Assembly: GCA_012838955.1 (NCBI GenBank)
Contig: DUOH01000049.1
Span: 1 to 64,000 of the forward strand
Length of the DNA stretch: 64,000 nucleotides
Direction: 5' to 3'
Source: Bacillota bacterium
Lineage (GTDB): Bacteria > Bacillota > UBA4882 > UBA10575
Shown here: piece by piece, positions 1-64,000 of the stretch
Layout: every line of letters begins with the position of its first letter
Numbering within the stretch: position 1 is the first letter of the stretch
Translations under genes and position numbers: made by a program
Notes under the pieces: model-generated
Seen by the model: the letters and a program-made list of their open reading frames with translations, nothing else
Databases searched by the model: none
What the model was told of the DNA's origin: nothing

Positions 1-342
1 CTAAATAGTAATCTCTATCATAGGATTGCGTTTATTAATATTAGGTGTGCTAAAGGGAAAAACTATTCGGGATTCCGAAGCTGCTCGCTTTGCTCGGCCT
101 TGATTTTTCTTACAAAACAGAGAAAACTATACCATTATTCAGTTTTAATTACATTTTGGAATCTAGAAGGAGAGATTTATGCTTACAAAGTATTTTTTGA
201 TAAAGAAGAAACGGAATCGAGACCGATAGTTTTATATAATAAGGGGGACTATACTGGTTTAAAGGGATATGATTTTACTTTAGAAGATGAGGAGCTTGAA
301 TTCTATAATAAAATCATCAGGTTTATAGATGTTTTCGACTGA
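1..342 (+). CDS. Unrecognised ORF, open at left edge
   Basis: The frame is open from base 1 to the TGA at 340-342, so the true start may lie outside the window; inside it only weak TTG starts exist (for example 100) and none has a convincing ribosome-binding site. The visible C-terminal part is acidic and rich in Tyr and Phe, with no membrane segment and no motif I recognise. It is AT-rich compared with the secretion operon downstream. It may be the end of a hypothetical gene or a decayed remnant. Confidence 0.35.
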   Translation, partial: LNSNLYHRIAFINIRCAKGKNYSGFRSCSLCSALIFLTKQRKLYHYSVLITFWNLEGEIYAYKVFFDKEETESRPIVLYNKGDYTGLKGYDFTLEDEELEFYNKIIRFIDVFD

Positions 343-477
343 AGTCATATAGTGAAGTCACCACCAGAAAGGACAGACCGTCAATGCGGAAAGAACATTA
401 CAAAGCTGTTAAAGCATGGGCTTGATGAGCTTATGGAATCAATCGAAAATGAAGCATTGCAGATCAGGAAAGAATAG
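343..477 (+). other. Possible gene remnant in the same frame
   Basis: The frame of the preceding ORF stays open after its TGA until a TAG at 475-477. A GTG at 352 could start a peptide of about 41 residues that ends in a charged amphipathic helix (LLKHGLDELMESIENEAL). No ribosome-binding site is visible. It could be read-through debris of one decayed gene together with 1-342; I do not recognise it. Confidence 0.2.
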
Positions 478-510
478 AACATGAATTTAAGATTACGGAC
501 CCTAAACAAT

Positions 511-535
511 AACCCGGTAACCCGGGTTTTTGCTT
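511..535 (+). terminator. Rho-independent terminator
   Basis: A 7-bp stem AACCCGG/CCGGGTT with a 4-nt loop is followed by TTTGCTTTT. It closes the plus-strand material at the left edge. Confidence 0.65.
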
Positions 536-721
536 TTCTAAAGCCCGAAACAGTGACCAGTCCGCCCGGATAAGCGTGTACCCCTGACGGATGAAAGGAC
601 AGAAAAAATTACCAGCAAAAGGAGGAATATTATTCCATCTGTAGAAAAAATATCAAGGACATATGGTTCTTACTCTTCCTCTGCCCTTGACTAGCTTAAC
701 GATGACAAAAGCCACTAAAGG

Positions 722-748
722 AGAACCTCTGAAGACTTCAGAGGTTCT
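722..748 (-). terminator. Perfect 13-bp inverted repeat, probable terminator
   Basis: Arms 722-734 and 736-748 are exact reverse complements (AGAACCTCTGAAG / CTTCAGAGGTTCT) around one base. It lies 50 bp after the stop of the minus-strand microgene at 798-884 and is followed on that strand by CCTTTAGTGGCTTTT, so it probably terminates that gene, although the T-tract is weak. Confidence 0.45.
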
Positions 749-797
749 GGAGGAGCGGGCGCATTTCATTCTTTACACTCATTTACCAGGTTTATCC

Positions 798-884
798 CTA
801 ATAACTCATTGCACCCAATAATAAGAGGATTAGAATTAAGAAGAGCAGAAATGAAAGGTCATTTCCATATCCGACAGATCCCAT
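798..884 (-). CDS. YjcZ-like sporulation microprotein (28 aa)
   Basis: ATG at 884 (reading leftward) to TAG at 798-800 gives 28 residues: a short glycine-containing head (MGSVGYGND) and one hydrophobic helix of Leu, Ile and Phe ending in GAMSY. This is the layout of the YjcZ family of tiny membrane proteins common in spore-formers. A good ribosome-binding site (AAGGGGG) lies 9 nt before the ATG, and a perfect inverted repeat at 722-748 follows the stop. It is too short for most gene callers. Function is unknown; family members are associated with sporulation and the spore. Assignment rests on size, composition and layout rather than on a catalytic motif. Confidence 0.65.
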   Translation of the reverse strand: MGSVGYGNDLSFLLFLILILLLLGAMSY

Positions 885-1014
885 AAACCTTACCCCCTTC
901 CGGATAAGCGCTCGCGCTTGGGCGGGCTTCTCGCTTTTGGCTTAATTCTATTGTATGCAGTTGGCAGTTTGGCGGAACCGGGACAAAAGTATGGTATGAA
1001 TTCTGCCTTTTCCA

Positions 1015-1043
1015 GCAGGAATTTTATGTATTTAATAGAAAAT
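1015..1043 (+). promoter_or_regulatory. Sigma-H-like promoter of the secretion operon
   Basis: GCAGGAATT, 11 bases, then ATAGAAAAT resembles the SigH (Spo0H) pattern RNAGGAWWW-N11-12-RNNGAATWW, with one mismatch in the -10. It lies 59 nt before the gspF start. Similar elements occur at 55,764 and 58,113. SigH control would place the operon in early stationary phase. Confidence 0.5.
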
Positions 1044-1096
1044 TCATCATTGGATGACACAATCATTGAGTAAGATAATTTTTTAAATAAGGGCAG

Positions 1097-2299
1097 TTGA
1101 TAATCATATTACAGTTTTATTACAAAGCGGCTGAAGGGTCAGGAAAGATTCGCACCGGGCGCCTGACCGGGAACACCAGGGACGAGGTTATTCTTGAACT
1201 GAAAAAGAAAGGGCTCTTACCGATCAGGGTTAAAGAGATCCGTGGAGGCCAAGGCTTTTTTGACCTCCGGCGCTTTAAAAAAGAAGATTTACTGGCCTTT
1301 ACCCAACAGTTGACCGGCCTTTTGGAATCAGGAATCCAATTAAACAAAGCCATGGAGATTCTCGTCAATTTGCTGGCTGAGAATCCGTTAGGACCGGTAA
1401 TCAAGGAAGTACATCGCCTGATGCATGAAGGCGCTTCCTTCTCACAAGCGTTGGAGCGGAAGAAAGAAGTATTCGATCCGCTATATATCAACCTGGTGAA
1501 GGTGGGAGAGGCCGGTGGGTTGCTTCCCCAGGTGATGAAGAGGCTTTCTCTCGCTTTGGAAGCGGAGATTAATCTAAAGAATAATATCGTCTCGAATCTG
1601 ACGTATCCGGGGATGGTTTTGGCCTTAAGTATGGTGTCCACGATCTTTCTCTTGTGGAAGGTGGTTCCCCAATTTGAACTGCTTTTTGCGAAAGCCGGCG
1701 GGGAGCTGCCCCTGATTACACAGGTAGTTCTGAATTTCAGCCGGGGATTGAGCAGGTTTGGCCTTTTTCTTTTGGCGGTCATCCTCATTGCGGTGTTCGC
1801 CAGTAGACACTATCTTCTAACTCCTCAAGGGCGGCTGGCTTGGGATAGGTTTTGGCTGCGAGCACCGCTTTTTGGAGTAATCGTCCTCCGCCTTAATATG
1901 GCGGAATTCGCCAGGAACCTGGGGATGCTGTTAAAAAGCGGGGTTCCGCTGCTGGAGGGGCTCGGGCTGTTGAAGAAGACCATCAAAAACCAGGTGTTGG
2001 CGGGAATTATGGCAGATGCCGAAGCTGAAGTGAGGAAAGGCGGAAGCTTCGCCCGTTTTCTCTCCAGGCAGGAGCAGATTCCGTTCTTAGTCACGCAGAT
2101 GGTTGGAGTTGGTGAAGAAGCCGGCAATTTGGATGAGATGTGTGAGCACTTGGGCCGCCTCTACGAAGCGGACGCCAAGCGAAGAGTGGAGCGGTTACTT
2201 GCTTTACTCGGGCCTGTGCTTGTCCTCGTCTTGACGGGGATCATCTTCTTCATTGCTCTAGCCGTGATCTTGCCGGTGATGAGTTTCAATATAATCTAG
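1097..2299 (+). CDS. gspF: Type II secretion / type IV pilus inner-membrane platform protein GspF
   Basis: GspF/PilC is the polytopic platform protein in the inner membrane that couples the motor ATPase to pseudopilus assembly. The 400-residue length is typical. Two T2SSF domains are visible (about residues 62-185 and 265-387), each with the LL.SGI/VPL..GL pattern, and three membrane segments near 165-190, 215-233 and 366-393. The N terminus (FYYKAAEGSGKIRTG) matches the family opening. The start is TTG 1097; the site AAGGGCAG before it is weak. It is the first gene of a ten-gene operon. In most systems gspE lies just before gspF; here the preceding kilobase holds no ATPase, so the motor must be encoded elsewhere. 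Confidence 0.9.
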   Translation: MIIILQFYYKAAEGSGKIRTGRLTGNTRDEVILELKKKGLLPIRVKEIRGGQGFFDLRRFKKEDLLAFTQQLTGLLESGIQLNKAMEILVNLLAENPLGPVIKEVHRLMHEGASFSQALERKKEVFDPLYINLVKVGEAGGLLPQVMKRLSLALEAEINLKNNIVSNLTYPGMVLALSMVSTIFLLWKVVPQFELLFAKAGGELPLITQVVLNFSRGLSRFGLFLLAVILIAVFASRHYLLTPQGRLAWDRFWLRAPLFGVIVLRLNMAEFARNLGMLLKSGVPLLEGLGLLKKTIKNQVLAGIMADAEAEVRKGGSFARFLSRQEQIPFLVTQMVGVGEEAGNLDEMCEHLGRLYEADAKRRVERLLALLGPVLVLVLTGIIFFIALAVILPVMSFNII

Positions 2300-2365
2300 A
2301 TAATCCGGGTTTGGTTTACGTGCAGGCAACTTAATTAGCAAGTTAATTAATAGGAGGAATCAGTA

Positions 2366-2842
2366 ATGAGCGGGACGCTAAAAAGGAAGGATGAGGAAGG
2401 ATTCACCTTATTTGAGGTGATTGCGGTCTTATGTTTGATCGCAGCGCTCACTGCCGTAGTGGGGCCCTCCATCTGGAACCGGCTGGAGAGAGGACGGATG
2501 CAGACAGCCCAAGTTCAGGTAGCTATGTTAAAGAACTGCCTGAATGATTATCGCCTGGACATGGGGGTGTATCCTTCTACTGAGGAAGGTTTGGAGAGTT
2601 TGAGAAGACCGCCTTTCAGCGGCGCTGAACGCTGGAATGGTCCATATATTGACGGTCCGGTGCCCAAGGACCCGTGGGGGAACGATTATGTCTATATTTA
2701 CCCGGGAACCGGCGGAGCCAACACCTTTGAGTTATATTCTTACGGCGCCGACGGCCAGGAAGGGGGAACTGGAGTCAATGCCGATATTCGGGCGTGGACG
2801 GAAGCAGAAGAGCGAAGCTTTGAAGGGATTATGGAGTATTAA
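2366..2842 (+). CDS. gspG: Major pseudopilin GspG
   Basis: GspG subunits polymerise into the periplasmic pseudopilus. The prepilin signal is clear: short basic leader, cleavage between G12 and F13, and Glu at +5 (FTLFE), followed by a hydrophobic helix. The C-terminal half carries the GspG hallmarks YPSTEEGLESL, DPWGNDY and FELYSYGADGQEGGTG, which form the calcium-binding loop of the family. Length of 158 residues is slightly long. The ribosome-binding site AGGAGG before ATG 2366 is strong, in keeping with an abundant subunit. Maturation needs a prepilin peptidase, which is not in the window. Confidence 0.93.
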   Translation: MSGTLKRKDEEGFTLFEVIAVLCLIAALTAVVGPSIWNRLERGRMQTAQVQVAMLKNCLNDYRLDMGVYPSTEEGLESLRRPPFSGAERWNGPYIDGPVPKDPWGNDYVYIYPGTGGANTFELYSYGADGQEGGTGVNADIRAWTEAEERSFEGIMEY

Positions 2843-2888
2843 GGTGAGAACCGGCAAGCAACAGGATTCCGCTCCGGGCTTTTGAAAG

Positions 2889-3401
2889 ATGGAGCGCATT
2901 AAACGGGAAGATGGCTTTACCTTGGTGGAGACGATCGCGGTCTTAACAGTCCTCGTTTTGATCTACTCCTTGACGCTGCAAGGAATAGGCCGATCCCACC
3001 AGCGACTGGTGGAAAAGGCCGATCTACGGCAAATTACCGGTGATCTACAGTTGTTGCAGATGGAAAGCAGGATGAAGCCCGGCTATATTCTGCAGGCCGT
3101 CTTTTATCCTACGGCTTCCGGAGAAGGCTGCCGTTATCGGTTGGACTTCGGTTATCAGGTGGTGGACAGGGAAGTGAGGGGATTAAGACTGGCCGGTGAA
3201 GAGGAACGAAGAATCGTTCTTTATCGACCTGAATCTGTGGGGGAGGACGAAGAAGACACCGGAGGGGTACGGCGTTTTGCAGTAGACGAGGAGGATGACT
3301 CTTCCTTTGAGGCGGAGGAGATCTGCTTGGTCGGGAGTACGCAACGGGAATACTCCCTGGTGATCCAGTCCGGCGGCGAGTTGGAGGTGACTACCAGGTG
3401 A
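2889..3401 (+). CDS. Minor pseudopilin, GspH-like
   Basis: A type IV prepilin signal is present: cleavage predicted between G9 and F10 with Glu at +5 (FTLVE) and a hydrophobic helix to about residue 32. The rest is a polar, acidic globular domain of about 135 residues with no further motif. Position between GspG and the GspI-like gene suggests the GspH role (pseudopilus tip or minor subunit). The stop overlaps the start of the next gene (GTGATGA at 3398-3404), so translation is probably coupled. Confidence 0.75.
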   Translation: MERIKREDGFTLVETIAVLTVLVLIYSLTLQGIGRSHQRLVEKADLRQITGDLQLLQMESRMKPGYILQAVFYPTASGEGCRYRLDFGYQVVDREVRGLRLAGEEERRIVLYRPESVGEDEEDTGGVRRFAVDEEDDSSFEAEEICLVGSTQREYSLVIQSGGELEVTTR

Positions 3402-3781
3402 TGAGGGGAAAAGCGGGTCTGGGTGCGTGTTACCGGGAAGAGAAGGGCTTTACTTTGTTGGAGGTAACAGCGTCTCTGCTTCTCTTAGGGTTTGTAGCCG
3501 CCATGTTAGTCCCTGTTTTTTCCCAATTTCTCTCTTCCCGTGGCTACCTCTCCGACCGGATGGCTGCCACCTTTTGGGCTGCTTTGAAACTGGAAGAAGT
3601 AATCTGTGGAGCTGAACGGGCTCAGGAGGGATATTGCCGGGAACCATGGGAGCGGTTCGCCTGGCGCTATCATGAGGAACAACAGGACGAGTGGATCGTC
3701 CGGCAGGTAGTGACGGTGAAATGGGCGGACGGAACCGGTGAAAGAAGAGTTATAGTCAGCACAGTGCGACTTGGTGAATAG
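3398..3781 (+). CDS. Minor pseudopilin, GspI-like
   Basis: A 127-residue protein with a prepilin signal (cleavage after G17; FTLLE gives Glu at +5) and a hydrophobic helix, then a small globular part. Short length and order (third pseudopilin) fit GspI, which nucleates the tip complex with J and K. GTG 3398 or ATG 3401 may start it; both overlap the previous stop. The longer leader with one Cys is unusual but harmless to the signal. Confidence 0.7.
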   Translation: MMRGKAGLGACYREEKGFTLLEVTASLLLLGFVAAMLVPVFSQFLSSRGYLSDRMAATFWAALKLEEVICGAERAQEGYCREPWERFAWRYHEEQQDEWIVRQVVTVKWADGTGERRVIVSTVRLGE

Positions 3782-3823
3782 GATACTTGAATACGTTTTT
3801 CTGAGCTGAAATGGGAAGAGGTT

Positions 3824-4441
3824 GTGAAAGTGATGGTGGGCATGGATTCTGCGGGACGTTCCGGGTTCACCCTGCTGGAGGTGATGGCGGCCCTGACCTT
3901 AACCGGCTTGGTGATCATGGCGGCTTTAGCGCTGTATGGTAACAGCTATACAGTTTATCAACATAGTATGACCCGGGGAAAGCTGGAGAACGTCACCTTG
4001 TTGATTTACCAACGAGTTGCGGAGCAGTTGGGCGTGGCATACCAGTACCCCTTTTATGACCAAAGGTCTTCGTCTTTTCAAGGGACCGCCTCAGCTTTCC
4101 GGATGCTGACCGATGGAGAGAACGGCATCGCCATTGAGGAGTTGATGCTCACCGATGGGAAGCTGGTTTATAAGAAGGAAAGCCTAAGAAACCCGGAAGA
4201 AAAGAGGGAAGAGACGATTCTGACCGGTGTGACCGGTGAGTTCCAATATATAGATGAATCAGCAGAGGCTTGGCGTAGTGACTGGACGGAAGATAGAGCG
4301 TATCCTGCTTTACTACGCCTGGATTTACAGGTCCACAGCAAGTCAAACCGGAAGGACCGAGGGGGAGACAGTTCTCTCCGCCAGGACCTGCCGCCCCTGG
4401 TTTTTCCGATTATGGTTGGACGGGAGTACGGAGAGCTATGA
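3824..4441 (+). CDS. Minor pseudopilin, GspJ-like
   Basis: The prepilin signal has cleavage after G14 and Glu at +5 (FTLLE), followed by a hydrophobic helix and a domain of about 165 residues. Size and place, directly before the GspK-like gene, fit GspJ. GTG 3824 has a close GGAAGAGG. The stop shares ATGA with the next gene at 4438-4441, indicating coupled translation. Confidence 0.72.
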   Translation: MKVMVGMDSAGRSGFTLLEVMAALTLTGLVIMAALALYGNSYTVYQHSMTRGKLENVTLLIYQRVAEQLGVAYQYPFYDQRSSSFQGTASAFRMLTDGENGIAIEELMLTDGKLVYKKESLRNPEEKREETILTGVTGEFQYIDESAEAWRSDWTEDRAYPALLRLDLQVHSKSNRKDRGGDSSLRQDLPPLVFPIMVGREYGEL

Positions 4442-5577
4442 AGGGTTGGAATGGACTTCGCCGCAGTGGGGAGGAAGGCAACGCTCTGTTGATCGTCATT
4501 TGGGTTACTTTAGTCCTCTCCACCCTGCTCTTGGCGGCGCATAACCGGTTGAGTCTGGATCGGATCTTCTATGCGGAGCATGATGCTTTAGTCGTTGCCC
4601 GGCGGAGGAGCCGTGATCTCTTCCACCATGTCATCCTTTATTTGCAACAAGATAAGACTCGGTATGATACAAAGGAGGAGATGGTTTTTCCTGTAGAGGA
4701 ACTTCTTGATCCCGGCTTGTCCGGGGCGGAAGTGGAGTTGTGGGATGAAGGAAGCAAGCTGAACCCGAATAATGCTCCGTTACCGTTATTATCCGCCTAC
4801 TTTGCCGGAGAGGCGGGATGCTTCGATGCTGTGCAAAACCGGCTTTTTGGCGTAGACGGAGAAGCTGCTTATGGGCAGGTGGTACGGAAGGATTTTTTTC
4901 TCAGTAAAGCGGAGTTGAATGAGGTTTTCTTGACAGGTGGCAAGGGGAAGCAGGGGAAAGCTGAGTTCCGGCAGGACCTGACGGTTTTTTCTCCGGCCAT
5001 CTTAGGTTTGCTCGACGGGGAAGTACTGGTCTCTCTCCTTTTACGCTGGGGTGAAGAGTATGATCAGACCACTGTGTTAAGGATTATTGATGATTTTAAC
5101 CGGAACCGGAAAGACCTGATTAGCCTGGGCAGTTTTAACGAGTTGGCCGCCAGGTTACATCTGGATCTGGTCTTGGAAACGGACGACATCAATGACCTCT
5201 TAATGATGGAGGGCTGTCTTAATCCAAACTTGATCAGCGCGCGCTTCTTGGAAGCCCTCTTCAAGCAGAAGAATAACGAGGTGACATACGGTTTTTATGA
5301 TCTGGACGAATTCCGGGAGCAGAACCCATTTATCGAGAAGAGTGTCTTCGAGTATTACTTGCAAACACTCCATAATATTCCCGTGACCAGTGAGGAAATT
5401 TGGAAGATTTTTGCTTTGGAGACGAAGATCTGGGGAGTACGGATGCGGGTTCCTGTTTCCACCGGCCGTCTGCTGGAGACAACAGCTGTGCTGCGCAGGG
5501 AGAGGGATGAGTTGATGACAAAGAGCCGGATCAGGGTGTTGGCTTATGAAGAGCAGACAAAGATCAATGAGAGATAG
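4438..5577 (+). CDS. gspK: Pseudopilin GspK-like
   Basis: GspK caps the pseudopilus tip. At 379 residues it is the largest pseudopilin and, as is usual for GspK, lacks Glu at +5: the signal reads EEG then NALLI. The sequence ELWDEGSKLNPNNA is the conserved GspK stretch after the helix, and a later LNPNLISARFLEAL segment resembles the helix-hairpin-helix-like K domain. ATG 4438 overlaps the stop of the GspJ-like gene. Confidence 0.85.
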   Translation: MKGWNGLRRSGEEGNALLIVIWVTLVLSTLLLAAHNRLSLDRIFYAEHDALVVARRRSRDLFHHVILYLQQDKTRYDTKEEMVFPVEELLDPGLSGAEVELWDEGSKLNPNNAPLPLLSAYFAGEAGCFDAVQNRLFGVDGEAAYGQVVRKDFFLSKAELNEVFLTGGKGKQGKAEFRQDLTVFSPAILGLLDGEVLVSLLLRWGEEYDQTTVLRIIDDFNRNRKDLISLGSFNELAARLHLDLVLETDDINDLLMMEGCLNPNLISARFLEALFKQKNNEVTYGFYDLDEFREQNPFIEKSVFEYYLQTLHNIPVTSEEIWKIFALETKIWGVRMRVPVSTGRLLETTAVLRRERDELMTKSRIRVLAYEEQTKINER

Positions 5578-5606
5578 GTTTGGAGTTTTAAAAAGAAGGG
5601 ATCAAG

Positions 5607-7055
5607 ATGGGAAAATCCTGGATAGGTTTGGATCTCAGAAGAGACGGCTGGTGCATGGTGGAGGTCTGTAAGGGAGCGGGCACTCCAGTTATTAAGGAGT
5701 ATCAGTATGGCGCTTGGCCGTCGACGGATGCCGGGGAACAGCAGCGGATTATTGGTGATCTGGTCACCGGTCGGGTCCGGGACGGAAAGAGGGTGACGGT
5801 TTCTTTACCTTTGGAAGCCGGTGATTGGCGTCATCTGTCTTTGCCAGCTTTGCCCGGCTCCATGCTGAGGGAGGCTATTTTAAACTCTCTGGAGGAGACC
5901 GGCAGGGACCAGCCCTTTCTGGGTTTCAAAGAATGTGCCAGCAGTAGGCAAGGGAAGGAAATCGAAGCCTTTTTGTATGACCGGAGCATTCTCCAAGAGA
6001 GGGTCGGCCTTCTCTCGGCAGCGGGTTTAAAGGATGTGTATTTTTCCCCCAGATCCTGCGGGATTATTAATTGCCTAAACAGGCTGGAAAGGTACGCTGT
6101 GCAATCCGGGGCTTTCGGCGGCGGGCATTCGCTGCCAAGCCATTCTCGAGGGAACTATGCCTATATTGAGGTATCGGACACGGAGACGGAGATCGGGATC
6201 TTCAATAAAGACAGAATAGTCTTCTTACGGAGTTTACCGAATCCCTTAAAGCCGGAGCAGGAGTACAATCTGGACGCCTTAGGGGGAGAACTGAAGATTG
6301 TCCAATTGTTGCTCAGGAGAGAGAATGAGGATGCGCTCCTGCGCTGTTATTTACTGGGTTCAGCCACCGGCCTTGATTACCCGGATTTAAGGAGAACAGT
6401 AGCCGCTTGTTTTGGGTTGGAGGAGAGGCAGGTGGGGTACCCGCCCCTCTACGGTTTCCTACAGGGACTCGGAGAAAAGGGGATCAGTACCACCGGTGCT
6501 GTAGCCGCCACCGGTTTGGCCTTGGAGGGGATGGGCGCCGCCACTGGGTATGGGATCCGGTTCAACCCCGATGAAAGCATAGTCCAGCGCAGAAGGTTCC
6601 TCTATTCTGGGCTCATCGCCGCAGTAGGCCTCTGCTTTATCGTAGGGGGCGTCCTTTTTCAAATGGGTCTGGCGGCCAAGAAGGCAAAGGTGGAAGCAGT
6701 TTGGCAGCAGGAGAAGACTTCGTTGCTGGTCAAAGCAAATTTCTATGCCGACCTGCAAAAGAAGAGACTGGCGCCTCTGTGGTTTTTGCGGGAATGGACA
6801 AGCATCGCTCCGGAGGGAACCGTCCTGAACAGCTTGGTGATTGACGGGTCGGAAGTGAAGGAAGTCTCCGGGTATACTCCGGTCTTCGGTGAATTGTACC
6901 AGCGCTTACTGGCCTCCCCTTTTTTGAAAGGGCTGAAGGTCAGGGGGGGAATCACCACCGGAACGCATAATAGTGAAGCCTTTTATCTGGCCGGGCCACT
7001 GGGGGAGGTTAATCTTGAAGAAGCAGCAAAAACCCTATCAGAAGCAGGACAATAA
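5607..7055 (+). CDS. Fused PilM-PilN / GspL-like assembly protein
   Basis: The first ~330 residues have the actin-like PilM/GspL cytoplasmic fold (opening WIGLDLRRDGWCMVEV), followed by one membrane helix at about 332-352 and a PilN-like periplasmic part of about 130 residues. Type II systems have this architecture in GspL, whereas type IV pili split it into PilM and PilN. The protein would link the cytoplasmic motor to the periplasmic scaffold. Ribosome-binding site AAGGGATC before ATG 5607 is modest. Confidence 0.75.
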   Translation: MGKSWIGLDLRRDGWCMVEVCKGAGTPVIKEYQYGAWPSTDAGEQQRIIGDLVTGRVRDGKRVTVSLPLEAGDWRHLSLPALPGSMLREAILNSLEETGRDQPFLGFKECASSRQGKEIEAFLYDRSILQERVGLLSAAGLKDVYFSPRSCGIINCLNRLERYAVQSGAFGGGHSLPSHSRGNYAYIEVSDTETEIGIFNKDRIVFLRSLPNPLKPEQEYNLDALGGELKIVQLLLRRENEDALLRCYLLGSATGLDYPDLRRTVAACFGLEERQVGYPPLYGFLQGLGEKGISTTGAVAATGLALEGMGAATGYGIRFNPDESIVQRRRFLYSGLIAAVGLCFIVGGVLFQMGLAAKKAKVEAVWQQEKTSLLVKANFYADLQKKRLAPLWFLREWTSIAPEGTVLNSLVIDGSEVKEVSGYTPVFGELYQRLLASPFLKGLKVRGGITTGTHNSEAFYLAGPLGEVNLEEAAKTLSEAGQ

Positions 7056-7593
7056 AAAGAATTCCCGCTGGCCGCTGCTGGTAATATGCCTCAGCTTACC
7101 GGTTATTCTGTGGCGCTTTGCCGGACCGGCTCGGGATAGTCTTTTTTCGGAGAAGCAGAAACAGCCTCCGGTGATTTCAACCACGGTGGAAGTCGATAAT
7201 TTGCAGAATGAGATTCGCCGCTGGGAGGCCGGACTCTTCACCGGCCCGGTCGATCATGTGCTCGGTGAGATGATGGAGATCTCTCTGGAATTGGCAGATT
7301 TATCAGGAGTAGAGATTAAGGAGAAGAGGATGCATCCGCGGCTGGCGGCGCCAAGAGGCTGGGAACGAGCGGGGATGACGTTTACAGGGGAAGGCGCCTT
7401 TCAGGAGCTGGTTGACTTCCTGAACCTGCTGACTTTCTATGAAAAATATCTGGCAGTGGATAGACTTCAAGTGCATACCAGGACCGGAAGGAAACGCCGG
7501 GGCGAGGAGGCTGCTTTCGAAGAACCCAAGTTAAATTTTGAGATACTGATCTCCACTTTGCAAGTGGCAAAGGACGCGCGACTTGCCAAGTAA
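7015..7593 (+). CDS. PilO/GspM-like scaffold protein
   Basis: A short basic tail, one membrane helix (WPLLVICLSLPVILWRF) and a periplasmic domain of about 150 residues match PilO/GspM, partner of the PilN/GspL-like protein. The start is placed at TTG 7015 because GGGGGAGG at 7001-7008 lies six bases before it; a longer frame from GTG 6973 would overlap the preceding gene by 83 bp and has no good site. The gene overlaps the end of its neighbour by 41 bp, so expression is probably coupled. Confidence 0.65.
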   Translation: MKKQQKPYQKQDNKKNSRWPLLVICLSLPVILWRFAGPARDSLFSEKQKQPPVISTTVEVDNLQNEIRRWEAGLFTGPVDHVLGEMMEISLELADLSGVEIKEKRMHPRLAAPRGWERAGMTFTGEGAFQELVDFLNLLTFYEKYLAVDRLQVHTRTGRKRRGEEAAFEEPKLNFEILISTLQVAKDARLAK

Positions 7594-7604
7594 GGAGAAG
7601 CAGT

Positions 7605-8102
7605 ATGTCATGGCAGACTACAGGATGTTGGAAGGAGCGCAAGATGAAGGATAAGACAAGACAGATGCTTATTTTTTCCGGCGTGGTAGCCCTGGGCGGC
7701 TTGGCCTTCTTTATTTACTCTTTCCGGCAGTGGTGGACTTATGACTCTACTATACAAACCTCTCCGAACCCTGCGTTTGCTCTTCAAAACAGCGTCTCTA
7801 CGGATCGGGTGGAGAATCTCCCGGATCAGGTGGTGATCGTCGGTAACCCTTTCTTTCCTGAGCGGGAACGTCCCCGGACGCCCGAAGCCTTTCCCAGACT
7901 GCACTTTAACGGGCTGATCCTCGGCGAGCGCAAACTGGCCGTTTTGGAGGAGGCCGAACCTCCTTACCGGAGTTGGATTGTGCAGGAAGGGGATTGGATC
8001 TTCGGAGCGCAGGTTATGCGGATTAGCCGCCTTCAAGTGGAATTATCCAGGGATGGCGGAAGCATTATCCTAAAAATACAGGAGGAATCTACCGGGCAAT
8101 AA
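7605..8102 (+). CDS. PilP/GspC-like periplasmic linker protein
   Basis: A single N-terminal membrane helix (LIFSGVVALGGLAFFIYSF) is followed by a linker and a small beta-rich domain with LHFNGLILGERKLAVLEE and VQEGDWIFG, which resemble the HR domain of PilP/GspC that docks onto the secretin. It lies directly before the secretin gene, as PilP does before PilQ. Two starts have good ribosome-binding sites: ATG 7605 (AAGGAG) and ATG 7644 (GAAGGAG, removes 13 residues). The shorter form has the more typical membrane topology. Confidence 0.6.
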   Translation: MSWQTTGCWKERKMKDKTRQMLIFSGVVALGGLAFFIYSFRQWWTYDSTIQTSPNPAFALQNSVSTDRVENLPDQVVIVGNPFFPERERPRTPEAFPRLHFNGLILGERKLAVLEEAEPPYRSWIVQEGDWIFGAQVMRISRLQVELSRDGGSIILKIQEESTGQ

Positions 8103-8137
8103 TCCACCACACTATGAAACGGTTGGGAGGAAATGTT

Positions 8138-10681
8138 GTGGTAAGTATTTTACGATGGAAACGGTTTTACCTTCCTCTACTGGTCCTGGTGGCCTGCTGC
8201 TTCCTGTCTTTCAGTGGAGAAGCGGCTGGCGCCAAAAGGGATTTGGACTTTAAAAATACCGATCTCCATGATGTGCTGCGGGCTTTGGCCGAATTGGAGC
8301 AGGTTAACTTGTTGATCGATCCGGGGGTGCAAGGACGGGTAACCATCCACTTGCAGCAGGTCACCTTCGAGCAAGTCCTGAAGATCCTGGGAGAGGAATA
8401 TGGTTTCATGGTTAAACAGGAGAATAATTTATATAAAATCCTTCCCAACCTGGAATATGGAATTGAGCTTAAAAAAGAGGGGGAAATGTATACCGCTATT
8501 TTACAAGATGCCGCTTTAGGTAGTGTTCTCCGGAGAATCAGCGAAGATTCCAAGGTTAATATCATCTTTCCTTCCAGCGCTCAAGAACGGATTACCATTG
8601 CCCTGTATAATGTGGATCTGCCCACTCTCTTGGGCGTCATTGCCGAACGGGCCGAGTACAATATGAAAAAGGAGCATAATTATTATGTTTTCACCAAAAA
8701 AACCAGCCCGGCCGAGCATTTTTATATGCAATGGGAAGAGGGGTTGCTCTCCCTGGACTCCTCCAACGCGGATCTGAAAGAAGTGGCCAGGGAATTAACG
8801 GAGAGGACCGGCGTTTCGATCCTGACCGACAACGATTTGCAGAGCAGAGTGACGGCTTTCTTCAAAAGCTTGCCTTTGCAGACTGGTTTACATATCTTGT
8901 GTTCCACCAATAACCTCTCTCTAATCAGCGAAGGGGAGAAGGTCTATAGAATTACCAAAGGTATGGGCCGGACCCATATCCTCTATAAAGACGGGCTATT
9001 GAGTGTGGAAGTAAACAATACTGACATTACCCGGGTTTTGGAGGAGATCTCCCGGCAATGCGGGATCAACATCCTGTACGAACAGGAGGTCAGAGGGGCA
9101 ATCACCCTGCGTTTTCAGGAGCTTCCTCTGGAAACCGGCTTATATACTCTGCTGGAGGCGAACAACTTTTCTCTGGAGAAACGAACCGGCCATTATTTCG
9201 TCAGAAGGAGCCGGTCGCAACCGAATATGCGCATTGATTTCGACCAAGAAAGCAAATTATTCTATCTGGAAATGACCAACGCCCCTCTAGCACAGGCTTT
9301 GTCGGAGATAGCGCAGAAAGCAGGGGAGAATATCATCATCTTCAACCACGTGAATTACTCCGTGAACAACCTGATCGTCAGAGATGTTACTCTGGAAGAA
9401 GCCTTCGATTTTTTGCTGAAGGGAACGCCTTTTACTTATAAAAAAACGGACGGAGTATACTTAATCGGCGATGGGACGAATCTGCGGCCGGAGACTGTGG
9501 AGTTAATCGAATCCCGGCTGTACACTTTGGAGTATACCAACGTGGAATACGTCTTTAACAGCCTGCCCCCCAGCTTCCCCCGGGGCAATATCGTCCTCTT
9601 CAAGGAACAAAATGCTTTGCTGGTGAGCGCCGCTCCCGCCCTGCACCAGTTATTCGCGGGTTATTTGGAGACTGTCGACCGGCCGGAAAACCAGTTAAAG
9701 ACGGAGTTAATCAGGCTGTCTCACCTCAAAGCGGAAGAGGCTTTGAAGCTCTTTCCACCCAGTTTGCCCAAGAATGATATTTTAGTGATCAAAGAAGCCA
9801 ATGCGTTGGCGGTAACCGGAACCACGGTCCAGATCAATCGCGTGCAGCGATATCTGCAGGTGATTGATGTGGCAAACCCCTTGATCCTCTTTGATGTGAT
9901 GGTGGTTCAGATCAACAGGAGCAAGGATCGGAGTTTAGGTTTGACCTACTCTACAGATGCGGAAAATGTTAAAGAAAAAATCGTGTTCGACGGGGATCTG
10001 ATCGCGGATTTGTTAATCCCCGGCTCCTCCGCCACCACTAAAATCAAAGCCGGTCTACAGGCAAAGGTGAAGAATGGCACGGCCAAGCTCTTGGCCAACC
10101 CGCAGATTACAACTTTAAACGGATGCGCGGCTGATTTTAATTGCATCTCCAACTACCCACGGACGATTGAAGTCACCTCTTCCATCACCAACGCCGACGG
10201 TGAGCCCTTGACCGAGAAGAAACTGGTGGAGGTCAAGACCGGTATCCAAATGAAGCTTGTGCCTTGGATTTCAGCCAGTAATGAGATTACTCTGGAGATT
10301 TCGCCGAAATTCACCCAGACCATCGGAGGAATTGATCCTACGGAGTCGACAGATCTGCCTGCGACCAGCGAGAGTTCAACCCAGTCAACGATTAGGGTGA
10401 GAAATGGCGATACCATTGTCATCAGCGGTTTGGTGCAAACCCGAAATAGCATTGAAGAGAGGAAAGTTCCCATCCTGGGAGAGATCCCTTTGTTGGGCTT
10501 ATTGTTTAAAAGCAAAAGTGTGATGAAGGAAGAGACTGAGTTTGTGATCGTGATCACCCCGCACCTGCTCTCCGGCGCGGATCAAGGTGAGGGAGGAGAA
10601 ACAGGTGACAGTGAGCCGGATGTATTGCAAAAGTACAGTGAGGAGCTGCGGGAAAACGTGCAAATCTCTGTTGCGCAGTAG
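8138..10681 (+). CDS. gspD: Secretin (GspD/PilQ type) with five tandem STN-like modules
   Basis: Secretins form the outer-membrane gate of type II systems and pili. A signal peptide (basic head, helix ending SFSGEAAGA) precedes five repeats of about 75-80 residues, each with a short strand, a helix such as DVLRALAELE, a strand and a turn: about residues 40-110, 120-195, 205-280, 290-365 and 378-455 counted from ATG 8114. Two N-domains (VNSL/ LFPPSLPKND) and the secretin core follow, with the VPILGEIPLLGLLFK signature and a final EFVIVITP strand. Start GTG 8138 is preferred because GGGAGGA lies six bases before it; ATG 8114 lacks a site. Five modules are far more than the usual one. Its presence implies a diderm envelope. 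Confidence 0.9.
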   Translation: MVSILRWKRFYLPLLVLVACCFLSFSGEAAGAKRDLDFKNTDLHDVLRALAELEQVNLLIDPGVQGRVTIHLQQVTFEQVLKILGEEYGFMVKQENNLYKILPNLEYGIELKKEGEMYTAILQDAALGSVLRRISEDSKVNIIFPSSAQERITIALYNVDLPTLLGVIAERAEYNMKKEHNYYVFTKKTSPAEHFYMQWEEGLLSLDSSNADLKEVARELTERTGVSILTDNDLQSRVTAFFKSLPLQTGLHILCSTNNLSLISEGEKVYRITKGMGRTHILYKDGLLSVEVNNTDITRVLEEISRQCGINILYEQEVRGAITLRFQELPLETGLYTLLEANNFSLEKRTGHYFVRRSRSQPNMRIDFDQESKLFYLEMTNAPLAQALSEIAQKAGENIIIFNHVNYSVNNLIVRDVTLEEAFDFLLKGTPFTYKKTDGVYLIGDGTNLRPETVELIESRLYTLEYTNVEYVFNSLPPSFPRGNIVLFKEQNALLVSAAPALHQLFAGYLETVDRPENQLKTELIRLSHLKAEEALKLFPPSLPKNDILVIKEANALAVTGTTVQINRVQRYLQVIDVANPLILFDVMVVQINRSKDRSLGLTYSTDAENVKEKIVFDGDLIADLLIPGSSATTKIKAGLQAKVKNGTAKLLANPQITTLNGCAADFNCISNYPRTIEVTSSITNADGEPLTEKKLVEVKTGIQMKLVPWISASNEITLEISPKFTQTIGGIDPTESTDLPATSESSTQSTIRVRNGDTIVISGLVQTRNSIEERKVPILGEIPLLGLLFKSKSVMKEETEFVIVITPHLLSGADQGEGGETGDSEPDVLQKYSEELRENVQISVAQ

Positions 10682-10710
10682 TATGCATTTTTTATCTGGA
10701 CGGTGACAAG

Positions 10711-11160
10711 ATGGGCGCAGTGAGAAATTTTCTTGAAAATTGTCTTTCGTCCCTTTTCTTTTTTTTAGCATTGCTTCTTTATGGAGAAGAGGCGGGGTTG
10801 TATTTTTCTTCCCTTAATAAACTTGGAGGATCGATTTTTCTTTTTTTATACGTATTATCATTAAGAATAAGAATATCAGGCGAAGGAAAATGGTTATTAA
10901 GAGCAGGTGGCGTTATTGTCATATATATACTTATGTTAATGTCTCCAACGCCCATCATCAGCGTCGGCCTTGCCTTGTTAATCCCGTTACTGGCTAATCA
11001 GCAAAAAAGGCATCAGGTATTCCGGATCGGGTTGGTATTCTTTATTTATCTCGTTTCCAGATCCTTTATTCCGCAGTTTTGCTTAATAGAGCAGAGCATC
11101 GCCGATAACTTTAATTATGGTAAAAGTAACAGATCCTCTTGGCGGAGTCCGGAGATTTGA
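10711..11160 (+). CDS. Membrane protein, probably 3'-truncated
   Basis: The frame encodes about 135 hydrophobic residues with four likely membrane helices (near 12-30, 39-56, 64-90 and 104-122). I do not recognise the family. It is markedly AT-rich against the secretin gene just upstream and has only a weak GGTGA site. The last 15 codons run into the RHS coding sequence in another frame and end at 11,160, so the original gene seems to have been cut near 11,115 by a deletion or recombination that joined it to RHS sequence. Any function is unknown. Confidence 0.5.
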   Translation: MGAVRNFLENCLSSLFFFLALLLYGEEAGLYFSSLNKLGGSIFLFLYVLSLRIRISGEGKWLLRAGGVIVIYILMLMSPTPIISVGLALLIPLLANQQKRHQVFRIGLVFFIYLVSRSFIPQFCLIEQSIADNFNYGKSNRSSWRSPEI

Positions 11161-14100
11161 GTATGACCCGATGGGCAATTTGGTAACGCAAGTTGACGAA
11201 AACGGCGTGGTTACCACCTATGAATATGACGCCTTAAACCGGCTTATCACGCAGAACGACGCCAAAGGAAACAAGACGCATTACGAATACAACCATCTTG
11301 GACTTTTGATGAAAAGAACAGACGCTTTAGGCAATGTCACTGCTTATGACTATGATGCGCTGGGTAGAATGATTAAGGAGACAGACCCCATAGGCGCGAT
11401 TCGTAGTTTTGAGTACGATCTCAACGGTAACTTGATCAAAGAAATTGACCAGCTGGGGTATGAAAAGACCTATCACTATGACGCTCTAAACCGACTGGTG
11501 GCGGAAGTAAACGCCTTGGGACAAACGACTACTTATGAGTATGACCCCAAAGGAAACCTTTTGCAGGTTATCAATGCCAAAGGGGATAGCTACAGTTATG
11601 AGTATGATGCCTTGGATCGCTTGATCAAAGAAGTTAACTACCAGGGCGGGACACAGTCCTATGCTTATGACCCCAATGGAAATCTAATCAGGAAGACGGA
11701 TTTTAGCCAAAAGCAAACGACTTACAAATATGATCAACTTAACCGGCTGTTGGAAACGGTCTTTGCCGATGGCAGTAAAAAGTTTTACACATACGATGCG
11801 GTCGGAAATATGCGCACCGCTATCAATGAAACAGTAACGGAAAAGTTCTACTACGATGATCTCTCCAGATTAGTCAAAGCGGAAACCATTGGACTGATGG
11901 GAGAAGGAACCGAGGTCGTGGAGTTCACCTATAACAAAGTAGGCGATCCCCAGGCTATTACCACCTCCTTATCAACTAGGGAAAAACGGAAGGTTAAATA
12001 CGCTTACGATGAACTTAACCGCCTCACTAAAGTTTCTCTACCGGATGGCGGAGAAGTGGCTTTTACTTATGATCCTTTAAACAGGGTGGTGGAGAGGAGC
12101 AATAGCAACTGGACGAAGACGAAATATACTTATACACCCAGGGGAGAAATAGAGAGTATCGTCAATTATGAGAAGAAGTACTGGGGCTTTGGCAAAGTTA
12201 TAAGCGCTTATGGCTATCTTTATAACGCCCGGGGGGAAAGGACCTATCAAATCCGGGGAAACGGCGAGATTACCGTGTATAAATATGATCCGGCGGGCCG
12301 GATCAAAGAGGCTTATTACCCTCTCCATGATCAGAAAAAACTCTTAGATCTGAAAGAAAGATATGAATATGGGTTATTGCCCCCCTGTAAAGGCCCGCAA
12401 TATTACAAATTTGACTTTAGCAGCATATATAAGCGGGAAGAAAGAGAAAACTTCCAAGAACAGATGAGGGAGTTCCTAAATAGCCTGAACTATGGTGAGC
12501 CGGATGATCCGGGAAGGCACGGCTGGGGCGGAACCGACGAGATTAGAATCCGGCTGGAGAGTAGATATATCAAGACTTTAGATCTTTCCCATGAAGATGG
12601 AGCGGCCTTAAATAAACTGTATGGAAGAATTGGAGAGTACCTGCGCTATCTCAACTTCCGGGATCTACGGTTCTGGGGGGAAGAGTTCGATTATGATCCG
12701 AACGGTAACATCACCGCCAAGCGTAACGGATGGGGGGAGATTACATACCAATACAACCGGAGCAACCAATTGACGCAGGCCGGGTTCAGGATCTATGAAT
12801 ATGACCCCAATGGAAACCTCAACAAGGAGATCTTCGGCGGATCCGTTAAAAACTACGAGTACAACCAGGAAAACCGGTTGGTCAGAATCGAAAACGGCAT
12901 CAAAATGCCTTTTAAGGACCAGATCTGCATAGGAAGACAGATAGAATACCACTACGATGCGTTAGGCCGGAAAGTAGGGAAAGAAGTCATTCCGTTTATG
13001 GGTCACGAAAAAGACGTAGAGTATTACATCTATAACGGACTGGGCATTGATGTGCTTCTGGAATACCGCGTAAAAGTCAGGATAGACCAGGAGCATGGCG
13101 CAGGGCCCCACCACGGCCACTACTACAAAAAGAATAGATTCAGAAATTATTGGCAATTTGGTCCGTGGTCGGCAGGAAGCAAGAGGGAAATCAGAGAATA
13201 TTATTACGGTAACGGGATGCTGCTGGCGGCCAAAGACATGGAGAAGGATTTGGAGCCTGGCTTTGGTTGTTACGGCGGATGGTACCGCAACCCATTGGAG
13301 AATGTCACCTTCTACCACCATGACGCTTTGGGTTCAGTTGTCATGCTGACCAACGACCAGGGACATGCGGTGGAAAAGTACGAATATGACGTATATGGTA
13401 ACGCCTACAGCGGCAAGTTCTCCCCCGCCAAAGAGCGGTTTGGCCATGGTTATCCCTTTGGCTATGGGTGTGGTTACGGATATGGATCTAGCGGTTGTGG
13501 CAGTAAACCCGGTAATGTCTATGGTTTTACCGGCCAAAGGTTCGAACCGGAGTCCGGACTGTATGCCTTTACCTACCGGCACTACAACCCGCAGATGATG
13601 CGCTGGCTCACCGTGGATCCGATTAAGGATGGACTGAATTGGTATGAGTATTGCGGCGGAGATCCGGTGAATTGGGTAGATCCAACTGGATTATGGGAAG
13701 AAAATATTCATTATGGAAGTGAAGAATACGGCGGTACATTGCAATGGGCTAAAGAGGTGGGCTTTACTGAAAAGCAAGCTGAAATTATTGCAAAGGCGAA
13801 CCAATTTGTAGATTCCCCCTCGTCAGGTAAATGTCCTATTCCGATTATTGGAGACCAGAGATATCACTTTAACACAAATCGCGATGCTGAATCCGGGTCA
13901 GTAGGTGATTCGCGAAAACAAGTTGCAGAGGAACATTTACAAAATGCAATTGCCTTACAAAAACAAGCTGATGCATTAAGGGAATCTAAAAAGGGTGGAG
14001 TGCTGAATATAATTGGTGATACGATTAAAGAATTTAAAGCAAATAAAATGGAGAAAGAAGCATTAAAGGAATTAGGAACTGGATTACATGCAATACAAGA

Positions 14101-14290
14101 CATCAGCGCTCATCAGGATCAATTTGTAGAAGAAGGCAGTATATTAAGAGTGGATTATTTACATCATTTAGGGGAAAAAGGGAAACAAGCAGATAATCCC
14201 TTGATACCAGGCACTGATACTTTGAATGAAAGATATTATCAAGCGCGCACTGATACTAAGGAATATTTGCAGAGGTTTAAAAATAGATGA
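11117..14290 (+). CDS. RHS/YD-repeat protein, 5'-truncated, with zinc-phospholipase-like toxin tip
   Basis: RHS proteins are secreted polymorphic toxins whose YD repeats form a shell around a C-terminal toxin. At least 15 YD repeats (YDxxGN, YDALNRL) fill residues 1-800 and the core ends with the canonical DPTGLW at 855-860. The 197-residue tip has YHFN (916-919), LGTGLHAIQDISAH (H991, D995, H999), HH (1016-1017) and KQADNP, the spacing of metal ligands in zinc-dependent phospholipase C / P1-nuclease folds. Thus it may cleave phospholipid or nucleic acid. The N terminus is missing: the protein starts inside a repeat, ATG 11,117 has no ribosome-binding site and a stop sits 27 bp upstream. No signal peptide is present, so the gene may be silent or await recombination. 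Confidence 0.85.
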   Translation: MVKVTDPLGGVRRFEYDPMGNLVTQVDENGVVTTYEYDALNRLITQNDAKGNKTHYEYNHLGLLMKRTDALGNVTAYDYDALGRMIKETDPIGAIRSFEYDLNGNLIKEIDQLGYEKTYHYDALNRLVAEVNALGQTTTYEYDPKGNLLQVINAKGDSYSYEYDALDRLIKEVNYQGGTQSYAYDPNGNLIRKTDFSQKQTTYKYDQLNRLLETVFADGSKKFYTYDAVGNMRTAINETVTEKFYYDDLSRLVKAETIGLMGEGTEVVEFTYNKVGDPQAITTSLSTREKRKVKYAYDELNRLTKVSLPDGGEVAFTYDPLNRVVERSNSNWTKTKYTYTPRGEIESIVNYEKKYWGFGKVISAYGYLYNARGERTYQIRGNGEITVYKYDPAGRIKEAYYPLHDQKKLLDLKERYEYGLLPPCKGPQYYKFDFSSIYKREERENFQEQMREFLNSLNYGEPDDPGRHGWGGTDEIRIRLESRYIKTLDLSHEDGAALNKLYGRIGEYLRYLNFRDLRFWGEEFDYDPNGNITAKRNGWGEITYQYNRSNQLTQAGFRIYEYDPNGNLNKEIFGGSVKNYEYNQENRLVRIENGIKMPFKDQICIGRQIEYHYDALGRKVGKEVIPFMGHEKDVEYYIYNGLGIDVLLEYRVKVRIDQEHGAGPHHGHYYKKNRFRNYWQFGPWSAGSKREIREYYYGNGMLLAAKDMEKDLEPGFGCYGGWYRNPLENVTFYHHDALGSVVMLTNDQGHAVEKYEYDVYGNAYSGKFSPAKERFGHGYPFGYGCGYGYGSSGCGSKPGNVYGFTGQRFEPESGLYAFTYRHYNPQMMRWLTVDPIKDGLNWYEYCGGDPVNWVDPTGLWEENIHYGSEEYGGTLQWAKEVGFTEKQAEIIAKANQFVDSPSSGKCPIPIIGDQRYHFNTNRDAESGSVGDSRKQVAEEHLQNAIALQKQADALRESKKGGVLNIIGDTIKEFKANKMEKEALKELGTGLHAIQDISAHQDQFVEEGSILRVDYLHHLGEKGKQADNPLIPGTDTLNERYYQARTDTKEYLQRFKNR

Positions 14291-14856
14291 AATTATATGT
14301 TACATATGTTATAGGAATAATAACTATTATTTCATTGGGATTGACAAATCTTCCATTATATAAAGAATTTGTACGACCGATTAAAATTCAAGTACTAGAT
14401 GCTTTCAATGATCAACCAGTAGCAAATGCTGTTGTATATTATAGAGTAGAAACCACGAGAATAAAGAATTTGTTAGGAATTCCAATAATCGATCCTATTT
14501 ATTATAGAGATGTAATTCAGGAAAAGTATGTTACAGATAATGATGGATTTGTTGATATCCCAAGACATAAAGTCAGCTTAGTACTGTATGAAAAAATCTA
14601 TCTTGAATATATTTATATAAATCTTGATTCTATAGAGAAAAATAACAACATCGAAGTTTTTTTTAAGAGACCCGTGCAAGAAGGAGTAAGGATTAACCCA
14701 ATAAGTTATTTAAAGGGTGTTGTGCTTCTAAGTTCTAAGGGAGATTTAAATTATGACATTTATGATTCAAAAAATTTTACAGTTATTTCTAACGAGAGGG
14801 GCCTATTAAAAGAAGCAGAGGAAATAATTGTACAACTTGAAAGACATGATTCATGA
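14287..14856 (+). CDS. Candidate immunity protein for the RHS toxin
   Basis: The ATG overlaps the RHS stop (ATGA at 14,287-14,290), the usual arrangement of toxin and immunity genes. The 189-residue product has an N-terminal membrane anchor or signal (VTYVIGIITIISLGL) and then a beta-sandwich-like domain with KIQVLDAFNDQPVANAVVYY and VTDNDGFVDIP, resembling transthyretin/carboxypeptidase-regulatory-like folds. That places it outside the cytoplasmic membrane, where a phospholipase would act. Base composition is AT-rich like the toxin tip, so the pair probably moved together. No named immunity family was recognised; the role is inferred from position. Confidence 0.6.
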   Translation: MKLYVTYVIGIITIISLGLTNLPLYKEFVRPIKIQVLDAFNDQPVANAVVYYRVETTRIKNLLGIPIIDPIYYRDVIQEKYVTDNDGFVDIPRHKVSLVLYEKIYLEYIYINLDSIEKNNNIEVFFKRPVQEGVRINPISYLKGVVLLSSKGDLNYDIYDSKNFTVISNERGLLKEAEEIIVQLERHDS

Positions 14857-15001
14857 TGGTTTTGCACTTCTTCGGCAAATTATAGGATTAATACATAGTT
14901 TTAAGGTTCCTCGGTTGGCCGGATACTCAGTAGACAGTTGTTTAGAAGTGAACGATTCTGAATGTTTATTTTTCAAAGAATAATTAAATGGATATATAAA
15001 G

Positions 15002-16181
15002 GTGTGTTTAGTAGTGAGACTAATATTTCTGGTGTTATTGTTAATAGTTACTGTCTCAAACGTGACAAGTGCCGCCTATAGTAAAGAAGAAGTAAGGGCC
15101 TTGATTCGCGAAAAGAACTTTTCTGAAGTGGAAAAATATCTGGATGAGTTGCTGATGAGCAAGGAGCCTGGAGAAATATACTCCAAATATCGGAGTGCCA
15201 TCGTTACGCTAGAACAACAATGTGAGCTGGAGAAGGCTTTGGAGTTTGTGGAGAAATATGTAGACTGCTATCCGAATTATGAAGGGGACGCTTATTTTTA
15301 TAAAGAAAAAGGCAGGTTATTGTGTGATTTAAACAGATATCACTAGGCGATAGAAGTTTTTGAGGATTTTGTTTTTTAATTTTAAAGGAGATATCTTTGA
15401 AACATCGGCAAGATGGCGGCTGGGAATCATGTATTTAAGAACCCAAGAATATGAGAAATCCGAACAAAATCTGAAATTCTATATTGAGAAAGAAAAGAAT
15501 TATAACCGTTTCAATGAATATTTTAAAGCCTTAGACCTGGTTGATCTGTATTTTGCCTGGGGGAAGATGGAAGAAGCCAAGAAGATCATTGATGAAGGGC
15601 CGGAATTGTTCTCCAAGGACAAAGAAGACATTCGTGATTACTATTATGCCTATTATATCAAACAGTCGGAGTATTATTTCCTCCAAAAAGACTGGAAGAA
15701 CTATAAAAAAGTAAATCATTTGCCAGCGCCTCTTTTGTTAAGAGTTTTTATGGGGGGGATTACACGCCAAATACAAAAAAATGAACCGTGTATATAAATA
15801 CCGTCATAATGAGGATTTTGTCGATGCATATATTAACCACCGTTTATGGAGACACAAAGAGGTACTCCAGATTAACCTTGCTGAAGATGAGTTGAATAAA
15901 GAACAGAAGCGGGCTTGGCAGACTATGCAAGGAGTAGCCCACTATTGGCTGGATGATAAAGATAAAGCCGAGGAGTATTTAAAAGCAGCGAATAAAAAGG
16001 GAAACTTTTTGCTGGATGAAGCCTCCTATTACGCGGCGTTAATTGCATTTGAGAAAGGCACTACCATGAAGCGGAGAAAGAATTGAAGAACTACCGCTCG
16101 TTATTAACTAGTGATGTTTCAGAGGGTATCGAGTTATCCCGAAGGATTGACGCTAAGTTCGGGAGATTAAAATTATTGTAG
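15002..16181 (+). pseudogene. TPR-repeat protein, multiply frameshifted
   Basis: Pieces of one tetratricopeptide protein can be followed through different frames: a signal peptide and first repeats at 15,002-15,346, a TAG in NRYH(stop)AIEVFEDF at 15,344, repeats at 15,360-15,720, a run of seven G at 15,752-15,758 where the frame shifts, repeats at 15,781-16,060, and a last part (HYHEAEKELKNYRSLL) ending at TAG 16,179-16,181. At least three lesions exist, so it is a decayed gene unless the assembly is poor. Its original partner is unknown; it follows the RHS module. Confidence 0.75.
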
Positions 16182-16308
16182 GTCAATGGTAATTAACAGT
16201 AACTAAGAAATGAGAGTGAGATTTATCTATAGTTGGTTGTAGTTGGTTGCTGCGTTAGCCTACGAATTGGGGCTTTATTTCACTTTTTAATCAGCAGATT
16301 TTGCCCTA

Positions 16309-16337
16309 TTGACGTATGAGTTTTATTATGGTATTAT
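16309..16337 (+). promoter_or_regulatory. Promoter of tRNA-His
   Basis: TTGACG at 16,309-16,314 and TATTAT at 16,332-16,337 are separated by 17 bases and lie 15 bp before the tRNA. Confidence 0.65.
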
Positions 16338-16352
16338 ATTTTTTGCGACATG

Positions 16353-16429
16353 GTGGGCGTAGCTCAGTTGGTTAGAGCGCCAGGTTGTGGCCCTGGAGGC
16401 CGAGGGTTCGAATCCCTCCGTTCACCCCA
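16353..16429 (+). tRNA. tRNA-His (anticodon GTG)
   Basis: A full cloverleaf is visible: acceptor GTGGGCG pairs with CGTTCAC (two G-U pairs), D arm AGCTCAGTTGGTTAGAGC, anticodon stem CCAGG/CCTGG around TTGTGGC, T arm GAGGGTTCGAATCCCTC, and an encoded CCA at 16,427-16,429. The base before position 1 is G (16,352), which with C73 gives the extra G-1:C73 pair characteristic of tRNA-His. Confidence 0.97.
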
Positions 16430-16442
16430 AAAATTCAACGAA

Positions 16443-16472
16443 GATGAGGGCGAGAACCCTCATATTTTTTTA
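16443..16472 (+). terminator. Terminator of tRNA-His
   Basis: ATGAGGG and CCCTCAT form a stem around a 6-nt loop, followed by ATTTTTTTATTT. Confidence 0.85.
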
Positions 16473-16550
16473 TTTATTTTCAGTTCATAATGCTTCGCCT
16501 CATCGAGACACAGGTATGACGGGATGTCTGCTCCGCCTGGAAAAATAAAG

Positions 16551-16621
16551 GTCTCCACCGGGAGTAATAATAAGTCTGTCCGGGGGTGGCGGTAAATATA
16601 TTTAGATAATGAGGTGGAGAC
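16551..16621 (+). promoter_or_regulatory. Leader that can sequester the ribosome-binding site
   Basis: GTCTCCACC at 16,551-16,559 is the exact complement of GGTGGAGAC at 16,613-16,621, which contains the Shine-Dalgarno region of the UPF0016 gene. CCACC (16,555-16,559) can alternatively pair with GGTGG at 16,585-16,589. Two exclusive structures suggest a switch. A manganese-sensing yybP-ykoY riboswitch would fit the gene, but I see only weak likeness (GGGAGTAAT) to its core. Confidence 0.4.
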
Positions 16622-16624
16622 TTA

Positions 16625-16912
16625 TTGAACTGGAAGATTTTTTTTATGGCCTTTACCACTCTGTTTGTGGCGGAGTTGGGTGACAAGACGCAATTGGCAG
16701 TCTTTACTTTGGTTACTCAATCCAAAGCGCCCTGGGAGGTTTTTTCCGGGTCGGTCTTGGCTTTAACAGCTGTTACTTTAATCGGTGTTCTCTTTGGGGA
16801 TGCGGTCACCCGTTATATTCCTCCGTCCTATCTCCGGTTGGGAGCGGCCTTTCTCTTTATCGGCATTGGGGCGGTCGTATTCTGGCAGGCCTTAGGTGAA
16901 ATTATGAAGTAG
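16625..16912 (+). CDS. Half-size UPF0016 / GDT1-MneA-type cation transporter
   Basis: UPF0016 proteins (TMEM165/GDT1, MneA) export Mn2+ or exchange Ca2+/Mn2+. The family signature ELGDKTQ is at residues 17-23 and three membrane helices follow. Full-length members carry two such motifs in about 190-220 residues; this 95-residue protein has one, so it would have to dimerise or pair with a second half, and no second half lies next to it. TTG 16,625 starts it; its GAGGTGGAG site lies within a complementary leader. Confidence 0.8.
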   Translation: MNWKIFFMAFTTLFVAELGDKTQLAVFTLVTQSKAPWEVFSGSVLALTAVTLIGVLFGDAVTRYIPPSYLRLGAAFLFIGIGAVVFWQALGEIMK

Positions 16913-16933
16913 AGTGGGAGGGAGGGGAGCGTC

Positions 16934-17311
16934 TTGACTACAGTAGACCGCTGGTTAATGGTAGCTCTGCTGATCCTTGGTTTAACACTGATGGGGTGGC
17001 GGGTGTGGGGGGATTCTTCCCGCTCTGCTCAGGTAGTGGTTACCGTTAACGGAGAAACAATACTGAATCTGGAATTATCCCCGAATCAGTCCGGCCGGTA
17101 CTTGATTCCATTGGAGCGCGGACAAGCCGTGCTTGAAGTCGATGACGGGGCGGTTAGGCTCCAAGACATGGAGGGGCTTTGTCCCCGTCGGATCTGCTCT
17201 CATACCGGGTGGATCAGGAAACAAGGCGAATCCATTCTCTGTGTGCCGAACAAGCTATTGATCCGGATTCTCGGGGCTGAAGGAGAGAGTGTCGATGCCC
17301 TCAGTAGATAA
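16934..17311 (+). CDS. NusG domain II-containing membrane-anchored protein
   Basis: One N-terminal membrane helix (LMVALLILGLTLMGW) is followed by a NusG_II-type domain ending in CPRRICSHTGWI and ILCVPNKLLIRI, the family hallmark with conserved cysteines. Such proteins occur in Firmicutes, often beside heptaprenyl synthesis (hepT) or electron-transport genes; no reaction is known. The 3' end overlaps the start of the methyltransferase gene by 23 bp, which suggests a common transcript. Confidence 0.8.
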   Translation: MTTVDRWLMVALLILGLTLMGWRVWGDSSRSAQVVVTVNGETILNLELSPNQSGRYLIPLERGQAVLEVDDGAVRLQDMEGLCPRRICSHTGWIRKQGESILCVPNKLLIRILGAEGESVDALSR

Positions 17312-18077
17312 GGATAGATATGAAGAAGGCTTAAGTTCTTATCAGGATTTTGCCTTGGTCTATGATGAAATGATGGCGGAGTTGCCCTACCCGGTGTGGG
17401 CTTCGTACGTGACAGCCCAGGCTGAACGGTACGGGATTGTCCAACCCGGTCCTGTGCTGGATCTGGCTTGCGGAACAGGAATTTTTCTGGAGCTCATGGC
17501 GGAACAGGGTTGGGACGGAACGGGGGTGGATCTTTCCTCATCCATGCTGGCGGTGGCGGAAGAGAGGTTGAGCAGGTTCCGGACCGAGCCCCGTTTATTC
17601 TGTCAGGATCTGCGGGAATTGGAGCTTACCGCGGAGTTTCCTTTAATTACTTGTCTTTGTGACAGTTTGAATTATATTACTTCCCCTCAGGATTTACAGG
17701 AGGTACTATCCAGGGTCAAAAAGCTCCTGTCACCACAGGGCGTTTTTATCGCCGACTTGAACTCCTGCTATAAGTATGCAAATATATTGGGAGACAATGT
17801 ATTTGCGGAGACTTATCAAAACTCGGCTTATATTTGGGTCAATACCTTTGACCAAAAGAGCGGAATCTGTCGAATGGAGTTGGATTTTTTTCTGCGGAAA
17901 AGAGGAGAGCTTTTTCGTCATTTCCACGAAACCCATATCCAAAAGGCATATTCTATAAATGACTTTGTTGACCTGGCCAAGAAGGCCGGTTTCTCTTCTA
18001 TTGAGGTGTTTGGGGCTTTTTCCTTTACTCCCCCCGCTCCGGACGAAGAAAGAATCTTCTTTTTATGTAGAGGTTAG
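17289..18077 (+). CDS. Class I SAM-dependent methyltransferase
   Basis: Motif I VLDLACGTG and the acidic end of strand 2 (GTGVDLS) form the S-adenosylmethionine pocket of a Rossmann-fold methyltransferase; LITCLCDSLNYI and the GVFIADLNSCYKY strand fit motifs IV-VI. The 262-residue length is normal. The N-terminal YQDFALVYDEMM is typical of the Methyltransf_25 group found in Bacillota. Substrate cannot be told. Start GTG 17,289 overlaps the preceding gene; ATG 17,295 is two codons later. Confidence 0.85.
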   Translation: MSMPSVDKDRYEEGLSSYQDFALVYDEMMAELPYPVWASYVTAQAERYGIVQPGPVLDLACGTGIFLELMAEQGWDGTGVDLSSSMLAVAEERLSRFRTEPRLFCQDLRELELTAEFPLITCLCDSLNYITSPQDLQEVLSRVKKLLSPQGVFIADLNSCYKYANILGDNVFAETYQNSAYIWVNTFDQKSGICRMELDFFLRKRGELFRHFHETHIQKAYSINDFVDLAKKAGFSSIEVFGAFSFTPPAPDEERIFFLCRG

Positions 18078-18149
18078 GGGCGTACTTCTCTTCGGGACAC
18101 TCTTCTTTGTCATCTGCATATAATGTAGGGGCGATGGGAGGGGACTGCC

Positions 18150-18422
18150 TTGATGGCCAAGACTTCGGAGTTGAGAGCCAGGGAAATAGTGAATATCCTG
18201 GATGGCAAGAAGATGGGGTACCCTACTGATCTGGAGATTGATCCGCACACCGGGAGAATTACGGCTTTGGTTGCGCCCGGCGTCGGCAAGCTTTTCTGGT
18301 TCTTCGGCAAGCATGAGGAGATCGTGATTCCTTGGAATAAGATTATCCGGATCGGCCAGGACGTAATCTTGGTTGAGCTCCCGGAGCATGCCGACGGCGC
18401 TTATATTGATTTGTCAAAGTAG
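18150..18422 (+). CDS. YlmC/YmxH-family PRC-barrel sporulation protein
   Basis: The 90-residue PRC-barrel (ELRAREIVNILDGKKMGY, DPHTGRITALVAPG, IPWNKIIRIGQDVILVE) is the YlmC/YmxH family, conserved in endospore formers and usually expressed during sporulation. Its molecular role is unknown. GGGAGGGG at 18,136-18,143 serves either TTG 18,150 or ATG 18,153. Confidence 0.88.
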   Translation: MMAKTSELRAREIVNILDGKKMGYPTDLEIDPHTGRITALVAPGVGKLFWFFGKHEEIVIPWNKIIRIGQDVILVELPEHADGAYIDLSK

Positions 18423-18461
18423 AGTGGATAGTCTCGAATGACTGAAATTTCCATTTGGGTA

Positions 18462-18489
18462 TTGCTTTTTTACTGGTTCATGGTACAAT
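18462..18489 (+). promoter_or_regulatory. Sigma-A promoter of the zinc-ribbon gene
   Basis: TTGCTT at 18,462-18,467, a 16-bp spacer and an extended TGG-TACAAT (TACAAT at 18,484-18,489) make a good promoter about 130 bp before the next gene. Confidence 0.6.
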
Positions 18490-18563
18490 TGAATCAGTGC
18501 CGTATACTTAGGGTTGCATGGGTTAGCAGATTCCCAGACTAGTCAAACCTCGCCTTCCATTCG

Positions 18564-18602
18564 TAGCCCAAAGGAAAAAGGCAAATCAGGCCCTTTGGGC
18601 TA
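18564..18602 (+). promoter_or_regulatory. Leader hairpin next to the ribosome-binding site
   Basis: TAGCCCAAAGG (18,564-18,574) and CCTTTGGGCTA (18,592-18,602) form an 11-bp perfect stem with a 17-nt loop. The stem ends exactly where the strong TAGGAGGAGG site begins, and no T-tract follows, so it is more likely a translational or mRNA-stability element than a terminator. Confidence 0.5.
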
Positions 18603-18620
18603 TAGGAGGAGGATTTTTTT

Positions 18621-18899
18621 ATGTATCAAGACAAGACTTTGGTCTGTAAAGAGTGCGGTCAGGAGTTTACTTTTTCCGCCAGTGAGCAAGAGTTTTATGC
18701 TTCCAAAGGTTTTCAGAACGAACCCGGGCGGTGTTCGGCTTGCCGTGCAGCCAGAAAGCAACAACAGGGATTTGGGAGAAGAGAGCGGCAGATGTATTCC
18801 GCAATTTGCGCCGAATGCGGCCAGGAGACCCAAGTTCCTTTCAAACCGACCGGAGAGAAACCTGTTTACTGTCGTGAGTGCTATCAGACGAGAAGGTAA
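18621..18899 (+). CDS. Small double zinc-ribbon protein
   Basis: The 92-residue protein has two zinc-binding pairs of CxxC: CKEC...CSAC in the first half and CAEC...CREC in the second. The first half (LVCKECGQEFTF.ASEQEFYA.KGF..EP.RC) is the zinc-ribbon family widespread in Firmicutes and Chloroflexi, often highly expressed and of unknown function. It has its own promoter, a leader hairpin and a strong ribosome-binding site, so it is probably a monocistronic, abundant product. A terminator follows at 18,948. Confidence 0.85.
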   Translation: MYQDKTLVCKECGQEFTFSASEQEFYASKGFQNEPGRCSACRAARKQQQGFGRRERQMYSAICAECGQETQVPFKPTGEKPVYCRECYQTRR

Positions 18900-18947
18900 T
18901 TAAGGGTATAATCATTAGGCGCGTATGCGTGTTACGAAGGTTATGGA

Positions 18948-18973
18948 AAGGCCCCAGTATGGGGCCTTTTTTT
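18948..18973 (+). terminator. Terminator of the zinc-ribbon gene
   Basis: AAGGCCCC and GGGGCCTT form an 8-bp stem with a 5-nt loop, followed by seven T. Confidence 0.92.
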
Positions 18974-19263
18974 AGCGGTCCTTCTCAAGCAGGTTGTCCA
19001 GCATGGGGCCGGGGTAGATCCACCCTACCAGGAAAAACCCAGGAGGGAAGGTCTGGGTGAGTCGGCCGATTCATAAACCGGAGAGTCCGGCGATTAGCCT
19101 GTCCAATCCGATGCGCCGCACGATAGCATACCATCGGCCTTCGGCACGGGTCCATGCAGGCTCTTCCTTCAGCTTGCAGAAAAGATCATCATGGAGGGGG
19201 GATTGCGTTCTATGAAGGATAATATAGTTTAATGTAGAACGATAATTACAAAGAAGGGCGGGG
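18972..19263 (-). other. Gene-poor stretch with a possible minus-strand remnant
   Basis: No good gene covers 18,974-19,288. On the minus strand one frame is open from about 19,263 to a TAA at 18,972-18,974 except for one in-frame TGA near 19,076; it reads as plausible protein (for example EGRWYAIVRRIGLDRL and PGFFLVGWIYPGPMLDN) but matches nothing I know and has no start with a ribosome-binding site. It may be the decayed end of a gene. Confidence 0.25.
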
Positions 19264-19288
19264 CCCTAAAACAGGGGAGCGAAGTAAG

Positions 19289-19957
19289 ATGGAGCCGGTT
19301 GTTTATGATTTTCATACCCATACCTACCTAAGTGACGGAGTATTGAGCCCCATTGAGTTGATTCGTTTTGCCATGGTGAGGGGCTATGGCGCAATCGCCG
19401 TCACTGATCATGTTTCTGCGGCTACTATGGAAAGAGTACTCAGGGAAGTAAGGGCCGATTGCAAATTGGCTGAAGAGTATTGGGGAGTGACCGCCATTTG
19501 CGGGGTAGAATTAACCAATATTCCAGCCGGATCTGTACGCTCTTTGGCCCGGAGAGCCCGGGAGCTGGGCGCGGAGATTGTGGTGGTGCACGGGGAGACC
19601 ATAGCGGAACCGGTCGAACCCGGAACTAACCTGGCGGCCGTCTCCACACCGGAGGTGGACATTTTGGCCCACCCGGGTCTGCTCACGGAGAAAGAAGCAA
19701 AGCTTGCTCGGGAGAATGGCGTGTATTTAGAGCTCTCTTCCAGGAGGGGTCACTCCTTGACCAATGGGCATGTGGCGAAGCTTGCGGCACGCTGCGGAGC
19801 GCCTCTCTTGATCAACTCGGATGCCCATGAACCTGCGGATTTGCATACCACGGAGTACCTCCGGAAGGTAGCGGAAGGCGCCGGGTTAACTTCAGACGAG
19901 ATCTTGCAGGCAAGCAGAGAGAACCCTCAAGTATTGCTGAAAAAGATCCGTCCGTAG
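19289..19957 (+). CDS. PHP-domain metal-dependent phosphoesterase
   Basis: PHP enzymes use a trinuclear metal centre for phosphoester hydrolysis. The ligands are visible: DFHTHTYLSDG (motif I), AVTDH (motif II), GVELTN (motif III), VDILAHPG and INSDAHEP (motif IV). The 222-residue length and HTHTYLSDGVLSP opening match a group annotated as histidinol-phosphatase-like; no histidine genes lie nearby, so the substrate is open. ATG 19,289 follows AGGGGAG. Confidence 0.85.
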   Translation: MEPVVYDFHTHTYLSDGVLSPIELIRFAMVRGYGAIAVTDHVSAATMERVLREVRADCKLAEEYWGVTAICGVELTNIPAGSVRSLARRARELGAEIVVVHGETIAEPVEPGTNLAAVSTPEVDILAHPGLLTEKEAKLARENGVYLELSSRRGHSLTNGHVAKLAARCGAPLLINSDAHEPADLHTTEYLRKVAEGAGLTSDEILQASRENPQVLLKKIRP

Positions 19958-19998
19958 CTTGTCATGCATGGAAAGCCGTTATATAATGGGGGGATTCC

Positions 19999-21210
19999 AT
20001 GAAAAAGAGATTGGTCTCATGCGGAGTTATTTTTGTATTGGTTCTGTTGTTATTACCTGCATACAGTCTGGGGTCGGAAGTGGAAGAAAACTGGCCGGAG
20101 ATGGAGTTCGATGAGGAGTTTGAGTGGGAAGAAGCAGCGGATTACCGGCCGGAAGCGGATAGTTTCCATACGGAACTGGTCCGGGGGGTCATCCTCAAGG
20201 TGATAGAGGAGAAGGAAGAGGCTGATCCGTTTACTAACGAGACAATACGTAATCAAACATTATACGTGCGAATAACTTCCGGCGCTTTTAAAGGGAAAGA
20301 GATTGAAGCTTATAACCACGGGGTCAGTAATCCGGCTTTTCAGATCAATGTCACCGAAGGCAGCCGGGTGATTCTGGCCTTAGAGATGGAAAACGGTGAA
20401 ATTGTCCAGACCTATATCGCCGATTATCTCAGGGAGCCGCAGGTATATACCTTGGCTGCGTTCTTCGTCATCCTGCTGTTGGCGATCGGGTGGCGAAAAG
20501 GCGCCAAAGCTCTCTGTTCACTCCTTATTACCCTGGTTTTAGTCTGGTGGGTCTTGATTCCCGGATTATTAAAAGGTTATAACCCGGTTATCTATACGGT
20601 GGCTGTGGCTACGGTGGCCACAGCGATAACCATGTTTACAGTAGCCGGATTCGGCTGGAAGAGTATTGCCGCTTCCTTGGGAACCATAGCCGGTGTGGGG
20701 GTGGCCGGCGCTTTGGCCTTGCTTATGGGTAAAGCCGCGCACTTGACGGGTTTCGGTAATGAAGAGGCTGTGATGCTTTTATATCTCCCTAATGATGTGC
20801 AACTTGATATTCAGGGACTGCTGTTTGCCGGAATTATCATCGGCGCGCTGGGCGCGGTGATGGATGTTGGGATGTCAATCGCGTCCGCGGTGGAGGAGGT
20901 AAAAACGGTCAACCCGGAGCTGGGTTTGGAGTCTCTGATTAAATCCGGGCTGAATGTGGGGAGAGACATCATCGGTACCATGTCAAATACCTTGATTCTG
21001 GCCTATACGGGAAGTTCCGTGTCCTTATTACTAATCCTCATGGCTTATGAAGAATCGTTCTTGAAAATGATTAACCTGGATATGATCGCCTCTGAGATCG
21101 TGCGGGCTTTATCCGGCAGTATCGGCATGGTTTTAGCAGTACCGATTACTGCGGTGATCGCCGGTTTCCTATATGGCTATGGCGCCAAAAAACCAAAAGA
21201 GGCTGCTTAA
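19999..21210 (+). CDS. YibE/F-family membrane protein
   Basis: A signal peptide is followed by an acidic extracellular segment (to about residue 45), a beta-rich domain (TLYVRITSGAFKGKEIEAYNHG) and six or seven membrane helices from residue 150 onward with the YibE/F signature GALGAVMDVGMSIASA. The family is common in Firmicutes; transport of an unknown solute has been proposed but not shown. A strong terminator follows at once. Confidence 0.85.
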   Translation: MKKRLVSCGVIFVLVLLLLPAYSLGSEVEENWPEMEFDEEFEWEEAADYRPEADSFHTELVRGVILKVIEEKEEADPFTNETIRNQTLYVRITSGAFKGKEIEAYNHGVSNPAFQINVTEGSRVILALEMENGEIVQTYIADYLREPQVYTLAAFFVILLLAIGWRKGAKALCSLLITLVLVWWVLIPGLLKGYNPVIYTVAVATVATAITMFTVAGFGWKSIAASLGTIAGVGVAGALALLMGKAAHLTGFGNEEAVMLLYLPNDVQLDIQGLLFAGIIIGALGAVMDVGMSIASAVEEVKTVNPELGLESLIKSGLNVGRDIIGTMSNTLILAYTGSSVSLLLILMAYEESFLKMINLDMIASEIVRALSGSIGMVLAVPITAVIAGFLYGYGAKKPKEAA

Positions 21211-21229
21211 ATAGAGCCTCTTTTTTTTT
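21195..21229 (+). terminator. Terminator of the yibE/F-like gene
   Basis: AAAAGAGGCT and AGCCTCTTTT pair around a 10-nt loop that includes the stop codon region, followed by nine T. Confidence 0.9.
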
Positions 21230-21238
21230 CGTCCCGGC

Positions 21239-21958
21239 TTAATTGCTCTCCTGGCCTTGCTGCCGGTTTCTTCTTCTTTTCTTATTTATATCCCAAGGCA
21301 ACAATGTCTTCCACCGGACTTGGGTCAGCAGTTCTTGCAGGGTCTCGGTAATCTCTTGATACAGTTCCCAGCGGGCATGCTTCAGCCTTTGGCTGATGGC
21401 GGCTTGCGTGACTCCTAAAGACGCGGCGATCTCCACCTGGGTTAATCCTCTTTTTACCAATTTAATGGCGTCGCGGTGCGCCTCGCTCCAGTTATTTCTC
21501 AGATTGCTTTCTATGTAAAACAAGGTATTAACCATCTTCGTTAAGAAGGGTGACGGTAAACGCACTGCCACATCTCGCTCTCCGACGCTTGCGGCCTTTA
21601 ATGCCCGATTGACGATTCTAAGTAGCGGGCCGTCCACTTCAGCGGTTTCGTAATTTAGATTTTTAGTCAGGGTGCCGATACCCAGCGCGTATCTAGGACA
21701 GGCCGCGTACAACTCTAAATCGACATACTGAATAAGCTCAGTAAACCTCCAGGCATCCTGGATCTGTAAAAAGCCCGTGATCTCCGCGGATTTGAGCCTA
21801 AACGGGTTGACCAGGGAGCTTCCGAATGCTTGATTCAGATCTTCGATGAAGCCAGGCAGCTGTGTTGCTTGGGGGGCGGCGGATAAGAGCTCAGCCTTTT
21901 TTAGCTGGATTTTTACTCCGGCATAAAGTGTTGGGGGCATTTTATCCTCCTCGACCAT
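21239..21958 (-). CDS. SatD-like protein with C-terminal helix-turn-helix
   Basis: The 239-residue product starts with a SatD-type domain (YAGVKIQLKKAELL, LKSAEITGFLQIQDAW, YALGIGTLTKN) and ends with a clear helix-turn-helix (LTQVEIAASLGVTQAAISQRL) near residues 170-195. SatD-family proteins are thought to act in regulation or stress and are poorly characterised. The gene converges on the yibE/F-like gene and diverges from the GH94 gene. The start ATG 21,958 is preceded by GGAGG on the minus strand. Confidence 0.65.
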   Translation of the reverse strand: MVEEDKMPPTLYAGVKIQLKKAELLSAAPQATQLPGFIEDLNQAFGSSLVNPFRLKSAEITGFLQIQDAWRFTELIQYVDLELYAACPRYALGIGTLTKNLNYETAEVDGPLLRIVNRALKAASVGERDVAVRLPSPFLTKMVNTLFYIESNLRNNWSEAHRDAIKLVKRGLTQVEIAASLGVTQAAISQRLKHARWELYQEITETLQELLTQVRWKTLLPWDINKKRRRNRQQGQESN

Positions 21959-22274
21959 TCATTTCCCGCGTCCGCTACAGACAAGCGGACGCGTTTGCGG
22001 TCTACTTTGATTTATATATTTCGCATTTTCTTATAATAATCCTTCATTATAAGGAGTCACTCTAATGTTTTTTTCAGTCTGCTGAAATTTTTCTGCCTGA
22101 TATTTCTCTCCCAGTTCTCTCCGGTCTTAGTGTCTATAAAAGTTCAATCTGTCGGTGGGCTGATCTATATGTTATAATGACTAAAATTTTGATTATAATG
22201 GCATAACTGTGTGAGTCATCCGTAGAGAACAGAGGTCCTCACCGATAATACGCAGTACTTTAAGGAGGAGAATC
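21959..22274. promoter_or_regulatory. Divergent intergenic region with candidate -10 boxes
   Basis: Between the divergent SatD-like and GH94 genes lie two TATAAT boxes on the plus strand: an extended one, TG-T-TATAAT ending at 22,178, and a second at 22,194-22,199. Neither has a good -35. The GH94 ribosome-binding site is AAGGAGGAG before ATG 22,275. No coding sequence was seen. Confidence 0.35.
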
Positions 22275-24644
22275 ATGGTAGAGAAGGGCAAATACGGTTA
22301 TTTTGATCAAGAAAAAAGGGAGTATGTTGTGACTGAACCGAAGACCCCCACACCATGGATTAACTATCTCGGAGACGGGGAATATGGAGGAATAGTCTCA
22401 AACACCGGAGGTGGTTACAGTTTTGACTGTGACCCTCGATATAAACGGGTTCTAAGGTATCGTTATAATTCAATTCCCGAGGATCAACCCGGGAGATACA
22501 TATATATTCGCGACGATGAAACCGGAGAGGTCTGGTCCGCCACTTGGCAACCGGTGAAAGCCGAGTATGACCAGTATAAATGTCGCCACGGTCTGGGTTA
22601 TACAGTTATTTCCCAGCAACACTCCGGGATCAACAGTGAAGTGACTTACTTTGTCCCGACCGGCAAAAAAATGGAGTTTTGGTGGCTGAAATTAAAGAAC
22701 AACAGTACACGTCCACGTAAACTGAGTATCTTTTCTTATGCGGAATTCTGTTTCTTTGACGCTGTTAAGGACCAGCAGAACGTGGACTGGGTACAACAGA
22801 TCCAACAAGGAGATTATGAAGACGGCTTCATTTTTTGGAATGCTTTCATGAAAACCTGGGAGTACATCTTCTTCACCGCCAATCAGCCGGCCCACTCCTT
22901 TGATACCAGCAGAGAGAGGTTTATCGGTCGTTATCGTGACCTTAGTCTACCTTTGGCCGTGGAAAACGGAGAGTGCGGTAACAGCCTGGCTCGGCGTGGA
23001 AACGGCGTAGGCGCGCTCTGCCATAAATTCGTGCTTCCGCCCAATGGTGAAGAGGAAGTTGTGTATGCCCTGGGTGTTACGGCAGAGAAGGAACAGTGCA
23101 AAGCAGAGGTGAAGCCTATCTGCCGGCCGGAGGTTGTGCGGGATTTGTTTATGGATTTACATAATTACTGGGAACGTTTTTTAGCCTCGTTGCAGGTGGA
23201 AACGGCAGAACCTGCGGTTAATCTGTTGCTGAATACCTGGAATCCCTATCAGTGTAAGACTACGTTTAATTGGTCCAGATTTGTTTCTCTGTACCAATTG
23301 GGGATCAGCAGAGGAATGGGGTTGCGGGACAGCGCCCAGGACGTCCTGGGCGTGGTGCATGCCGTACCCGATCAAGCCCGGGAGTTATTGGTTAAGTTGC
23401 TGAAGTGTCAATTCGCCGATGGCCACGCTTATCATCTTTTTTATCCGTTGACCGGCGAGGGTGGCTTAGGTGAAGCGGAGGGCGGCAAGTATAATTGGTA
23501 TTCCGATGATCATCTGTGGCTGATTGAAGCTACTGTAGCGTATCTGAAGGAAACAGGTGATTTTGCCTTCCTGGACTCAAAAGTGCCCTTTACCGAGGAG
23601 GGAGAAGCAGGAACAGTCTGGGAGCATCTGCAAAAGGCAGTGGAATTTACCGCCAAGCACCTTGGTGAGCATGGGCTTCCTTTAAGTGGGTTTGCCGATT
23701 GGAACGACACCCTAAACCTGGATAAAGGGGTTGGCCGCGCTGAATCGGTCTGGACCGGCATGCTTTATTGCCGCGCCCTGAACCTCATGATTGAACTCTC
23801 CAACTTCCTGGGGAAAGAAGCGGAGTCTGTCAAGTATTCCAAGTTGTATGCGGAGATGAAGACAGCCATTAATACCCATGCCTGGGACGGCCAGTGGTAT
23901 CTACGGGCGTTTGACGATTGGGGAGAAAAAGTAGGTTCCAAAACACAGAGCGAGGGTCAGATCTATTTGAACGCCCAAACCTGGGCGGTGATCTCCGGGA
24001 TTGCCGAGGAGGAGAGGGCGCAGACCGCCATCGATAAGGCCAATGAGCTTTTGGGGACGGAGTATGGGTTTGTCCTGGTTTACCCGGCCTATAAAGCCCA
24101 TGACCCACGTAGAGGAGGCATTACCACCTATCCGCCAGGGGCTAAAGAGAACGGCGGTATTTTCGTGCATACCAATCCCTGGCTGATTATGGCCGAATTA
24201 TTGCTGGGGCGAAAGAATGAAGCTTATGAACATTATCTACGGATCGTTCCCATCTTCAAGAATGACTTGGCCGATCTGCATGAAGTGGAGCCGTACGTTT
24301 ACTGTCAGAATATTTTAGGCAAGGAACATCCGCAGTTTGGCTTGGGCAGGAACTCCTGGCTGACCGGGACCGCTTCCTGGGCATATGTAGTGGCCACCCA
24401 GTATCTGCTGGGTATTCGCCCGGATTATGATGGGTTGATTCTTGATCCGCGTGTTCCCGACCACTGGGATCGCTTTAAGGTACACAGAGTATTCCGGGGG
24501 AAAGAATTGGAGATCACCTATAACCGGGCGGGTGATGGGGAACGTGGCATATACGTGAATGGTGAATTCATCGGTGATCTGCGTAAGATTCCTTTGAGCC
24601 GCTTGGAGAAGAGTGATCGCCTCTCCGTAGAGGTGAGATTCTAA
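22275..24644 (+). CDS. GH94 disaccharide phosphorylase (cellobiose or chitobiose type)
   Basis: GH94 enzymes split beta-1,4-disaccharides with phosphate to give a sugar 1-phosphate, saving ATP. The 789-residue length and the opening KYGYFDQEKREYVVT, PTPWINYLG, SNTGGGYSF, PGRYIYIRDDETG are the cellobiose/chitobiose phosphorylase pattern. The DWND motif with the catalytic acid is at 475-478 in a ADWNDTLNL context, and ENGGIFVHTNPW and SWLTGTASWAY are conserved C-terminal stretches. Cellobiose and N,N'-diacetylchitobiose activities cannot be separated by eye. Cytoplasmic: no signal peptide. No sugar transporter adjoins it; it is flanked by its own terminator. Confidence 0.9.
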   Translation: MVEKGKYGYFDQEKREYVVTEPKTPTPWINYLGDGEYGGIVSNTGGGYSFDCDPRYKRVLRYRYNSIPEDQPGRYIYIRDDETGEVWSATWQPVKAEYDQYKCRHGLGYTVISQQHSGINSEVTYFVPTGKKMEFWWLKLKNNSTRPRKLSIFSYAEFCFFDAVKDQQNVDWVQQIQQGDYEDGFIFWNAFMKTWEYIFFTANQPAHSFDTSRERFIGRYRDLSLPLAVENGECGNSLARRGNGVGALCHKFVLPPNGEEEVVYALGVTAEKEQCKAEVKPICRPEVVRDLFMDLHNYWERFLASLQVETAEPAVNLLLNTWNPYQCKTTFNWSRFVSLYQLGISRGMGLRDSAQDVLGVVHAVPDQARELLVKLLKCQFADGHAYHLFYPLTGEGGLGEAEGGKYNWYSDDHLWLIEATVAYLKETGDFAFLDSKVPFTEEGEAGTVWEHLQKAVEFTAKHLGEHGLPLSGFADWNDTLNLDKGVGRAESVWTGMLYCRALNLMIELSNFLGKEAESVKYSKLYAEMKTAINTHAWDGQWYLRAFDDWGEKVGSKTQSEGQIYLNAQTWAVISGIAEEERAQTAIDKANELLGTEYGFVLVYPAYKAHDPRRGGITTYPPGAKENGGIFVHTNPWLIMAELLLGRKNEAYEHYLRIVPIFKNDLADLHEVEPYVYCQNILGKEHPQFGLGRNSWLTGTASWAYVVATQYLLGIRPDYDGLILDPRVPDHWDRFKVHRVFRGKELEITYNRAGDGERGIYVNGEFIGDLRKIPLSRLEKSDRLSVEVRF

Positions 24645-24710
24645 TTCACACCACGGATACGGGTTTTTGCCCATGTTTTCACCTGTAGCGCGCCTGTATT
24701 CGCTGGCGTA

Positions 24711-24745
24711 AACAGCCTGTTGGCTAGAGAAGCCGACAGGCTGTT
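24711..24745 (+). terminator. Terminator after the GH94 gene
   Basis: AACAGCCTGTTGGCT (24,711-24,725) and AGCCGACAGGCTGTT (24,731-24,745) form a 15-bp stem with a 5-nt loop, followed by TTGG. Confidence 0.8.
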
Positions 24746-24900
24746 TTGGTGTGTGCGCCCGGCATAGGCGTGAACTAATCGATGAAAGCTTGTAATCCGC
24801 CCTGGTAGTGGGAGAGGCCTCGCTGAAGACCAAGGGTGTCTACTGCGGGGTGGAAGCTGAAAACCATACATGCTGATGATTTGTAGGTAAAAATAAGGTT

Positions 24901-24925
24901 AAATCCGCCTGCCAAGGCGGGTTTT
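24901..24925 (+). terminator. Small terminator-like hairpin before the malic enzyme gene
   Basis: CCGCCT and AGGCGG pair around GCCA with TTTT following, 63 bp before the malic enzyme start. Nothing coding was seen between 24,645 and 24,987; this may be a second terminator or an attenuator. Confidence 0.45.
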
Positions 24926-24987
24926 ACAAAGGAGTCTCCGGTTTTGTTGCGAAAATTCATAATGATAGATTGCTGGAGAGGTTGTGG

Positions 24988-26232
24988 ATGATGGCAAAGG
25001 ATTATGGTGAATTAGCATTGAAGCTGCACCGGGAGCGCCAGGGAAAGATCGCTGTCACCTCCAAGGTAGAGGTGAATACCAGTGCCGACCTGAGTATAGC
25101 CTATACCCCGGGGGTGGCGCAACCTTGTTTAAAGATTGCCGAGGATCCCCAGGCTATATACGAGTATACCAATAAAGGAAATTTCGTGGCTGTTGTCTCC
25201 AACGGCACGGCCGTTCTCGGCCTGGGCAATATCGGCGGGGCGGCCTCCCTGCCGGTGATGGAAGGTAAATGTGTGCTCTTTAAAGAGTTTGGCGGGGTAG
25301 ACGCTTTTCCTATTTGCTTGCGGACCCGTGATCCGGAAGAAGTCATTCAGGTGGTAAAGAACATCTCGCCAACCTTCGGCGGGGTAAACCTGGAGGACAT
25401 CAAGGCGCCGGAGTGCTTCTACATTGAAAAGCGGCTGAAGGAAGTGCTCGATATTCCTGTCTTTCATGATGATCAGCACGGTACGGCTGTGGTTACCTTG
25501 GCCGGACTGTATAACGCTTTAAAGATCGTCGGTAAGCAGTTGACCGAGGTTAAGATCGTGATTAACGGGGCGGGATCGGCCGGAACAGCCATTACTAAGT
25601 TGTTGCTTAGTTCGGGCGCAAAAAATATCGTGGTCTGTGATCGCCAAGGCGCGCTCTGCGCCGGGGAGAAACAATTTACTTGGGCCCAGGAAGAACTGGC
25701 GGCGCTCACCAATCCCCAGCGGGAAAAGGGGACGTTACGAGAAGTGCTGGTGGGAGCCGATGTTTTTATTGGGGTCTCCGCGCCCCGGCTTCTAACTGCG
25801 GAAGATGTGAAGAAGATGGCAACGGAGGCGATTATTTTTGCGTTGGCGAACCCGGTTCCCGAGATCGAACCGGAAGAGGCGAAAGCGGGCGGGGCGCGGA
25901 TCATCGCCACCGGACGGTCGGATCATCCGAACCAGGTCAATAACGTCCTGGCCTTTCCAGGAATTTTCCGGGGGGCTTTGGATGTGCGGGCTACAGAGAT
26001 TAACGAAGAGATGAAGTTGGCGGCAGCCAAAGCCTTGGCTGATCTGGTGGAGCCGAAGATGCTGAGTGAAGAATGCATTATCCCCCCGCCTTTTAATTTT
26101 GCCATTGGCCCGCAGATCGCAGCGGCTGTGGCTGTGGCGGCTGTCAAGAGCGGAGTGGCTACTCTCTCGACCACATATGAAGAGGAGTTGAACCGGGCCC
26201 GGGCAATCATCTGTAAAAACAGGAGCAAGTGA
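24988..26232 (+). CDS. NAD(P)-dependent malic enzyme
   Basis: The enzyme decarboxylates malate to pyruvate. The 414-residue bacterial malic enzyme pattern is complete: SIAYTPGVAQPC (N-terminal domain), NLEDIKAPECF with the catalytic acid region, HDDQHGTAVV, the dinucleotide-binding NGAGSAGTAI, FALANPVPEI and GRSDHPNQVNN. The start ATG 24,988 is chosen because GGAGAGG (24,975-24,981) lies six bases before it; the longer frame from TTG 24,970 has no site. It stands alone, with a terminator-like hairpin on either side. Confidence 0.92.
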   Translation: MMAKDYGELALKLHRERQGKIAVTSKVEVNTSADLSIAYTPGVAQPCLKIAEDPQAIYEYTNKGNFVAVVSNGTAVLGLGNIGGAASLPVMEGKCVLFKEFGGVDAFPICLRTRDPEEVIQVVKNISPTFGGVNLEDIKAPECFYIEKRLKEVLDIPVFHDDQHGTAVVTLAGLYNALKIVGKQLTEVKIVINGAGSAGTAITKLLLSSGAKNIVVCDRQGALCAGEKQFTWAQEELAALTNPQREKGTLREVLVGADVFIGVSAPRLLTAEDVKKMATEAIIFALANPVPEIEPEEAKAGGARIIATGRSDHPNQVNNVLAFPGIFRGALDVRATEINEEMKLAAAKALADLVEPKMLSEECIIPPPFNFAIGPQIAAAVAVAAVKSGVATLSTTYEEELNRARAIICKNRSK

Positions 26233-26290
26233 TCCATACTTCGTTTCGATTTTGTAAATAATTTCCTGGAGCAAAGCCCCGACTCTACAC

Positions 26291-26340
26291 CCCACTTTCC
26301 AAGGTTACGCATATAATGCCTTTGGAAGGGGGTTTTTTTT
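26291..26340 (+). terminator. Hairpin with T-run that contains the next gene's ribosome-binding site
   Basis: CCCC-AC-TTTCCAAGG and CCTTTGGAAGGGGG pair imperfectly, and eight T follow. The T-run abuts ATG 26,341, and GGAAGGGGG in the 3' arm is the only possible Shine-Dalgarno for that gene. It therefore ends the malic enzyme transcript and may also control the ABC operon. Confidence 0.7.
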
Positions 26341-27369
26341 ATGCGCAAAATAAAACACCTGATTTTATCTTTATTTCTACTATTTCAGCTGAGCAGTGTA
26401 GTCCGGCCGGTACAAGCCGGAAAGCTCAAGGTGAGAGTAGGGTATTTTCCCAATATTACGCATGCTCAAGCTTTAGTAGGAATGGGAAACGGTTATTTCG
26501 TCGCTCAATTGGGTTCCAATGTAGAGATCGAACCGTATCTCTTCAATGCCGGGCCTTCAGCCATGGAGGCTTTGCTCGCCAAACGGCTGGATCTGGTCTA
26601 TGTCGGTCCTAATCCGGCTCTCAATACTCACCTGCGCAGTAAAGGCCGGGTTCTACGTATTTTGGCGGGGGCCTGTTCCGGCGGATCGGCTTTGGTTTTA
26701 CGTCCGGACCGGCAGGTGCGGCGCGTGGCGGAATTTAGCGGTATGAAGCTGGGTACGCCTCAATTGGGTAATACCCAAGATGTGGCTCTGCGCTATTATC
26801 TGCGGAAAAATAACCTTCTGAGTAAGGAAGAGGGGGGAACTGTCGCCATCTTCCCTGCAGGGAATAGCAATTTACTGCTGCTCTTTAAGAGAGGCGAGAT
26901 CGACGGCGCCTGGACCGTTGAACCCTGGGTCTCCCGTTTGGTGTTGGAGGAAGAGGGAGAGATCTTTATAAATGAGAACGATCTGTGGCCACAGGGGATA
27001 TATCCCACGACCTATCTGGTAGGAGCGATCGGTTTTATAAAAAACCACCCGGAGCTGGTCAGAAAATGGGTGAAAGCCCATTTGGATTTGACACTCCGGT
27101 TGCGGGATCATCCGGAAGAATGCATGGCTGAACTCAACCGGGAGATGGAGAAGTGGATGGGTAAGCCTCTGTCTATGAAGGTTTTAGAGTCCGCTTTTTC
27201 CCGGTTATACTTCACCTGTCGTCCAATGGAGGAGCCCTTTGCGGCGATGGCAGAAAGAGCGTACTCCCTCGGCTTTTTGCAGGAGAGGCCAGCAAACTTA
27301 TCCGCTATCTTTGAGCCGGCTTTTATAGAAGCTGAAGTCAAGGAGCGCGGTTATGCCGAAATCCCGTAA
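26341..27369 (+). CDS. ABC transporter substrate-binding protein, sulfonate/nitrate/taurine type
   Basis: A signal peptide (LILSLFLLFQLSSV..VQA) without lipobox cysteine precedes an NMT1/SsuA-like periplasmic-binding fold (RVGYFPNITHAQALVGMGNGYF, GPSAMEALLAKRLDLVYVGPNPA, GAWTVEPW). Such proteins feed SsuBC-, TauBC- or NrtCD-like transporters; the two following genes are those partners. Lack of a lipid anchor is notable but would be acceptable in a diderm cell with a true periplasm. ATG 26,341 uses a site inside a terminator hairpin. Confidence 0.88.
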   Translation: MRKIKHLILSLFLLFQLSSVVRPVQAGKLKVRVGYFPNITHAQALVGMGNGYFVAQLGSNVEIEPYLFNAGPSAMEALLAKRLDLVYVGPNPALNTHLRSKGRVLRILAGACSGGSALVLRPDRQVRRVAEFSGMKLGTPQLGNTQDVALRYYLRKNNLLSKEEGGTVAIFPAGNSNLLLLFKRGEIDGAWTVEPWVSRLVLEEEGEIFINENDLWPQGIYPTTYLVGAIGFIKNHPELVRKWVKAHLDLTLRLRDHPEECMAELNREMEKWMGKPLSMKVLESAFSRLYFTCRPMEEPFAAMAERAYSLGFLQERPANLSAIFEPAFIEAEVKERGYAEIP

Positions 27370-27527
27370 GCAGGTGAGTTTATTTGGACAAAGTACCTCC
27401 GGTTAATGGTCATAGTATACTGAGTACATAGACTTGTACACCGGGAACACGTCCCTGCGCCGAAGATACCCCACGCCTGCGGCGGGGGAGTGGTGGAAGA
27501 GAGAAGTCAAGTAAGAGGTGAAGTTGG

Positions 27528-28394
27528 ATGAATGGGTTACAAATTCTGAAAGATACCGCAGTGGTTGATCTAGAGCAGAATCTGAGGACCAAGTTCCTTT
27601 CCATACCGGAGAACACTCGGCTGAAACTGGAGATCAAGGATGTCTCGAAGACCTTTAACACCCGTGACGGGCGGATTTGCGCTTTGAATCGGATCAACCT
27701 AACCATCAAAGAGGGTGAGTTTACGTGCGTCGTCGGGCCTTCCGGATGCGGTAAATCAACCTTGCTGCATCTGATCGCTGAATTGGAGGCGCCCGACAAG
27801 GGAGAGATCATATTATACTCTACAGAAGATGAAGGGCGTTTGGTGGAAAGGTTGATTGTTTTTCAAGAATCCGCGCTCTTTCCCTGGCTGACGGTATTGG
27901 AAAATGTGGCGTTCGGCCTCAGAATAAAGGGGATGCGGTATCGGGAACGGGTCGAGCGGGCCATGGACTATTTACATCTGGTACGGTTGTCAAAGTTTGC
28001 CCATTGCTATATTCACGAATTATCCGGCGGGATGAAGCAAAGAGTGGCTCTAGCCCGGGCTCTAGCCATGAACCCGGAGGTGCTGCTGATGGATGAACCC
28101 TTTGCCGCCTTGGATATTCAGACCAGGGAGAACTTATCTCGTGAGCTTGAGGAGATCTGGAGCAAGACGGGGAAGACGATTATTTTTGTTACCCATAATG
28201 TGGAAGAAGCCGTTACTCTGGGAGACCGGGTCATCTTATTCTCGGGACGTCCTGGGACAGTGCAGAAAGAGTATAGGTTGAATCTGAGCAGGCCCCGGCA
28301 GAGGGAGAATCCGTTGTTGAAGGAGATGATCAACCTGATCTCCAATGACTTTAAGCGCTTGGATGGGGCCTCGATCAACGAAGCAACCGGATAA
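27528..28394 (+). CDS. ABC transporter ATP-binding protein (SsuB/TauB/NrtD type)
   Basis: All ATPase motifs are present: Walker A GPSGCGKST, Q-loop FQESALFPW, signature LSGGMKQR, Walker B VLLMDEPFAALD and H-loop VTHNVEEA. The N terminus has about 35 extra residues before the core begins at LEIKDVSKTF. It sits 159 bp after the binding protein, with an internal GC-rich hairpin in the gap (27,470-27,490), and 22 bp before the permease. Confidence 0.93.
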   Translation: MNGLQILKDTAVVDLEQNLRTKFLSIPENTRLKLEIKDVSKTFNTRDGRICALNRINLTIKEGEFTCVVGPSGCGKSTLLHLIAELEAPDKGEIILYSTEDEGRLVERLIVFQESALFPWLTVLENVAFGLRIKGMRYRERVERAMDYLHLVRLSKFAHCYIHELSGGMKQRVALARALAMNPEVLLMDEPFAALDIQTRENLSRELEEIWSKTGKTIIFVTHNVEEAVTLGDRVILFSGRPGTVQKEYRLNLSRPRQRENPLLKEMINLISNDFKRLDGASINEATG

Positions 28395-28415
28395 AAGAAT
28401 AAGGGAGAGTTTTTC

Positions 28416-29174
28416 ATGGGATCCACTGCTAAGAAGGGAGGATTTTTTCTTCTCCTCATCTTAACCTGGTATGCTTTGGCGCATAGCGGCTGGTGGCCGG
28501 AGTATATGTTACCCGCGCCGGAAGCGGTCTGCCGGAATCTGGTAAACGGAATCGGTTCTGGACGATACCTAATGGCCATCGCAGTCAGTATCAGACGTAT
28601 CCTGCTCGGGTACTTAATATCATTGGGGGTCGGGATCCCCCTGGGGATGTTGACCGGACGCCTCAAATGGCTTGATGAAACGGTAGGTTCTTTGTTATTG
28701 GGGTTTCAAGCCTTACCCAGCATTGCCTGGCTTCCCTTATCTCTGCTCTGGTTCGGATTGAGTGAGAAAGCCATTCTCTTTGTGGTGATTATGGGCGCTC
28801 TATTATCCATTACGCTTGCGACAAATAGCGGGGTGAAGAATGTTCCCCCCCTTTATATCCGAGCCGGTAAGAACTTGGGCGCAAAGGGAAAAACCCTGTT
28901 TACACAGGTTATTCTTCCGGCGGCCTTCCCTTCGATTGTGATCGGGATGAAACAGGGATGGTCCTTTGCCTGGCGCTCATTGATGGCCGGTGAACTGCTC
29001 TTCATCAATCTGGGCTTGGGGCACTTATTAATGATCGGACGGGAATTAAATGATATGGCCCAAGTAATTGCAGTAATGTTCATTCTAATCGTCATCGGTT
29101 TACTCTTTGATCGTCTTCTCTTCTCTCGTCTGGAAGCGGTGGTGCGACGAAGATGGGGTTTTGATCAAGTCTGA
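28416..29174 (+). CDS. ABC transporter permease (SsuC/TauC/NrtB type)
   Basis: Six membrane helices and the cytoplasmic EAA loop (AGKNLGAKGKTLFTQVILPA) identify a BPD_transp_1 permease. With the preceding two genes it forms an importer for a small anion such as a sulfonate, taurine or nitrate; sulfur is suggested by the AprAB-like genes 18 kb away, but that link is inference. A terminator follows at 29,224. Confidence 0.92.
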   Translation: MGSTAKKGGFFLLLILTWYALAHSGWWPEYMLPAPEAVCRNLVNGIGSGRYLMAIAVSIRRILLGYLISLGVGIPLGMLTGRLKWLDETVGSLLLGFQALPSIAWLPLSLLWFGLSEKAILFVVIMGALLSITLATNSGVKNVPPLYIRAGKNLGAKGKTLFTQVILPAAFPSIVIGMKQGWSFAWRSLMAGELLFINLGLGHLLMIGRELNDMAQVIAVMFILIVIGLLFDRLLFSRLEAVVRRRWGFDQV

Positions 29175-29223
29175 GCAGAAAGAGAGGCTCTACAGGAGAT
29201 AATTTGATTTCATTTAAAGAAAT

Positions 29224-29248
29224 AACCACCGGATGGTGGTTGTTTCAT
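29224..29248 (+). terminator. Terminator of the ABC operon
   Basis: AACCACC and GGTGGTT pair around GGAT, followed by GTTTCATT. Confidence 0.7.
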
Positions 29249-29326
29249 TGATGGGCGGAAGGTTTGGCCAGGGAAGGCGGGAAAAATAAAGAGGAGTTTT
29301 CGTCGGAGGAAAGAATAGAAATAAAG

Positions 29327-29351
29327 TGCGCGACTAACGCGCAATTCTTTT
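29327..29351 (+). terminator. Hairpin with T-run just before dnaX
   Basis: TGCGCG and CGCGCA pair around ACTAA with ATTCTTTT following, 20 bp before the dnaX start. It may be a second terminator or an attenuator for dnaX. Confidence 0.5.
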
Positions 29352-29371
29352 ACAAAGGCAGGTTTTAACCA

Positions 29372-31177
29372 TTGGATTATCTGAGCCTCTACAGAAAATG
29401 GCGCCCTCAACGTTTCGATGAAGGTTTTGTCGGTCAGGAACATCTGGTGCGCACCTTAACAAATGCCATCATCTTAAATAAGGTAGCCCATGCTTATCTG
29501 TTCACCGGACCTCGAGGGACAGGTAAGACAACGGCTGCCAAGATCCTGGCGAAGGCTCTGAACTGTACCGGGCGGGGCACGGACCCGAATCCCTGTAATA
29601 CCTGTCCAAACTGTGAAAAGATTAATGCCGGGATCTCCCTGGATGTACTGGAGATTGACGGCGCTTCCAACCGGGGGATAGATGAGGTCCGCGATTTGCG
29701 GGAAAAGATCAAATTTGCTCCGGTAGAGGGAGAATATAAAGTTTATATTATCGATGAAGTACATATGTTAACAACGGAGGCTTTTAATGCGCTCCTGAAG
29801 ACCTTGGAGGAGCCGCCGCCGCATATCATTTTTATCTTTGCCACCACAGAAGCGCATAAGGTACCGGCTACAATCCTCTCCCGGTGCCAGCGATTTGATT
29901 TTAAACGCTTGACGCCGGAGGAGATTTTTGCGCATTTAAAATATATCTGTACGCAAGAGGGATTCCAGGCGGAGGAGGCCGCCTTGGAGATGATCGCGCA
30001 AGAAGCCCGAGGCGGACTGCGTGACGCCATCGGCCTTTTGGAACAGTGTATGGCCCATGCCGACCAGTCCTTAACGGTGGCTGACACGAAGTCAATCTTA
30101 GGTTTGGTCGAGACCGAGGCGCTCTTCTCTTTGGCCCAGGCCATTGCGGACCGGAATTTCCAGACCGGTCTGAGTCTGCTCGAACAGGTTTATAATAGCG
30201 GCAAAGACCTCCAGGTTTTTGCCAAGCAAATCGCCAAGTTATGCCGGGATCTCCTTGTGCTGCTGGTGGCAGGGGATGAAGCCCCGGTTAGCCTGGAAGC
30301 GGAATGGAGGAGTAAAGGCGGGGAAATTGCCGAACAGATCGGTCTTCCTCTTCTAAAGAAAGGAGTGGACCTTTTTTTAGAAGCGGGCATGGGATTGAAA
30401 CGCGGAGTGGAAGGGCTTTTACCATTGGAAATGGCTTTAATTCAACTGCTTTCACCACAGGAAGGCGCCTCTGCCGGTAGCCTCTCTTTAGCAGCGCAAT
30501 TGGAAACTTTGGAGAAACGAGTGGAGAAGATCGAAACGCTCATCACCGGAAAACTCCGTTCAGCTTCTGCCCTTCCTCAACAGCAAACAGAGGAGAAGGC
30601 GGCTTTGCACCCGGTCGCCGCCAGCCGGAAAGTCCATAAGGAAGATGAGAGCGGAGGATCCCCGTCTCCAAAGGAGAAAGCGTCTCCACTGTCGGAACCG
30701 GCGACCTTTGCTAATCAGGATGATCGGGAGATCGCAGCCTCCGAGCGGCCGTCATCTTCTTCACTGGAGAAGTCTTCTCCGTTGAAGAAGACTCCATCGA
30801 AAAAGACGATGACTTCTCCATCGGAGAAGACAACTCCTACTGCCTACTGGGATGAGATTCTGGCCGTCGTGCGGGAACGGAAAAGAACGGTCGAGGCTTT
30901 ACTGCGTGAGGGGAAGCCCCGGCCGAGTCCGGCGGGGAAATTCATTATTGAGTTTTCTCCGGAATTTAAATTTCATTGGGAGAACACTAAGCGCCCGGAT
31001 AATCTGAGACTGGTGGAGGAGGCCATTTTGAGAGTAACCGGACAGGAGCTTAAAGTAGAGTGCCTCTTAGAGGAAGGCCAAAACTCCCCAAAAGAGCGAG
31101 ACGTAGAGGAAGAACCGGATATTCTCCGAAATGCTCTGGATCTTTTCGGCGGGAAAGTGATAAAATCAGATCATTAA
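29372..31177 (+). CDS. dnaX: DNA polymerase III subunit gamma/tau
   Basis: DnaX is the clamp-loader ATPase and organiser of the replisome. Walker A GPRGTGKTT, the zinc-binding CNTCPNC region, Walker B IIDEVHML and the SRC motif (ILSRCQRF) are in the N-terminal 240 residues; domain III follows, then a Pro/Ser/Lys-rich linker (about 405-500) and a C-terminal tau-like domain. The 601-residue length is normal. TTG 29,372 is the start, with a weak AGGCAGG site. The order dnaX-ybaB-recR is the standard Firmicute cluster. I saw no clear slippery site for a gamma form. Confidence 0.95.
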   Translation: MDYLSLYRKWRPQRFDEGFVGQEHLVRTLTNAIILNKVAHAYLFTGPRGTGKTTAAKILAKALNCTGRGTDPNPCNTCPNCEKINAGISLDVLEIDGASNRGIDEVRDLREKIKFAPVEGEYKVYIIDEVHMLTTEAFNALLKTLEEPPPHIIFIFATTEAHKVPATILSRCQRFDFKRLTPEEIFAHLKYICTQEGFQAEEAALEMIAQEARGGLRDAIGLLEQCMAHADQSLTVADTKSILGLVETEALFSLAQAIADRNFQTGLSLLEQVYNSGKDLQVFAKQIAKLCRDLLVLLVAGDEAPVSLEAEWRSKGGEIAEQIGLPLLKKGVDLFLEAGMGLKRGVEGLLPLEMALIQLLSPQEGASAGSLSLAAQLETLEKRVEKIETLITGKLRSASALPQQQTEEKAALHPVAASRKVHKEDESGGSPSPKEKASPLSEPATFANQDDREIAASERPSSSSLEKSSPLKKTPSKKTMTSPSEKTTPTAYWDEILAVVRERKRTVEALLREGKPRPSPAGKFIIEFSPEFKFHWENTKRPDNLRLVEEAILRVTGQELKVECLLEEGQNSPKERDVEEEPDILRNALDLFGGKVIKSDH

Positions 31178-31239
31178 CTTAATACTTTGGCAAGAAAATG
31201 ATAGAATCAATGATAGAATCATTAAGGAGGAAGTTTAAC

Positions 31240-31560
31240 ATGATGCCCAATATGCAACAGGCGTTGAAACAAGTGCAAAAGATGCAGGCAGCCATGAAAC
31301 AAGTCCAGGATGAACTGGCGGAAAAAACAGTACAGGCCTCAGCCGGAGGCGGAGCGGTTACCATGGAGATCAGTGGAGCTTTGGAGGTAAAGAAGGTCAC
31401 CATCGATCCGGAGGTACTGGAAGATCGGGAAATGTTGGAGGATCTCTTAGTCGCTGCCTGTAACGAAGGGATTAAAAAGGCGCAGGAACTGTCCGCGCAG
31501 GAAATGTCGAAGGTAACAGGAAATATAAAAATACCGGGCTTACCGGGCGGCCTTTTCTAA
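31240..31560 (+). CDS. ybaB: YbaB/EbfC nucleoid-associated protein
   Basis: YbaB is a small dimeric DNA-binding protein encoded between dnaX and recR in most bacteria. The 106-residue product has the family pattern NMQQALKQVQKMQ, the SGGGAVTMEISG-like AGGGAVTMEISG, and the C-terminal KIPGLPGGLF. The start is ATG 31,240 because AAGGAGGAAG lies eight bases before it; upstream in-frame codons (from 31,198) lack a site. Confidence 0.94.
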   Translation: MMPNMQQALKQVQKMQAAMKQVQDELAEKTVQASAGGGAVTMEISGALEVKKVTIDPEVLEDREMLEDLLVAACNEGIKKAQELSAQEMSKVTGNIKIPGLPGGLF

Positions 31561-31576
31561 GCCGGTGTGAGTCAGT

Positions 31577-32176
31577 ATGCGTTACTACCCGGCGTCTATG
31601 AACAAACTCATTGCCGAACTGTCGAAACTTCCGGGAATCGGTCCTAAATCAGCCCAGAGGCTGGCTTTTCATCTCTTTGAGTGTTCAAAAGAGGATGTGG
31701 CTCGTCTGGCGAAGGCCATGATTGAAGCCAAGGATAAACTGGGGTTTTGTCAAAGGTGCGGACACTTGACGGAGCAGGATTCTTGTGAAATCTGCCAGGA
31801 TGAATCTCGCAACCATGGCTTGATCTGTGTGGTGGAAGAGCCGAAAGACGTTATTGTTTTAGAGAAGACCCGGGAGTACCGGGGCGTTTATCATGTCTTG
31901 CACGGCGCGCTCTCGCCACTGGAGGGAATCGGCCCTGATGAACTACGGATCAAGGAATTATTGGCGCGCCTCTCCAGCGGTGAAGTACGTGAGGTCATTC
32001 TGGCCTGTGATCCCGATGTGGAGGGGGAAGCTACCGCTCTTTATTTAGCAAAGCTGATCAAACCTTTACAGATCAAAGTGACCAGATTGGCAAGGGGCCT
32101 GCCGGTTGGCGGGGATTTGGAGTATATTGATGAAGTTACTTTAAGTAAGGCTCTGGAAGGTAGACAAGAGATGTAG
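31577..32176 (+). CDS. recR: Recombination mediator RecR
   Basis: RecR works with RecF/RecO to load RecA on gapped DNA. The 199-residue protein has the helix-hairpin-helix ([14 protein letters not shown]), a four-cysteine zinc finger (CQRCGHL...CEIC) and a Toprim domain ([27 protein letters not shown]). It ends the dnaX cluster with a strong terminator. Confidence 0.97.
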
Positions 32177-32203
32177 AACCAAGGAGAACCTTGGTTCTTT
32201 TTA
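32176..32203 (+). terminator. Terminator of the dnaX-ybaB-recR operon
   Basis: AACCAAGG and CCTTGGTT pair around AGAA; CTTTTTATTT follows. Confidence 0.92.
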
Positions 32204-32348
32204 TTTCAGCGCCTCATATCCTTTCTTTTCTCACAGTAAACTGTGGGGAAACGGAAACCCGTAAGCTCACAGGTCTGTTACGCAGGTGGATGCGCATATA
32301 TTAAACTGAGTTCAGCAGCGTTTGTTCATGGTAGAGGGGGTCTGGGCT

Positions 32349-32678
32349 ATGCTATTCAGGTTATTACGGATGGTCAGCTATCCGTTCTTTACTTCCTTAG
32401 GGGTGGTCTTGGGAGGGTCGTTTTTTGGGGTAATCCCCGGCTTAATCTTTGACGGGCGTCCGTTTATGGCCGCCTATGGGTTGGCCCGCAGTCTGAAGTT
32501 ATGGGCGATGATCGTGGCGATTGGCGGAACTTTTCCTACCATCAGGGCGCTGGAGGAAGGGATCTTAGGCCGGGAATTGGTAGTCTTAGGGAAACAACTG
32601 CTCTTATTGACCGGCGCCTTTGTTGGCGCTAATTTTGGCCACTGGTTGATTACTACTTTGGCCGGAGGAGGAGAATGA
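32349..32678 (+). CDS. ytrH: Sporulation membrane protein YtrH
   Basis: YtrH is a sporulation membrane protein made in the mother cell in Bacillus. The opening SLGVVLGGSFFG and GLARSLKLWAMIVAIGGTFPT are family hallmarks; three membrane helices cover most of the 109 residues. ATG 32,349 is chosen because GAGGGGG lies eight bases before it; in-frame TTG 32,322 has no site. The ATGA at 32,675-32,678 couples it to ytrI. The pair follows recR here, where Bacillus has other genes. Confidence 0.85.
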   Translation: MLFRLLRMVSYPFFTSLGVVLGGSFFGVIPGLIFDGRPFMAAYGLARSLKLWAMIVAIGGTFPTIRALEEGILGRELVVLGKQLLLLTGAFVGANFGHWLITTLAGGGE

Positions 32679-33151
32679 AAGTTGCCGCCTTTTCCACCCC
32701 TCCTTCTGCTTGGCGCCGTTTAGTCGCAGGCTTTCTCCTTGGGTTACTCTTGGGCGCCACCGGCACGGTTCTGGTCACCGGAAGGCGGCTGGAGGGGTTA
32801 TTCTTAGATAATCTGCAGTTAGCGCGAGAGTTAAATCAGGAGCGAGCTAAAGCAGAACAGTTGACGGCCAGTCTGACCAAGCGGAAAAAGAGGGTGATTA
32901 CGTCTTTGCAAATAGAAACAACGCGATCGGAAGGGATGTATAAGCCTTTTTTTCATGAGTATATACATGATTTGTTAGGGGATTTGGTGGGGATGGAGAT
33001 CGCCCGGGTTGAACCTAAACTAATCTGGAACATCATTAATGACCGTAGAGTACAGATGAAGGAGGAGATCTTTCTCCTCTCCGCCCAGTGGGTATTGATC
33101 GATGAAGAGACGCGGATCGGCGTGGAGGTTCAACCCGTTGGCCGTCGTTAG
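32675..33151 (+). CDS. ytrI: Sporulation protein YtrI-like
   Basis: One N-terminal membrane helix (LVAGFLLGLLLGATGTVLV), a coiled-coil of about 40 residues (LARELNQERAKAEQLTASL) and a C-terminal globular domain match YtrI, the usual partner of YtrH. The overlap with ytrH supports this. Molecular function is unknown. Confidence 0.8.
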   Translation: MKVAAFSTPPSAWRRLVAGFLLGLLLGATGTVLVTGRRLEGLFLDNLQLARELNQERAKAEQLTASLTKRKKRVITSLQIETTRSEGMYKPFFHEYIHDLLGDLVGMEIARVEPKLIWNIINDRRVQMKEEIFLLSAQWVLIDEETRIGVEVQPVGRR

Positions 33152-33156
33152 CCCGT

Positions 33157-34026
33157 TTAGGGCTCAGCCGCGAGCACCAGAGATTTAGCGTTTTTCACTG
33201 CTTGCAGCAGGGGTGGGAGATAGGCCTCGTCCACTTCAGGCAGGCCCAGGGTCCGGCCAGCGAATCCCCCATGGTAGTCCGAACCCCCGGTCACCAGAAG
33301 ATTATGGGTTTGGCAGTAGGTCAGAAGATAATTGGTCTCTTCTTCCGAGTGACCGCAAGCGATCGCCTCTAACCCCCCGATGCCCCAGGATACGATCTTG
33401 GAGAGAAATCCCGGTTCGGTAATGAGTTTCTTTACTCCCTCGACATATAGTCCGGGATGGGCCAGGACAGGCACTCCTCCGGCGGATTTAATGGCGGCAA
33501 TCGCCTCCTGTGGAGTGACAAATTCATAGGTGAGATAGGCGGGTTTGCCATATCCGAAATACTTCCCGAAATAGTCGTCTACTCCGGTCACCAAACCCAT
33601 TTCCTTTAAGACATTGAGTAATGGCCATCCGCCTTGGTCAAAACGGGTTTTCCAGTATTCATGCCGCTGGCGATCGATTTCGACCCCTAATTTCTGTAAA
33701 GCAGCGATGGAGTCTTCCTCATTTTTATCCCAGGCCTTTTGATTTTCCGCCAGTACCAATTGTAAATCTTTGTTGTCTTTGTCTATCCCGTACCCAAGAA
33801 TATGCAGAGATACATCAGGTGAGTAGCTTGTAGAGATTTCTACCCCGGGAATAAAAGTCAAATTGTTTTTAGCGGCAGCCACCGCTCCGGCTTGTAAAGA
33901 AGCGGTGGAGTCATGGTCGGTAATGGATATTGCGTGCAGACCTTTCCTGGCCGCCAGTGCAATGAGTTCGTCCGCAGTCATGGTTCCATCAGAAGCTTGA
34001 GTATGGAGGTGTAAGTCAATAGGCAT
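33157..34026 (-). CDS. PHP-domain phosphoesterase (TrpH/YciV-like)
   Basis: The 289-residue protein has all PHP motifs: DLHLHTQASDG, ITDHDS, GVEIST, PVLAHPG and GGSDYHG. Its size and inserted helical domain match TrpH/YciV-type 3',5'-nucleoside bisphosphate phosphatases that remove nucleotides from oligoribonucleotide ends. The minus-strand start ATG 34,026 follows a perfect AAGGAGGAT. It converges with ytrI, leaving 5 bp between stops. Confidence 0.88.
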   Translation of the reverse strand: MPIDLHLHTQASDGTMTADELIALAARKGLHAISITDHDSTASLQAGAVAAAKNNLTFIPGVEISTSYSPDVSLHILGYGIDKDNKDLQLVLAENQKAWDKNEEDSIAALQKLGVEIDRQRHEYWKTRFDQGGWPLLNVLKEMGLVTGVDDYFGKYFGYGKPAYLTYEFVTPQEAIAAIKSAGGVPVLAHPGLYVEGVKKLITEPGFLSKIVSWGIGGLEAIACGHSEEETNYLLTYCQTHNLLVTGGSDYHGGFAGRTLGLPEVDEAYLPPLLQAVKNAKSLVLAAEP

Positions 34027-34127
34027 TAAAATCCTCCTTCGTAAGGAGCATGGTTGTTAATATACTATAAATCCCAGGTTCGTTTCTGTCAAGTCACTAG
34101 GGGAGAAACGCCACTCATTCTTAATTG

Positions 34128-35543
34128 TCAATTAGATAGCATAGTAGCTGAAAGTGTTTGGGTTTCCGGATAATTCTGGCTGTTCCAAGCCTCTCTTGCC
34201 TGGGCGATCCAGTGGAAGTGTTTGGCTTTTTGGTCCAAGGGCACCTCCAACCTGCGCAGGCAACGCCAGAGCTCGGAGGGGGGCATCTGCCCGGCAAAGA
34301 AATAGCGGTCAATCAGTGTGGTCAACACCAGAGCCGACCACATTAAATTCCCATGAGGCTGTTCTTTGCCCAGGCATAAAGTATGTTTAAAAGGGCCTTG
34401 AGCGCTAACCGGGTCAACCCGGCCGTCACCGCAGGAGGCGTAGGCGGGAGGGGTTTTTGCGTTTGGTTCAACGCCGGGCCCCACTTGCCAATGGTTGATT
34501 TCCCGGTGATACACTCCTTTCAAGTCATAACTGCCGTAACCCAGTCCGTAGATGGCGATACTGTGTTCAACCGCCTCTTCGAGTTTGGGCAGGTGTCCGA
34601 AACCGTCCGTTAAAAGACCTTCACTGGGATCAAGCCATTTGGCCAAAGGGATGTATTTTTCCGTGAATAAGACCGCTGATTCCAGATGAGAAGCGCCCAA
34701 ACGCACAATTTTTGTGCGAAAGACTATTTTTTCCATGATCCATAAACCATACTTTTGGGAGACTTCAAGATCCCATTGACCTCCATAGGTGGCGCGGAGC
34801 CCCCTTCTTTGTAGTTTGATTTCATAGAGGCCATAGTGGGGAGAGCCGATGGTAATCAGGGATTTTAGCCGGTGCGGAAAAGAGGAGGCGGCATATCTGC
34901 CGATGAGTCCGCCCAAGCTGTGTCCGACCCAATGCGTCTCCGCGGTGGGCCAGTTTCTCTCGATGAAGTCCAGAAGGGGCTCGACATAATGTTTGGTCAC
35001 TTCGGGCAGACCAAGCCGCCAATCATATTTCAAGAAGATGACGTTAATTTGGCCGATACTTTCTTGGTCGCCCGTGGGGGTCCAACCGGTTTCGAACCCG
35101 GTCAGGACTTGCCAATCCTCAAAGATCTTCACCTTTTCCCAACCGGCCTTGTTATTTATTCGCTGCGCCCAATAAGAAAATTCGTGTTGCATCATCCAGT
35201 AGGGGTGGATCACCAACTTAGCCAGTCCTCCACCTTCACCGATTTTCAGATATTTCTGGGGAATCTCACGGTATTCCGACCCTAATAAGAAGGACGCCTC
35301 CTGGTGTTTTATGTAATGGGGATAGGGAGAGGCTTCAATCCATTTCTCATCGGTAGTGGGCAGCTTGTCCAAGCTACCCCACAGCCCGTGGGCGAAGATT
35401 ATAAAGGAAGGATTGGATATGGAGCTTTTTCGGGAGTGAGGGTCAGTACCGGACTGTCCATACGCCCCAGGTGTTCCCAGTAAAAGTATGCTACATAACA
35501 ATATTAGATAAACCGGTAATAACCAGTTTTTGCATTTTGACAA
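34128..35543 (-). CDS. Secreted LCAT-like lipase / acyltransferase
   Basis: A signal peptide (LLPVYLILLCSILLLG..AYG) leads a 471-residue alpha/beta hydrolase of the lecithin:cholesterol acyltransferase family. Residues seen: oxyanion-type FAHGLWG (50-56), YDWRLGLP (173-180), nucleophile elbow GHSLGG with S209, CGDGRVDPVSA (D374 or D377) and H397 in EQPHGNL as the triad His. Substrate is probably a lipid ester outside the cell or in the periplasm. It stands alone and diverges from mtnA. Confidence 0.82.
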   Translation of the reverse strand: MSKCKNWLLPVYLILLCSILLLGTPGAYGQSGTDPHSRKSSISNPSFIIFAHGLWGSLDKLPTTDEKWIEASPYPHYIKHQEASFLLGSEYREIPQKYLKIGEGGGLAKLVIHPYWMMQHEFSYWAQRINNKAGWEKVKIFEDWQVLTGFETGWTPTGDQESIGQINVIFLKYDWRLGLPEVTKHYVEPLLDFIERNWPTAETHWVGHSLGGLIGRYAASSFPHRLKSLITIGSPHYGLYEIKLQRRGLRATYGGQWDLEVSQKYGLWIMEKIVFRTKIVRLGASHLESAVLFTEKYIPLAKWLDPSEGLLTDGFGHLPKLEEAVEHSIAIYGLGYGSYDLKGVYHREINHWQVGPGVEPNAKTPPAYASCGDGRVDPVSAQGPFKHTLCLGKEQPHGNLMWSALVLTTLIDRYFFAGQMPPSELWRCLRRLEVPLDQKAKHFHWIAQAREAWNSQNYPETQTLSATMLSN

Positions 35544-35793
35544 TGTTCATCCCTCCAAAACAGTGATGGAAAATTGCAGAACTAATGATACTTCTATTTT
35601 AAAACAAAAAGAGCGGAATGGAAACTATCATAACATTTAGAGTATTTCTTCCAGACCGGTCCGGATGCGGCTGAGGAAAAATTTCTTGCCAAGGGTGGCG
35701 CTCTTGTGCCACAATAGTACCAGATAATATTCTGCACTTGCTGTCTGGGTCAGGCGTTGGTCTGGTAGAGATTCATGGGGAGGGAAATATATT

Positions 35794-36861
35794 ATGAAGA
35801 AGGGGCAGAGCCACTTGCCGGACTCTGTGCGCTGGGAGAACGGCCGGTTGGTAATTTTGGATCAGTCGGAGTTGCCCATAAAGGTTGTGTATAAAGAACT
35901 GACCTGCCTTGATGAGGTGTGGGAGGCCATTCGGCAGCTGGAAGTCAGAGGGGCTCCGGCCATCGGTATTACCGTCGGTTACGGCATTTGTTTAGCGACG
36001 TTAAATTCCAAAGCCGACAGTTATGAAGAGTTGTGGGCGGAATTTCAGAAGAACGCTGCCTATTTGGCTTCTTCCCGTCCGACTGCGGTCAACCTTTTTT
36101 GGGCTTTGGATCGTATGAGTAATAAAGTCCAAGAGATGAAGGGAAAGGCCGTTTCCGAGATCAAACAGGGTTTGCTGGCAGAGGCGGATCGAATAAAAGA
36201 AGAAAACGATGATCTTTGCCGAAGAATAGCAGAAAACGGGTTTCCCCTCATTAAAGAGTGTACAGGGGTATTAACCCATTGTAATGCCGGTCCGATCGCG
36301 ACGGCGTCACAATACGGTACCGCCTTGGGACCGCTGATTCTGGCGCACGAGAGTGGAATTCCGGTGAAGGTCTATGCTGATGAGACCAGACCCTTGAATC
36401 AGGGTTCCAGGTTGACCGCGTGGGAATTGCAGCAAATTGGGGTTGATGTCGCTTTAATCTGTGATAATATGGCTGCGGCGGTTATGGCGCAAGGAAGAGT
36501 CCAGGCTGTCCTCGTCGGCTGTGATCGAGTGGCTTGTAACGGTGATGTGGCCAATAAAATCGGCACCTACGGGGTGGCCATCTTAGCTAAAGAACACGGG
36601 ATCCCGTTTTATGTGGCCGGGCCGACCTCATCTTTTGATTTTTCCGCGCAATCCGGCGCAGATATAGTTATTGAGGAAAGGAATCCTGCTGAAGTCACGT
36701 GCGGTTTCGGCAGACGGACCGCGCCTGAAGGAATAGGAGTATATAATCCCGCCTTTGATGTCACACCCGCCAAATACGTGACAGCTTTCATTACAGAAGC
36801 AGGAGTTATCCGTCCGCCGTTTATAGACGGTCTTAGGAAACTGACGGAGAAACATCTCTAG
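35794..36861 (+). CDS. mtnA: S-methyl-5-thioribose-1-phosphate isomerase
   Basis: MtnA isomerises methylthioribose 1-phosphate to the ribulose form in methionine salvage. Signature stretches are EVRGAPAIGITVGYG, SRPTAVNLFWALDRM, LTHCNAGPIATA (catalytic Cys), DETRPLNQGSRLTAWEL and VGCDRVACNGDVANKIGTYG (catalytic Asp). The 355 residues are normal. ATG 35,794 follows GGGGAGGG. No other salvage gene is nearby, and I found no S-box riboswitch in the 250-bp leader. Confidence 0.96.
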   Translation: MKKGQSHLPDSVRWENGRLVILDQSELPIKVVYKELTCLDEVWEAIRQLEVRGAPAIGITVGYGICLATLNSKADSYEELWAEFQKNAAYLASSRPTAVNLFWALDRMSNKVQEMKGKAVSEIKQGLLAEADRIKEENDDLCRRIAENGFPLIKECTGVLTHCNAGPIATASQYGTALGPLILAHESGIPVKVYADETRPLNQGSRLTAWELQQIGVDVALICDNMAAAVMAQGRVQAVLVGCDRVACNGDVANKIGTYGVAILAKEHGIPFYVAGPTSSFDFSAQSGADIVIEERNPAEVTCGFGRRTAPEGIGVYNPAFDVTPAKYVTAFITEAGVIRPPFIDGLRKLTEKHL

Positions 36862-36880
36862 TTACCACCGGGCTTAGTTT

Positions 36881-37096
36881 AAGCGGTCACAAAATTATTT
36901 TTCAGGTTGTGATGTAGCTTACCTATACCTTCCGTGTAAACATCGGGAAGACTGGGGACTTCAGGACCTCACCGGGAGAAGTGATCTGGAATTTATGGCG
37001 ATCATTAGTCAGATTGAAGAAAACGTTATTAAACTGGCGGAAGAGATTTCTGACCGTTCCCGGGCAACTGGCTCACGCCGCCCGGCGAAATTATAA
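36881..37096 (+). pseudogene. 3' remnant of an arsenate reductase / LMW phosphatase-like gene
   Basis: The frame ending at TAA 37,094-37,096 reads CKHREDWGLQDLTGRSDLEF then IISQIEENVIKLAEEI, the C-terminal pattern of thioredoxin-coupled arsenate reductase (ArsC/LMW-PTP fold). The P-loop (CxxNSCRSQ) and the rest of the N-terminal two thirds are absent and an in-frame stop at 36,875 closes the frame, so it is a fragment. Confidence 0.7.
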
Positions 37097-37129
37097 AATT
37101 ATAATAATTAAGAAAACCACGATGCTTAC

Positions 37130-37162
37130 GAATTAACCACTCGGCTCACGAGTGGTTAATTC
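37130..37162 (+). repeat. Perfect 14-bp inverted repeat
   Basis: GAATTAACCACTCG (37,130-37,143) and CGAGTGGTTAATTC (37,149-37,162) pair around GCTCA. No T-run follows, so a terminator role is uncertain. The remaining stretch to dinB at 37,349 holds no gene that I can support. Confidence 0.6.
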
Positions 37163-37348
37163 AGTTTCGAGCAAAAAGTCAAGCAGGATCCTCTTGACGA
37201 ACATCAGTTCTGCATGGCATGATTAGGTCAGAAGGGGGAAGAGATGACACCAAGATTTAGCCAGAATTGATCGGAGAAAAATTTTCATGAAGGAGTTCGT
37301 TTTATTTACCAGAAATAGTAGAATTGGGTTTTATAAGGGGGAACGCGT

Positions 37349-38551
37349 TTGCGGAGGATCATTCATCTGGACATGGATGCCTTCTTCGCCTCGGTTGAAC
37401 AGATGGACAACCCGGCCTACCTGGGACGTCCGGTTATTGTAGGCGGCAGTCCGCAGTCCAGAGGCGTCGTGTCTACCTGCTCGTATGAAGCCCGTAAGTA
37501 TGGGATCCATTCGGCCATGCCCCTCAGGGAAGCGGGTAGAAGGTGCCCGCATGGGATCTTCCTGCCGGGACGGATGAACCGGTATATGGAGGTCTCCGCG
37601 CAGATCAGAGAGATCATGTTGGAGTATACTCCAGTAGTGGAGCCAATCTCGTTGGATGAGGCCTTCTTGGACGTTACCGCCTCGGAAAAGCTGTTTGGTC
37701 CCGCCGAGCAGATTGCGAAGACGCTGGTTGGCCGGATCAATAAAGAGGTGGGGCTGCCGGCTTCCGTCGGGGTGGCCCATAATAAATTCCTGGCTAAACT
37801 AGGTTCCGATCTGAAGAAACCAAAAGGCTTTGTGGTTATTCCTCCGGACGGTGTAGAAGAGTTTTTGGCGCCCCTTCCGGTCTCCAAATTATGGGGAGTG
37901 GGGCCTAAAACCACGGAGCTCCTACATAAATTGGGCGTGCAGACCATCGGTGACTTGCAAAAGATCCCTCCGGCGCAGATCAGAAGTAGACTGGGCGAGT
38001 CAGGAGAGGTCCTCTACAATTTAGCTCACGGTATTGATGAGCGACCGGTTACTGTGGAGGAGGAGGCGAAGAGCATCGGTCATGAGGTGACCTTTCCCAC
38101 GGATACCGGGGACCGTGATCTTTTAGAAGGCACGTTGCTGGGATTATGTGAGCGGGTGGCTAGAAGAATGAGAAAGCAAGGCTTGGCCGGACGGATCATA
38201 ACGGTTAAGCTTCGAAACACGGATTTTAAAACCATTACCCGGCGCCTTACTCTACCTGCGCCCACTGATTTTGAAGAGATCATCTTCAGGCACGCCCTTA
38301 GCCTGGCCAAGAAGGCAAACTGGGGCGGTAAACAGTTGCGCCTGGTCGGGGTGAGTGTCTCCGGTTTACAGAAGGGTCTTCAAGAGCAGATTCCGCTTTT
38401 TTTAACAGAAGATCATGAAGACTTGAAGCGCCTGCATGAGACGGTTGACTTGATCAAGGATCGGTTTGGAGAGACCGCGATTACCCGCGGACGTTTGCTC
38501 ACTGGCTTCCAGAGAAGAAAAAACGCAGCGCTTCACGAAAAACCGGAATAA
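37349..38551 (+). CDS. dinB: DNA polymerase IV (Y family)
   Basis: DinB is a translesion polymerase. The 400 residues include the catalytic motif HLDMDAFFASVEQ near the N terminus, SLDEAFLDV with the metal-binding Asp-Glu, VGVAHNKFLAKLGSDLKKP, the helix-hairpin-helix region KLWGVGPKTTELLHKLG and a little-finger domain. TTG 37,349 follows AAGGGGGAA. No LexA box was seen upstream, unlike the umuDC operon in this window. Confidence 0.94.
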   Translation: MRRIIHLDMDAFFASVEQMDNPAYLGRPVIVGGSPQSRGVVSTCSYEARKYGIHSAMPLREAGRRCPHGIFLPGRMNRYMEVSAQIREIMLEYTPVVEPISLDEAFLDVTASEKLFGPAEQIAKTLVGRINKEVGLPASVGVAHNKFLAKLGSDLKKPKGFVVIPPDGVEEFLAPLPVSKLWGVGPKTTELLHKLGVQTIGDLQKIPPAQIRSRLGESGEVLYNLAHGIDERPVTVEEEAKSIGHEVTFPTDTGDRDLLEGTLLGLCERVARRMRKQGLAGRIITVKLRNTDFKTITRRLTLPAPTDFEEIIFRHALSLAKKANWGGKQLRLVGVSVSGLQKGLQEQIPLFLTEDHEDLKRLHETVDLIKDRFGETAITRGRLLTGFQRRKNAALHEKPE

Positions 38552-38734
38552 AAATGATTTTTATCGGATATTATTACCTAGGAATTTATGAGCATCCGGT
38601 AGTCGGGGAGATGTTGGATTAGGGGAAGTGTGAAGCTGAAAAAGGGATTTCAGATGGTAATTACTGGTTCTGGCGGCACGCGACACAGGCACATGTCCAG
38701 CCTCCGGACTGTGTACGGTGAAGGAGGATTTATT

Positions 38735-39871
38735 CTGCGTAGGTTAAGATTAGCCGTGATGATCTTTATCTGCTTTCTGATCTGTTCTGCAGTCAGCCGG
38801 GGAGGAACCGGGGAACAGTGGAAGGTTAAAATAAATATCCCTGCGACGACCATGTTCGTTTATAAGGACGGTCTTCTGTGGCGGAAGTTCAATGTAGCGG
38901 TGGGGAGGATCGAGAAGCAGACACCCATCGGGCAGTTTTACATCGTCAGTAAAATCAAGGATCCAACCTGGTATCCGCAGGGGAAAGATCCTGTTCCTCC
39001 CGGACCGGAGAATCCCCTTGGCTCATATTGGCTGGGCTTAAACATTCCCGGGTATGGTATTCACGGTAACAATAACCCGTTTTCCATCGGTTATTGGGTC
39101 TCCAGTGGGTGCATCAGAGTAAAGAATGAGGATATCGCCTTATTGTTTACGGTCTTACCGGTGGGAACACCGGTGGAGATCGTCTATGAGCCGATAAACC
39201 TCCTATTAAAAGAGGACCGGATTTGGCTGGACCTGTATCCCGATATTTACCGGTTGGTTCTTGATCAGCGCCAACTAGTGCGCGATACGGTAAGAAAAGA
39301 GTATCCCTCCTTCAATTTACATGAGGACGGCTTATGGCATGTCATCGGGGAGCACCGGCCCGTATTGTTGGAGTTGCCGGAGGCGATGGATCTGTATATA
39401 GATGAAGAGCTCTTTCCGGAGAAGGCTTTCCGATGGAAAGACCAAATTTTTCTTCCTCCTTCGGTTCATGAGTTGTGGGGAATGCGCCGCGCCGGGACGC
39501 CCGGGCAGAAGTATCCGCTCCTGTGGGATTTTTTAGCAGAGCATTCCGGGAAGGCCTTTGGCCTTTGGGATGAACAAACTAACTCTGTCCGGATTACCAC
39601 TCTTCGTCTGTACTATCAAGGGAAACCCTTACCGGTAAGAGGATGGTTGAGAGAAGAACCTTATCTGCCGTGGCCGGAACTATTCAGCGTCTTTCAGGAG
39701 ATCGGTCTGGTGGAACACGGCGGACCGGGGGAAAACCTAAGTGTTGCGTCTTCTACAGCAGTGGTTCAGCTGGACGCGACACAGTGGATAGGTTTGTCCA
39801 AGTTGAGAGAGTTCTGTCCGCAGCTCCGCTTTCAATGGGAAGCAGGCGATTGGGTAATCCGGATGGATTGA
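38735..39871 (+). CDS. L,D-transpeptidase (YkuD) with signal peptide
   Basis: YkuD enzymes make 3-3 crosslinks in peptidoglycan. The domain covers about residues 30-150 after the signal helix LRLAVMIFICFLICSAVS, with IHGNNNPFSIGYWVSSGCIR holding the catalytic His and Cys. A C-terminal region of about 230 residues is unusual and may bind the wall. The frame is open from GTG 38,630, but the best ribosome-binding site (AAGGAGG, 38,721-38,727) lies seven bases before CTG 38,735 (and next to ATT 38,732), giving a classical signal peptide. I therefore favour a non-standard start. A terminator shared with the SLH gene follows. Confidence 0.85.
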   Translation: MRRLRLAVMIFICFLICSAVSRGGTGEQWKVKINIPATTMFVYKDGLLWRKFNVAVGRIEKQTPIGQFYIVSKIKDPTWYPQGKDPVPPGPENPLGSYWLGLNIPGYGIHGNNNPFSIGYWVSSGCIRVKNEDIALLFTVLPVGTPVEIVYEPINLLLKEDRIWLDLYPDIYRLVLDQRQLVRDTVRKEYPSFNLHEDGLWHVIGEHRPVLLELPEAMDLYIDEELFPEKAFRWKDQIFLPPSVHELWGMRRAGTPGQKYPLLWDFLAEHSGKAFGLWDEQTNSVRITTLRLYYQGKPLPVRGWLREEPYLPWPELFSVFQEIGLVEHGGPGENLSVASSTAVVQLDATQWIGLSKLREFCPQLRFQWEAGDWVIRMD

Positions 39872-39900
39872 CTTCAGGTGAAGCTGGTTGCTTTGATGAA

Positions 39901-39943
39901 AAAAAGCGCCCCCGGGTATCCCCAAGGGCGCTTTTCTTTTTTT
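39901..39943. terminator. Bidirectional terminator
   Basis: AAAAAGCGCC and GGGCGCTTTT form the stem, with an A-run on one side and TTTTCTTTTTTT on the other, so it serves the L,D-transpeptidase gene on plus and the SLH gene on minus. Confidence 0.88.
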
Positions 39944-39957
39944 ATTCATCCAAACGG

Positions 39958-41166
39958 TTAGGATAGACTCTCCGTTAATCCTTGTTCCAGGAGTTTACTT
40001 AAGGCGACGGTAGTCAATTCGATCTTGGCATACTCTTTGATGCGTTCTATATCTCGGTCAAGAACCGCCCGACACAAGTCTTTGGTTACTCCCAAATAAT
40101 TGGAGAGCGCCTCGGAGAGCCGGTCCCGTCCTAAGGTGTCCAGATACTGCCAGTCTTGTACCAGGATGGACTCGGCTTCTTCTGTAGTCAGTCCGGATTC
40201 GATCATTTCATTATAGAGTTCACCCTGGAGCGTTTCTTTGACTGAATCCCAGTCACCGGCCAGAATCGAAGCAACTTGGTCAGCGGTCAAACGTCCCTTA
40301 ATCATGGAACTGATCTTGCTGAGCAGATCGTTGCTGTTCATGTCACCATAGGCTTTAATGATGGCCGGTTCTTCAGTTTGATTAAAGACAATAGTTACTT
40401 TATCTTTTTCCATGATGTGCTCAGGGGAGGTGGTAATGTCATTTCTGAGCACGATGGTCTCCGGTTGCAGTAAGGCGATTTCCACATCTCCTTCTTCCGG
40501 AATGATTGTTAAGAGTCCGGATTCTGCTGAGTTCTCCAAGACTTCGCCACGGAGAATTTTGAGATTGCGTATGGTGCTGATCATCCAGGCAGTATCGGCC
40601 CGACTGGCCAATCTGGAGGGTTGGAACTCCGACTGATAGTAGCCGGGGAGAAAACCTAAGCGGGCGCCTAACTCTATCTGGCGAAAAGCCCAAAAATCTT
40701 CAGGCACATCGGAAAAAGTGGGAGTAAACTCCAGGGTATACTCCTCTTCTTCTAAGCCTACTTTGAGCAGGCGGGTCAGCATGGCGACTATTTCCGCTCT
40801 GGTGACCGGCCGTTCAGGTTGAAAAGTGCCATCCGGGTAACCGGAGATGATCTTATTGGCTGCTAAAGCAGTAATATACTCCTTTGCCCAGTGGTCTTCG
40901 ATATCTGTGAATCCGTCTGTTTCTGAACCCTTCAATTCATAAGCCACGGCCAGAATTTTAGCAAGTTCCGCCCGAGTGATACTTTGATCCGGACGGAAAG
41001 TGCCATCCGGATAGCCGTTGATGATCTCCAGTTGTACCAGGCTGCGGATGGTATTCTCCGCCCAGTGCCCCTCGATATCGGTGGGCATGGCCTGGACGAT
41101 TGGGGAGAATAATAGGATGAACACAGTAGTAAGGAGAATAATATAGAACCGTTCACGGGTTAACAT
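39958..41166 (-). CDS. S-layer homology (SLH) domain protein
   Basis: A signal peptide (IILLTTVFILLFSPIVQA) is followed by three SLH domains (IEGHWAENTIRSLVQLEIINGYPDG; IEDHWAKEYITALAANKIISGYPDG; VPEDFWAFRQIELGARLGFLPGYYQ, split here for length) and about 200 residues with helical TADQVASILAGDWDSVK-like repeats. SLH domains bind pyruvylated wall polymer, and in diderm Firmicutes they tether the outer membrane. There is no beta-barrel, so this is not an OmpM-type porin; its C-terminal domain is unknown. The last two SLH units keep the conserved TRAE, whereas the third has degenerated (SRAD). Confidence 0.88.
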   Translation of the reverse strand: MLTRERFYIILLTTVFILLFSPIVQAMPTDIEGHWAENTIRSLVQLEIINGYPDGTFRPDQSITRAELAKILAVAYELKGSETDGFTDIEDHWAKEYITALAANKIISGYPDGTFQPERPVTRAEIVAMLTRLLKVGLEEEEYTLEFTPTFSDVPEDFWAFRQIELGARLGFLPGYYQSEFQPSRLASRADTAWMISTIRNLKILRGEVLENSAESGLLTIIPEEGDVEIALLQPETIVLRNDITTSPEHIMEKDKVTIVFNQTEEPAIIKAYGDMNSNDLLSKISSMIKGRLTADQVASILAGDWDSVKETLQGELYNEMIESGLTTEEAESILVQDWQYLDTLGRDRLSEALSNYLGVTKDLCRAVLDRDIERIKEYAKIELTTVALSKLLEQGLTESLS

Positions 41167-41378
41167 AGAGAACTACTCCTTTCTGGTAGAGATATCATGG
41201 TTCTGTATGGTTTTTCATGAGTATAGATGGTAGGTCGGCACTTTTGTTACAGGGTAAAAGCGCATCTTGAATTGCTGGTAATCATTTTAACATTCTTCGA
41301 TCTGTGCTACGCTCTACTAATTCTCGCGTTTACCTGGGATTCCTTTATGTAAATCTTGGCCGGGCTGGGATATGGACG

Positions 41379-41474
41379 ATGGAGAAGGATTTTTTATCCA
41401 AGTATGGAATTACTAAATTCTATGTCTCTCGACAATCCGCTTACCGGCTTCCGGTAGAAGAGAGGAGCGACTGA
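41379..41474 (+). CDS. Possible small ORF coupled to xseA
   Basis: ATG 41,379 to TGA 41,472-41,474 gives 31 residues (MEKDFLSKYGITKFYVSRQ...) whose stop overlaps the xseA start as TGATG. The frame is open further up to 41,271, so a longer form from GTG 41,304 is possible. No clear ribosome-binding site and no family recognised. It may be a leader peptide or the end of a lost gene; the rest of 41,167-41,473 shows nothing else. Confidence 0.3.
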   Translation: MEKDFLSKYGITKFYVSRQSAYRLPVEERSD

Positions 41475-42685
41475 TGGCTGAAGTATATTCCGTGAGCCAA
41501 CTTACGGCTTACCTTAAAAATTTGGTGGAAGAAGATCCGCATCTCCAGCAAATCTGGGTGCAAGGTGAAATCTCCAACTTTACCCGGCATTCTTCCGGAC
41601 ATCAATATTTCACTTTAAAAGATGAATCAGCCCGGCTCCGGTGTGTGATGTTTCGCCGGGAAAGCCAGAGGCTAAAGTTTTTACCACAGGACGGAATGGC
41701 AGTCACTGTACTCGGCAGGCTGGCCATATATCCTAAAAATGGTGAATATCAGCTTTACGTGGCTGTAATGGAGGCGTCCGGAGTTGGTTCACTCTATCTC
41801 GCCTATGAACAGCTAAAACAACGCCTGGCCGAGGAGGGGCTCTTTGATCAAGCCAGAAAGAGACGGCTTCCTGTTCTTCCCCGCAAGATTGCGGTGATTA
41901 CCTCACCTACCGGAGCAGCGGTGCGGGATATCATCCGTATCTTGCACAGGCGGTATCCACGCGTGGACATCCTGGTGATCCCGGCCCTAGTGCAAGGAGC
42001 ATCCGCGCCGCAGAGTTTGGTGGCAAGTCTGGATTTGATTGGGCGTCTTCCCGGCCTTGATCTGGCCATTATCGGTCGCGGTGGCGGGTCCATCGAAGAA
42101 TTGTGGGCCTTCAATGATGAACACGTGGCCCGGGCCATTGCCCGTTGTCCGATTCCGGTGGTCTCCGCGGTTGGGCATGAAACGGATTTTACCATCGCCG
42201 ACTTTGTGGCCGACTTGCGGGCGCCGACCCCTTCCGCCGCAGCCGAGCTCAGTGTGCCGGAGATCAATAAGCTCCGGGAAGACTTGGGCGCCATGGAAAG
42301 TAGATTAAAGAATCTGCTTCTGCAGACTCTGGAGAAGAAGAGGATTCTGCTCTCCAAAGCCGCCACCTATCCGGATTTGGTCCGTCCCGACAGGTGGCTG
42401 GCGCTCCGCAGACAACAGATAGATCTGGCCAGGGAGGAGATGGTGAACCGGATCAGGAATAAACTGGAAGGGAAGAAACACAGTCTCTTAAAGAAGATCG
42501 CCAAATTGGAGGCGCTTAGTCCTTTGGCTACTTTGACCCGGGGTTACAGTATTTGTCTCCGGGAGGATGGGTCCGTGGTCAGCCGGGCCGGACAGGTGAA
42601 GCCGGGAGAGGAGATTAATATCCTTCTGCACCAGGGTGAACTCTGCTGTGCGGTACGGAAGGTAAAGGAGGAGAGAGAAGGATGA
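41474..42685 (+). CDS. xseA: Exodeoxyribonuclease VII large subunit
   Basis: XseA and XseB form the single-strand-specific exonuclease VII. The 403 residues hold an N-terminal OB fold (WVQGEISNFTRHSSGHQYFTLKD across residues ~25-48), the catalytic region ITSPTGAAVRDI, RGGGSIEELWAFNDE and VGHETDFTIADFVADLRAPTPSAAAE, and a coiled-coil C terminus. It overlaps xseB by ATGA and opens the isoprenoid cluster that carries OLE RNA. Confidence 0.96.
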   Translation: MAEVYSVSQLTAYLKNLVEEDPHLQQIWVQGEISNFTRHSSGHQYFTLKDESARLRCVMFRRESQRLKFLPQDGMAVTVLGRLAIYPKNGEYQLYVAVMEASGVGSLYLAYEQLKQRLAEEGLFDQARKRRLPVLPRKIAVITSPTGAAVRDIIRILHRRYPRVDILVIPALVQGASAPQSLVASLDLIGRLPGLDLAIIGRGGGSIEELWAFNDEHVARAIARCPIPVVSAVGHETDFTIADFVADLRAPTPSAAAELSVPEINKLREDLGAMESRLKNLLLQTLEKKRILLSKAATYPDLVRPDRWLALRRQQIDLAREEMVNRIRNKLEGKKHSLLKKIAKLEALSPLATLTRGYSICLREDGSVVSRAGQVKPGEEINILLHQGELCCAVRKVKEEREG

Positions 42686-42939
42686 AGGAGACTGTAACGG
42701 CTCAGGCGCCGGAGAAGAGCTTCGAAGAAGCCTTGGCCCGGTTGGAACAGATTATCGAAGAATTGGATCACGGTGAGCTCAAACTGGAAGAGAGTTTAAG
42801 GCTGTTTGAGGAAGGAGTGGGCCTGGCCCGTTATTGTAATTCCAAACTTGACGAAGCCCAAGGGAGAGTGGAGTTACTTTTAGGCGTGGACGGGGAGAAT
42901 ATACTAACTAAAGATTTCTGTATTGATGAGGAGGAATAA
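42682..42939 (+). CDS. xseB: Exodeoxyribonuclease VII small subunit
   Basis: The 85-residue XseB has the family helices FEEALARLEQIIEELDHGEL and LEESLRLFEEGVGLARYC. Its ATG overlaps the stop of xseA, which keeps the subunits in step, and GAGGAGG at its end serves the ispA start. Confidence 0.95.
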   Translation: MKETVTAQAPEKSFEEALARLEQIIEELDHGELKLEESLRLFEEGVGLARYCNSKLDEAQGRVELLLGVDGENILTKDFCIDEEE

Positions 42940-42945
42940 GATACT

Positions 42946-43827
42946 GTGCAACCCTCGGCTTTAATAAAATTCCGGGAAATTATCGAAGAAAAGCTGGTGG
43001 AGTTTTTGCCCGCCAAAACCTTGGTGCCCAAGAGTATCCATGAAGCGATGCATTACAGTGTCTGTGGTGGAGGGAAGCGAATTCGTGGCTCTTTGTGTCT
43101 GTTAGCCTGCCGGACAGTGGGCGGCGTTTGGGAGAAGGCGATTACCGCTGCTTGCGCCCTGGAAATGATTCATTCCTATTCCCTGATCCATGATGACCTC
43201 CCCTGCATGGACGATGATGATTTGCGCCGGGGGAAGCCTACAAATCACCGGGTCTTCGGTGAAGCAATCGCGCTCTTAGCCGGAGATGCCCTTTTGACTC
43301 AGGCCTTTAAAATTATGTGCAAGCATCATCCGCCCGGGATGGCTGACCGGTACTACAAAGCGGCCGGGGAATTAGCCTCCGCCATTGACACTACAGGTAT
43401 GATAGGCGGACAGGTTCTGGATTTGGAGGGGGAAGGCCGATCTTTAACTATCGACGAATTACAGGAGATCCATAAGAGAAAGACCGGCGCTCTAATCCAG
43501 GCTGCACTGCGCATCGGGGCAATCATCGGGGGGGCTTCGGCCGAAGCCATCGGCGCTCTCTCAGAGTATGGGGCAGGGATTGGCCTGGCTTTTCAGATTA
43601 TCGATGATTTATTGGATTTACAGGCTGATCCAGTGGTGCTTGGGAAGAATGTGGGAAGCGATGTGAAGAAAGAGAAGGCTACTTACGCCACGATTTTTGG
43701 GCCACAGGAAGCCTATGGCCTGGCGGAGGAAGAGATAAAAAAGGCAAAAGAAGCATTGAGAAGCTTTGGAGAGGATGCCTCCGACCTTCTCCAGCTTGCT
43801 GATTTTTTGTTGGAGAGAGAATATTAA
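42946..43827 (+). CDS. ispA: Farnesyl diphosphate synthase
   Basis: The trans-prenyltransferase has both Asp-rich motifs: DDLPCMDDDDLRRGKPT (first) and FQIIDDLLD (second), plus GGKRIRG and HSYSLIHDD. The 293-residue length and the place after xseB match IspA, which makes C15 diphosphate for cell-wall carrier and quinone precursors. GTG 42,946 follows GAGGAGGAA. Dxs in the same cluster supplies the MEP pathway upstream. Confidence 0.95.
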   Translation: MQPSALIKFREIIEEKLVEFLPAKTLVPKSIHEAMHYSVCGGGKRIRGSLCLLACRTVGGVWEKAITAACALEMIHSYSLIHDDLPCMDDDDLRRGKPTNHRVFGEAIALLAGDALLTQAFKIMCKHHPPGMADRYYKAAGELASAIDTTGMIGGQVLDLEGEGRSLTIDELQEIHKRKTGALIQAALRIGAIIGGASAEAIGALSEYGAGIGLAFQIIDDLLDLQADPVVLGKNVGSDVKKEKATYATIFGPQEAYGLAEEEIKKAKEALRSFGEDASDLLQLADFLLEREY

Positions 43828-43850
43828 AATTCACTTATCCCACTCCAACA

Positions 43851-44312
43851 GTGATTACGGGAGTGATCATTATTTTTAGAGGATTTTCGCAGAATACTGT
43901 CTTTTGGAATGCTTTTACAGCCTGGGCAGTGGCCCAAGTTTTGAAGGGATTCTTCTCATATTACCGGTATAAGCGCTTGGATATCAGAAGGTTTGTGGGG
44001 GCGGGTGGCATGCCCAGTTCGCATTCGGCTTTCGTCTCCGCTCTGGCCACCGGAGTTGGGCAGACTGAAGGGTGGGCTTCCCCTGTCACCGCGCTAGCCG
44101 TGGTGTTTGCCTTGATTGTCATGTATGATGCGGCGGGAGTACGTTTGGCCGCCAGTAAACAGGCGATTACTTTAAACAAGATCATTGACGAACTCTTTGC
44201 GGAAGGAGAGTTCAAGCAAGAGCGGCTCAAAGAATTACTGGGACATACGCCGTTTGAGGTAATTATCGGCGCTTTATTGGGGATCTCTATCAGTTATTGG
44301 GGGTTAGGGTAA
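43851..44312 (+). CDS. yuiD: Divergent PAP2-family membrane protein (YuiD/DUF212)
   Basis: The 153-residue protein has four membrane segments, GGMPSSHSA (phosphatase-like motif) and MYDAAGVR, which define the YuiD (DUF212) group of acid phosphatase relatives. It probably acts on a lipid-linked phosphate, which would fit the isoprenoid cluster, but no substrate is proven. The same gene adjoins OLE RNA in other genomes. Confidence 0.9.
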   Translation: MITGVIIIFRGFSQNTVFWNAFTAWAVAQVLKGFFSYYRYKRLDIRRFVGAGGMPSSHSAFVSALATGVGQTEGWASPVTALAVVFALIVMYDAAGVRLAASKQAITLNKIIDELFAEGEFKQERLKELLGHTPFEVIIGALLGISISYWGLG

Positions 44313-44336
44313 AATCTGTTGTAATCCAAAGTATAG

Positions 44337-44364
44337 TTGCGCTTCAGCGGTTATATGTTATAAT
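44337..44364 (+). promoter_or_regulatory. Promoter of OLE RNA
   Basis: TTGCGC (44,337-44,342), a 16-bp spacer and an extended TGT-TATAAT (TATAAT at 44,359-44,364) lie about 8 bp before the RNA's closing stem, so the RNA has its own promoter inside the cluster. Confidence 0.65.
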
Positions 44365-44371
44365 ATACTAT

Positions 44372-44982
44372 GAATGAGGATGGTGTAGTATCCTAGTCGG
44401 AAATCCCGTTCCGAAGACGGGCCTAAAAATCCGTCAAGGGCACATCGATGAAGTCTCTGGTGCTGGCCGCTGACGCCCAGTCGGGGGCTGGTGCTGGGGG
44501 TTAAGGCAACGGGGCGATCTGCAATGGCATGCAGGCGTTGACCCTATTGCCGCGGAGACCCAAGTACGTGGTACAGGTGACTGGATTACGGCTTGGGATA
44601 GAACCTGCAGGTGGTACGAAGTATTTACTTAGTATCGGTGCAGTGTAGCCTGCCTTGAGGTGGAGTGCGGAGGATAGCAGGTGTCAAGCGATCTGATCCC
44701 GAGGCCTAGGATCAGCGCTCTTTGCTGCTTGAAACCCATTCTGCAAAAGAGGATAGGGACGGGTAATTTCCGTTGAGGAAAACTCCTAGGCTATCTTTGA
44801 GAGTACTGCTCTCGAGGGGCTGTTGGGGATTGCGGTGTGGACTTAGTGGTGATCCAGTTTTACCGTAGGCGACTCGGTAAGGTGGTCATAAAGGGAAACC
44901 GCCGGGACGGCGACGTTCCGGAGACCGCCGGGAAAACCTACTGGACCTAAGCCACAATGTTTACTCAACAGTGACCATCCTC
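44372..44982 (+). ncRNA. ole: OLE (ornate large extremophilic) RNA
   Basis: About 610 non-coding bases lie between yuiD and oapA in the exact order known for OLE RNA: xseA-xseB-ispA-yuiD-OLE-oapA-dxs. The ends pair perfectly (GAGGATGGT at 44,376-44,384 with ACCATCCTC at 44,974-44,982), the body is GC-rich with many stems, and no long frame exists. OLE RNA forms a membrane-bound complex with OapA and is linked to resistance to short-chain alcohols, cold and other stress. There is no terminator before oapA, so the RNA may be processed from the operon transcript. I checked RNase P and tmRNA; neither fits. Confidence 0.9.
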
Positions 44983-45008
44983 TCAACTTTGTCTCGGGAG
45001 GATTTTTT

Positions 45009-45590
45009 TTGGGTACTCTTTCGCGTCAGGTCTTTAAAGTAGGACTCCTGACCTTTTTTTTATCCATTATCATTTCAGCGCTTTTTCGGCTGACCAGAGC
45101 CACGACGGCTTTGGGAGTCTCACTCTTTGTCTTACTGATCGTGATTTTAGTAGGGATTGTCTTTGACCTGATCGGCACAGCGGTTACAGCAGCACAGGAA
45201 AAACCCTTTCATGCTATGGCTTCGGACCGGGTGCCGGGTGCACGTAAAGCTATTGAGCTGGTACGAAATGCGGACCGGGTGGCCAGCTTTTGTAATGATT
45301 TGATCGGCGATATCTGCGGAACAGTCAGCGGTTCCATTAGCGCGGCTCTCCTCATTGATCTGGTCACCAGATATAATCTGTACCGGATGGAGGAGATTAT
45401 TTCTCTGTTTACCGTGGGTTTGGTAGCTGCTTTGACTGTGGGCGGTAAGGCATTCGGTAAAAGTCTCGCTATTCGCCAAGCCAATACCATAGTCTGGACT
45501 GTCGCCCGCCTTTTGGATCGAAGCGCAAACTTATTCAGCAAGGGAAATAATAAGAGAAGAACAGGCCTGCCCAAGAAGAAGAGGCCTTAG
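45009..45590 (+). CDS. oapA: OLE-associated membrane protein OapA
   Basis: OapA binds OLE RNA and holds it at the membrane. The 193-residue protein has about four membrane helices and a strongly basic C terminus (RRTGLPKKKRP), as expected for an RNA-binding membrane protein; GIVFDLIGTAVTAAQEKPFHAMA is its conserved central stretch and recalls DUF21 proteins. TTG 45,009 is served by GGGAGG at 44,996-45,001. It lies 26 bp after the RNA and 17 bp before dxs. Confidence 0.88.
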   Translation: MGTLSRQVFKVGLLTFFLSIIISALFRLTRATTALGVSLFVLLIVILVGIVFDLIGTAVTAAQEKPFHAMASDRVPGARKAIELVRNADRVASFCNDLIGDICGTVSGSISAALLIDLVTRYNLYRMEEIISLFTVGLVAALTVGGKAFGKSLAIRQANTIVWTVARLLDRSANLFSKGNNKRRTGLPKKKRP

Positions 45591-45607
45591 GGTTAATCTA
45601 ACCTGGA

Positions 45608-47506
45608 ATGGAGATGGAGGTATTGTTGGACAAGCTTCAATTACCAGATGATTTACATAGGTTGTCCCTTCGAGAACTACAGGAGTTAGCCGGACAAATC
45701 AGAGAGTTACTCATCAATACAGTCTCTCGTACCGGCGGACATCTAGCGCCCAATCTGGGAGTAGTCGAGATGACCCTGGCTTTGCATGCGGTATTTAAGA
45801 GCCCCCGGGATAAGATCATCTGGGATGTGGGGCATCAGGCGTATGTACATAAGATCTTGACCGGCCGTTTAAAAAACTTTTCCACGTTGCGTCAATTAGG
45901 TGGTATCAGTGGATTTCCCAAGCCGGAAGAGAGTGCCCATGACATCTTCGCCACCGGGCACAGCAGCACCTCAATCTCGGCTGCGTTGGGACTGGCCAAA
46001 GCCAGAGACCTGTCTAACGAGGATTATAAGGTAGTGGCAGTGATTGGAGATGGGTCCATGACCGGCGGCTTGGCCTTTGAGGCTCTGAACAACGCCGGGC
46101 ATTTAGGGACGGATTTGATTGTGGTGCTTAATGATAATGAGATGTCCATCGCCCCGAATGTCGGCGCGCTCTCCGGATATCTCAGCCGGATCAGGGTTAA
46201 TCCGGCGGTTAACAAATTAAAGGAAGAGATGGAACAGTTAATCCAGAGGATACCGAAGTTCGGTGAGGCCACCGTGCGTTACCTTGACCGGCTGAAGGAT
46301 AGCCTTAAATATCTGGTAATCCCCGGAATCCTCTTTGAAGAACTGGGTTTTTCTTATTTCGGCCCGGTGGACGGACACAATATCAAGCAGATGATGAATA
46401 TCTTCAGAGCCGCCGCCGCCCATAAAGGTCCGGTCTTGATCCACGTATTGACGAAAAAGGGTAAAGGATATCCGCCGGCTGAAGAGAATCCTCAAGAATT
46501 TCACGGCGTTTCCGGGTTTGAAGTGGAGACGGGTCGCCTCAAAAGTCGACCGGGCTCTCCCACCTATACTCAGGTTTTCGGAGAAACTCTGCTGGAGATG
46601 GGTAGACAAGACCGAAGAATCGTGGCGATTACCGCCGCGATGCCGGAAGGAACCGGTTTGTTGGATTTTGCCCATGCCTTTCCGGAACGCTTTTTTGATG
46701 TGGGCATCGCCGAACAGCACGCCGTGACGATGGCCGCCGGTTTGGCCAAAGGTGGGAAACGACCGGTGGTGGCGGTTTATTCCACTTTTTTGCAGCGGGC
46801 TTATGATCAGATTCTCCATGATGTTTGTCTACAAAAACTACCGGTCATTTTCGCCTTGGATCGTGCGGGCGTCGTGGGCGAGGACGGCCCCACGCATCAT
46901 GGGCTCTTTGACCTCGCTTATTTACGGATGATGCCGGGCATGACTGTGATGGCGCCAAAGGACGAAGATGAACTGCGGCGCATGCTCTATACTGCTCTAG
47001 AGATTGAAGGTCCGGTGGCGATTAGATACCCTCGGGGAGAAGGACAGGGAGTGGGGATGACCGGAGCGGGCAGGTTACCCGTAGGCCGGGCGGAAGTGCT
47101 TTATCAAGGGGAATTCGCGGCATTGCTGGCGATCGGGCCCATGGTGGCAGTGGCCGAGCAGGCGGCCAGATTGCTTAGGCAGGCCGGGATAAGTTGCACG
47201 GTCATTAATGCTCGTTTTGTAAAGCCCTTGGATCAGGAGACCATCCTCTATTGGGCTCGGCGGGTTCCGCAGCTGATCACGGTTGAAGATCATGTGCTGG
47301 CCGGAGGGTTTGGTTCGGCGGTTACCGAATTATTGAGTGATGCCGGGGTCCGGAAGGTCAAGGTTACCAGGTTGGGGTTTCCCGATAGTTTCATTGAAGG
47401 CGGTCCGGTTTCCCAATTATATGAATTATACGGACTTACTGCGGAAAGGATCTGTCAAATTGTAGCCAATCAACCGATTCCCGTGGCCGGGGTGAACAGC
47501 AAATAA
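45608..47506 (+). CDS. dxs: 1-deoxy-D-xylulose-5-phosphate synthase
   Basis: Dxs makes the first committed intermediate of the MEP isoprenoid pathway from pyruvate and glyceraldehyde 3-phosphate. The 632 residues include [14 protein letters not shown], the thiamine diphosphate motif [18 protein letters not shown]...[30 protein letters not shown] and [15 protein letters not shown]. Start is ATG 45,608 or TTG 45,626, the latter six residues on with GGAGG five bases before it. The cluster ends with a terminator. Confidence 0.96.
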
Positions 47507-47565
47507 ATGCGCGCGTGATCCGCGTGCGTAAGTCTATGATACATGCGGCTGGCGGCCGACGGAAG

Positions 47566-47596
47566 CCTATCCACTGATGGTGGATGGGTTTTTTTA
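47566..47596 (+). terminator. Terminator of the xseA-dxs cluster
   Basis: CCTATCCAC and GTGGATGGG pair (one G-U) around TGATG and are followed by seven T. Confidence 0.85.
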
Positions 47597-47689
47597 ATTT
47601 TGAAACATGAATGACTTCCTCCCGGAATAAGATGCTTAGTACAGTCATGCATTCCGTGCATGTGACAGGTTTAGGGAGGAATTACAAGA

Positions 47690-49435
47690 ATGCAACCGGA
47701 AAGAAAGAACATCTGTGCTGATGTAGTAATCGTCGGGGGCGGAACCGCCGGCTGTTTGGCGGCGATTACCATTAAAGAACTTGAGCCCATGGCCCAGGTG
47801 GTAATCGTGGAAAAAGCCCATATCAATCGGAGCGGCTGTTTGGCCGCAGGTATGAATGCCATCAACGCTTATCTGAACCCGGGCGAGACGCCGGAGAGTT
47901 TTACCAGATATGTCAGGTATGACGCTATGGGCTTGCTCCGGGAAGACCTGGTGCTTTCCGCCGCTCGGCGTCTCAATGACGTGGTCCGAAAGGTGGAAGA
48001 GTTGGGCTTGCCGATTCAGAAGAATGCCGATGGAACATATACGCCAAGAGGGAGATGGAATATTAAGATCAACGGGGAAAACCTCAAACCTTTGTTAGCC
48101 CGGGCGGTGCAAGAACGCGGGGCGCAGGTTTTAAACAGGGTAGTCGCCACCAACTACCTGCTTGACCGGGAGGGGAGAGCCGCTGGGGTGATGGGTTTTG
48201 GGGTAAGAGACGGGTGCTTTTATTCAATCAAAGCCAAGGCGGTGATTTGCGCAACCGGAGGAGCGGCCGGAATTTATCACCCTCACCATCCGGTGGACGG
48301 ACATCACAAGACATGGTATTCACCTTTTAACACCGGCGCCGGTTATGCTATGGGAATCCGGGCCTCTGCGGAGATGACCTCTTTTGAAATGCGGTTTATC
48401 GCCCTACGCACCAAGGACGTAATCTGTCCCACCGGTACTTTGGCCTTGGGTTTCAAGGCGCCGCAAGTCAATTCTCTTGCCCGGCGTTATATGACCACAG
48501 ACTTTACTCATCAAGGAGGGGAGGGGGCACCGACTTGTCTACGGCTGTACGGGTACTTACGGGAGATAAAAGAAGGCCGTGGTCCTTGTTATATGGACAC
48601 CAGACATTTGACACCCGAACGAGTCAGAGAATTGAAAGAGTCTTATCTGGATATGTATCCGGGGATCGTTCTGTACTGGGCGGCCAATAAAATCGATCCT
48701 GGAAAGGAACCCATTGAGCTTTCAGGAACAGAACCTTACGTCATGGGTGGTCATTGCCAAGCCGGCTACTGGATTGACCGGAAAAGGCAGACCACTATTG
48801 AGGGTTTGTACGCCTGTGGAGATGTGGCCGGGGGCTATCCCTTCAAGTTTGTCAGTGGTTGTTGGGCGGAAGGAACAATCGCCGGAGAGTCCGCTCTGGA
48901 ATATATCAAGGAAGAAAGAGGAGGATTGGGTCCTTCTCCGGTCGGAGAGGATCTAAGTTTACAGCTTGACCGCGAAGTGGAGAGAGTATTTTCTCCTTGG
49001 TTCCGGCAGGTGCGGGGGGAGAGCGGAGTCAAACCTTGGGAGATGGAAGAGAGAATCCAAACGATCATGGATGATTACGCCGGAGGAATCAGCTCATATT
49101 ATGAGCTCAGTGAGAACCGTTTAGTGATCGCTCAAGAAAAACTAGACCGTTTGGTGGCACAAGTGAAATATCTGGTAGCCGCAGACTTTCATGAGCTGAT
49201 GAAAGCCCATGAGGTCATAGACCGACTGGCGGTGGCCAGGGTATTAGTGGCGCACCTCAGGCACAGGAAAGAAACACGGTGGCCCGGTTTTCAAAGCAGA
49301 ATAGATTATCCGGAAAGAGACGATTTGCACTGGTTGAAGTTTGTTAACTCCAGAATGAATCAGGAGGGGCGGATTGAAATCATTGAACGGCCTTATGAAC
49401 AACTGGTTTCCGGAGAGCGATATTTACCGCGGTAA
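47690..49435 (+). CDS. AprA-like FAD-dependent oxidoreductase
   Basis: The FAD motif ADVVIVGGGTAGCLAA, GLYACGDVAGG and HHKTWYSPFNTGAGYA mark the fumarate reductase / succinate dehydrogenase flavoprotein superfamily. The closest pattern is the alpha subunit of adenylylsulfate reductase: SFEMRFIALRTKD keeps the substrate Arg, EPYVMGGHCQAGYWI the active-site His, and a ferredoxin of AprB type follows. At 581 residues it is shorter than dissimilatory AprA (about 650), and no sat gene is nearby, so assimilatory or another sulfur-compound reduction is as likely as classical APS reduction. The gap to the partner gene holds a 14-bp inverted repeat. Confidence 0.72.
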   Translation: MQPERKNICADVVIVGGGTAGCLAAITIKELEPMAQVVIVEKAHINRSGCLAAGMNAINAYLNPGETPESFTRYVRYDAMGLLREDLVLSAARRLNDVVRKVEELGLPIQKNADGTYTPRGRWNIKINGENLKPLLARAVQERGAQVLNRVVATNYLLDREGRAAGVMGFGVRDGCFYSIKAKAVICATGGAAGIYHPHHPVDGHHKTWYSPFNTGAGYAMGIRASAEMTSFEMRFIALRTKDVICPTGTLALGFKAPQVNSLARRYMTTDFTHQGGEGAPTCLRLYGYLREIKEGRGPCYMDTRHLTPERVRELKESYLDMYPGIVLYWAANKIDPGKEPIELSGTEPYVMGGHCQAGYWIDRKRQTTIEGLYACGDVAGGYPFKFVSGCWAEGTIAGESALEYIKEERGGLGPSPVGEDLSLQLDREVERVFSPWFRQVRGESGVKPWEMEERIQTIMDDYAGGISSYYELSENRLVIAQEKLDRLVAQVKYLVAADFHELMKAHEVIDRLAVARVLVAHLRHRKETRWPGFQSRIDYPERDDLHWLKFVNSRMNQEGRIEIIERPYEQLVSGERYLPR

Positions 49436-49440
49436 GGCAG

Positions 49441-49474
49441 GCGGTTATACTTCTCGAAACAGAAGTATAACCGC
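49441..49474 (+). repeat. 14-bp inverted repeat between the AprA- and AprB-like genes
   Basis: GCGGTTATACTTCT (49,441-49,454) and AGAAGTATAACCGC (49,461-49,474) pair perfectly around CGAAAC. No T-run follows. Placed between subunit genes it probably stabilises or processes the mRNA to set the subunit ratio. Confidence 0.7.
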
Positions 49475-49538
49475 AGCGACAGTACTGCTCCTTCGTGCCT
49501 AGCCAGGCATGGAGAGTTAACCGGTGAGGAGGGTTACA

Positions 49539-49835
49539 ATGGGTTTATGGATTGAGGAGTCCAAGTGTTTCGGTTGCGGCAGCTGTGTGCAAGTCTGTCC
49601 CGGTGACTTGCTGTACTTAACTGCCCCAAAAAAAGTGGCTATCCGGGAACAAAGAGAATGTTGGGACTGTATGGCTTGTGTGAAGAGTTGCGCCCACGGG
49701 GCGCTATTAACGAAACTCCCGTACACCATCGCTGATTATGGAGCCACCATCAGACCGTTCTTGGGGGAGGGGTGGATCAAATGGGTCTGCCGTGATCAGG
49801 AGGGTAGGGAGGAAGAGTTTTTACTGCCCAGGTGA
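49539..49835 (+). CDS. AprB-like ferredoxin (two [4Fe-4S])
   Basis: The 98-residue protein has two cluster motifs, CFGCGSCVQVCP and CWDCMACVKSCA, and a tail that ends YTIADYGATIRPF. It would pass electrons to the preceding flavoprotein; AprB usually is about 150 residues, so this is a short form. The start is ATG 49,539 because GAGGAGGG lies five bases before it; GTG 49,524 has no site. Confidence 0.75.
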   Translation: MGLWIEESKCFGCGSCVQVCPGDLLYLTAPKKVAIREQRECWDCMACVKSCAHGALLTKLPYTIADYGATIRPFLGEGWIKWVCRDQEGREEEFLLPR

Positions 49836-50067
49836 GTGCAGGGTATAAAATCCGCTTGGTAGTTTAAAGCAGCCCGGCAAAGAAGATTTATCCATAGAAA
49901 ATAAAATACGAGGAGGTTTTTTCTACAAAACTGTCGAATACAATTTTTATTGTTTAATTTGAAAAAAGCGCAGATGGAAGAAGGGTCTGGTCAGTTTTTC
50001 TTTATTTTTTATGGAAAAAGAGTCTTACTTTAATTCCGATAAATATGATGGTTGAGATGATCAAACA

Positions 50068-50979
50068 ATGAAAAAGACGAATTCTACCTCCGGAATCTTT
50101 GTATTCAGTATAATAAATCTGATTCTGTTGATTACAGGTTATTTTTTATTCTGGCGAATTTTCCAACAAATCCAGATCTCGACCCGGTACTATCTGGCTG
50201 TTTCATTAATCTTCGCTGCTACACTGGTCTGTATGGTGTTATTCTTGCGTCAGTCTTTTATTCACATCAATACAGAGGTGAGGGAGAAGATTGAACTGCA
50301 GAATTCCTATCTTGAGCAGCTCAATAAGACCTACGAAGGAACACTCAAGGCTCTAACCTACGCTCTGGATTTTCGGGACCATGAGACCTGGGGTCATTCA
50401 GCGCGGATGGTAGCTTATGCCATCGCCATCGGGGAACGGATGGGCCTCTCTCGGGAGGAATTGCAGCAATTGGCCTGGGGAGGTTTTTTGCATGACATCG
50501 GTAAAATCGGCGTTCCAGACGCTATCCTGTTGAAAAAGGACCGTTTGGAGCCGGACGAGTGGGAGACGATTAAACGCCATCCTCAGATGGGTCATGGAAT
50601 TGTGAACCAAATCTCCGCCAACTTAAACTTCTCCAGAATCACGTCAGATATTGTTCTTTATCATCACGAGCATTATGACGGGAGAGGGTATCCTTTTGGC
50701 TTAAAAGAAGAAGAGATTCCCTTACCGGCCAGGATCTTTGCGGTAACTGACGCTTTGGATGCCATGACCAGTGACCGTCCTTACCGCCCCGCCTGTTCCA
50801 TGGAAGAGGCGATTATGGAAATCCGTAGCCTGGCCGGTAAACAGTTCTGCCCATGGAGTGTGAAGGCCTTATTGGAGATCGGATTGAAAGAATTAAAGAA
50901 GATTCAAGATCAGGTTCGGGAGATGGGAGATGTGGTTCCTATCCGGGAGAGGCTTGTTCCCATAAACCTGAACCATTGA
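50068..50979 (+). CDS. Membrane-anchored HD-GYP phosphodiesterase
   Basis: Two N-terminal membrane helices (residues ~10-30 and 40-60) and a short coiled-coil (VREKIELQNSYLEQLNKTYE) lead an HD-GYP domain with RDHETWGHSARM, FLHDIGKIGVPDAIL and HHEHYDGRGYPFGL, all metal and GYP residues present. Such domains degrade cyclic di-GMP (or cGAMP). No sensor domain precedes it, so the membrane part may sense the signal. It stands alone, followed by a terminator. Confidence 0.9.
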   Translation: MKKTNSTSGIFVFSIINLILLITGYFLFWRIFQQIQISTRYYLAVSLIFAATLVCMVLFLRQSFIHINTEVREKIELQNSYLEQLNKTYEGTLKALTYALDFRDHETWGHSARMVAYAIAIGERMGLSREELQQLAWGGFLHDIGKIGVPDAILLKKDRLEPDEWETIKRHPQMGHGIVNQISANLNFSRITSDIVLYHHEHYDGRGYPFGLKEEEIPLPARIFAVTDALDAMTSDRPYRPACSMEEAIMEIRSLAGKQFCPWSVKALLEIGLKELKKIQDQVREMGDVVPIRERLVPINLNH

Positions 50980-51011
50980 TCGTGTATACTATTGAAGCCC
51001 CTCGAAGTCCT

Positions 51012-51040
51012 ATAGACCCGCGCGGGGTCTTAATTTTTTC
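51012..51040 (+). terminator. Terminator of the HD-GYP gene
   Basis: AGACCC and GGGTCT pair around GCGCG; TTAATTTTTT follows. Confidence 0.8.
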
Positions 51041-51079
51041 CGGATTTTCACTTATAATATACCGGAGGGGGTAAGCATA

Positions 51080-52081
51080 ATTAATAAACGTTTCGTCGTA
51101 CGGGTGTGCGCTATCACAATACTTCCGGTCTTTCTTGCCTTCTTAGGTATGCAGGCATATTACAGGTTGACGCCTGTGCGGAGAGAAGGGTTCTTATTAG
51201 GAACTTATATAAGAATAACTGCTTATGGACCGGGGGCAAAACACGCTATTGACCAGGCTATGGCCGAGATGGCGAAAGTAGAAGAGTATACGGCCTCCGA
51301 TACCGGTCAGGTCGGCTTGATAAATCGAAATGCCGGAGTGAAGCCGGTTAGAGTAGATCAGGACCTTTTTGCGCTAATCCAAAGAGTATTAGCTTATTCG
51401 GCGATGACCGGAGGGCGTTTTGATCCTACGGTTGGTCCCCTAGTGAAACTGTGGGGTTTCGATTATAACGGAACCGGTAGATTACCAGAAGAGCATGAGA
51501 TTGCAGGGGCTTTGCCCTTGGTTGATCAAGACTTGGTCATCCTGGATGAAGAGGCACAAACGGTCTTTTTAGCTCAAAAAGGGATGCTGCTGGATCTGGG
51601 AGGAGTGGCCAAGGGGTATGCCGTAGACCGGGCTTGGGAGGTTTTGAACGAAAGCAGGGTGTGGGGCGCTTTGATCAATGGTGGGGAGAGTAGTATTCGG
51701 GTTTTAGGCAGGCGACCCAATTTCAAGCCCTGGCGAATCGGACTGGCTCATCCCAGAAATCAAGGCTGGATTGGTGTTATTAATCTGCCCCCCGGAAAAG
51801 CCATTAGTACTTCAGCTGATACACAACGTTTTTTTGAGTGGGAGGGACGACGGTATTCACATCTTATTAACCCCTTCTCCGGTTACCCCGGTCTTGATCT
51901 ATCTTCCGTCACGGTCATCACTGATTCGGCTTTTACCGGTGATCTCTACTCCACTGCCGCGTTCGTTGCGGAAAACATGGATCGGATAGAACTATTCAGA
52001 CAATGGCAGGTAGAGGCGGTAGTTGTTGACGCTCAGGGAGAGATCGATTATACACCGGGAATGAAGAATATGATTAGATAA
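51080..52081 (+). CDS. apbE: FAD:protein FMN transferase ApbE
   Basis: ApbE attaches FMN to threonine of flavoproteins such as RnfG/NqrC. The domain has FDPTVGPLVKLWGF, LDLGGVAKGYAVDRA, ALINGGESSIRVLG and FSGYPGLDLSSVTVI. The N terminus is a signal anchor. GTG 51,104 has no site, whereas GGAGGGGG (51,064-51,071) lies eight bases before ATT 51,080, which adds KR before the hydrophobic helix; I therefore propose the rare ATT start. Upstream boundaries are otherwise unclear. No Rnf gene is in the window. Confidence 0.88.
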   Translation: MNKRFVVRVCAITILPVFLAFLGMQAYYRLTPVRREGFLLGTYIRITAYGPGAKHAIDQAMAEMAKVEEYTASDTGQVGLINRNAGVKPVRVDQDLFALIQRVLAYSAMTGGRFDPTVGPLVKLWGFDYNGTGRLPEEHEIAGALPLVDQDLVILDEEAQTVFLAQKGMLLDLGGVAKGYAVDRAWEVLNESRVWGALINGGESSIRVLGRRPNFKPWRIGLAHPRNQGWIGVINLPPGKAISTSADTQRFFEWEGRRYSHLINPFSGYPGLDLSSVTVITDSAFTGDLYSTAAFVAENMDRIELFRQWQVEAVVVDAQGEIDYTPGMKNMIR

Positions 52082-52101
52082 GATTCCAGGGAGGTATCAT
52101 C

Positions 52102-52488
52102 ATGGAAGAAAGAGGTAAGGTAATCGTTTCTGTACAAGCATATCTAAATAAAGCCCATCATTTGCTGATCGAAGCGGAAGACCTGGCCAACCAGGGGCAA
52201 TCTGAAGCCCGGAAGATAAATGACGGGTGTCTGCAGGCTTTGGTTCTCTTGCTGCAAGCCTTCCTCATTTATAAAGGGGAAAAAAATACGGAAGAGGAAA
52301 GCATTGATCAACTCTTTTCCAGGTGCGCCTATTTGGAGGAGGATTTTTATAATCTGGAAGAGGCCATCGCCTATCTGACGATGGAGGATCATCATTTGAC
52401 TGCTGAGGAGATAGCTGATCAGATTGACGCCGCCAATGAAGTCTGGGATTTTGTCCTAGGCTGTTTACCTGAAAAATATCATCTATAA
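52102..52488 (+). CDS. Small helical protein of unknown function
   Basis: The 128 residues are nearly all helix, acidic and free of cysteine, with repeated acidic segments such as LLIEAEDLANQGQSEA. The helical bundle recalls HEPN folds, but the Rx4-6H motif of HEPN nucleases is absent. It follows apbE by 20 bp with an AGGGAGG-like site, so the two may be co-transcribed. Function unknown. Confidence 0.6.
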   Translation: MEERGKVIVSVQAYLNKAHHLLIEAEDLANQGQSEARKINDGCLQALVLLLQAFLIYKGEKNTEEESIDQLFSRCAYLEEDFYNLEEAIAYLTMEDHHLTAEEIADQIDAANEVWDFVLGCLPEKYHL

Positions 52489-52535
52489 GAAGGGAATAAT
52501 TATCAATCTTAAAGGGAAAGGAGGTTAGGGAAGCT

Positions 52536-52934
52536 GTGGCTACCTGGGATGAAATTACTTCAACCCTGAAGAAAGGGGTCAATTTTGTCGGAAGTAAATC
52601 CAAGGAGTTAGTAGCGATTACAAAGCTCAGTACTGAAGTGAACGCTTTGAAGAAAGAGAGGACGGAGATGTTGGCAGCTTTGGGCGCCAAAGTCTACCGG
52701 CTTGTACAAGAAGGAAGCCTGGAAAATGCGGATTTGAGCGCAGAGGTGGCGGGCCTCTCCGACTTGGAAAGGAAGATCGCGGAGAAGAATGAAGAGCTTG
52801 AAGAAGTGCGAAAGGATTCTCCGGCGAGAGTAACCGAAGAAAAACCGGAGATTGAGGTCTTGGAGCCAGAAGGATGCGGACACGAGATCCCGGAGGGCGC
52901 GAACTTTTGCCCGGTTTGCGGTAGAAGAGTGTAA
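52536..52934 (+). CDS. Coiled-coil zinc-ribbon protein
   Basis: A helical, coiled-coil body (residues ~15-95; LSTEVNALKKERTEMLAALG and LERKIAEKNEELEEVRK) ends in a zinc ribbon (CGHEIPEGANFCPVCG; 3-4 Cys/His ligands). Proteins of this layout are common in Firmicutes and of unknown function; they may bind protein partners. GTG 52,536 has AAGGAGG eleven bases before it, a little far. A terminator follows. Confidence 0.7.
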   Translation: MATWDEITSTLKKGVNFVGSKSKELVAITKLSTEVNALKKERTEMLAALGAKVYRLVQEGSLENADLSAEVAGLSDLERKIAEKNEELEEVRKDSPARVTEEKPEIEVLEPEGCGHEIPEGANFCPVCGRRV

Positions 52935-52970
52935 CAGGAAAGGCTTTATCATAATTTATACCGCTTAGTA

Positions 52971-53003
52971 AACCCCTTTGAACTTCCTCAGAGGGGTTCT
53001 TTA
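52971..53003 (+). terminator. Terminator of the zinc-ribbon gene
   Basis: AACCCCTTTGA and TCAGAGGGGTT form an 11-bp stem (one wobble) around ACTTCC; CTTTAT follows. Confidence 0.75.
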
Positions 53004-53057
53004 TAAAGGGAATCCGTTTTTGACCGCGAATATTCTCCTTGAAAGCCACGCTAACTT

Positions 53058-53792
53058 TTGCACAGGAATATGAAGATGTCTGGAGAGAAAACGATGGGGA
53101 GCAAAGAAAACCCGGAAGGTAAAGGAAGAACAAGAACAGAGTCCAAGCTGCGCCAGGAACGACTACGCCAGAAGGCCATGTATTGGATGGAAGAGGAGGT
53201 TATGGGACTTGGATATCAAGCCGTGGCTGGCCTGGACGAAGCGGGGCGGGGGCCATTGGCCGGGCCGGTGGTGGCGGCGGCTGTTATTCTGTGTCCGCAG
53301 GTCTTTATACCCGGGATCAACGACTCCAAGAAACTAAGTCCGGAAAGAAGAACCCGGATCTATCAGGAGATTGTCGAATCAGGCCTGCCCTATGCCGTAG
53401 GCGAAGCCGGGGTGGAGGAGATTGACCGCCTTAATATTCTGCAAGCCTCTAGATTGGCTATGCTACGGGCAGTGGAAAACCTGCCGAGGAAGGCGGATTA
53501 TTTATTGATTGATGGTTATGCCTGGCCCGGAATCAGCCTTCCTCACCGGGGCGTAATTAAGGGGGATACCAAAAGTTTATCCATTGCCGCAGCTTCTATA
53601 GTCGCCAAGGTAACAAGAGACCGGATGATGGAGGAGTTGGATCAGGCCTATCCGGAGTATGGTTTTGCCAAACATAAAGGGTATGCCACGGCCGAACATA
53701 TCAAGGCAATCTCACTTTATGGCCTGTCACCGGTCCACCGGAAAAGTTTTCATCTACGGAGTAAGCAACAACCTCTGGACCTGGAAGCGTAG
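53058..53792 (+). CDS. rnhB: Ribonuclease HII
   Basis: RNase HII cuts RNA in RNA-DNA hybrids. Catalytic residues are in GLDEAGRGPLAGPVVAAAV (Asp-Glu), DGYAWP and SIAAASIVAKVTRDR, and the C-terminal GFAKHKGYAT is present. The 244-residue frame starts at TTG 53,058, but the first 35 residues are low in family likeness; ATG 53,094 with GGAG nine bases upstream is a good alternative. It opens the rnhB-ylqG-ylqH cluster. Confidence 0.94.
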   Translation: MHRNMKMSGEKTMGSKENPEGKGRTRTESKLRQERLRQKAMYWMEEEVMGLGYQAVAGLDEAGRGPLAGPVVAAAVILCPQVFIPGINDSKKLSPERRTRIYQEIVESGLPYAVGEAGVEEIDRLNILQASRLAMLRAVENLPRKADYLLIDGYAWPGISLPHRGVIKGDTKSLSIAAASIVAKVTRDRMMEELDQAYPEYGFAKHKGYATAEHIKAISLYGLSPVHRKSFHLRSKQQPLDLEA

Positions 53793-53823
53793 GCGTACAG
53801 TCTTGAATGCTGAGGTGAGAAGG

Positions 53824-55305
53824 ATGACTGAGATCATGAACTCCACCGCTTTTCCCCGGTTCATCAACGGGAAGCTGACGAAGACCACAGCAGGAGAGTT
53901 GTTCTTAAAGACCTCCTCCGGATCGATTCCTGTACGGATTGAAGGCGCCTCAGTTCCGTTAGACCAAGAGACGCTTTTTGAATTCCTCCGGGCAGAGCCC
54001 GGGCGCCTGCTGCTTACCCCACTGACGGAGTGGGAGTCGCTACAACACGCTCTGCCTTTTCTGAAAGGGATGCCCCAGGCTGAACCGGGAATTTGGGAGG
54101 GGCTGGTGAAAGCAGCGGTTGCGGAAGAGCTCCCTCTCGATCAAGAAGTATTACTATCCTTACGAAAAATGTCTTTAACTGCGGAAAAGTCCTGGGGAGT
54201 GAAGGTGGCGCCGCGGGTATTCGCTTTTTTACTCCGTAAAGAGCTTCCGGTAACGCAAGCTACAGTACTGTGGGCTCTTTACACCAGGTATCCTGCTGTC
54301 CAAAGAGAAATCTGGCATCAGTTATGGCTAAGCCAGGAAGAAGGCGCTCCGGCCCAGGCGCCAGGGGAAGATTCGCCTTCATCGGGAGGAACCCCAGGTT
54401 TTAAGCAGGGTGAAGAAGTCCGAACTAACTTTCTACACGGAAAGAGCGGGCAAGATCTGGCCGTAACCATTAAAAATCTCCTTAAATTACTGGGTGAAGG
54501 TAGAAAGGAGACCTCAGCTCCGCCCAGAAGAGGGCATCTCCAAGACCAACAGGTGACGAGCGCTTCGGCGGAAGCCGTGCAGGCGCCGGAGGCCGCAGCT
54601 AAAGGAGTAAGCCGGGAACTTTCTGATGTCCATCTGTTCTCTACGTCAGAGCAGGTCGGCGAAGACGCCGGTCCAACCGGAACAGAGAAAGGTATGGGAC
54701 AATCCGGGGAGACGCTTCCGCCTGGCCTTGACAGTCCGCAGAAAAGCGGAGAAAGGAGGGGGAAGGGCCCTGTTGCCCCTCCTCAAGATAAGACCGTTGA
54801 ACGGTTAAAACCGGAGTCTGCCTCCGAAGTCAACCCAGAGGAAGAAGTCATGGAAAAAACCTTGAAAGGGAAAGCCGGGCAGATCCATGATCCTAAAGAG
54901 ATGTGGACGGAGATCCTCAAAGAATCTTCCCGTTTTTTGGCTGTACAATCCAAGGAAGACCAGAGTTTGGCTCAGCTTATCTTCTGTCTCTTCCCCCGCC
55001 AGGAGCAAGAGATTCGTTGTGAGGCCAGGGGCGATCACCGGTCAGAGCGGGGGAGGGGGTATAGTTTTCGCTTGTCTTACCACTCTCAGGAGTTGCAGGA
55101 GGTTGAGCTCATCGGAGCTTATACTAAAAGTGGTTTGGAGCTGTTGATTGAGGTTGAGGACGTTTCCAGGCTACAGCCGCATTTTTCCGATTTGAAGGAC
55201 TTTTTGACTGGCAGAGGCTGGTCTGTAAAGAGGATACGGGTGGCGGAAAGAAACAAGCAGTCCAAGGAGAGAACCCTTCCGCCACGGATAGATGGGTGGG
55301 TCTGA
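53824..55305 (+). CDS. ylqG: YlqG / FliK-like C-terminal domain protein
   Basis: The 493-residue protein has a low-complexity, Pro/Ser/Gly/Glu-rich middle (about 190-370) and a C-terminal domain of ~110 residues (RPREQEIRCEARG, SRLQPHFSDLKDFLTGRGW) resembling the hook-length protein FliK. The order rnhB-ylqG-ylqH is the Bacillus one, where ylqH encodes an FlhB-like domain, so the pair looks like a detached flagellar-type length-control module. ATG 53,824 follows GAGGTG by six bases; a frame from 53,659 would overlap rnhB by 134 bp and is rejected. No flagellar gene is in the window. Confidence 0.75.
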   Translation: MTEIMNSTAFPRFINGKLTKTTAGELFLKTSSGSIPVRIEGASVPLDQETLFEFLRAEPGRLLLTPLTEWESLQHALPFLKGMPQAEPGIWEGLVKAAVAEELPLDQEVLLSLRKMSLTAEKSWGVKVAPRVFAFLLRKELPVTQATVLWALYTRYPAVQREIWHQLWLSQEEGAPAQAPGEDSPSSGGTPGFKQGEEVRTNFLHGKSGQDLAVTIKNLLKLLGEGRKETSAPPRRGHLQDQQVTSASAEAVQAPEAAAKGVSRELSDVHLFSTSEQVGEDAGPTGTEKGMGQSGETLPPGLDSPQKSGERRGKGPVAPPQDKTVERLKPESASEVNPEEEVMEKTLKGKAGQIHDPKEMWTEILKESSRFLAVQSKEDQSLAQLIFCLFPRQEQEIRCEARGDHRSERGRGYSFRLSYHSQELQEVELIGAYTKSGLELLIEVEDVSRLQPHFSDLKDFLTGRGWSVKRIRVAERNKQSKERTLPPRIDGWV

Positions 55306-55600
55306 AATGAGCGCGGATTTACGAAACCGGGCCGCCGTTGCTCTCCGGTTTGATCCGGACCAGGATGATGCCCCGGTAGTGTTGGCCAAAGGCAAGGGGT
55401 ATATTGCCGAGGCTATTTTAGAACTGGCGCGTCAAGCCGGAATCCCTGCCATTGAAGAGCCTGAGCTCTTACAGTTGCTAGAGGGGGTAGAGATCGGGCA
55501 ATACATTCCCCCGGAAGCTTATACCTTGGTGGCGGAGATTATCGCTTTCCTCATGAGCCTTGATGAGCGGGCCCGGGTCAGTAAAAAAGGGAAATCATGA
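55292..55600 (+). CDS. ylqH: FlhB-like C-terminal domain protein
   Basis: The 102 residues match the cytoplasmic domain of FlhB/EscU without the membrane part: AVALRFDPDQDDAPVVLAKG, AEAILELARQAGIP, LLQLLEGVEIGQYIP, ELYTLVAEIIAFL-like (AYTLVAEIIAFL). The NPTH autocleavage motif is absent. It overlaps ylqG by 14 bp. Such small FlhB relatives (YlqH/FlhX) are known in Firmicutes; their role is open. A strong terminator follows. Confidence 0.85.
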   Translation: MGGSEMSADLRNRAAVALRFDPDQDDAPVVLAKGKGYIAEAILELARQAGIPAIEEPELLQLLEGVEIGQYIPPEAYTLVAEIIAFLMSLDERARVSKKGKS

Positions 55601-55612
55601 TCTTATTTAGGC

Positions 55613-55659
55613 AAAAAAGACGGGAGGACAAGTTCTATACTTGTAAACCGTCTTTTTTT
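55613..55659 (+). terminator. Terminator of rnhB-ylqG-ylqH
   Basis: AAAAAAGACGG and CCGTCTTTTTTT form the outer stem, with an inner ACAAGT/ACTTGT hairpin. Confidence 0.85.
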
Positions 55660-55763
55660 GTCAGCGCTAACAAGCGGCGTTGAGAAAAGGAGGTTAATTG
55701 TTTCACTGTAATATATTGTTCTGCACTCCAGAGGTGACGAAGGAATTATTTTTCTGAGCCCGG

Positions 55764-55793
55764 CAGGAAAATTAAGGTATTATTGAGAATATA
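55764..55793 (+). promoter_or_regulatory. Sigma-H-like promoter, copy 1
   Basis: GCAGGAAAA, 12 bases, then TGAGAATAT fits the SigH pattern. It lies 34 bp before the decayed hydrolase start at 55,828. It shares GCAGGAAAATTAAGG and GAGAATAT with the copy at 58,113, the spacing being identical. Confidence 0.55.
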
Positions 55794-55827
55794 ATGTAAT
55801 ATTCAAGGCGGTGAAGGCGACCTTTAT

Positions 55828-56320
55828 ATGTGGAAAAGGTTTAGGGGTTTGCCCGGATACTGGCTGGAACAATCCGTAAACTTTAAGACAGTGGTTGCTT
55901 TATTTTGGCGGGAGTATTTATAGGGAAAAGAACAACAACAAATGGACTCTTCAGTTTTTCCAAGCTCCGGAATATTCGGTGGTGGATCTAATAAAATGGG
56001 TAAAAGGGAATAAATTTTCCTTACGAGCATTATGGCCGGAAATTATGGAGTATAACCTATTTGAAGAACTTCCTGAACTGGAAGTACCTGTATATTTTCT
56101 AGTGGGCAGGCATGATTATAATACGCCATTTGCACTTGTGGAAAGATATTACTATTATTTGAAAGCTCCGCGCAAAGAATTGATTTGGTTTGACAACTCG
56201 GCTCATAGTCCAATGTATGAGGAGGCAGAGAAGTTCAATAGTGTTCTCCTGGAGATAGCGGGAAAAGAGACTAATGCCAATGTTATTTCAAAGGGTCTTG
56301 GCAGCCGGAGAAGATTTTGA
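55828..56320 (+). pseudogene. Alpha/beta hydrolase, truncated and frameshifted
   Basis: From ATG 55,828 the frame reads FRGLPGYWLEQSVNFKTVV and soon hits TAG at 55,921; the other frame continues (LLYFGGSIYREKNNN) to 56,320 with VYFLVGRHDYNTPFALVERY and FDNSAHSPMYEEAEKF, the Asp and His regions of a peptidase/hydrolase. The nucleophile domain is absent, so this is an inactive fragment. It has a terminator and a sigma-H-like promoter. Confidence 0.7.
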
Positions 56321-56391
56321 TCGGTTGCTAAACGAGTATTGGTGGTTAGTTAACAAGCATGGTACAGGTAAAAATTGAATCAATTACTAAG

Positions 56392-56422
56392 GGGTCCCGT
56401 TTATAAACGGGGCTCTTTTTTT
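56392..56422 (+). terminator. Terminator after the decayed hydrolase
   Basis: The palindrome CCCGTTTATAAACGGG is followed by GCTCTTTTTTT. Confidence 0.8.
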
Positions 56423-56542
56423 GCGCAAAGCAGCCATGGAAACAGAATAAAGCGGACTGGGCAAAATATTCTACAATAATATTTCTTGGGCAATAGCAGG
56501 CTTTATCTGAAGAACAGCCTCATACCGGAGGAATTTATTTAG

Positions 56543-56571
56543 TTGACATAAAACCAACGATCAGTTAAAAT
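56543..56571 (+). promoter_or_regulatory. Sigma-A promoter of the xylanase gene
   Basis: TTGACA (56,543-56,548) and TAAAAT (56,566-56,571) are 17 bp apart, near consensus. The leader to the gene is about 270 nt. Confidence 0.75.
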
Positions 56572-56663
56572 ATCAGTAACAGGAAAAAAATGGAAACAAT
56601 ATTGTTGACCTGGAGGCGTTTTTAAAACCGGTTGCAATCACAGTCAGGCTGGTTTGAAATTAG

Positions 56664-56733
56664 GGAACGTTCCTACTCTTTTGAGGTGTGCTCAGGAAGG
56701 AAGAATCAAAAATCCGGCGCTCCGGAACGTTCT
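56664..56733 (+). promoter_or_regulatory. Paired palindromes in the xylanase leader
   Basis: GGAACGTTCC at 56,664-56,673 and GGAACGTTC(T) at 56,724-56,733 lie exactly 60 bp apart, centre to centre, downstream of the promoter. They may be operators (LacI-type or other) or parts of an RNA structure. Confidence 0.4.
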
Positions 56734-56844
56734 CACCATGGAGGTGATGAAGCTATTTAATTTAAGAAAGAAAAGTGACGTCCACTAGATCGGCTTGATA
56801 GAGTAGAACAGGGATTAAACACGAAAAAAAGGGAGGAAAGTCAA

Positions 56845-57951
56845 GTGAAACTAAAGCCAATCAGGTTGTTATTAGCCATGTTAATGTGTGTTACATTTAC
56901 ACTGGCTACCGTAAGCCTACAGGCGCAAACGACGATTACTTCCAATCAAACCGGCGTTCATGACGGCTATAACTATGAATTGTGGAAGGATTCCGGGAAT
57001 ACCCGCATGACGCTTAACAGTGGCGGTACTTTTTATTGCGAGTGGAGTAACATCAATAATGCGTTATTCCGTAAAGGAAAGAAATTCGACGAAACCAAGA
57101 CCCACCAGCAACTTGGGAATATTTCAGTAAACTATGGTTGTAACTACCAACCAAACGGCAATTCATATTTGTGCGTCTACGGTTGGACAGTTGACCCCCT
57201 CGTAGAATATTACATTGTTGACAGTTGGGGCAGCTGGCGTCCGCCCGGGGCAACGTCCAAGGGGACCATCACTGTTGACGGTGGCACGTATGACATCTAT
57301 GAGACCACCCGGATCAACCAGCCGTCCATCAGAGGAACTGCAACTTTTCAGCAGTATTGGAGTGTCCGGACGTCCAAACGGACGAGCGGAACAATATCTG
57401 TCAGTCAACACTTTAACGCCTGGGAGAACAGGGGCATGCGCCTGGGGAAAATGTATGAAGTCGCCCTCTGTGTGGAAGGTTATCAAAGCAGCGGGAATGC
57501 CAATGTGTATAGTAATACAATTAATGTGGGCGGAGGTAGTGATTATCCGCCGCCTACTCCGCCTCCCGGTGGTAACGGTGGTGGCGGCGGAACCACTATC
57601 GTGCAATGTGAGAGTATGAGCATCAGTGGTCCGTACGCCGGGAGAATCAGTTCACCCTTCTCCGGGGTGGCTTTATATGCCAACAATGACCGTTGCCAAT
57701 ATACACAGTATTTCGCCAATGGTACCCATAATTTTTCACTCCGTGGCTGTTCCAATAATTCCAACATGGCCAGGGTTGATTTGAGAATCGGCGGACAGTA
57801 TAAGGGTACTTTCTACTACGGTGGGAGTTATCCTGCAGTCTATACCCTGTACAATGTCAGCCATGGCACTGGAAATCAACCGATCGAGCTGATTCTAACA
57901 GCGGATAACGGACAGTGGGATGCGTACCTGGATTATTTGGAGATTCATTAA
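56845..57951 (+). CDS. Secreted GH11 endo-1,4-beta-xylanase with C-terminal CBM
   Basis: A signal peptide ([20 protein letters not shown]) leads a GH11 jelly-roll (residues ~28-228) with the nucleophile E121 in [17 protein letters not shown], the acid/base E211 in VEGYQSSG and the conserved [24 protein letters not shown] region. A Pro/Gly linker (235-250) joins a C-terminal module of ~115 residues ([20 protein letters not shown] ... DYLEIH) of the CBM36/CBM60 type that binds xylan with calcium. The product would cut xylan outside the cell. GTG/ATG: start at GTG 56,845 with GGGAGGAAAG upstream. It lies in a segment absent from the standard rnhB-comM cluster. Confidence 0.92.
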
Positions 57952-58021
57952 AAAACCCCAAAGAGCGGTAGATGACAGTCTTTTCAGTCTTTGACTTGAA
58001 TTCCGGTGGTGTTTTCTTAGC

Positions 58022-58062
58022 GAAAATTCCCGGCGGGCTTGGCACCCACCGGGAATTTTTTA
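58022..58062 (+). terminator. Terminator of the xylanase gene
   Basis: AAAATTCCCGG and CCGGGAATTTTTT pair with a 15-nt loop. Confidence 0.9.
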
Positions 58063-58112
58063 TGCGGGCATCTCTGAGTTAAGCGATGCAAGAGATATTT
58101 TTGATCAAAATG

Positions 58113-58142
58113 GCAGGAAAATTAAGGAAGTTATGAGAATAT
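58113..58142 (+). promoter_or_regulatory. Sigma-H-like promoter, copy 2, before yraN
   Basis: GCAGGAAAA, 12 bases, ATGAGAATAT fits the SigH pattern. The GAAT lies 41 bp before the yraN ATG, as in copy 1 (40 bp before its gene). Confidence 0.6.
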
Positions 58143-58177
58143 TAGTAATCAGTCATCCTTGAAGAACAGGTGGTTTT

Positions 58178-58558
58178 ATGTACCGGAAGAGACTGGGCGA
58201 TTACGGAGAGTACTTGGCCAGGACAATCTTGGAGCAGAAGGGCTACCGGATCATCGACGTCAAGTACCATACCAGGTACGGGGAGGTTGACTTGATTGCC
58301 AGAGAAGGAAAGTACCTTGTTTTTGTGGAGGTTAAGACCAGAATCGGGCGGAGGTTCGGTTCCGGACTGACCGCGGTGACCAAGGCCAAAAAACAAAGGC
58401 TAATCCAGTCGGCGTACTGTTATTTAAGGGGGAAGGGCCTTTCTAATCAGGCTTGCCGTTTCGATCTATTGTCCCTAACTCTTGACCGCCAGGGGAGACT
58501 GGAGGCTTGTGATCTGGTGGTCAACGCTATAGAAGTCGAAGGGGGTAATTACTACTGA
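58178..58558 (+). CDS. yraN: YraN (UPF0102) nuclease-fold protein
   Basis: YraN has an endonuclease-like fold; LGDYGEYLARTILEQKGYRI, YHTRYGEVDLIAREGKYLVFVEVKTR carry the E...D..E-V-K core. Function is unknown, often linked to DNA processing. The 126 residues are normal. The stop overlaps comM as TGATG, so the two are coupled, as in many genomes. Confidence 0.92.
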   Translation: MYRKRLGDYGEYLARTILEQKGYRIIDVKYHTRYGEVDLIAREGKYLVFVEVKTRIGRRFGSGLTAVTKAKKQRLIQSAYCYLRGKGLSNQACRFDLLSLTLDRQGRLEACDLVVNAIEVEGGNYY

Positions 58559-60072
58559 TGTTGGCCAAAACACTAAGCGGCACGGTATTGGGGATTAACG
58601 GGCAAATCGTTGAGGTTGAAGTCGATTTGTCGAACGGGCTACCCTCCTTTGACTTGGTGGGTTTGGCTGATACCGCAGTGAAGGAATCCAAAGAGCGGGT
58701 CAGGGCGGCCATTAAGAACACGGGATATGAGTTTCCCATTCAAAGAATCATCGTCAACCTTGCCCCGGCTGACTTGAAAAAAGAAGGGAGTAGTTTTGAT
58801 CTACCAATCGCTCTAGGCATCTTGTCTGCACAGGGTCTGATCTTTACCCCTAAATTAGCGACCGGTATGATCCTGGGCGAATTAGCGTTAGACGGTTCAA
58901 TCAGGCCCATTCGCGGAGCATTACCAATGGTCATCGCCGCCCAGAAAGAAGGGTTGGGCTTTGTGATCCTGCCGTTGAGCAATTATGCGGAGACCAGGGT
59001 GGTCAAGGGAATTGAGATTATCCCTGTTGATCACCTCCGAACGGCGGTGGATTTTTTGGTTACCGGATCGCTTCCGCTGGTCACTTCCTCCCCACCGGCG
59101 CAGGAAACCGGGGGTTATAACCACGATTATCTGGACGTGAAGGGGCAGGAAACCGCCAAACGCGCGCTGGAAATTGCGGCTGCCGGCGGTCATAATCTGC
59201 TAATGGTCGGTCCGCCGGGTTCGGGCAAGACGATGCTGGCCAGAAGGCTCCCGTCCATCCTACCGGATCTCACCTCGGAAGAAGCGCTTGAGCTAACCAA
59301 GATCTATAGCATTGCCGGGTTACTGACACCCGGAATGTCTCTGGTCACCAAGCGCCCGTTTCGTAGTCCGCATCATACCATTAGTAAAGTAGGGATGATT
59401 GGCGGGGGACGATATCCCCGGCCGGGAGAAGTAACCTTAGCCCATCACGGGGTGCTCTTCCTGGACGAGTTGCCCGAGTTTCCCAAGGATGTTTTGGAGG
59501 CTCTTCGGCAACCTTTAGAAGATAGGGTGGTCACAGTTACCCGTTCCATGCTTTCCCTGACCTATCCGGCCGGGTTTATGCTGCTCTGTTCGATGAACCC
59601 CTGTCCGTGCGGTTATCTGCATGACGACAGGCAGCCGTGTTCCTGCACGCCCAGGCAGATTCAGCGGTACCGCTCCCGGCTTTCCGGTCCCTTTCTTGAC
59701 CGAATTGACTTCCTCCTTGAGGTGCAGCGCTTAAGTGAAGAGGAGATGTTGGGGATGAAGACCGGCGAGTCTTCCCGGACGATCCGCGAAAGGGTAATTA
59801 AAGCCAGAAAAATACAGGCAGACAGGTTTCAGGGGAGGCCAATTCATGCTAATGCTCAGATGGGAGAGGGGGAGTTGAAACTCTTTTGTGAGCTTTCCGG
59901 TGAGAGCAGACGCTTATTAGTGGCGGCAATCCGGACTTATAATATTTCCGCGCGTGGGTATAGCAGGTTGTTGAAGGTGGCCAGAACCATCGCGGACCTT
60001 CAGGGAGAAGAGAAGATCAACGCGACGAGTCTGGCAGAGGCTATTCAGTATAAGGGCTTGGAAGGAATTTAA
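58558..60072 (+). CDS. comM: Mg-chelatase-like AAA+ protein ComM
   Basis: ComM is a hexameric helicase that promotes branch migration in natural transformation. The 504 residues include the N-terminal S5-like/Lon-like domain, Walker A VGPPGSGKTMLARRLP, sensor/Walker B HHGVLFLDELPEF and CSMNPCPCGY, and a C-terminal domain. ComM links the region to DNA uptake, in keeping with the sigma-H promoter. A second, 50-bp copy of part of this gene (59,806-59,855) lies at 62,988. The downstream terminator is at 60,278. Confidence 0.95.
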   Translation: MLAKTLSGTVLGINGQIVEVEVDLSNGLPSFDLVGLADTAVKESKERVRAAIKNTGYEFPIQRIIVNLAPADLKKEGSSFDLPIALGILSAQGLIFTPKLATGMILGELALDGSIRPIRGALPMVIAAQKEGLGFVILPLSNYAETRVVKGIEIIPVDHLRTAVDFLVTGSLPLVTSSPPAQETGGYNHDYLDVKGQETAKRALEIAAAGGHNLLMVGPPGSGKTMLARRLPSILPDLTSEEALELTKIYSIAGLLTPGMSLVTKRPFRSPHHTISKVGMIGGGRYPRPGEVTLAHHGVLFLDELPEFPKDVLEALRQPLEDRVVTVTRSMLSLTYPAGFMLLCSMNPCPCGYLHDDRQPCSCTPRQIQRYRSRLSGPFLDRIDFLLEVQRLSEEEMLGMKTGESSRTIRERVIKARKIQADRFQGRPIHANAQMGEGELKLFCELSGESRRLLVAAIRTYNISARGYSRLLKVARTIADLQGEEKINATSLAEAIQYKGLEGI

Positions 60073-60277
60073 CGGTAAAAATGAGTTGGAGCCTGTCAAG
60101 AATTTTCTGCTTTTAGCAATTGTGGCTTACTGTAAATAGAGTCACTTTATCCGGGAAGAAAATAGAGAGTTGAGGATGTGGTTTTCTATTTATCCTGCCC
60201 ATATTAGCTCTTCCGAAAAGAGCTAAACCAGTAAGGAAAGTTCGAGGTTAATAGCTGACTATTAGGTTATTGGCGTA

Positions 60278-60311
60278 AGCCCTGTTCCTCATAGATGAGG
60301 GGCTGGGTTTT
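60278..60311 (+). terminator. Terminator after comM
   Basis: AGCCC...GGCT encloses CCTCAT/ATGAGG, and GGGTTTTTC follows. Between comM and this point another hairpin (TTAGCTCTT/AAGAGCTAA, 60,204-60,226) has no T-run. No gene is seen in 60,073-60,403. Confidence 0.7.
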
Positions 60312-60339
60312 TCTGTGTTTTACTGACAAATATTTCTGG

Positions 60340-60388
60340 TTGGCAAAACCCATGAAGAGGGTATATAATTTAATCGAACATATGTTTG
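60340..60388 (+). promoter_or_regulatory. Promoter with LexA (SOS) box
   Basis: TTGGCA (60,340-60,345), an 18-bp spacer and TATAAT (60,364-60,369) form the promoter. CGAACATATGTTTG at 60,375-60,388 matches the Bacillus-type LexA box CGAACRNRYGTTYG and covers the transcription start. LexA would repress umuD-umuC-SRAP until DNA damage. Confidence 0.92.
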
Positions 60389-60403
60389 AGGAGAGCGAAC
60401 ATC

Positions 60404-60829
60404 ATGAGTATTATAATTCATCCTCCCGATCTCAATTCGAATCTGCCTTTACCCAATGTCGGAAATCAAATAGTAGCTGGCTTTCCATCGCCAGCAGAAG
60501 ACTATGTGGAGGCGATGCTCGATCTGAATCAATTATTGATTAAAAATCCCAGCGCTACCTTTTACGGCCGAGTGAAGGGAACTTCGATGAAAGACGCTGG
60601 GGTTGACGATGGCGATCTTCTTGTGATCGATAAGTCGCTGACTTATCGAAACAACGCTTTGGCGGTTTGCTTTCTGAACGGCGAATTCACTTTAAAACGG
60701 ATTAAAAAAGAAGGGGATACGTTGCTCCTGATGCCCGCTAATCCTGACTTTCAGCCAATCCTGGTCAAGGAAGACGCCGACTTTGCCGTTTGGGGAATCG
60801 TTACTTATATCATTAAGAAGGCCTACTAA
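60404..60829 (+). CDS. umuD: UmuD-like SOS protein (S24 peptidase fold)
   Basis: UmuD is cleaved with RecA help and then activates the Y-family polymerase UmuC. The 141 residues hold the cleavage site in IVAGFPSPAEDY (Ala-Gly), the catalytic Ser in GTSMKDAGVDDGDL and the Lys in FTLKRIKK. ATG 60,404 follows GAGGAG; the earlier frame from 60,386 crosses the LexA box and is rejected. It ends directly at the umuC ATG. Confidence 0.92.
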   Translation: MSIIIHPPDLNSNLPLPNVGNQIVAGFPSPAEDYVEAMLDLNQLLIKNPSATFYGRVKGTSMKDAGVDDGDLLVIDKSLTYRNNALAVCFLNGEFTLKRIKKEGDTLLLMPANPDFQPILVKEDADFAVWGIVTYIIKKAY

Positions 60830-62095
60830 ATGTTTGCTTTAGTTGATTGTAATAATTTTTACGTTTCTTGCGAGCGGGTCTTCCGGCCCGATCTTAACGA
60901 TCGACCAGTAGTGGTTCTCAGCAACAATGACGGGTGTATCATCGCCCGCTCTAATGAGGCTAAAGCTTTGGGGATCAAAATGGGCGAACCAGCATTTAAA
61001 ATCGCTGATTTTCTTCGTCAAAACAGGGTAGCAGTTTTCTCTTCTAATTACGCACTCTACGGCGATTTATCCCATCGGGTCATGAGTACGCTAGGTCGGT
61101 TCACACCGGAGCTGGAGGTTTATTCTATCGATGAAGCGTTTTTGAATTTAGCCGGTTTGTCCGTTCGCTTGGAGGAATACGCCTGGAAAATTCGCGCGAC
61201 CGTTTTGAAGAATATCGGGATTCCGGTTAGTGTGGGGGTCGGCCCGACCAAGGTATTGGCGAAAGTAGCCAACCATTATGCTAAAAAGGTTCCGGAAAAC
61301 CAGGGAATCTATGTTCTGGACAGTCCTGCCAAAATCGATGAAGCTCTTAAGTTCTTTGCCATTGATGAAGTCTGGGGAATCGGCCGGCAATACTCGAGAC
61401 TGTTAAAATCCCGAGGGGTAGAAACTGCTTGGGACTTCATCCAACTTCAGGATGGATGGGTCAAAAAAAGAATGACCGTTGTCGGGCTTCGAGTAAAGAA
61501 AGAATTGGAAGGAGTTTCTTGCTTGGAGATGAAATTAGTACCATCAGCCAAGAAAGCGATCTGTACTTCCCGTTCCTTCGGAGAGTCCCAAACCGAGTTG
61601 GAGCCGCTCCGGGAAGCCGTTGCCACCTATGCGACCCGATGTGCGGAAAAACTGCGGCGCCAACATTCCTACGCCGGGATGTTGATGGTTTTCATCCATA
61701 CCAACGGCTTTAAGAGGAATGAACCCCAATATGAACGCAACTTCGTCTGCAAGCTGCCGACGCCGACCAATAGTACTATGGAACTGATCCGCTATGCTCT
61801 ATTCGCCCTGGAGGCCATCTACCGCAAAGGGTACCGTTATAAAAAAGCCGGGGTATTGGCCTTGGATATCGTGTCGGAAAACCAAGTCCAGGGCGCTTTA
61901 TTTGATCGGGTCGACCGCGCTAAACATACCGCCGTCATGAAGACGCTGGATGCGATCAATTCCAAATATGGGAGGGATACTTTAAAGATAGCGGCCCAAG
62001 GTATTGGTGAAAATAAAAAATGGAAACTACGGCAGGAAAAACTGTCACCGAGTTATACGACCAAGTGGGATGATATTATAACAGTTAGGGTGTAA
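60830..62095 (+). CDS. umuC: UmuC-like translesion DNA polymerase V subunit
   Basis: The Y-family motifs are intact: [15 protein letters not shown] with the first Asp, SIDEAFLNL with Asp-Glu, and [19 protein letters not shown]. The 421-residue length fits UmuC rather than the shorter DinB, and a UmuD gene precedes it. With the LexA box this is an inducible mutagenesis operon. The start ATG follows the umuD stop without a gap. Confidence 0.95.
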
Positions 62096-62098
62096 ATT

Positions 62099-62833
62099 AT
62101 GTGTTTCTTTTACGCGCTAAGCCAGTCAGCACAAGTATTAAAAAATCGATATGGATTGAAACTCGATTTTGATTTCGAATTGGAACCGGAGTTAAAGGAA
62201 GCCAAGTATTATGTGGCCGGTTTCGATTTCCCTAAAATGCCGGTGATTACAGACCAACATCCGGATCGGCTCCAAGGCTTTACCTGGGGGCTCGTTCCAA
62301 GCTGGGTAAGATCGGAGAGCCAGGCCAGGGAGATCCGGGCCTATACATTGAACGCCCGGAGCGATACGGTGTTTGATAAACCATCGTTTCGTAATGCTAT
62401 ATGGCAACGGCGTTGCTTAGTCCCGGCCGATGGTTTTTACGAATGGCGGGAAGTAGATGGAAAGAAGTATCCTTATTATATTTATCTGAAAAGTAAAGAG
62501 GTTTTTTCTTTCGCCGGGATCTGGGAGGAATGGATCGACCACTCGACGGGGGAGGTTTGGAGGACTTTTTCCATCCTGACTACAGAGGCTAATGCATTAA
62601 TGGCGCAGATTCATAACACTAAAAAGCGAATGCCGGTGATTTTATCCAGAGAAGGGGAGACGGAGTGGCTTCGAACTGGGCTGAGCAGGGAGGAGATCAT
62701 CGCTTTGACAAAACCTTTGGATGACACTTTAATGAGCGCTCATCCCATCAGTAGGCTAATTACTTCGCGCAGTTCCAACCGGAATGTTGCTGTAATCCAA
62801 GAAGTATATAATTATCCTGATCTAGTTGATTAA
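62099..62833 (+). CDS. SRAP (YedK/HMCES) abasic-site crosslinking protein
   Basis: SRAP proteins trap abasic sites in single-stranded DNA through a thiazolidine made by Cys2. Here the N terminus is M-C-F, so the catalytic Cys2 is present; NARSDT, CLVPADGFYEWRE and HNTKKRMPVIL hold the Asn, Glu and His of the site. Association of SRAP genes with umuDC-type SOS operons is known. It lies 3 bp after umuC and is followed by a terminator. Confidence 0.94.
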   Translation: MCFFYALSQSAQVLKNRYGLKLDFDFELEPELKEAKYYVAGFDFPKMPVITDQHPDRLQGFTWGLVPSWVRSESQAREIRAYTLNARSDTVFDKPSFRNAIWQRRCLVPADGFYEWREVDGKKYPYYIYLKSKEVFSFAGIWEEWIDHSTGEVWRTFSILTTEANALMAQIHNTKKRMPVILSREGETEWLRTGLSREEIIALTKPLDDTLMSAHPISRLITSRSSNRNVAVIQEVYNYPDLVD

Positions 62834-62881
62834 AAAGAACCATGTTTCAGTGTTTCGGTCTAGCCACCTATGTAATTATTT

Positions 62882-62908
62882 AAACCGGGGATAAACCCCG
62901 GTTTTCTT
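62882..62908 (+). terminator. Terminator of umuD-umuC-SRAP
   Basis: AACCGGGG and CCCCGGTT pair around ATAAA; TTCTTAC follows. Confidence 0.85.
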
Positions 62909-62965
62909 ACTTTGCGTAACAGGTGAGAACCGATCAATTGAAGATGTCAAGGAAGTCTTTGCGTG

Positions 62966-63037
62966 CCCGGACGATGGGTAATAAGCTAGAAAAATACAGG
63001 CAGACAGATTTCAGGGGAGGCCGATTCATGCTAATGC
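62966..63037 (+). repeat. Stray fragment copied from comM
   Basis: The 50 bp 62,988-63,037 match comM 59,806-59,855 at 48 of 50 positions; with two small deletions the likeness extends to CCCGGACGAT at 62,966 (comM 59,774). In the comM frame it still reads RKIQADRFQGRPIHANA. It is a non-functional scrap. Confidence 0.85.
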
Positions 63038-63069
63038 AGAACTTCTCTGTTTATGCTTTTATCATATAA

Positions 63070-64000
63070 TTAGCTTAACTTTTTCCGTCGACTGGTCGAT
63101 AATGTTTTATGAGCCTCTTTCAGCTGGGACCTGATCTTAATTTCCTGTGGACATTTTTTCTCACAGAGGCCGCAATCATAGCATGCCAAGGCATTTTTCC
63201 CGGGAATCCACGGGTTAACCTCTAACTCTCTATATGCCTCTTGCACGAATTCTTCCAGCTCATAGACGCGAAGATATTTATAGAGTTTAAATATGTAAGG
63301 AATGTTGACCTCTCTAGGGCAGGGTAGACAATTTCTACATTCCGTGCAGTAAAGATCCGCCATTTTTTGGAGTCTATTGATGACCCGCTCAATTTTGATC
63401 ATGTCACCACCGGAGATAGGGGTGGGGTTACCTGCATAAAAGATGTTTTCTTCCAACTTTTCAATACAGGACATCCCCGAAAGCATGCAAGAGACGTCCG
63501 GATTGGCCAGTACAAATCTTAATCCCAGCTCAATGTTGTTTCGAATTTTAATGTCCATTTGTTCTCTGAATTTATCCGGCAACTCAGCCATAGCGCCCCC
63601 GCCTAGTGGATTGGTGACAATGACGCCTAAACCGTTTTTTGCCGCATATTCCATGGCTTCTTCATTTAGCCGGTCCAACATATTATAAGAGCAGAGCACT
63701 GCAGAGAAGATACCCATATTAACCAGTTGTTTTATGTCATCCGGCGTTCCGTTGGCGTAAAAAGAGATAAACCGAATCAACCCTTCTTCTTTAGCTTTTT
63801 GCGCTTCTTCCAGCCAACCCGTTTTTTCTTCTATCTCTTGCACACTTTGGTAGTTGACACCGTCTAGATGATAAATGTCTATATGGTCCAGGCTCATCCG
63901 GTGCAACTGTTCCTTCAGGTACTTTGTAAAATCACCTGGTTTCTTAATGAGATGGCTTGGCGATTTACTGGAGAGGTATACTTCATGGCGCCAACCTCTG
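63070..64000 (-). CDS. Aldo/keto reductase with C-terminal [4Fe-4S] domain, partial
   Basis: The frame is open to the right edge, so the N terminus is missing. Visible are the AKR pieces EVYLSSKSPSHLIKKPGDF, HIDIYHLDGVN, GLGVIVTNPLGGG and DVSCMLSGMSCIEKLEEN, and then a ferredoxin-like end with CTECRNCLPCPREVNIPYIF and CYDCGLCEKKCPQEI. Such iron-sulfur AKR proteins are common in anaerobes; substrate unknown. A TTG at 63,906 is not the start, as upstream codons are plainly AKR-like. Confidence 0.9.
   Translation of the reverse strand, partial: RGWRHEVYLSSKSPSHLIKKPGDFTKYLKEQLHRMSLDHIDIYHLDGVNYQSVQEIEEKTGWLEEAQKAKEEGLIRFISFYANGTPDDIKQLVNMGIFSAVLCSYNMLDRLNEEAMEYAAKNGLGVIVTNPLGGGAMAELPDKFREQMDIKIRNNIELGLRFVLANPDVSCMLSGMSCIEKLEENIFYAGNPTPISGGDMIKIERVINRLQKMADLYCTECRNCLPCPREVNIPYIFKLYKYLRVYELEEFVQEAYRELEVNPWIPGKNALACYDCGLCEKKCPQEIKIRSQLKEAHKTLSTSRRKKLS

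What the first reader, a model, noticed from the sequence alone, without database searches (positions are those of the whole stretch)
13676..14856. RHS tip with phospholipase/P1-nuclease-like zinc motifs and a beta-sandwich immunity candidate
After DPTGLW the tip carries YHFN, LHAIQDISAH and HH..KQADNP, like zinc-dependent phospholipase C / P1 nuclease ligands. The overlapping downstream gene is exported and has a transthyretin-like domain, unlike most cytoplasmic immunity proteins. The pair could be a new toxin-immunity combination acting outside the membrane.
Basis: partly seen in the sequence, partly recalled or inferred. Interest (0 to 1): 0.65.

Follow-up and report, generated by a model that had tools for sequence, protein, structure and literature searches.

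The report
RHS toxin tip resembling zinc phospholipase
A bacterial RHS toxin gene ends in a domain folded like zinc phospholipase C, followed by a membrane-anchored likely immunity protein, and the toxin's predicted self-cutting site falls exactly where such enzymes need their free N-terminus, so cutting may switch the enzyme on.

Summary
The RHS tip (13694-14287) is predicted with confidence (AlphaFold2 pLDDT 84, pTM 0.83) and aligns end to end with zinc phospholipases C (VIA Z 9-11.5) and S1/P1 nucleases (Z 7.5-7.9); everything else scores Z 6 or less. The overlapping downstream gene encodes an N-terminally anchored protein with a transthyretin-like fold (Z 8-9). The pair travels together: all 4 genomes with a close tip, from two phyla, carry this partner; one further partner is an orphan. 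New here: the residue directly after the RHS self-cleavage motif DPTGL is Trp, with the first zinc His at position 6. Superfamily enzymes bind zinc through a free N-terminal Trp; one extra residue inactivates Listeria PLC. W stands there in 10 of 11 RHS-borne PLC-like tips against 6 of 47 other RHS tips (p = 1.5e-6); stand-alone relatives start translation at the same register. I propose that RHS autoproteolysis doubles as zymogen activation, releasing a phospholipase that acts outside the cytoplasm and is blocked there by the anchored TTR-like protein. Catalysis, cleavage and immunity are not shown. This RHS copy lacks a secretion N-terminus, so it may be a stored cassette.

The parts
11117..14290 (+). 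RHS gene (1057 aa): RHS repeats, RHS core autoprotease, C-terminal zinc-hydrolase tip; no signal peptide or N-terminal delivery domain in this ORF
13499..13693 (+). RHS-associated core (autoprotease) ending in DPVNWVDPTGL; the two catalytic-type aspartates are at 13616-13618 and 13679-13681
   Evidence: TIGR03696 match; motif compared with Rhs1/RhsA; both Asp kept in all relatives
13694..13696 (+). Trp directly after DPTGL = predicted P1' residue and neo-N-terminal zinc ligand (W1)
13694..14287 (+). tip, 198 aa, phospholipase C/P1 nuclease fold; proposed ligands W1, H6 (13709), D40 (13811), H58 (13865), H132 (14087), D136 (14099), H140 (14111), H158 (14165), E161 or D167 (14192)
   Evidence: PF20551 5.8e-7; alignment A1; AF2; VIA-align
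14287..14856 (+). immunity candidate, 189 aa: hydrophobic N-terminal anchor or signal (residues 1-19) plus transthyretin-like beta-sandwich (residues 25-189); start overlaps the RHS stop codon (ATGA)

Best explanation
The locus is an RHS polymorphic toxin-immunity module whose tip is a three-zinc hydrolase of the phospholipase C/P1 nuclease superfamily, most likely a phospholipase that attacks membranes from outside the cytoplasm. Inside the RHS shell the tip is an inactive pro-enzyme because its Trp1 is blocked by the preceding Leu. The RHS aspartyl autoprotease cuts DPTGL|W, which both frees the tip and creates the free N-terminal Trp whose main-chain groups complete the zinc site. The downstream membrane-anchored TTR-like protein, facing outwards, binds and blocks the enzyme in the producer and its kin. 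Shown by computation: fold, conserved ligands, position of the Trp, gene pair and its co-occurrence, purifying selection. Inferred: cleavage in this protein, zinc binding, lipid rather than nucleic-acid substrate, immunity, delivery.
For: Fold: AF2 of the tip; the best 21 chains by VIA-align are all PLC/P1 superfamily, Z 11.5 to 7.5, next Z 6.0; model residue 1 pairs with the first residue of mature clostridial and B. cereus PLC and with residue 21 of S1, its mature N-terminal Trp (PMC5201275). Register: W at P1' in 10/11 RHS-borne PLC-like tips versus 6/47 other RHS tips, Fisher p=1.5e-6; grouped by family 6/7, p=2.2e-4. W1-to-H6 spacing is the same in all 8 compact tips, and the one without W (Treponema, Ala) keeps the spacing; H at that position in 1/51 other tips. 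Stand-alone PF00882 proteins start translation exactly five codons before the first His in 19/24. Cleavage directly after DPxGL is established for Rhs1 (Leu1342|Ala1343, N-terminal sequencing; PMC8636562) and RhsA (PMC8765631). One extra residue before W1 inactivates Listeria PC-PLC (PMC10576769). Partner: TTR-like fold Z 8-9, adjacent to the tip in G000, G403/L002, G355 and Treponema L003. dN/dS 0.12-0.43 for tip and partner, the partner being less conserved at protein level.
Against: Foldseek alone gives E 0.46 for the best PLC hit; sequence models for Zn_dep_PLPC and Het-C stay below their cut-offs. The tips are partly related to one another (L058, L066 and L140 form one group; the window, L002 and L005 another), so the 11 are not independent. 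No metal geometry could be measured. This RHS ORF lacks a secretion signal and begins inside an RHS repeat. P1-type nuclease activity is not excluded.
Confidence: 0.68

Rival explanations
1. The tip is an S1/P1-type nuclease rather than a phospholipase; it would have to enter the target cytoplasm, and the TTR-like protein would be an accessory or would intercept the toxin at the surface.
For: Nucleases of the fold also match (Z 7.5-7.9); the W-x4-H spacing is that of P1 nuclease (established knowledge, not tested here); Zhang et al. 2012 leave phospholipase or nuclease open for Het-C (PMC3482391).
Against: PLCs fit clearly better (Z 9-11.5); partner proteins of all PLC-like RHS tips examined are membrane or exported proteins, which suits an extracytoplasmic target.
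Confidence: 0.2
2. Trp at the junction is a by-product of RHS core sequence or of where cassettes recombine, and cleavage does not complete an active site.
For: W occurs at this place in 6/47 unrelated tips; junctions are inherited within a tip family.
Against: 10/11 versus 6/47; the fixed W1-H6 register across tips of about 30% identity; the same register of the N-terminus in stand-alone relatives that have no RHS core.
Confidence: 0.2
3. The module is a silent or orphan cassette: the RHS gene lost its delivery end and serves only as a reservoir, with the TTR protein kept as immunity against kin. This can be true together with the best explanation, which is about how the tip works.
For: No signal peptide, ORF starts within an RHS repeat next to an out-of-frame membrane-protein ORF; relatives L002 and L005 are also RHS fragments as far as their contigs show, L002 with a second tip in tandem; the genome's other RHS protein (3319 aa) starts with a signal-like segment.
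Against: The 1057-residue frame is open, both aspartates are intact, and the tip is under purifying selection.
Confidence: 0.45
4. The TTR-like gene is not an immunity protein but an unrelated exported protein.
For: No sequence family matches it; binding untested; TTR domains can be cargo-binding in secretion systems (PMC11148199).
Against: Found beside the tip in 4 of 5 occurrences in two phyla, stop-start overlap, faster evolution than the tip, low G+C (28.6%) as for a transferred cassette; an orphan copy without tip is what immunity genes often do.
Confidence: 0.12

Closest known systems
Tox-HET-C domain of polymorphic and PVC-type toxins (Zhang et al. 2012, PMC3482391)
   Same: Same proposed superfamily and HxxxDxxxH signature; toxin role
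   Different: Pfam Het-C score below cut-off (14.3 vs 21 bits); Het-C was listed with T2SS, T6SS and PVC carriers and no immunity protein; here RHS carrier, smaller domain, TTR-like partner, and Trp at the cleavage site
Zinc-dependent phospholipases C (B. cereus PC-PLC, clostridial alpha-toxins, Listeria PC-PLC)
   Same: Fold over the whole tip, Z 9-11.5; first residue superposes on mature Trp1; zymogen activated by N-terminal processing (Listeria PC-PLC)
   Different: 13-18% identity; shorter; HxxxDxxxH, where the canonical RHS-borne PLC tip L058 has HxxxDxxxxxH; maturation by RHS autoproteolysis instead of a separate protease
Pfam PF20551 (DUF6765)
   Same: Tip alone scores 29.9 bits, cut-off 26.6
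   Different: Whole RHS protein scores 23.9; the relatives tested fall below the cut-off; Pfam gives no function
T6SS Rhs effectors Rhs1 / RhsA (PMC8636562, PMC8765631)
   Same: PxxxxDPxGL autoprotease motif with two aspartates; cleavage immediately after the motif frees the toxin
   Different: Other toxins; cleavage there frees the toxin from the cage, with no known role in completing an active site; PAAR/VgrG-type delivery not seen here

Membership tests
PLC/P1 nuclease superfamily (fold) | All-alpha fold alignable over the whole domain with Zn-PLC and S1/P1 | tested here: met
   Z 7.5-11.5 over 145-156 residues, above the unrelated rows; Foldseek alone weak
PLC/P1 nuclease superfamily (fold) | Set of zinc-ligand His/Asp residues including HxxxDx(3-5)H | tested here: met
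   H6, D40, H58, H132, D136, H140, H158, E161/D167 present; D40, H58, H132, D136, H140, D167 invariant; geometry not measured
PLC/P1 nuclease superfamily (fold) | Free mature N-terminal Trp as zinc ligand | tested here: inconclusive
   W is exactly at the predicted cleavage site and pairs with residue 1 of mature PLCs; cleavage itself untested
Pfam Zn_dep_PLPC PF00882 | Score above gathering cut-off | tested here: not met
   14 vs 26.8 bits
Pfam Het-C PF07217 | Score above gathering cut-off | tested here: not met
   14.3 vs 21 bits
Pfam DUF6765 PF20551 | Score above gathering cut-off | tested here: inconclusive
   29.9 bits for the tip alone, 23.9 for the whole protein, cut-off 26.6
RHS polymorphic toxin | RHS repeats, core domain, DPxG autoprotease motif with two Asp, variable tip | tested here: met
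RHS polymorphic toxin | Secretion or delivery N-terminus | tested here: not met
   No signal or TM segment in the 1057-aa ORF; this concerns this gene copy, not the kind of toxin
RHS polymorphic toxin | Cognate immunity gene directly downstream | tested here: inconclusive
   Overlapping gene, co-occurs 4/4 with close tips; protection not tested
Transthyretin-like fold (partner) | TTR/prealbumin-like beta-sandwich | tested here: met
   AF2 pLDDT 74; TTR and carboxypeptidase D-type TTR domains Z 8-9; model confidence moderate
Zinc phospholipase C (activity) | Zn-dependent phospholipid hydrolysis | not testable with these tools
   needs enzymology

The most novel reading that the evidence does not exclude
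RHS autoproteolysis is not only a release step but a zymogen-activation step: it makes the N-terminal residue that is itself a zinc ligand of the toxin. PLC-type cassettes on RHS proteins are then constrained to join the core with no linker, exactly at the scissile bond, and their immunity proteins sit on the outer face of the membrane.
Probability: 0.62. Interest if true: 0.75.

Novelty: new variant of a known kind. Interest (0 to 1): 0.62.

Why it matters
It would join two well-studied facts that have not been connected in the papers I could search: RHS proteins cut themselves precisely after DPxGL, and zinc phospholipases need an exact free N-terminus. It gives a reason for the exactness of the cut in these toxins, a sequence rule (DPxGx|W-x4-H) for finding membrane-lysing RHS toxins whose Pfam scores are too low, and a candidate immunity family for a toxin class that had been listed without one.

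Tried and rejected
Search of solved structures by sequence found nothing for either protein. Plasmids and viral contigs hold no relative. NCBIfam has no model for the tip or partner. No paper held mentions DUF6765. The only held paper with both 'Rhs' and 'zinc-dependent phospholipase C' is Zhang et al. 2012. The YN00 estimate of dN/dS failed, so only NG86 is quoted. Long-frame PF00882 or tip hits in G364, G337, G302, G066, G082, G086 and G151 showed no RHS fusion. The idea that W is simply part of the RHS core was rejected by the background count.

Full report
What is there. The RHS part is unmistakable. The tip begins directly after DPTGL: W-EENIHYG. It contains YHFN (57-60), LHAIQDISAH (131-140) and YLHHLGEKGKQADNP. 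The next gene starts inside the RHS stop codon (ATGA). Tip and partner are AT-rich (G+C 37.5% and 28.6%, against 46.8% for the RHS part and 48.9% for the window), as is usual for exchanged cassettes.

Relatives. One relative came from a genome in the same family (L002/G403, 76%), one from the same class (L005/G355, 54%), one from a Treponema (L003, 39%), and more distant RHS tips from L006, L007 and a truncated L010; L008 and L009 are stand-alone exported proteins. In the alignment of eight, D40, H58, D72, R74, H132, D136, H140 and D167 are invariant.

Fold of the tip. AlphaFold2 with this alignment gives pLDDT 83.8 and pTM 0.83. Foldseek ranks clostridial zinc phospholipase C first but with poor E-values (0.46). 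VIA-align gives a clear picture: the best 21 entries are all PLC or S1/P1-type enzymes, Z 11.5 to 7.5 over 145-156 residues, rmsd 3.2-4.4, followed by a drop to Z 6.0. Pfam agrees weakly: PF20551 (DUF6765) is significant for the isolated tip; Het-C and Zn_dep_PLPC are hinted at below cut-off.

The partner. It has one hydrophobic N-terminal segment and a predicted transthyretin-like sandwich; PDB matches are transthyretin, HIU hydrolase, carboxypeptidase D TTR domains and CnaB-type domains, Z 7.8-9.2, with a moderately confident model (pLDDT 74). It sits behind the tip in all four genomes with a close tip, including Treponema, and in one further genome it is an orphan (G209, L013). The more distant PLC-like RHS tips have other partners, but these too are membrane proteins: three- or four-helix types after L006 and L007, and membrane proteins with a long C-terminal polar domain after L032 and L058. 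This is a consistent sign that the damage is done at the membrane, outside the cytoplasm. NG86 dN/dS is 0.12-0.29 for the tip and 0.16-0.43 for the partner; dS is near saturation, so these are rough.

The cleavage register. Rhs1 is cut between Leu and the next residue of DPLGL|A, shown by N-terminal sequencing (PMC8636562), and RhsA after PxxxxDPxG[WLF] (PMC8765631). The window has PVNWVDPTGL|W with both aspartates. In S1/P1 enzymes the N-terminal Trp is a zinc ligand through its main chain (PMC5201275); in Listeria PC-PLC, W1 substitutions other than Phe lower activity and one added residue turns the enzyme off (PMC10576769). I therefore asked whether Trp at this position is special. From a draw of RHS cores in 91 genomes of the phylum (stretches fetched) I read the residue after DPxGx. 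The draw itself contained unsuspected PLC-like tips, L032 and L058/L066, which also begin with W; L140 (with an internal deletion) followed. Counting all RHS-borne PLC-like tips, W is present in 10 of 11, against 6 of 47 deduplicated other tips (Fisher p = 1.5e-6; by tip family 6 of 7, p = 2.2e-4). The exception, Treponema, has Ala but keeps the His at position 6. All eight compact tips have the first His at position 6; 1 of 51 other tips does.

An independent check came from proteins without any RHS part. In stand-alone PF00882 proteins of the same phylum the codon exactly five before the first His is a start codon in 19 of 24 (ATG 12, GTG 4, TTG 3), often behind a good Shine-Dalgarno sequence (one further row is a wrong frame and is left out). 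Their N-terminus is thus held at the same distance from the zinc site. Start codon, signal cleavage (L009, AYA|W, there with a longer loop before the His) and RHS autoproteolysis look like three ways to the same free N-terminus.

Limits. No cleavage, zinc binding, activity or protection has been shown for this protein. The tips are related in part, so the p-values overstate independence. L032 is called PLC-like from its motifs and its 27-30% identity to L058, as it has no Pfam match. The first-His choice was made by a simple motif. The window RHS ORF has no delivery end: it starts within an RHS repeat, beside an out-of-frame membrane-protein ORF, and its relatives L002 and L005 are fragments too, so the copy may be a stored cassette. 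The genome's other RHS protein is 3319 aa long, starts with a signal-like segment, and carries another tip.

Novelty. PLC/Het-C-type toxin domains in polymorphic toxins were predicted in 2012, with no immunity protein listed (PMC3482391). I found no paper linking RHS cleavage with the N-terminal zinc ligand, within the open-access library and the terms searched. I file it as a new variant of a known kind, with a mechanistic twist that is directly testable.

Noticed in passing
L110, L115 (start of PF00882 genes): Two stand-alone PLC-like genes appear to start at ATT and CTG behind strong Shine-Dalgarno sequences, exactly at the register where relatives have ATG/GTG/TTG: possible non-canonical starts held in place by the N-terminus requirement.
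   Followed up: partly
L002:1838-2692: Second truncated RHS module in tandem, with an NlpC/P60- or papain-like tip (HNAVLVG...NNCADLV), behind the PLC/TTR module: cassette array.
   Followed up: no
window 10711-11160: Membrane-protein ORF after the type II secretion/pilus-like operon (1097-10681) runs out of frame into the RHS repeats; looks like a recombination junction.
   Followed up: partly
window 15002-16086: Three short TPR-like ORFs in different frames downstream of the immunity gene, probably one decayed gene.
   Followed up: no
L013:1390-1950 (G209): Orphan TTR-like immunity homologue without a tip nearby or in that genome by profile search.
   Followed up: partly
L103:1-867: Group II intron-type reverse transcriptase directly upstream of the L006 RHS gene.
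   Followed up: no
L135:3136-3876 and 6905-7627 (minus): Partners of the two PLC-like tips in G011 are membrane proteins with long C-terminal polar domains; no Pfam match; possible further immunity families.
   Followed up: partly
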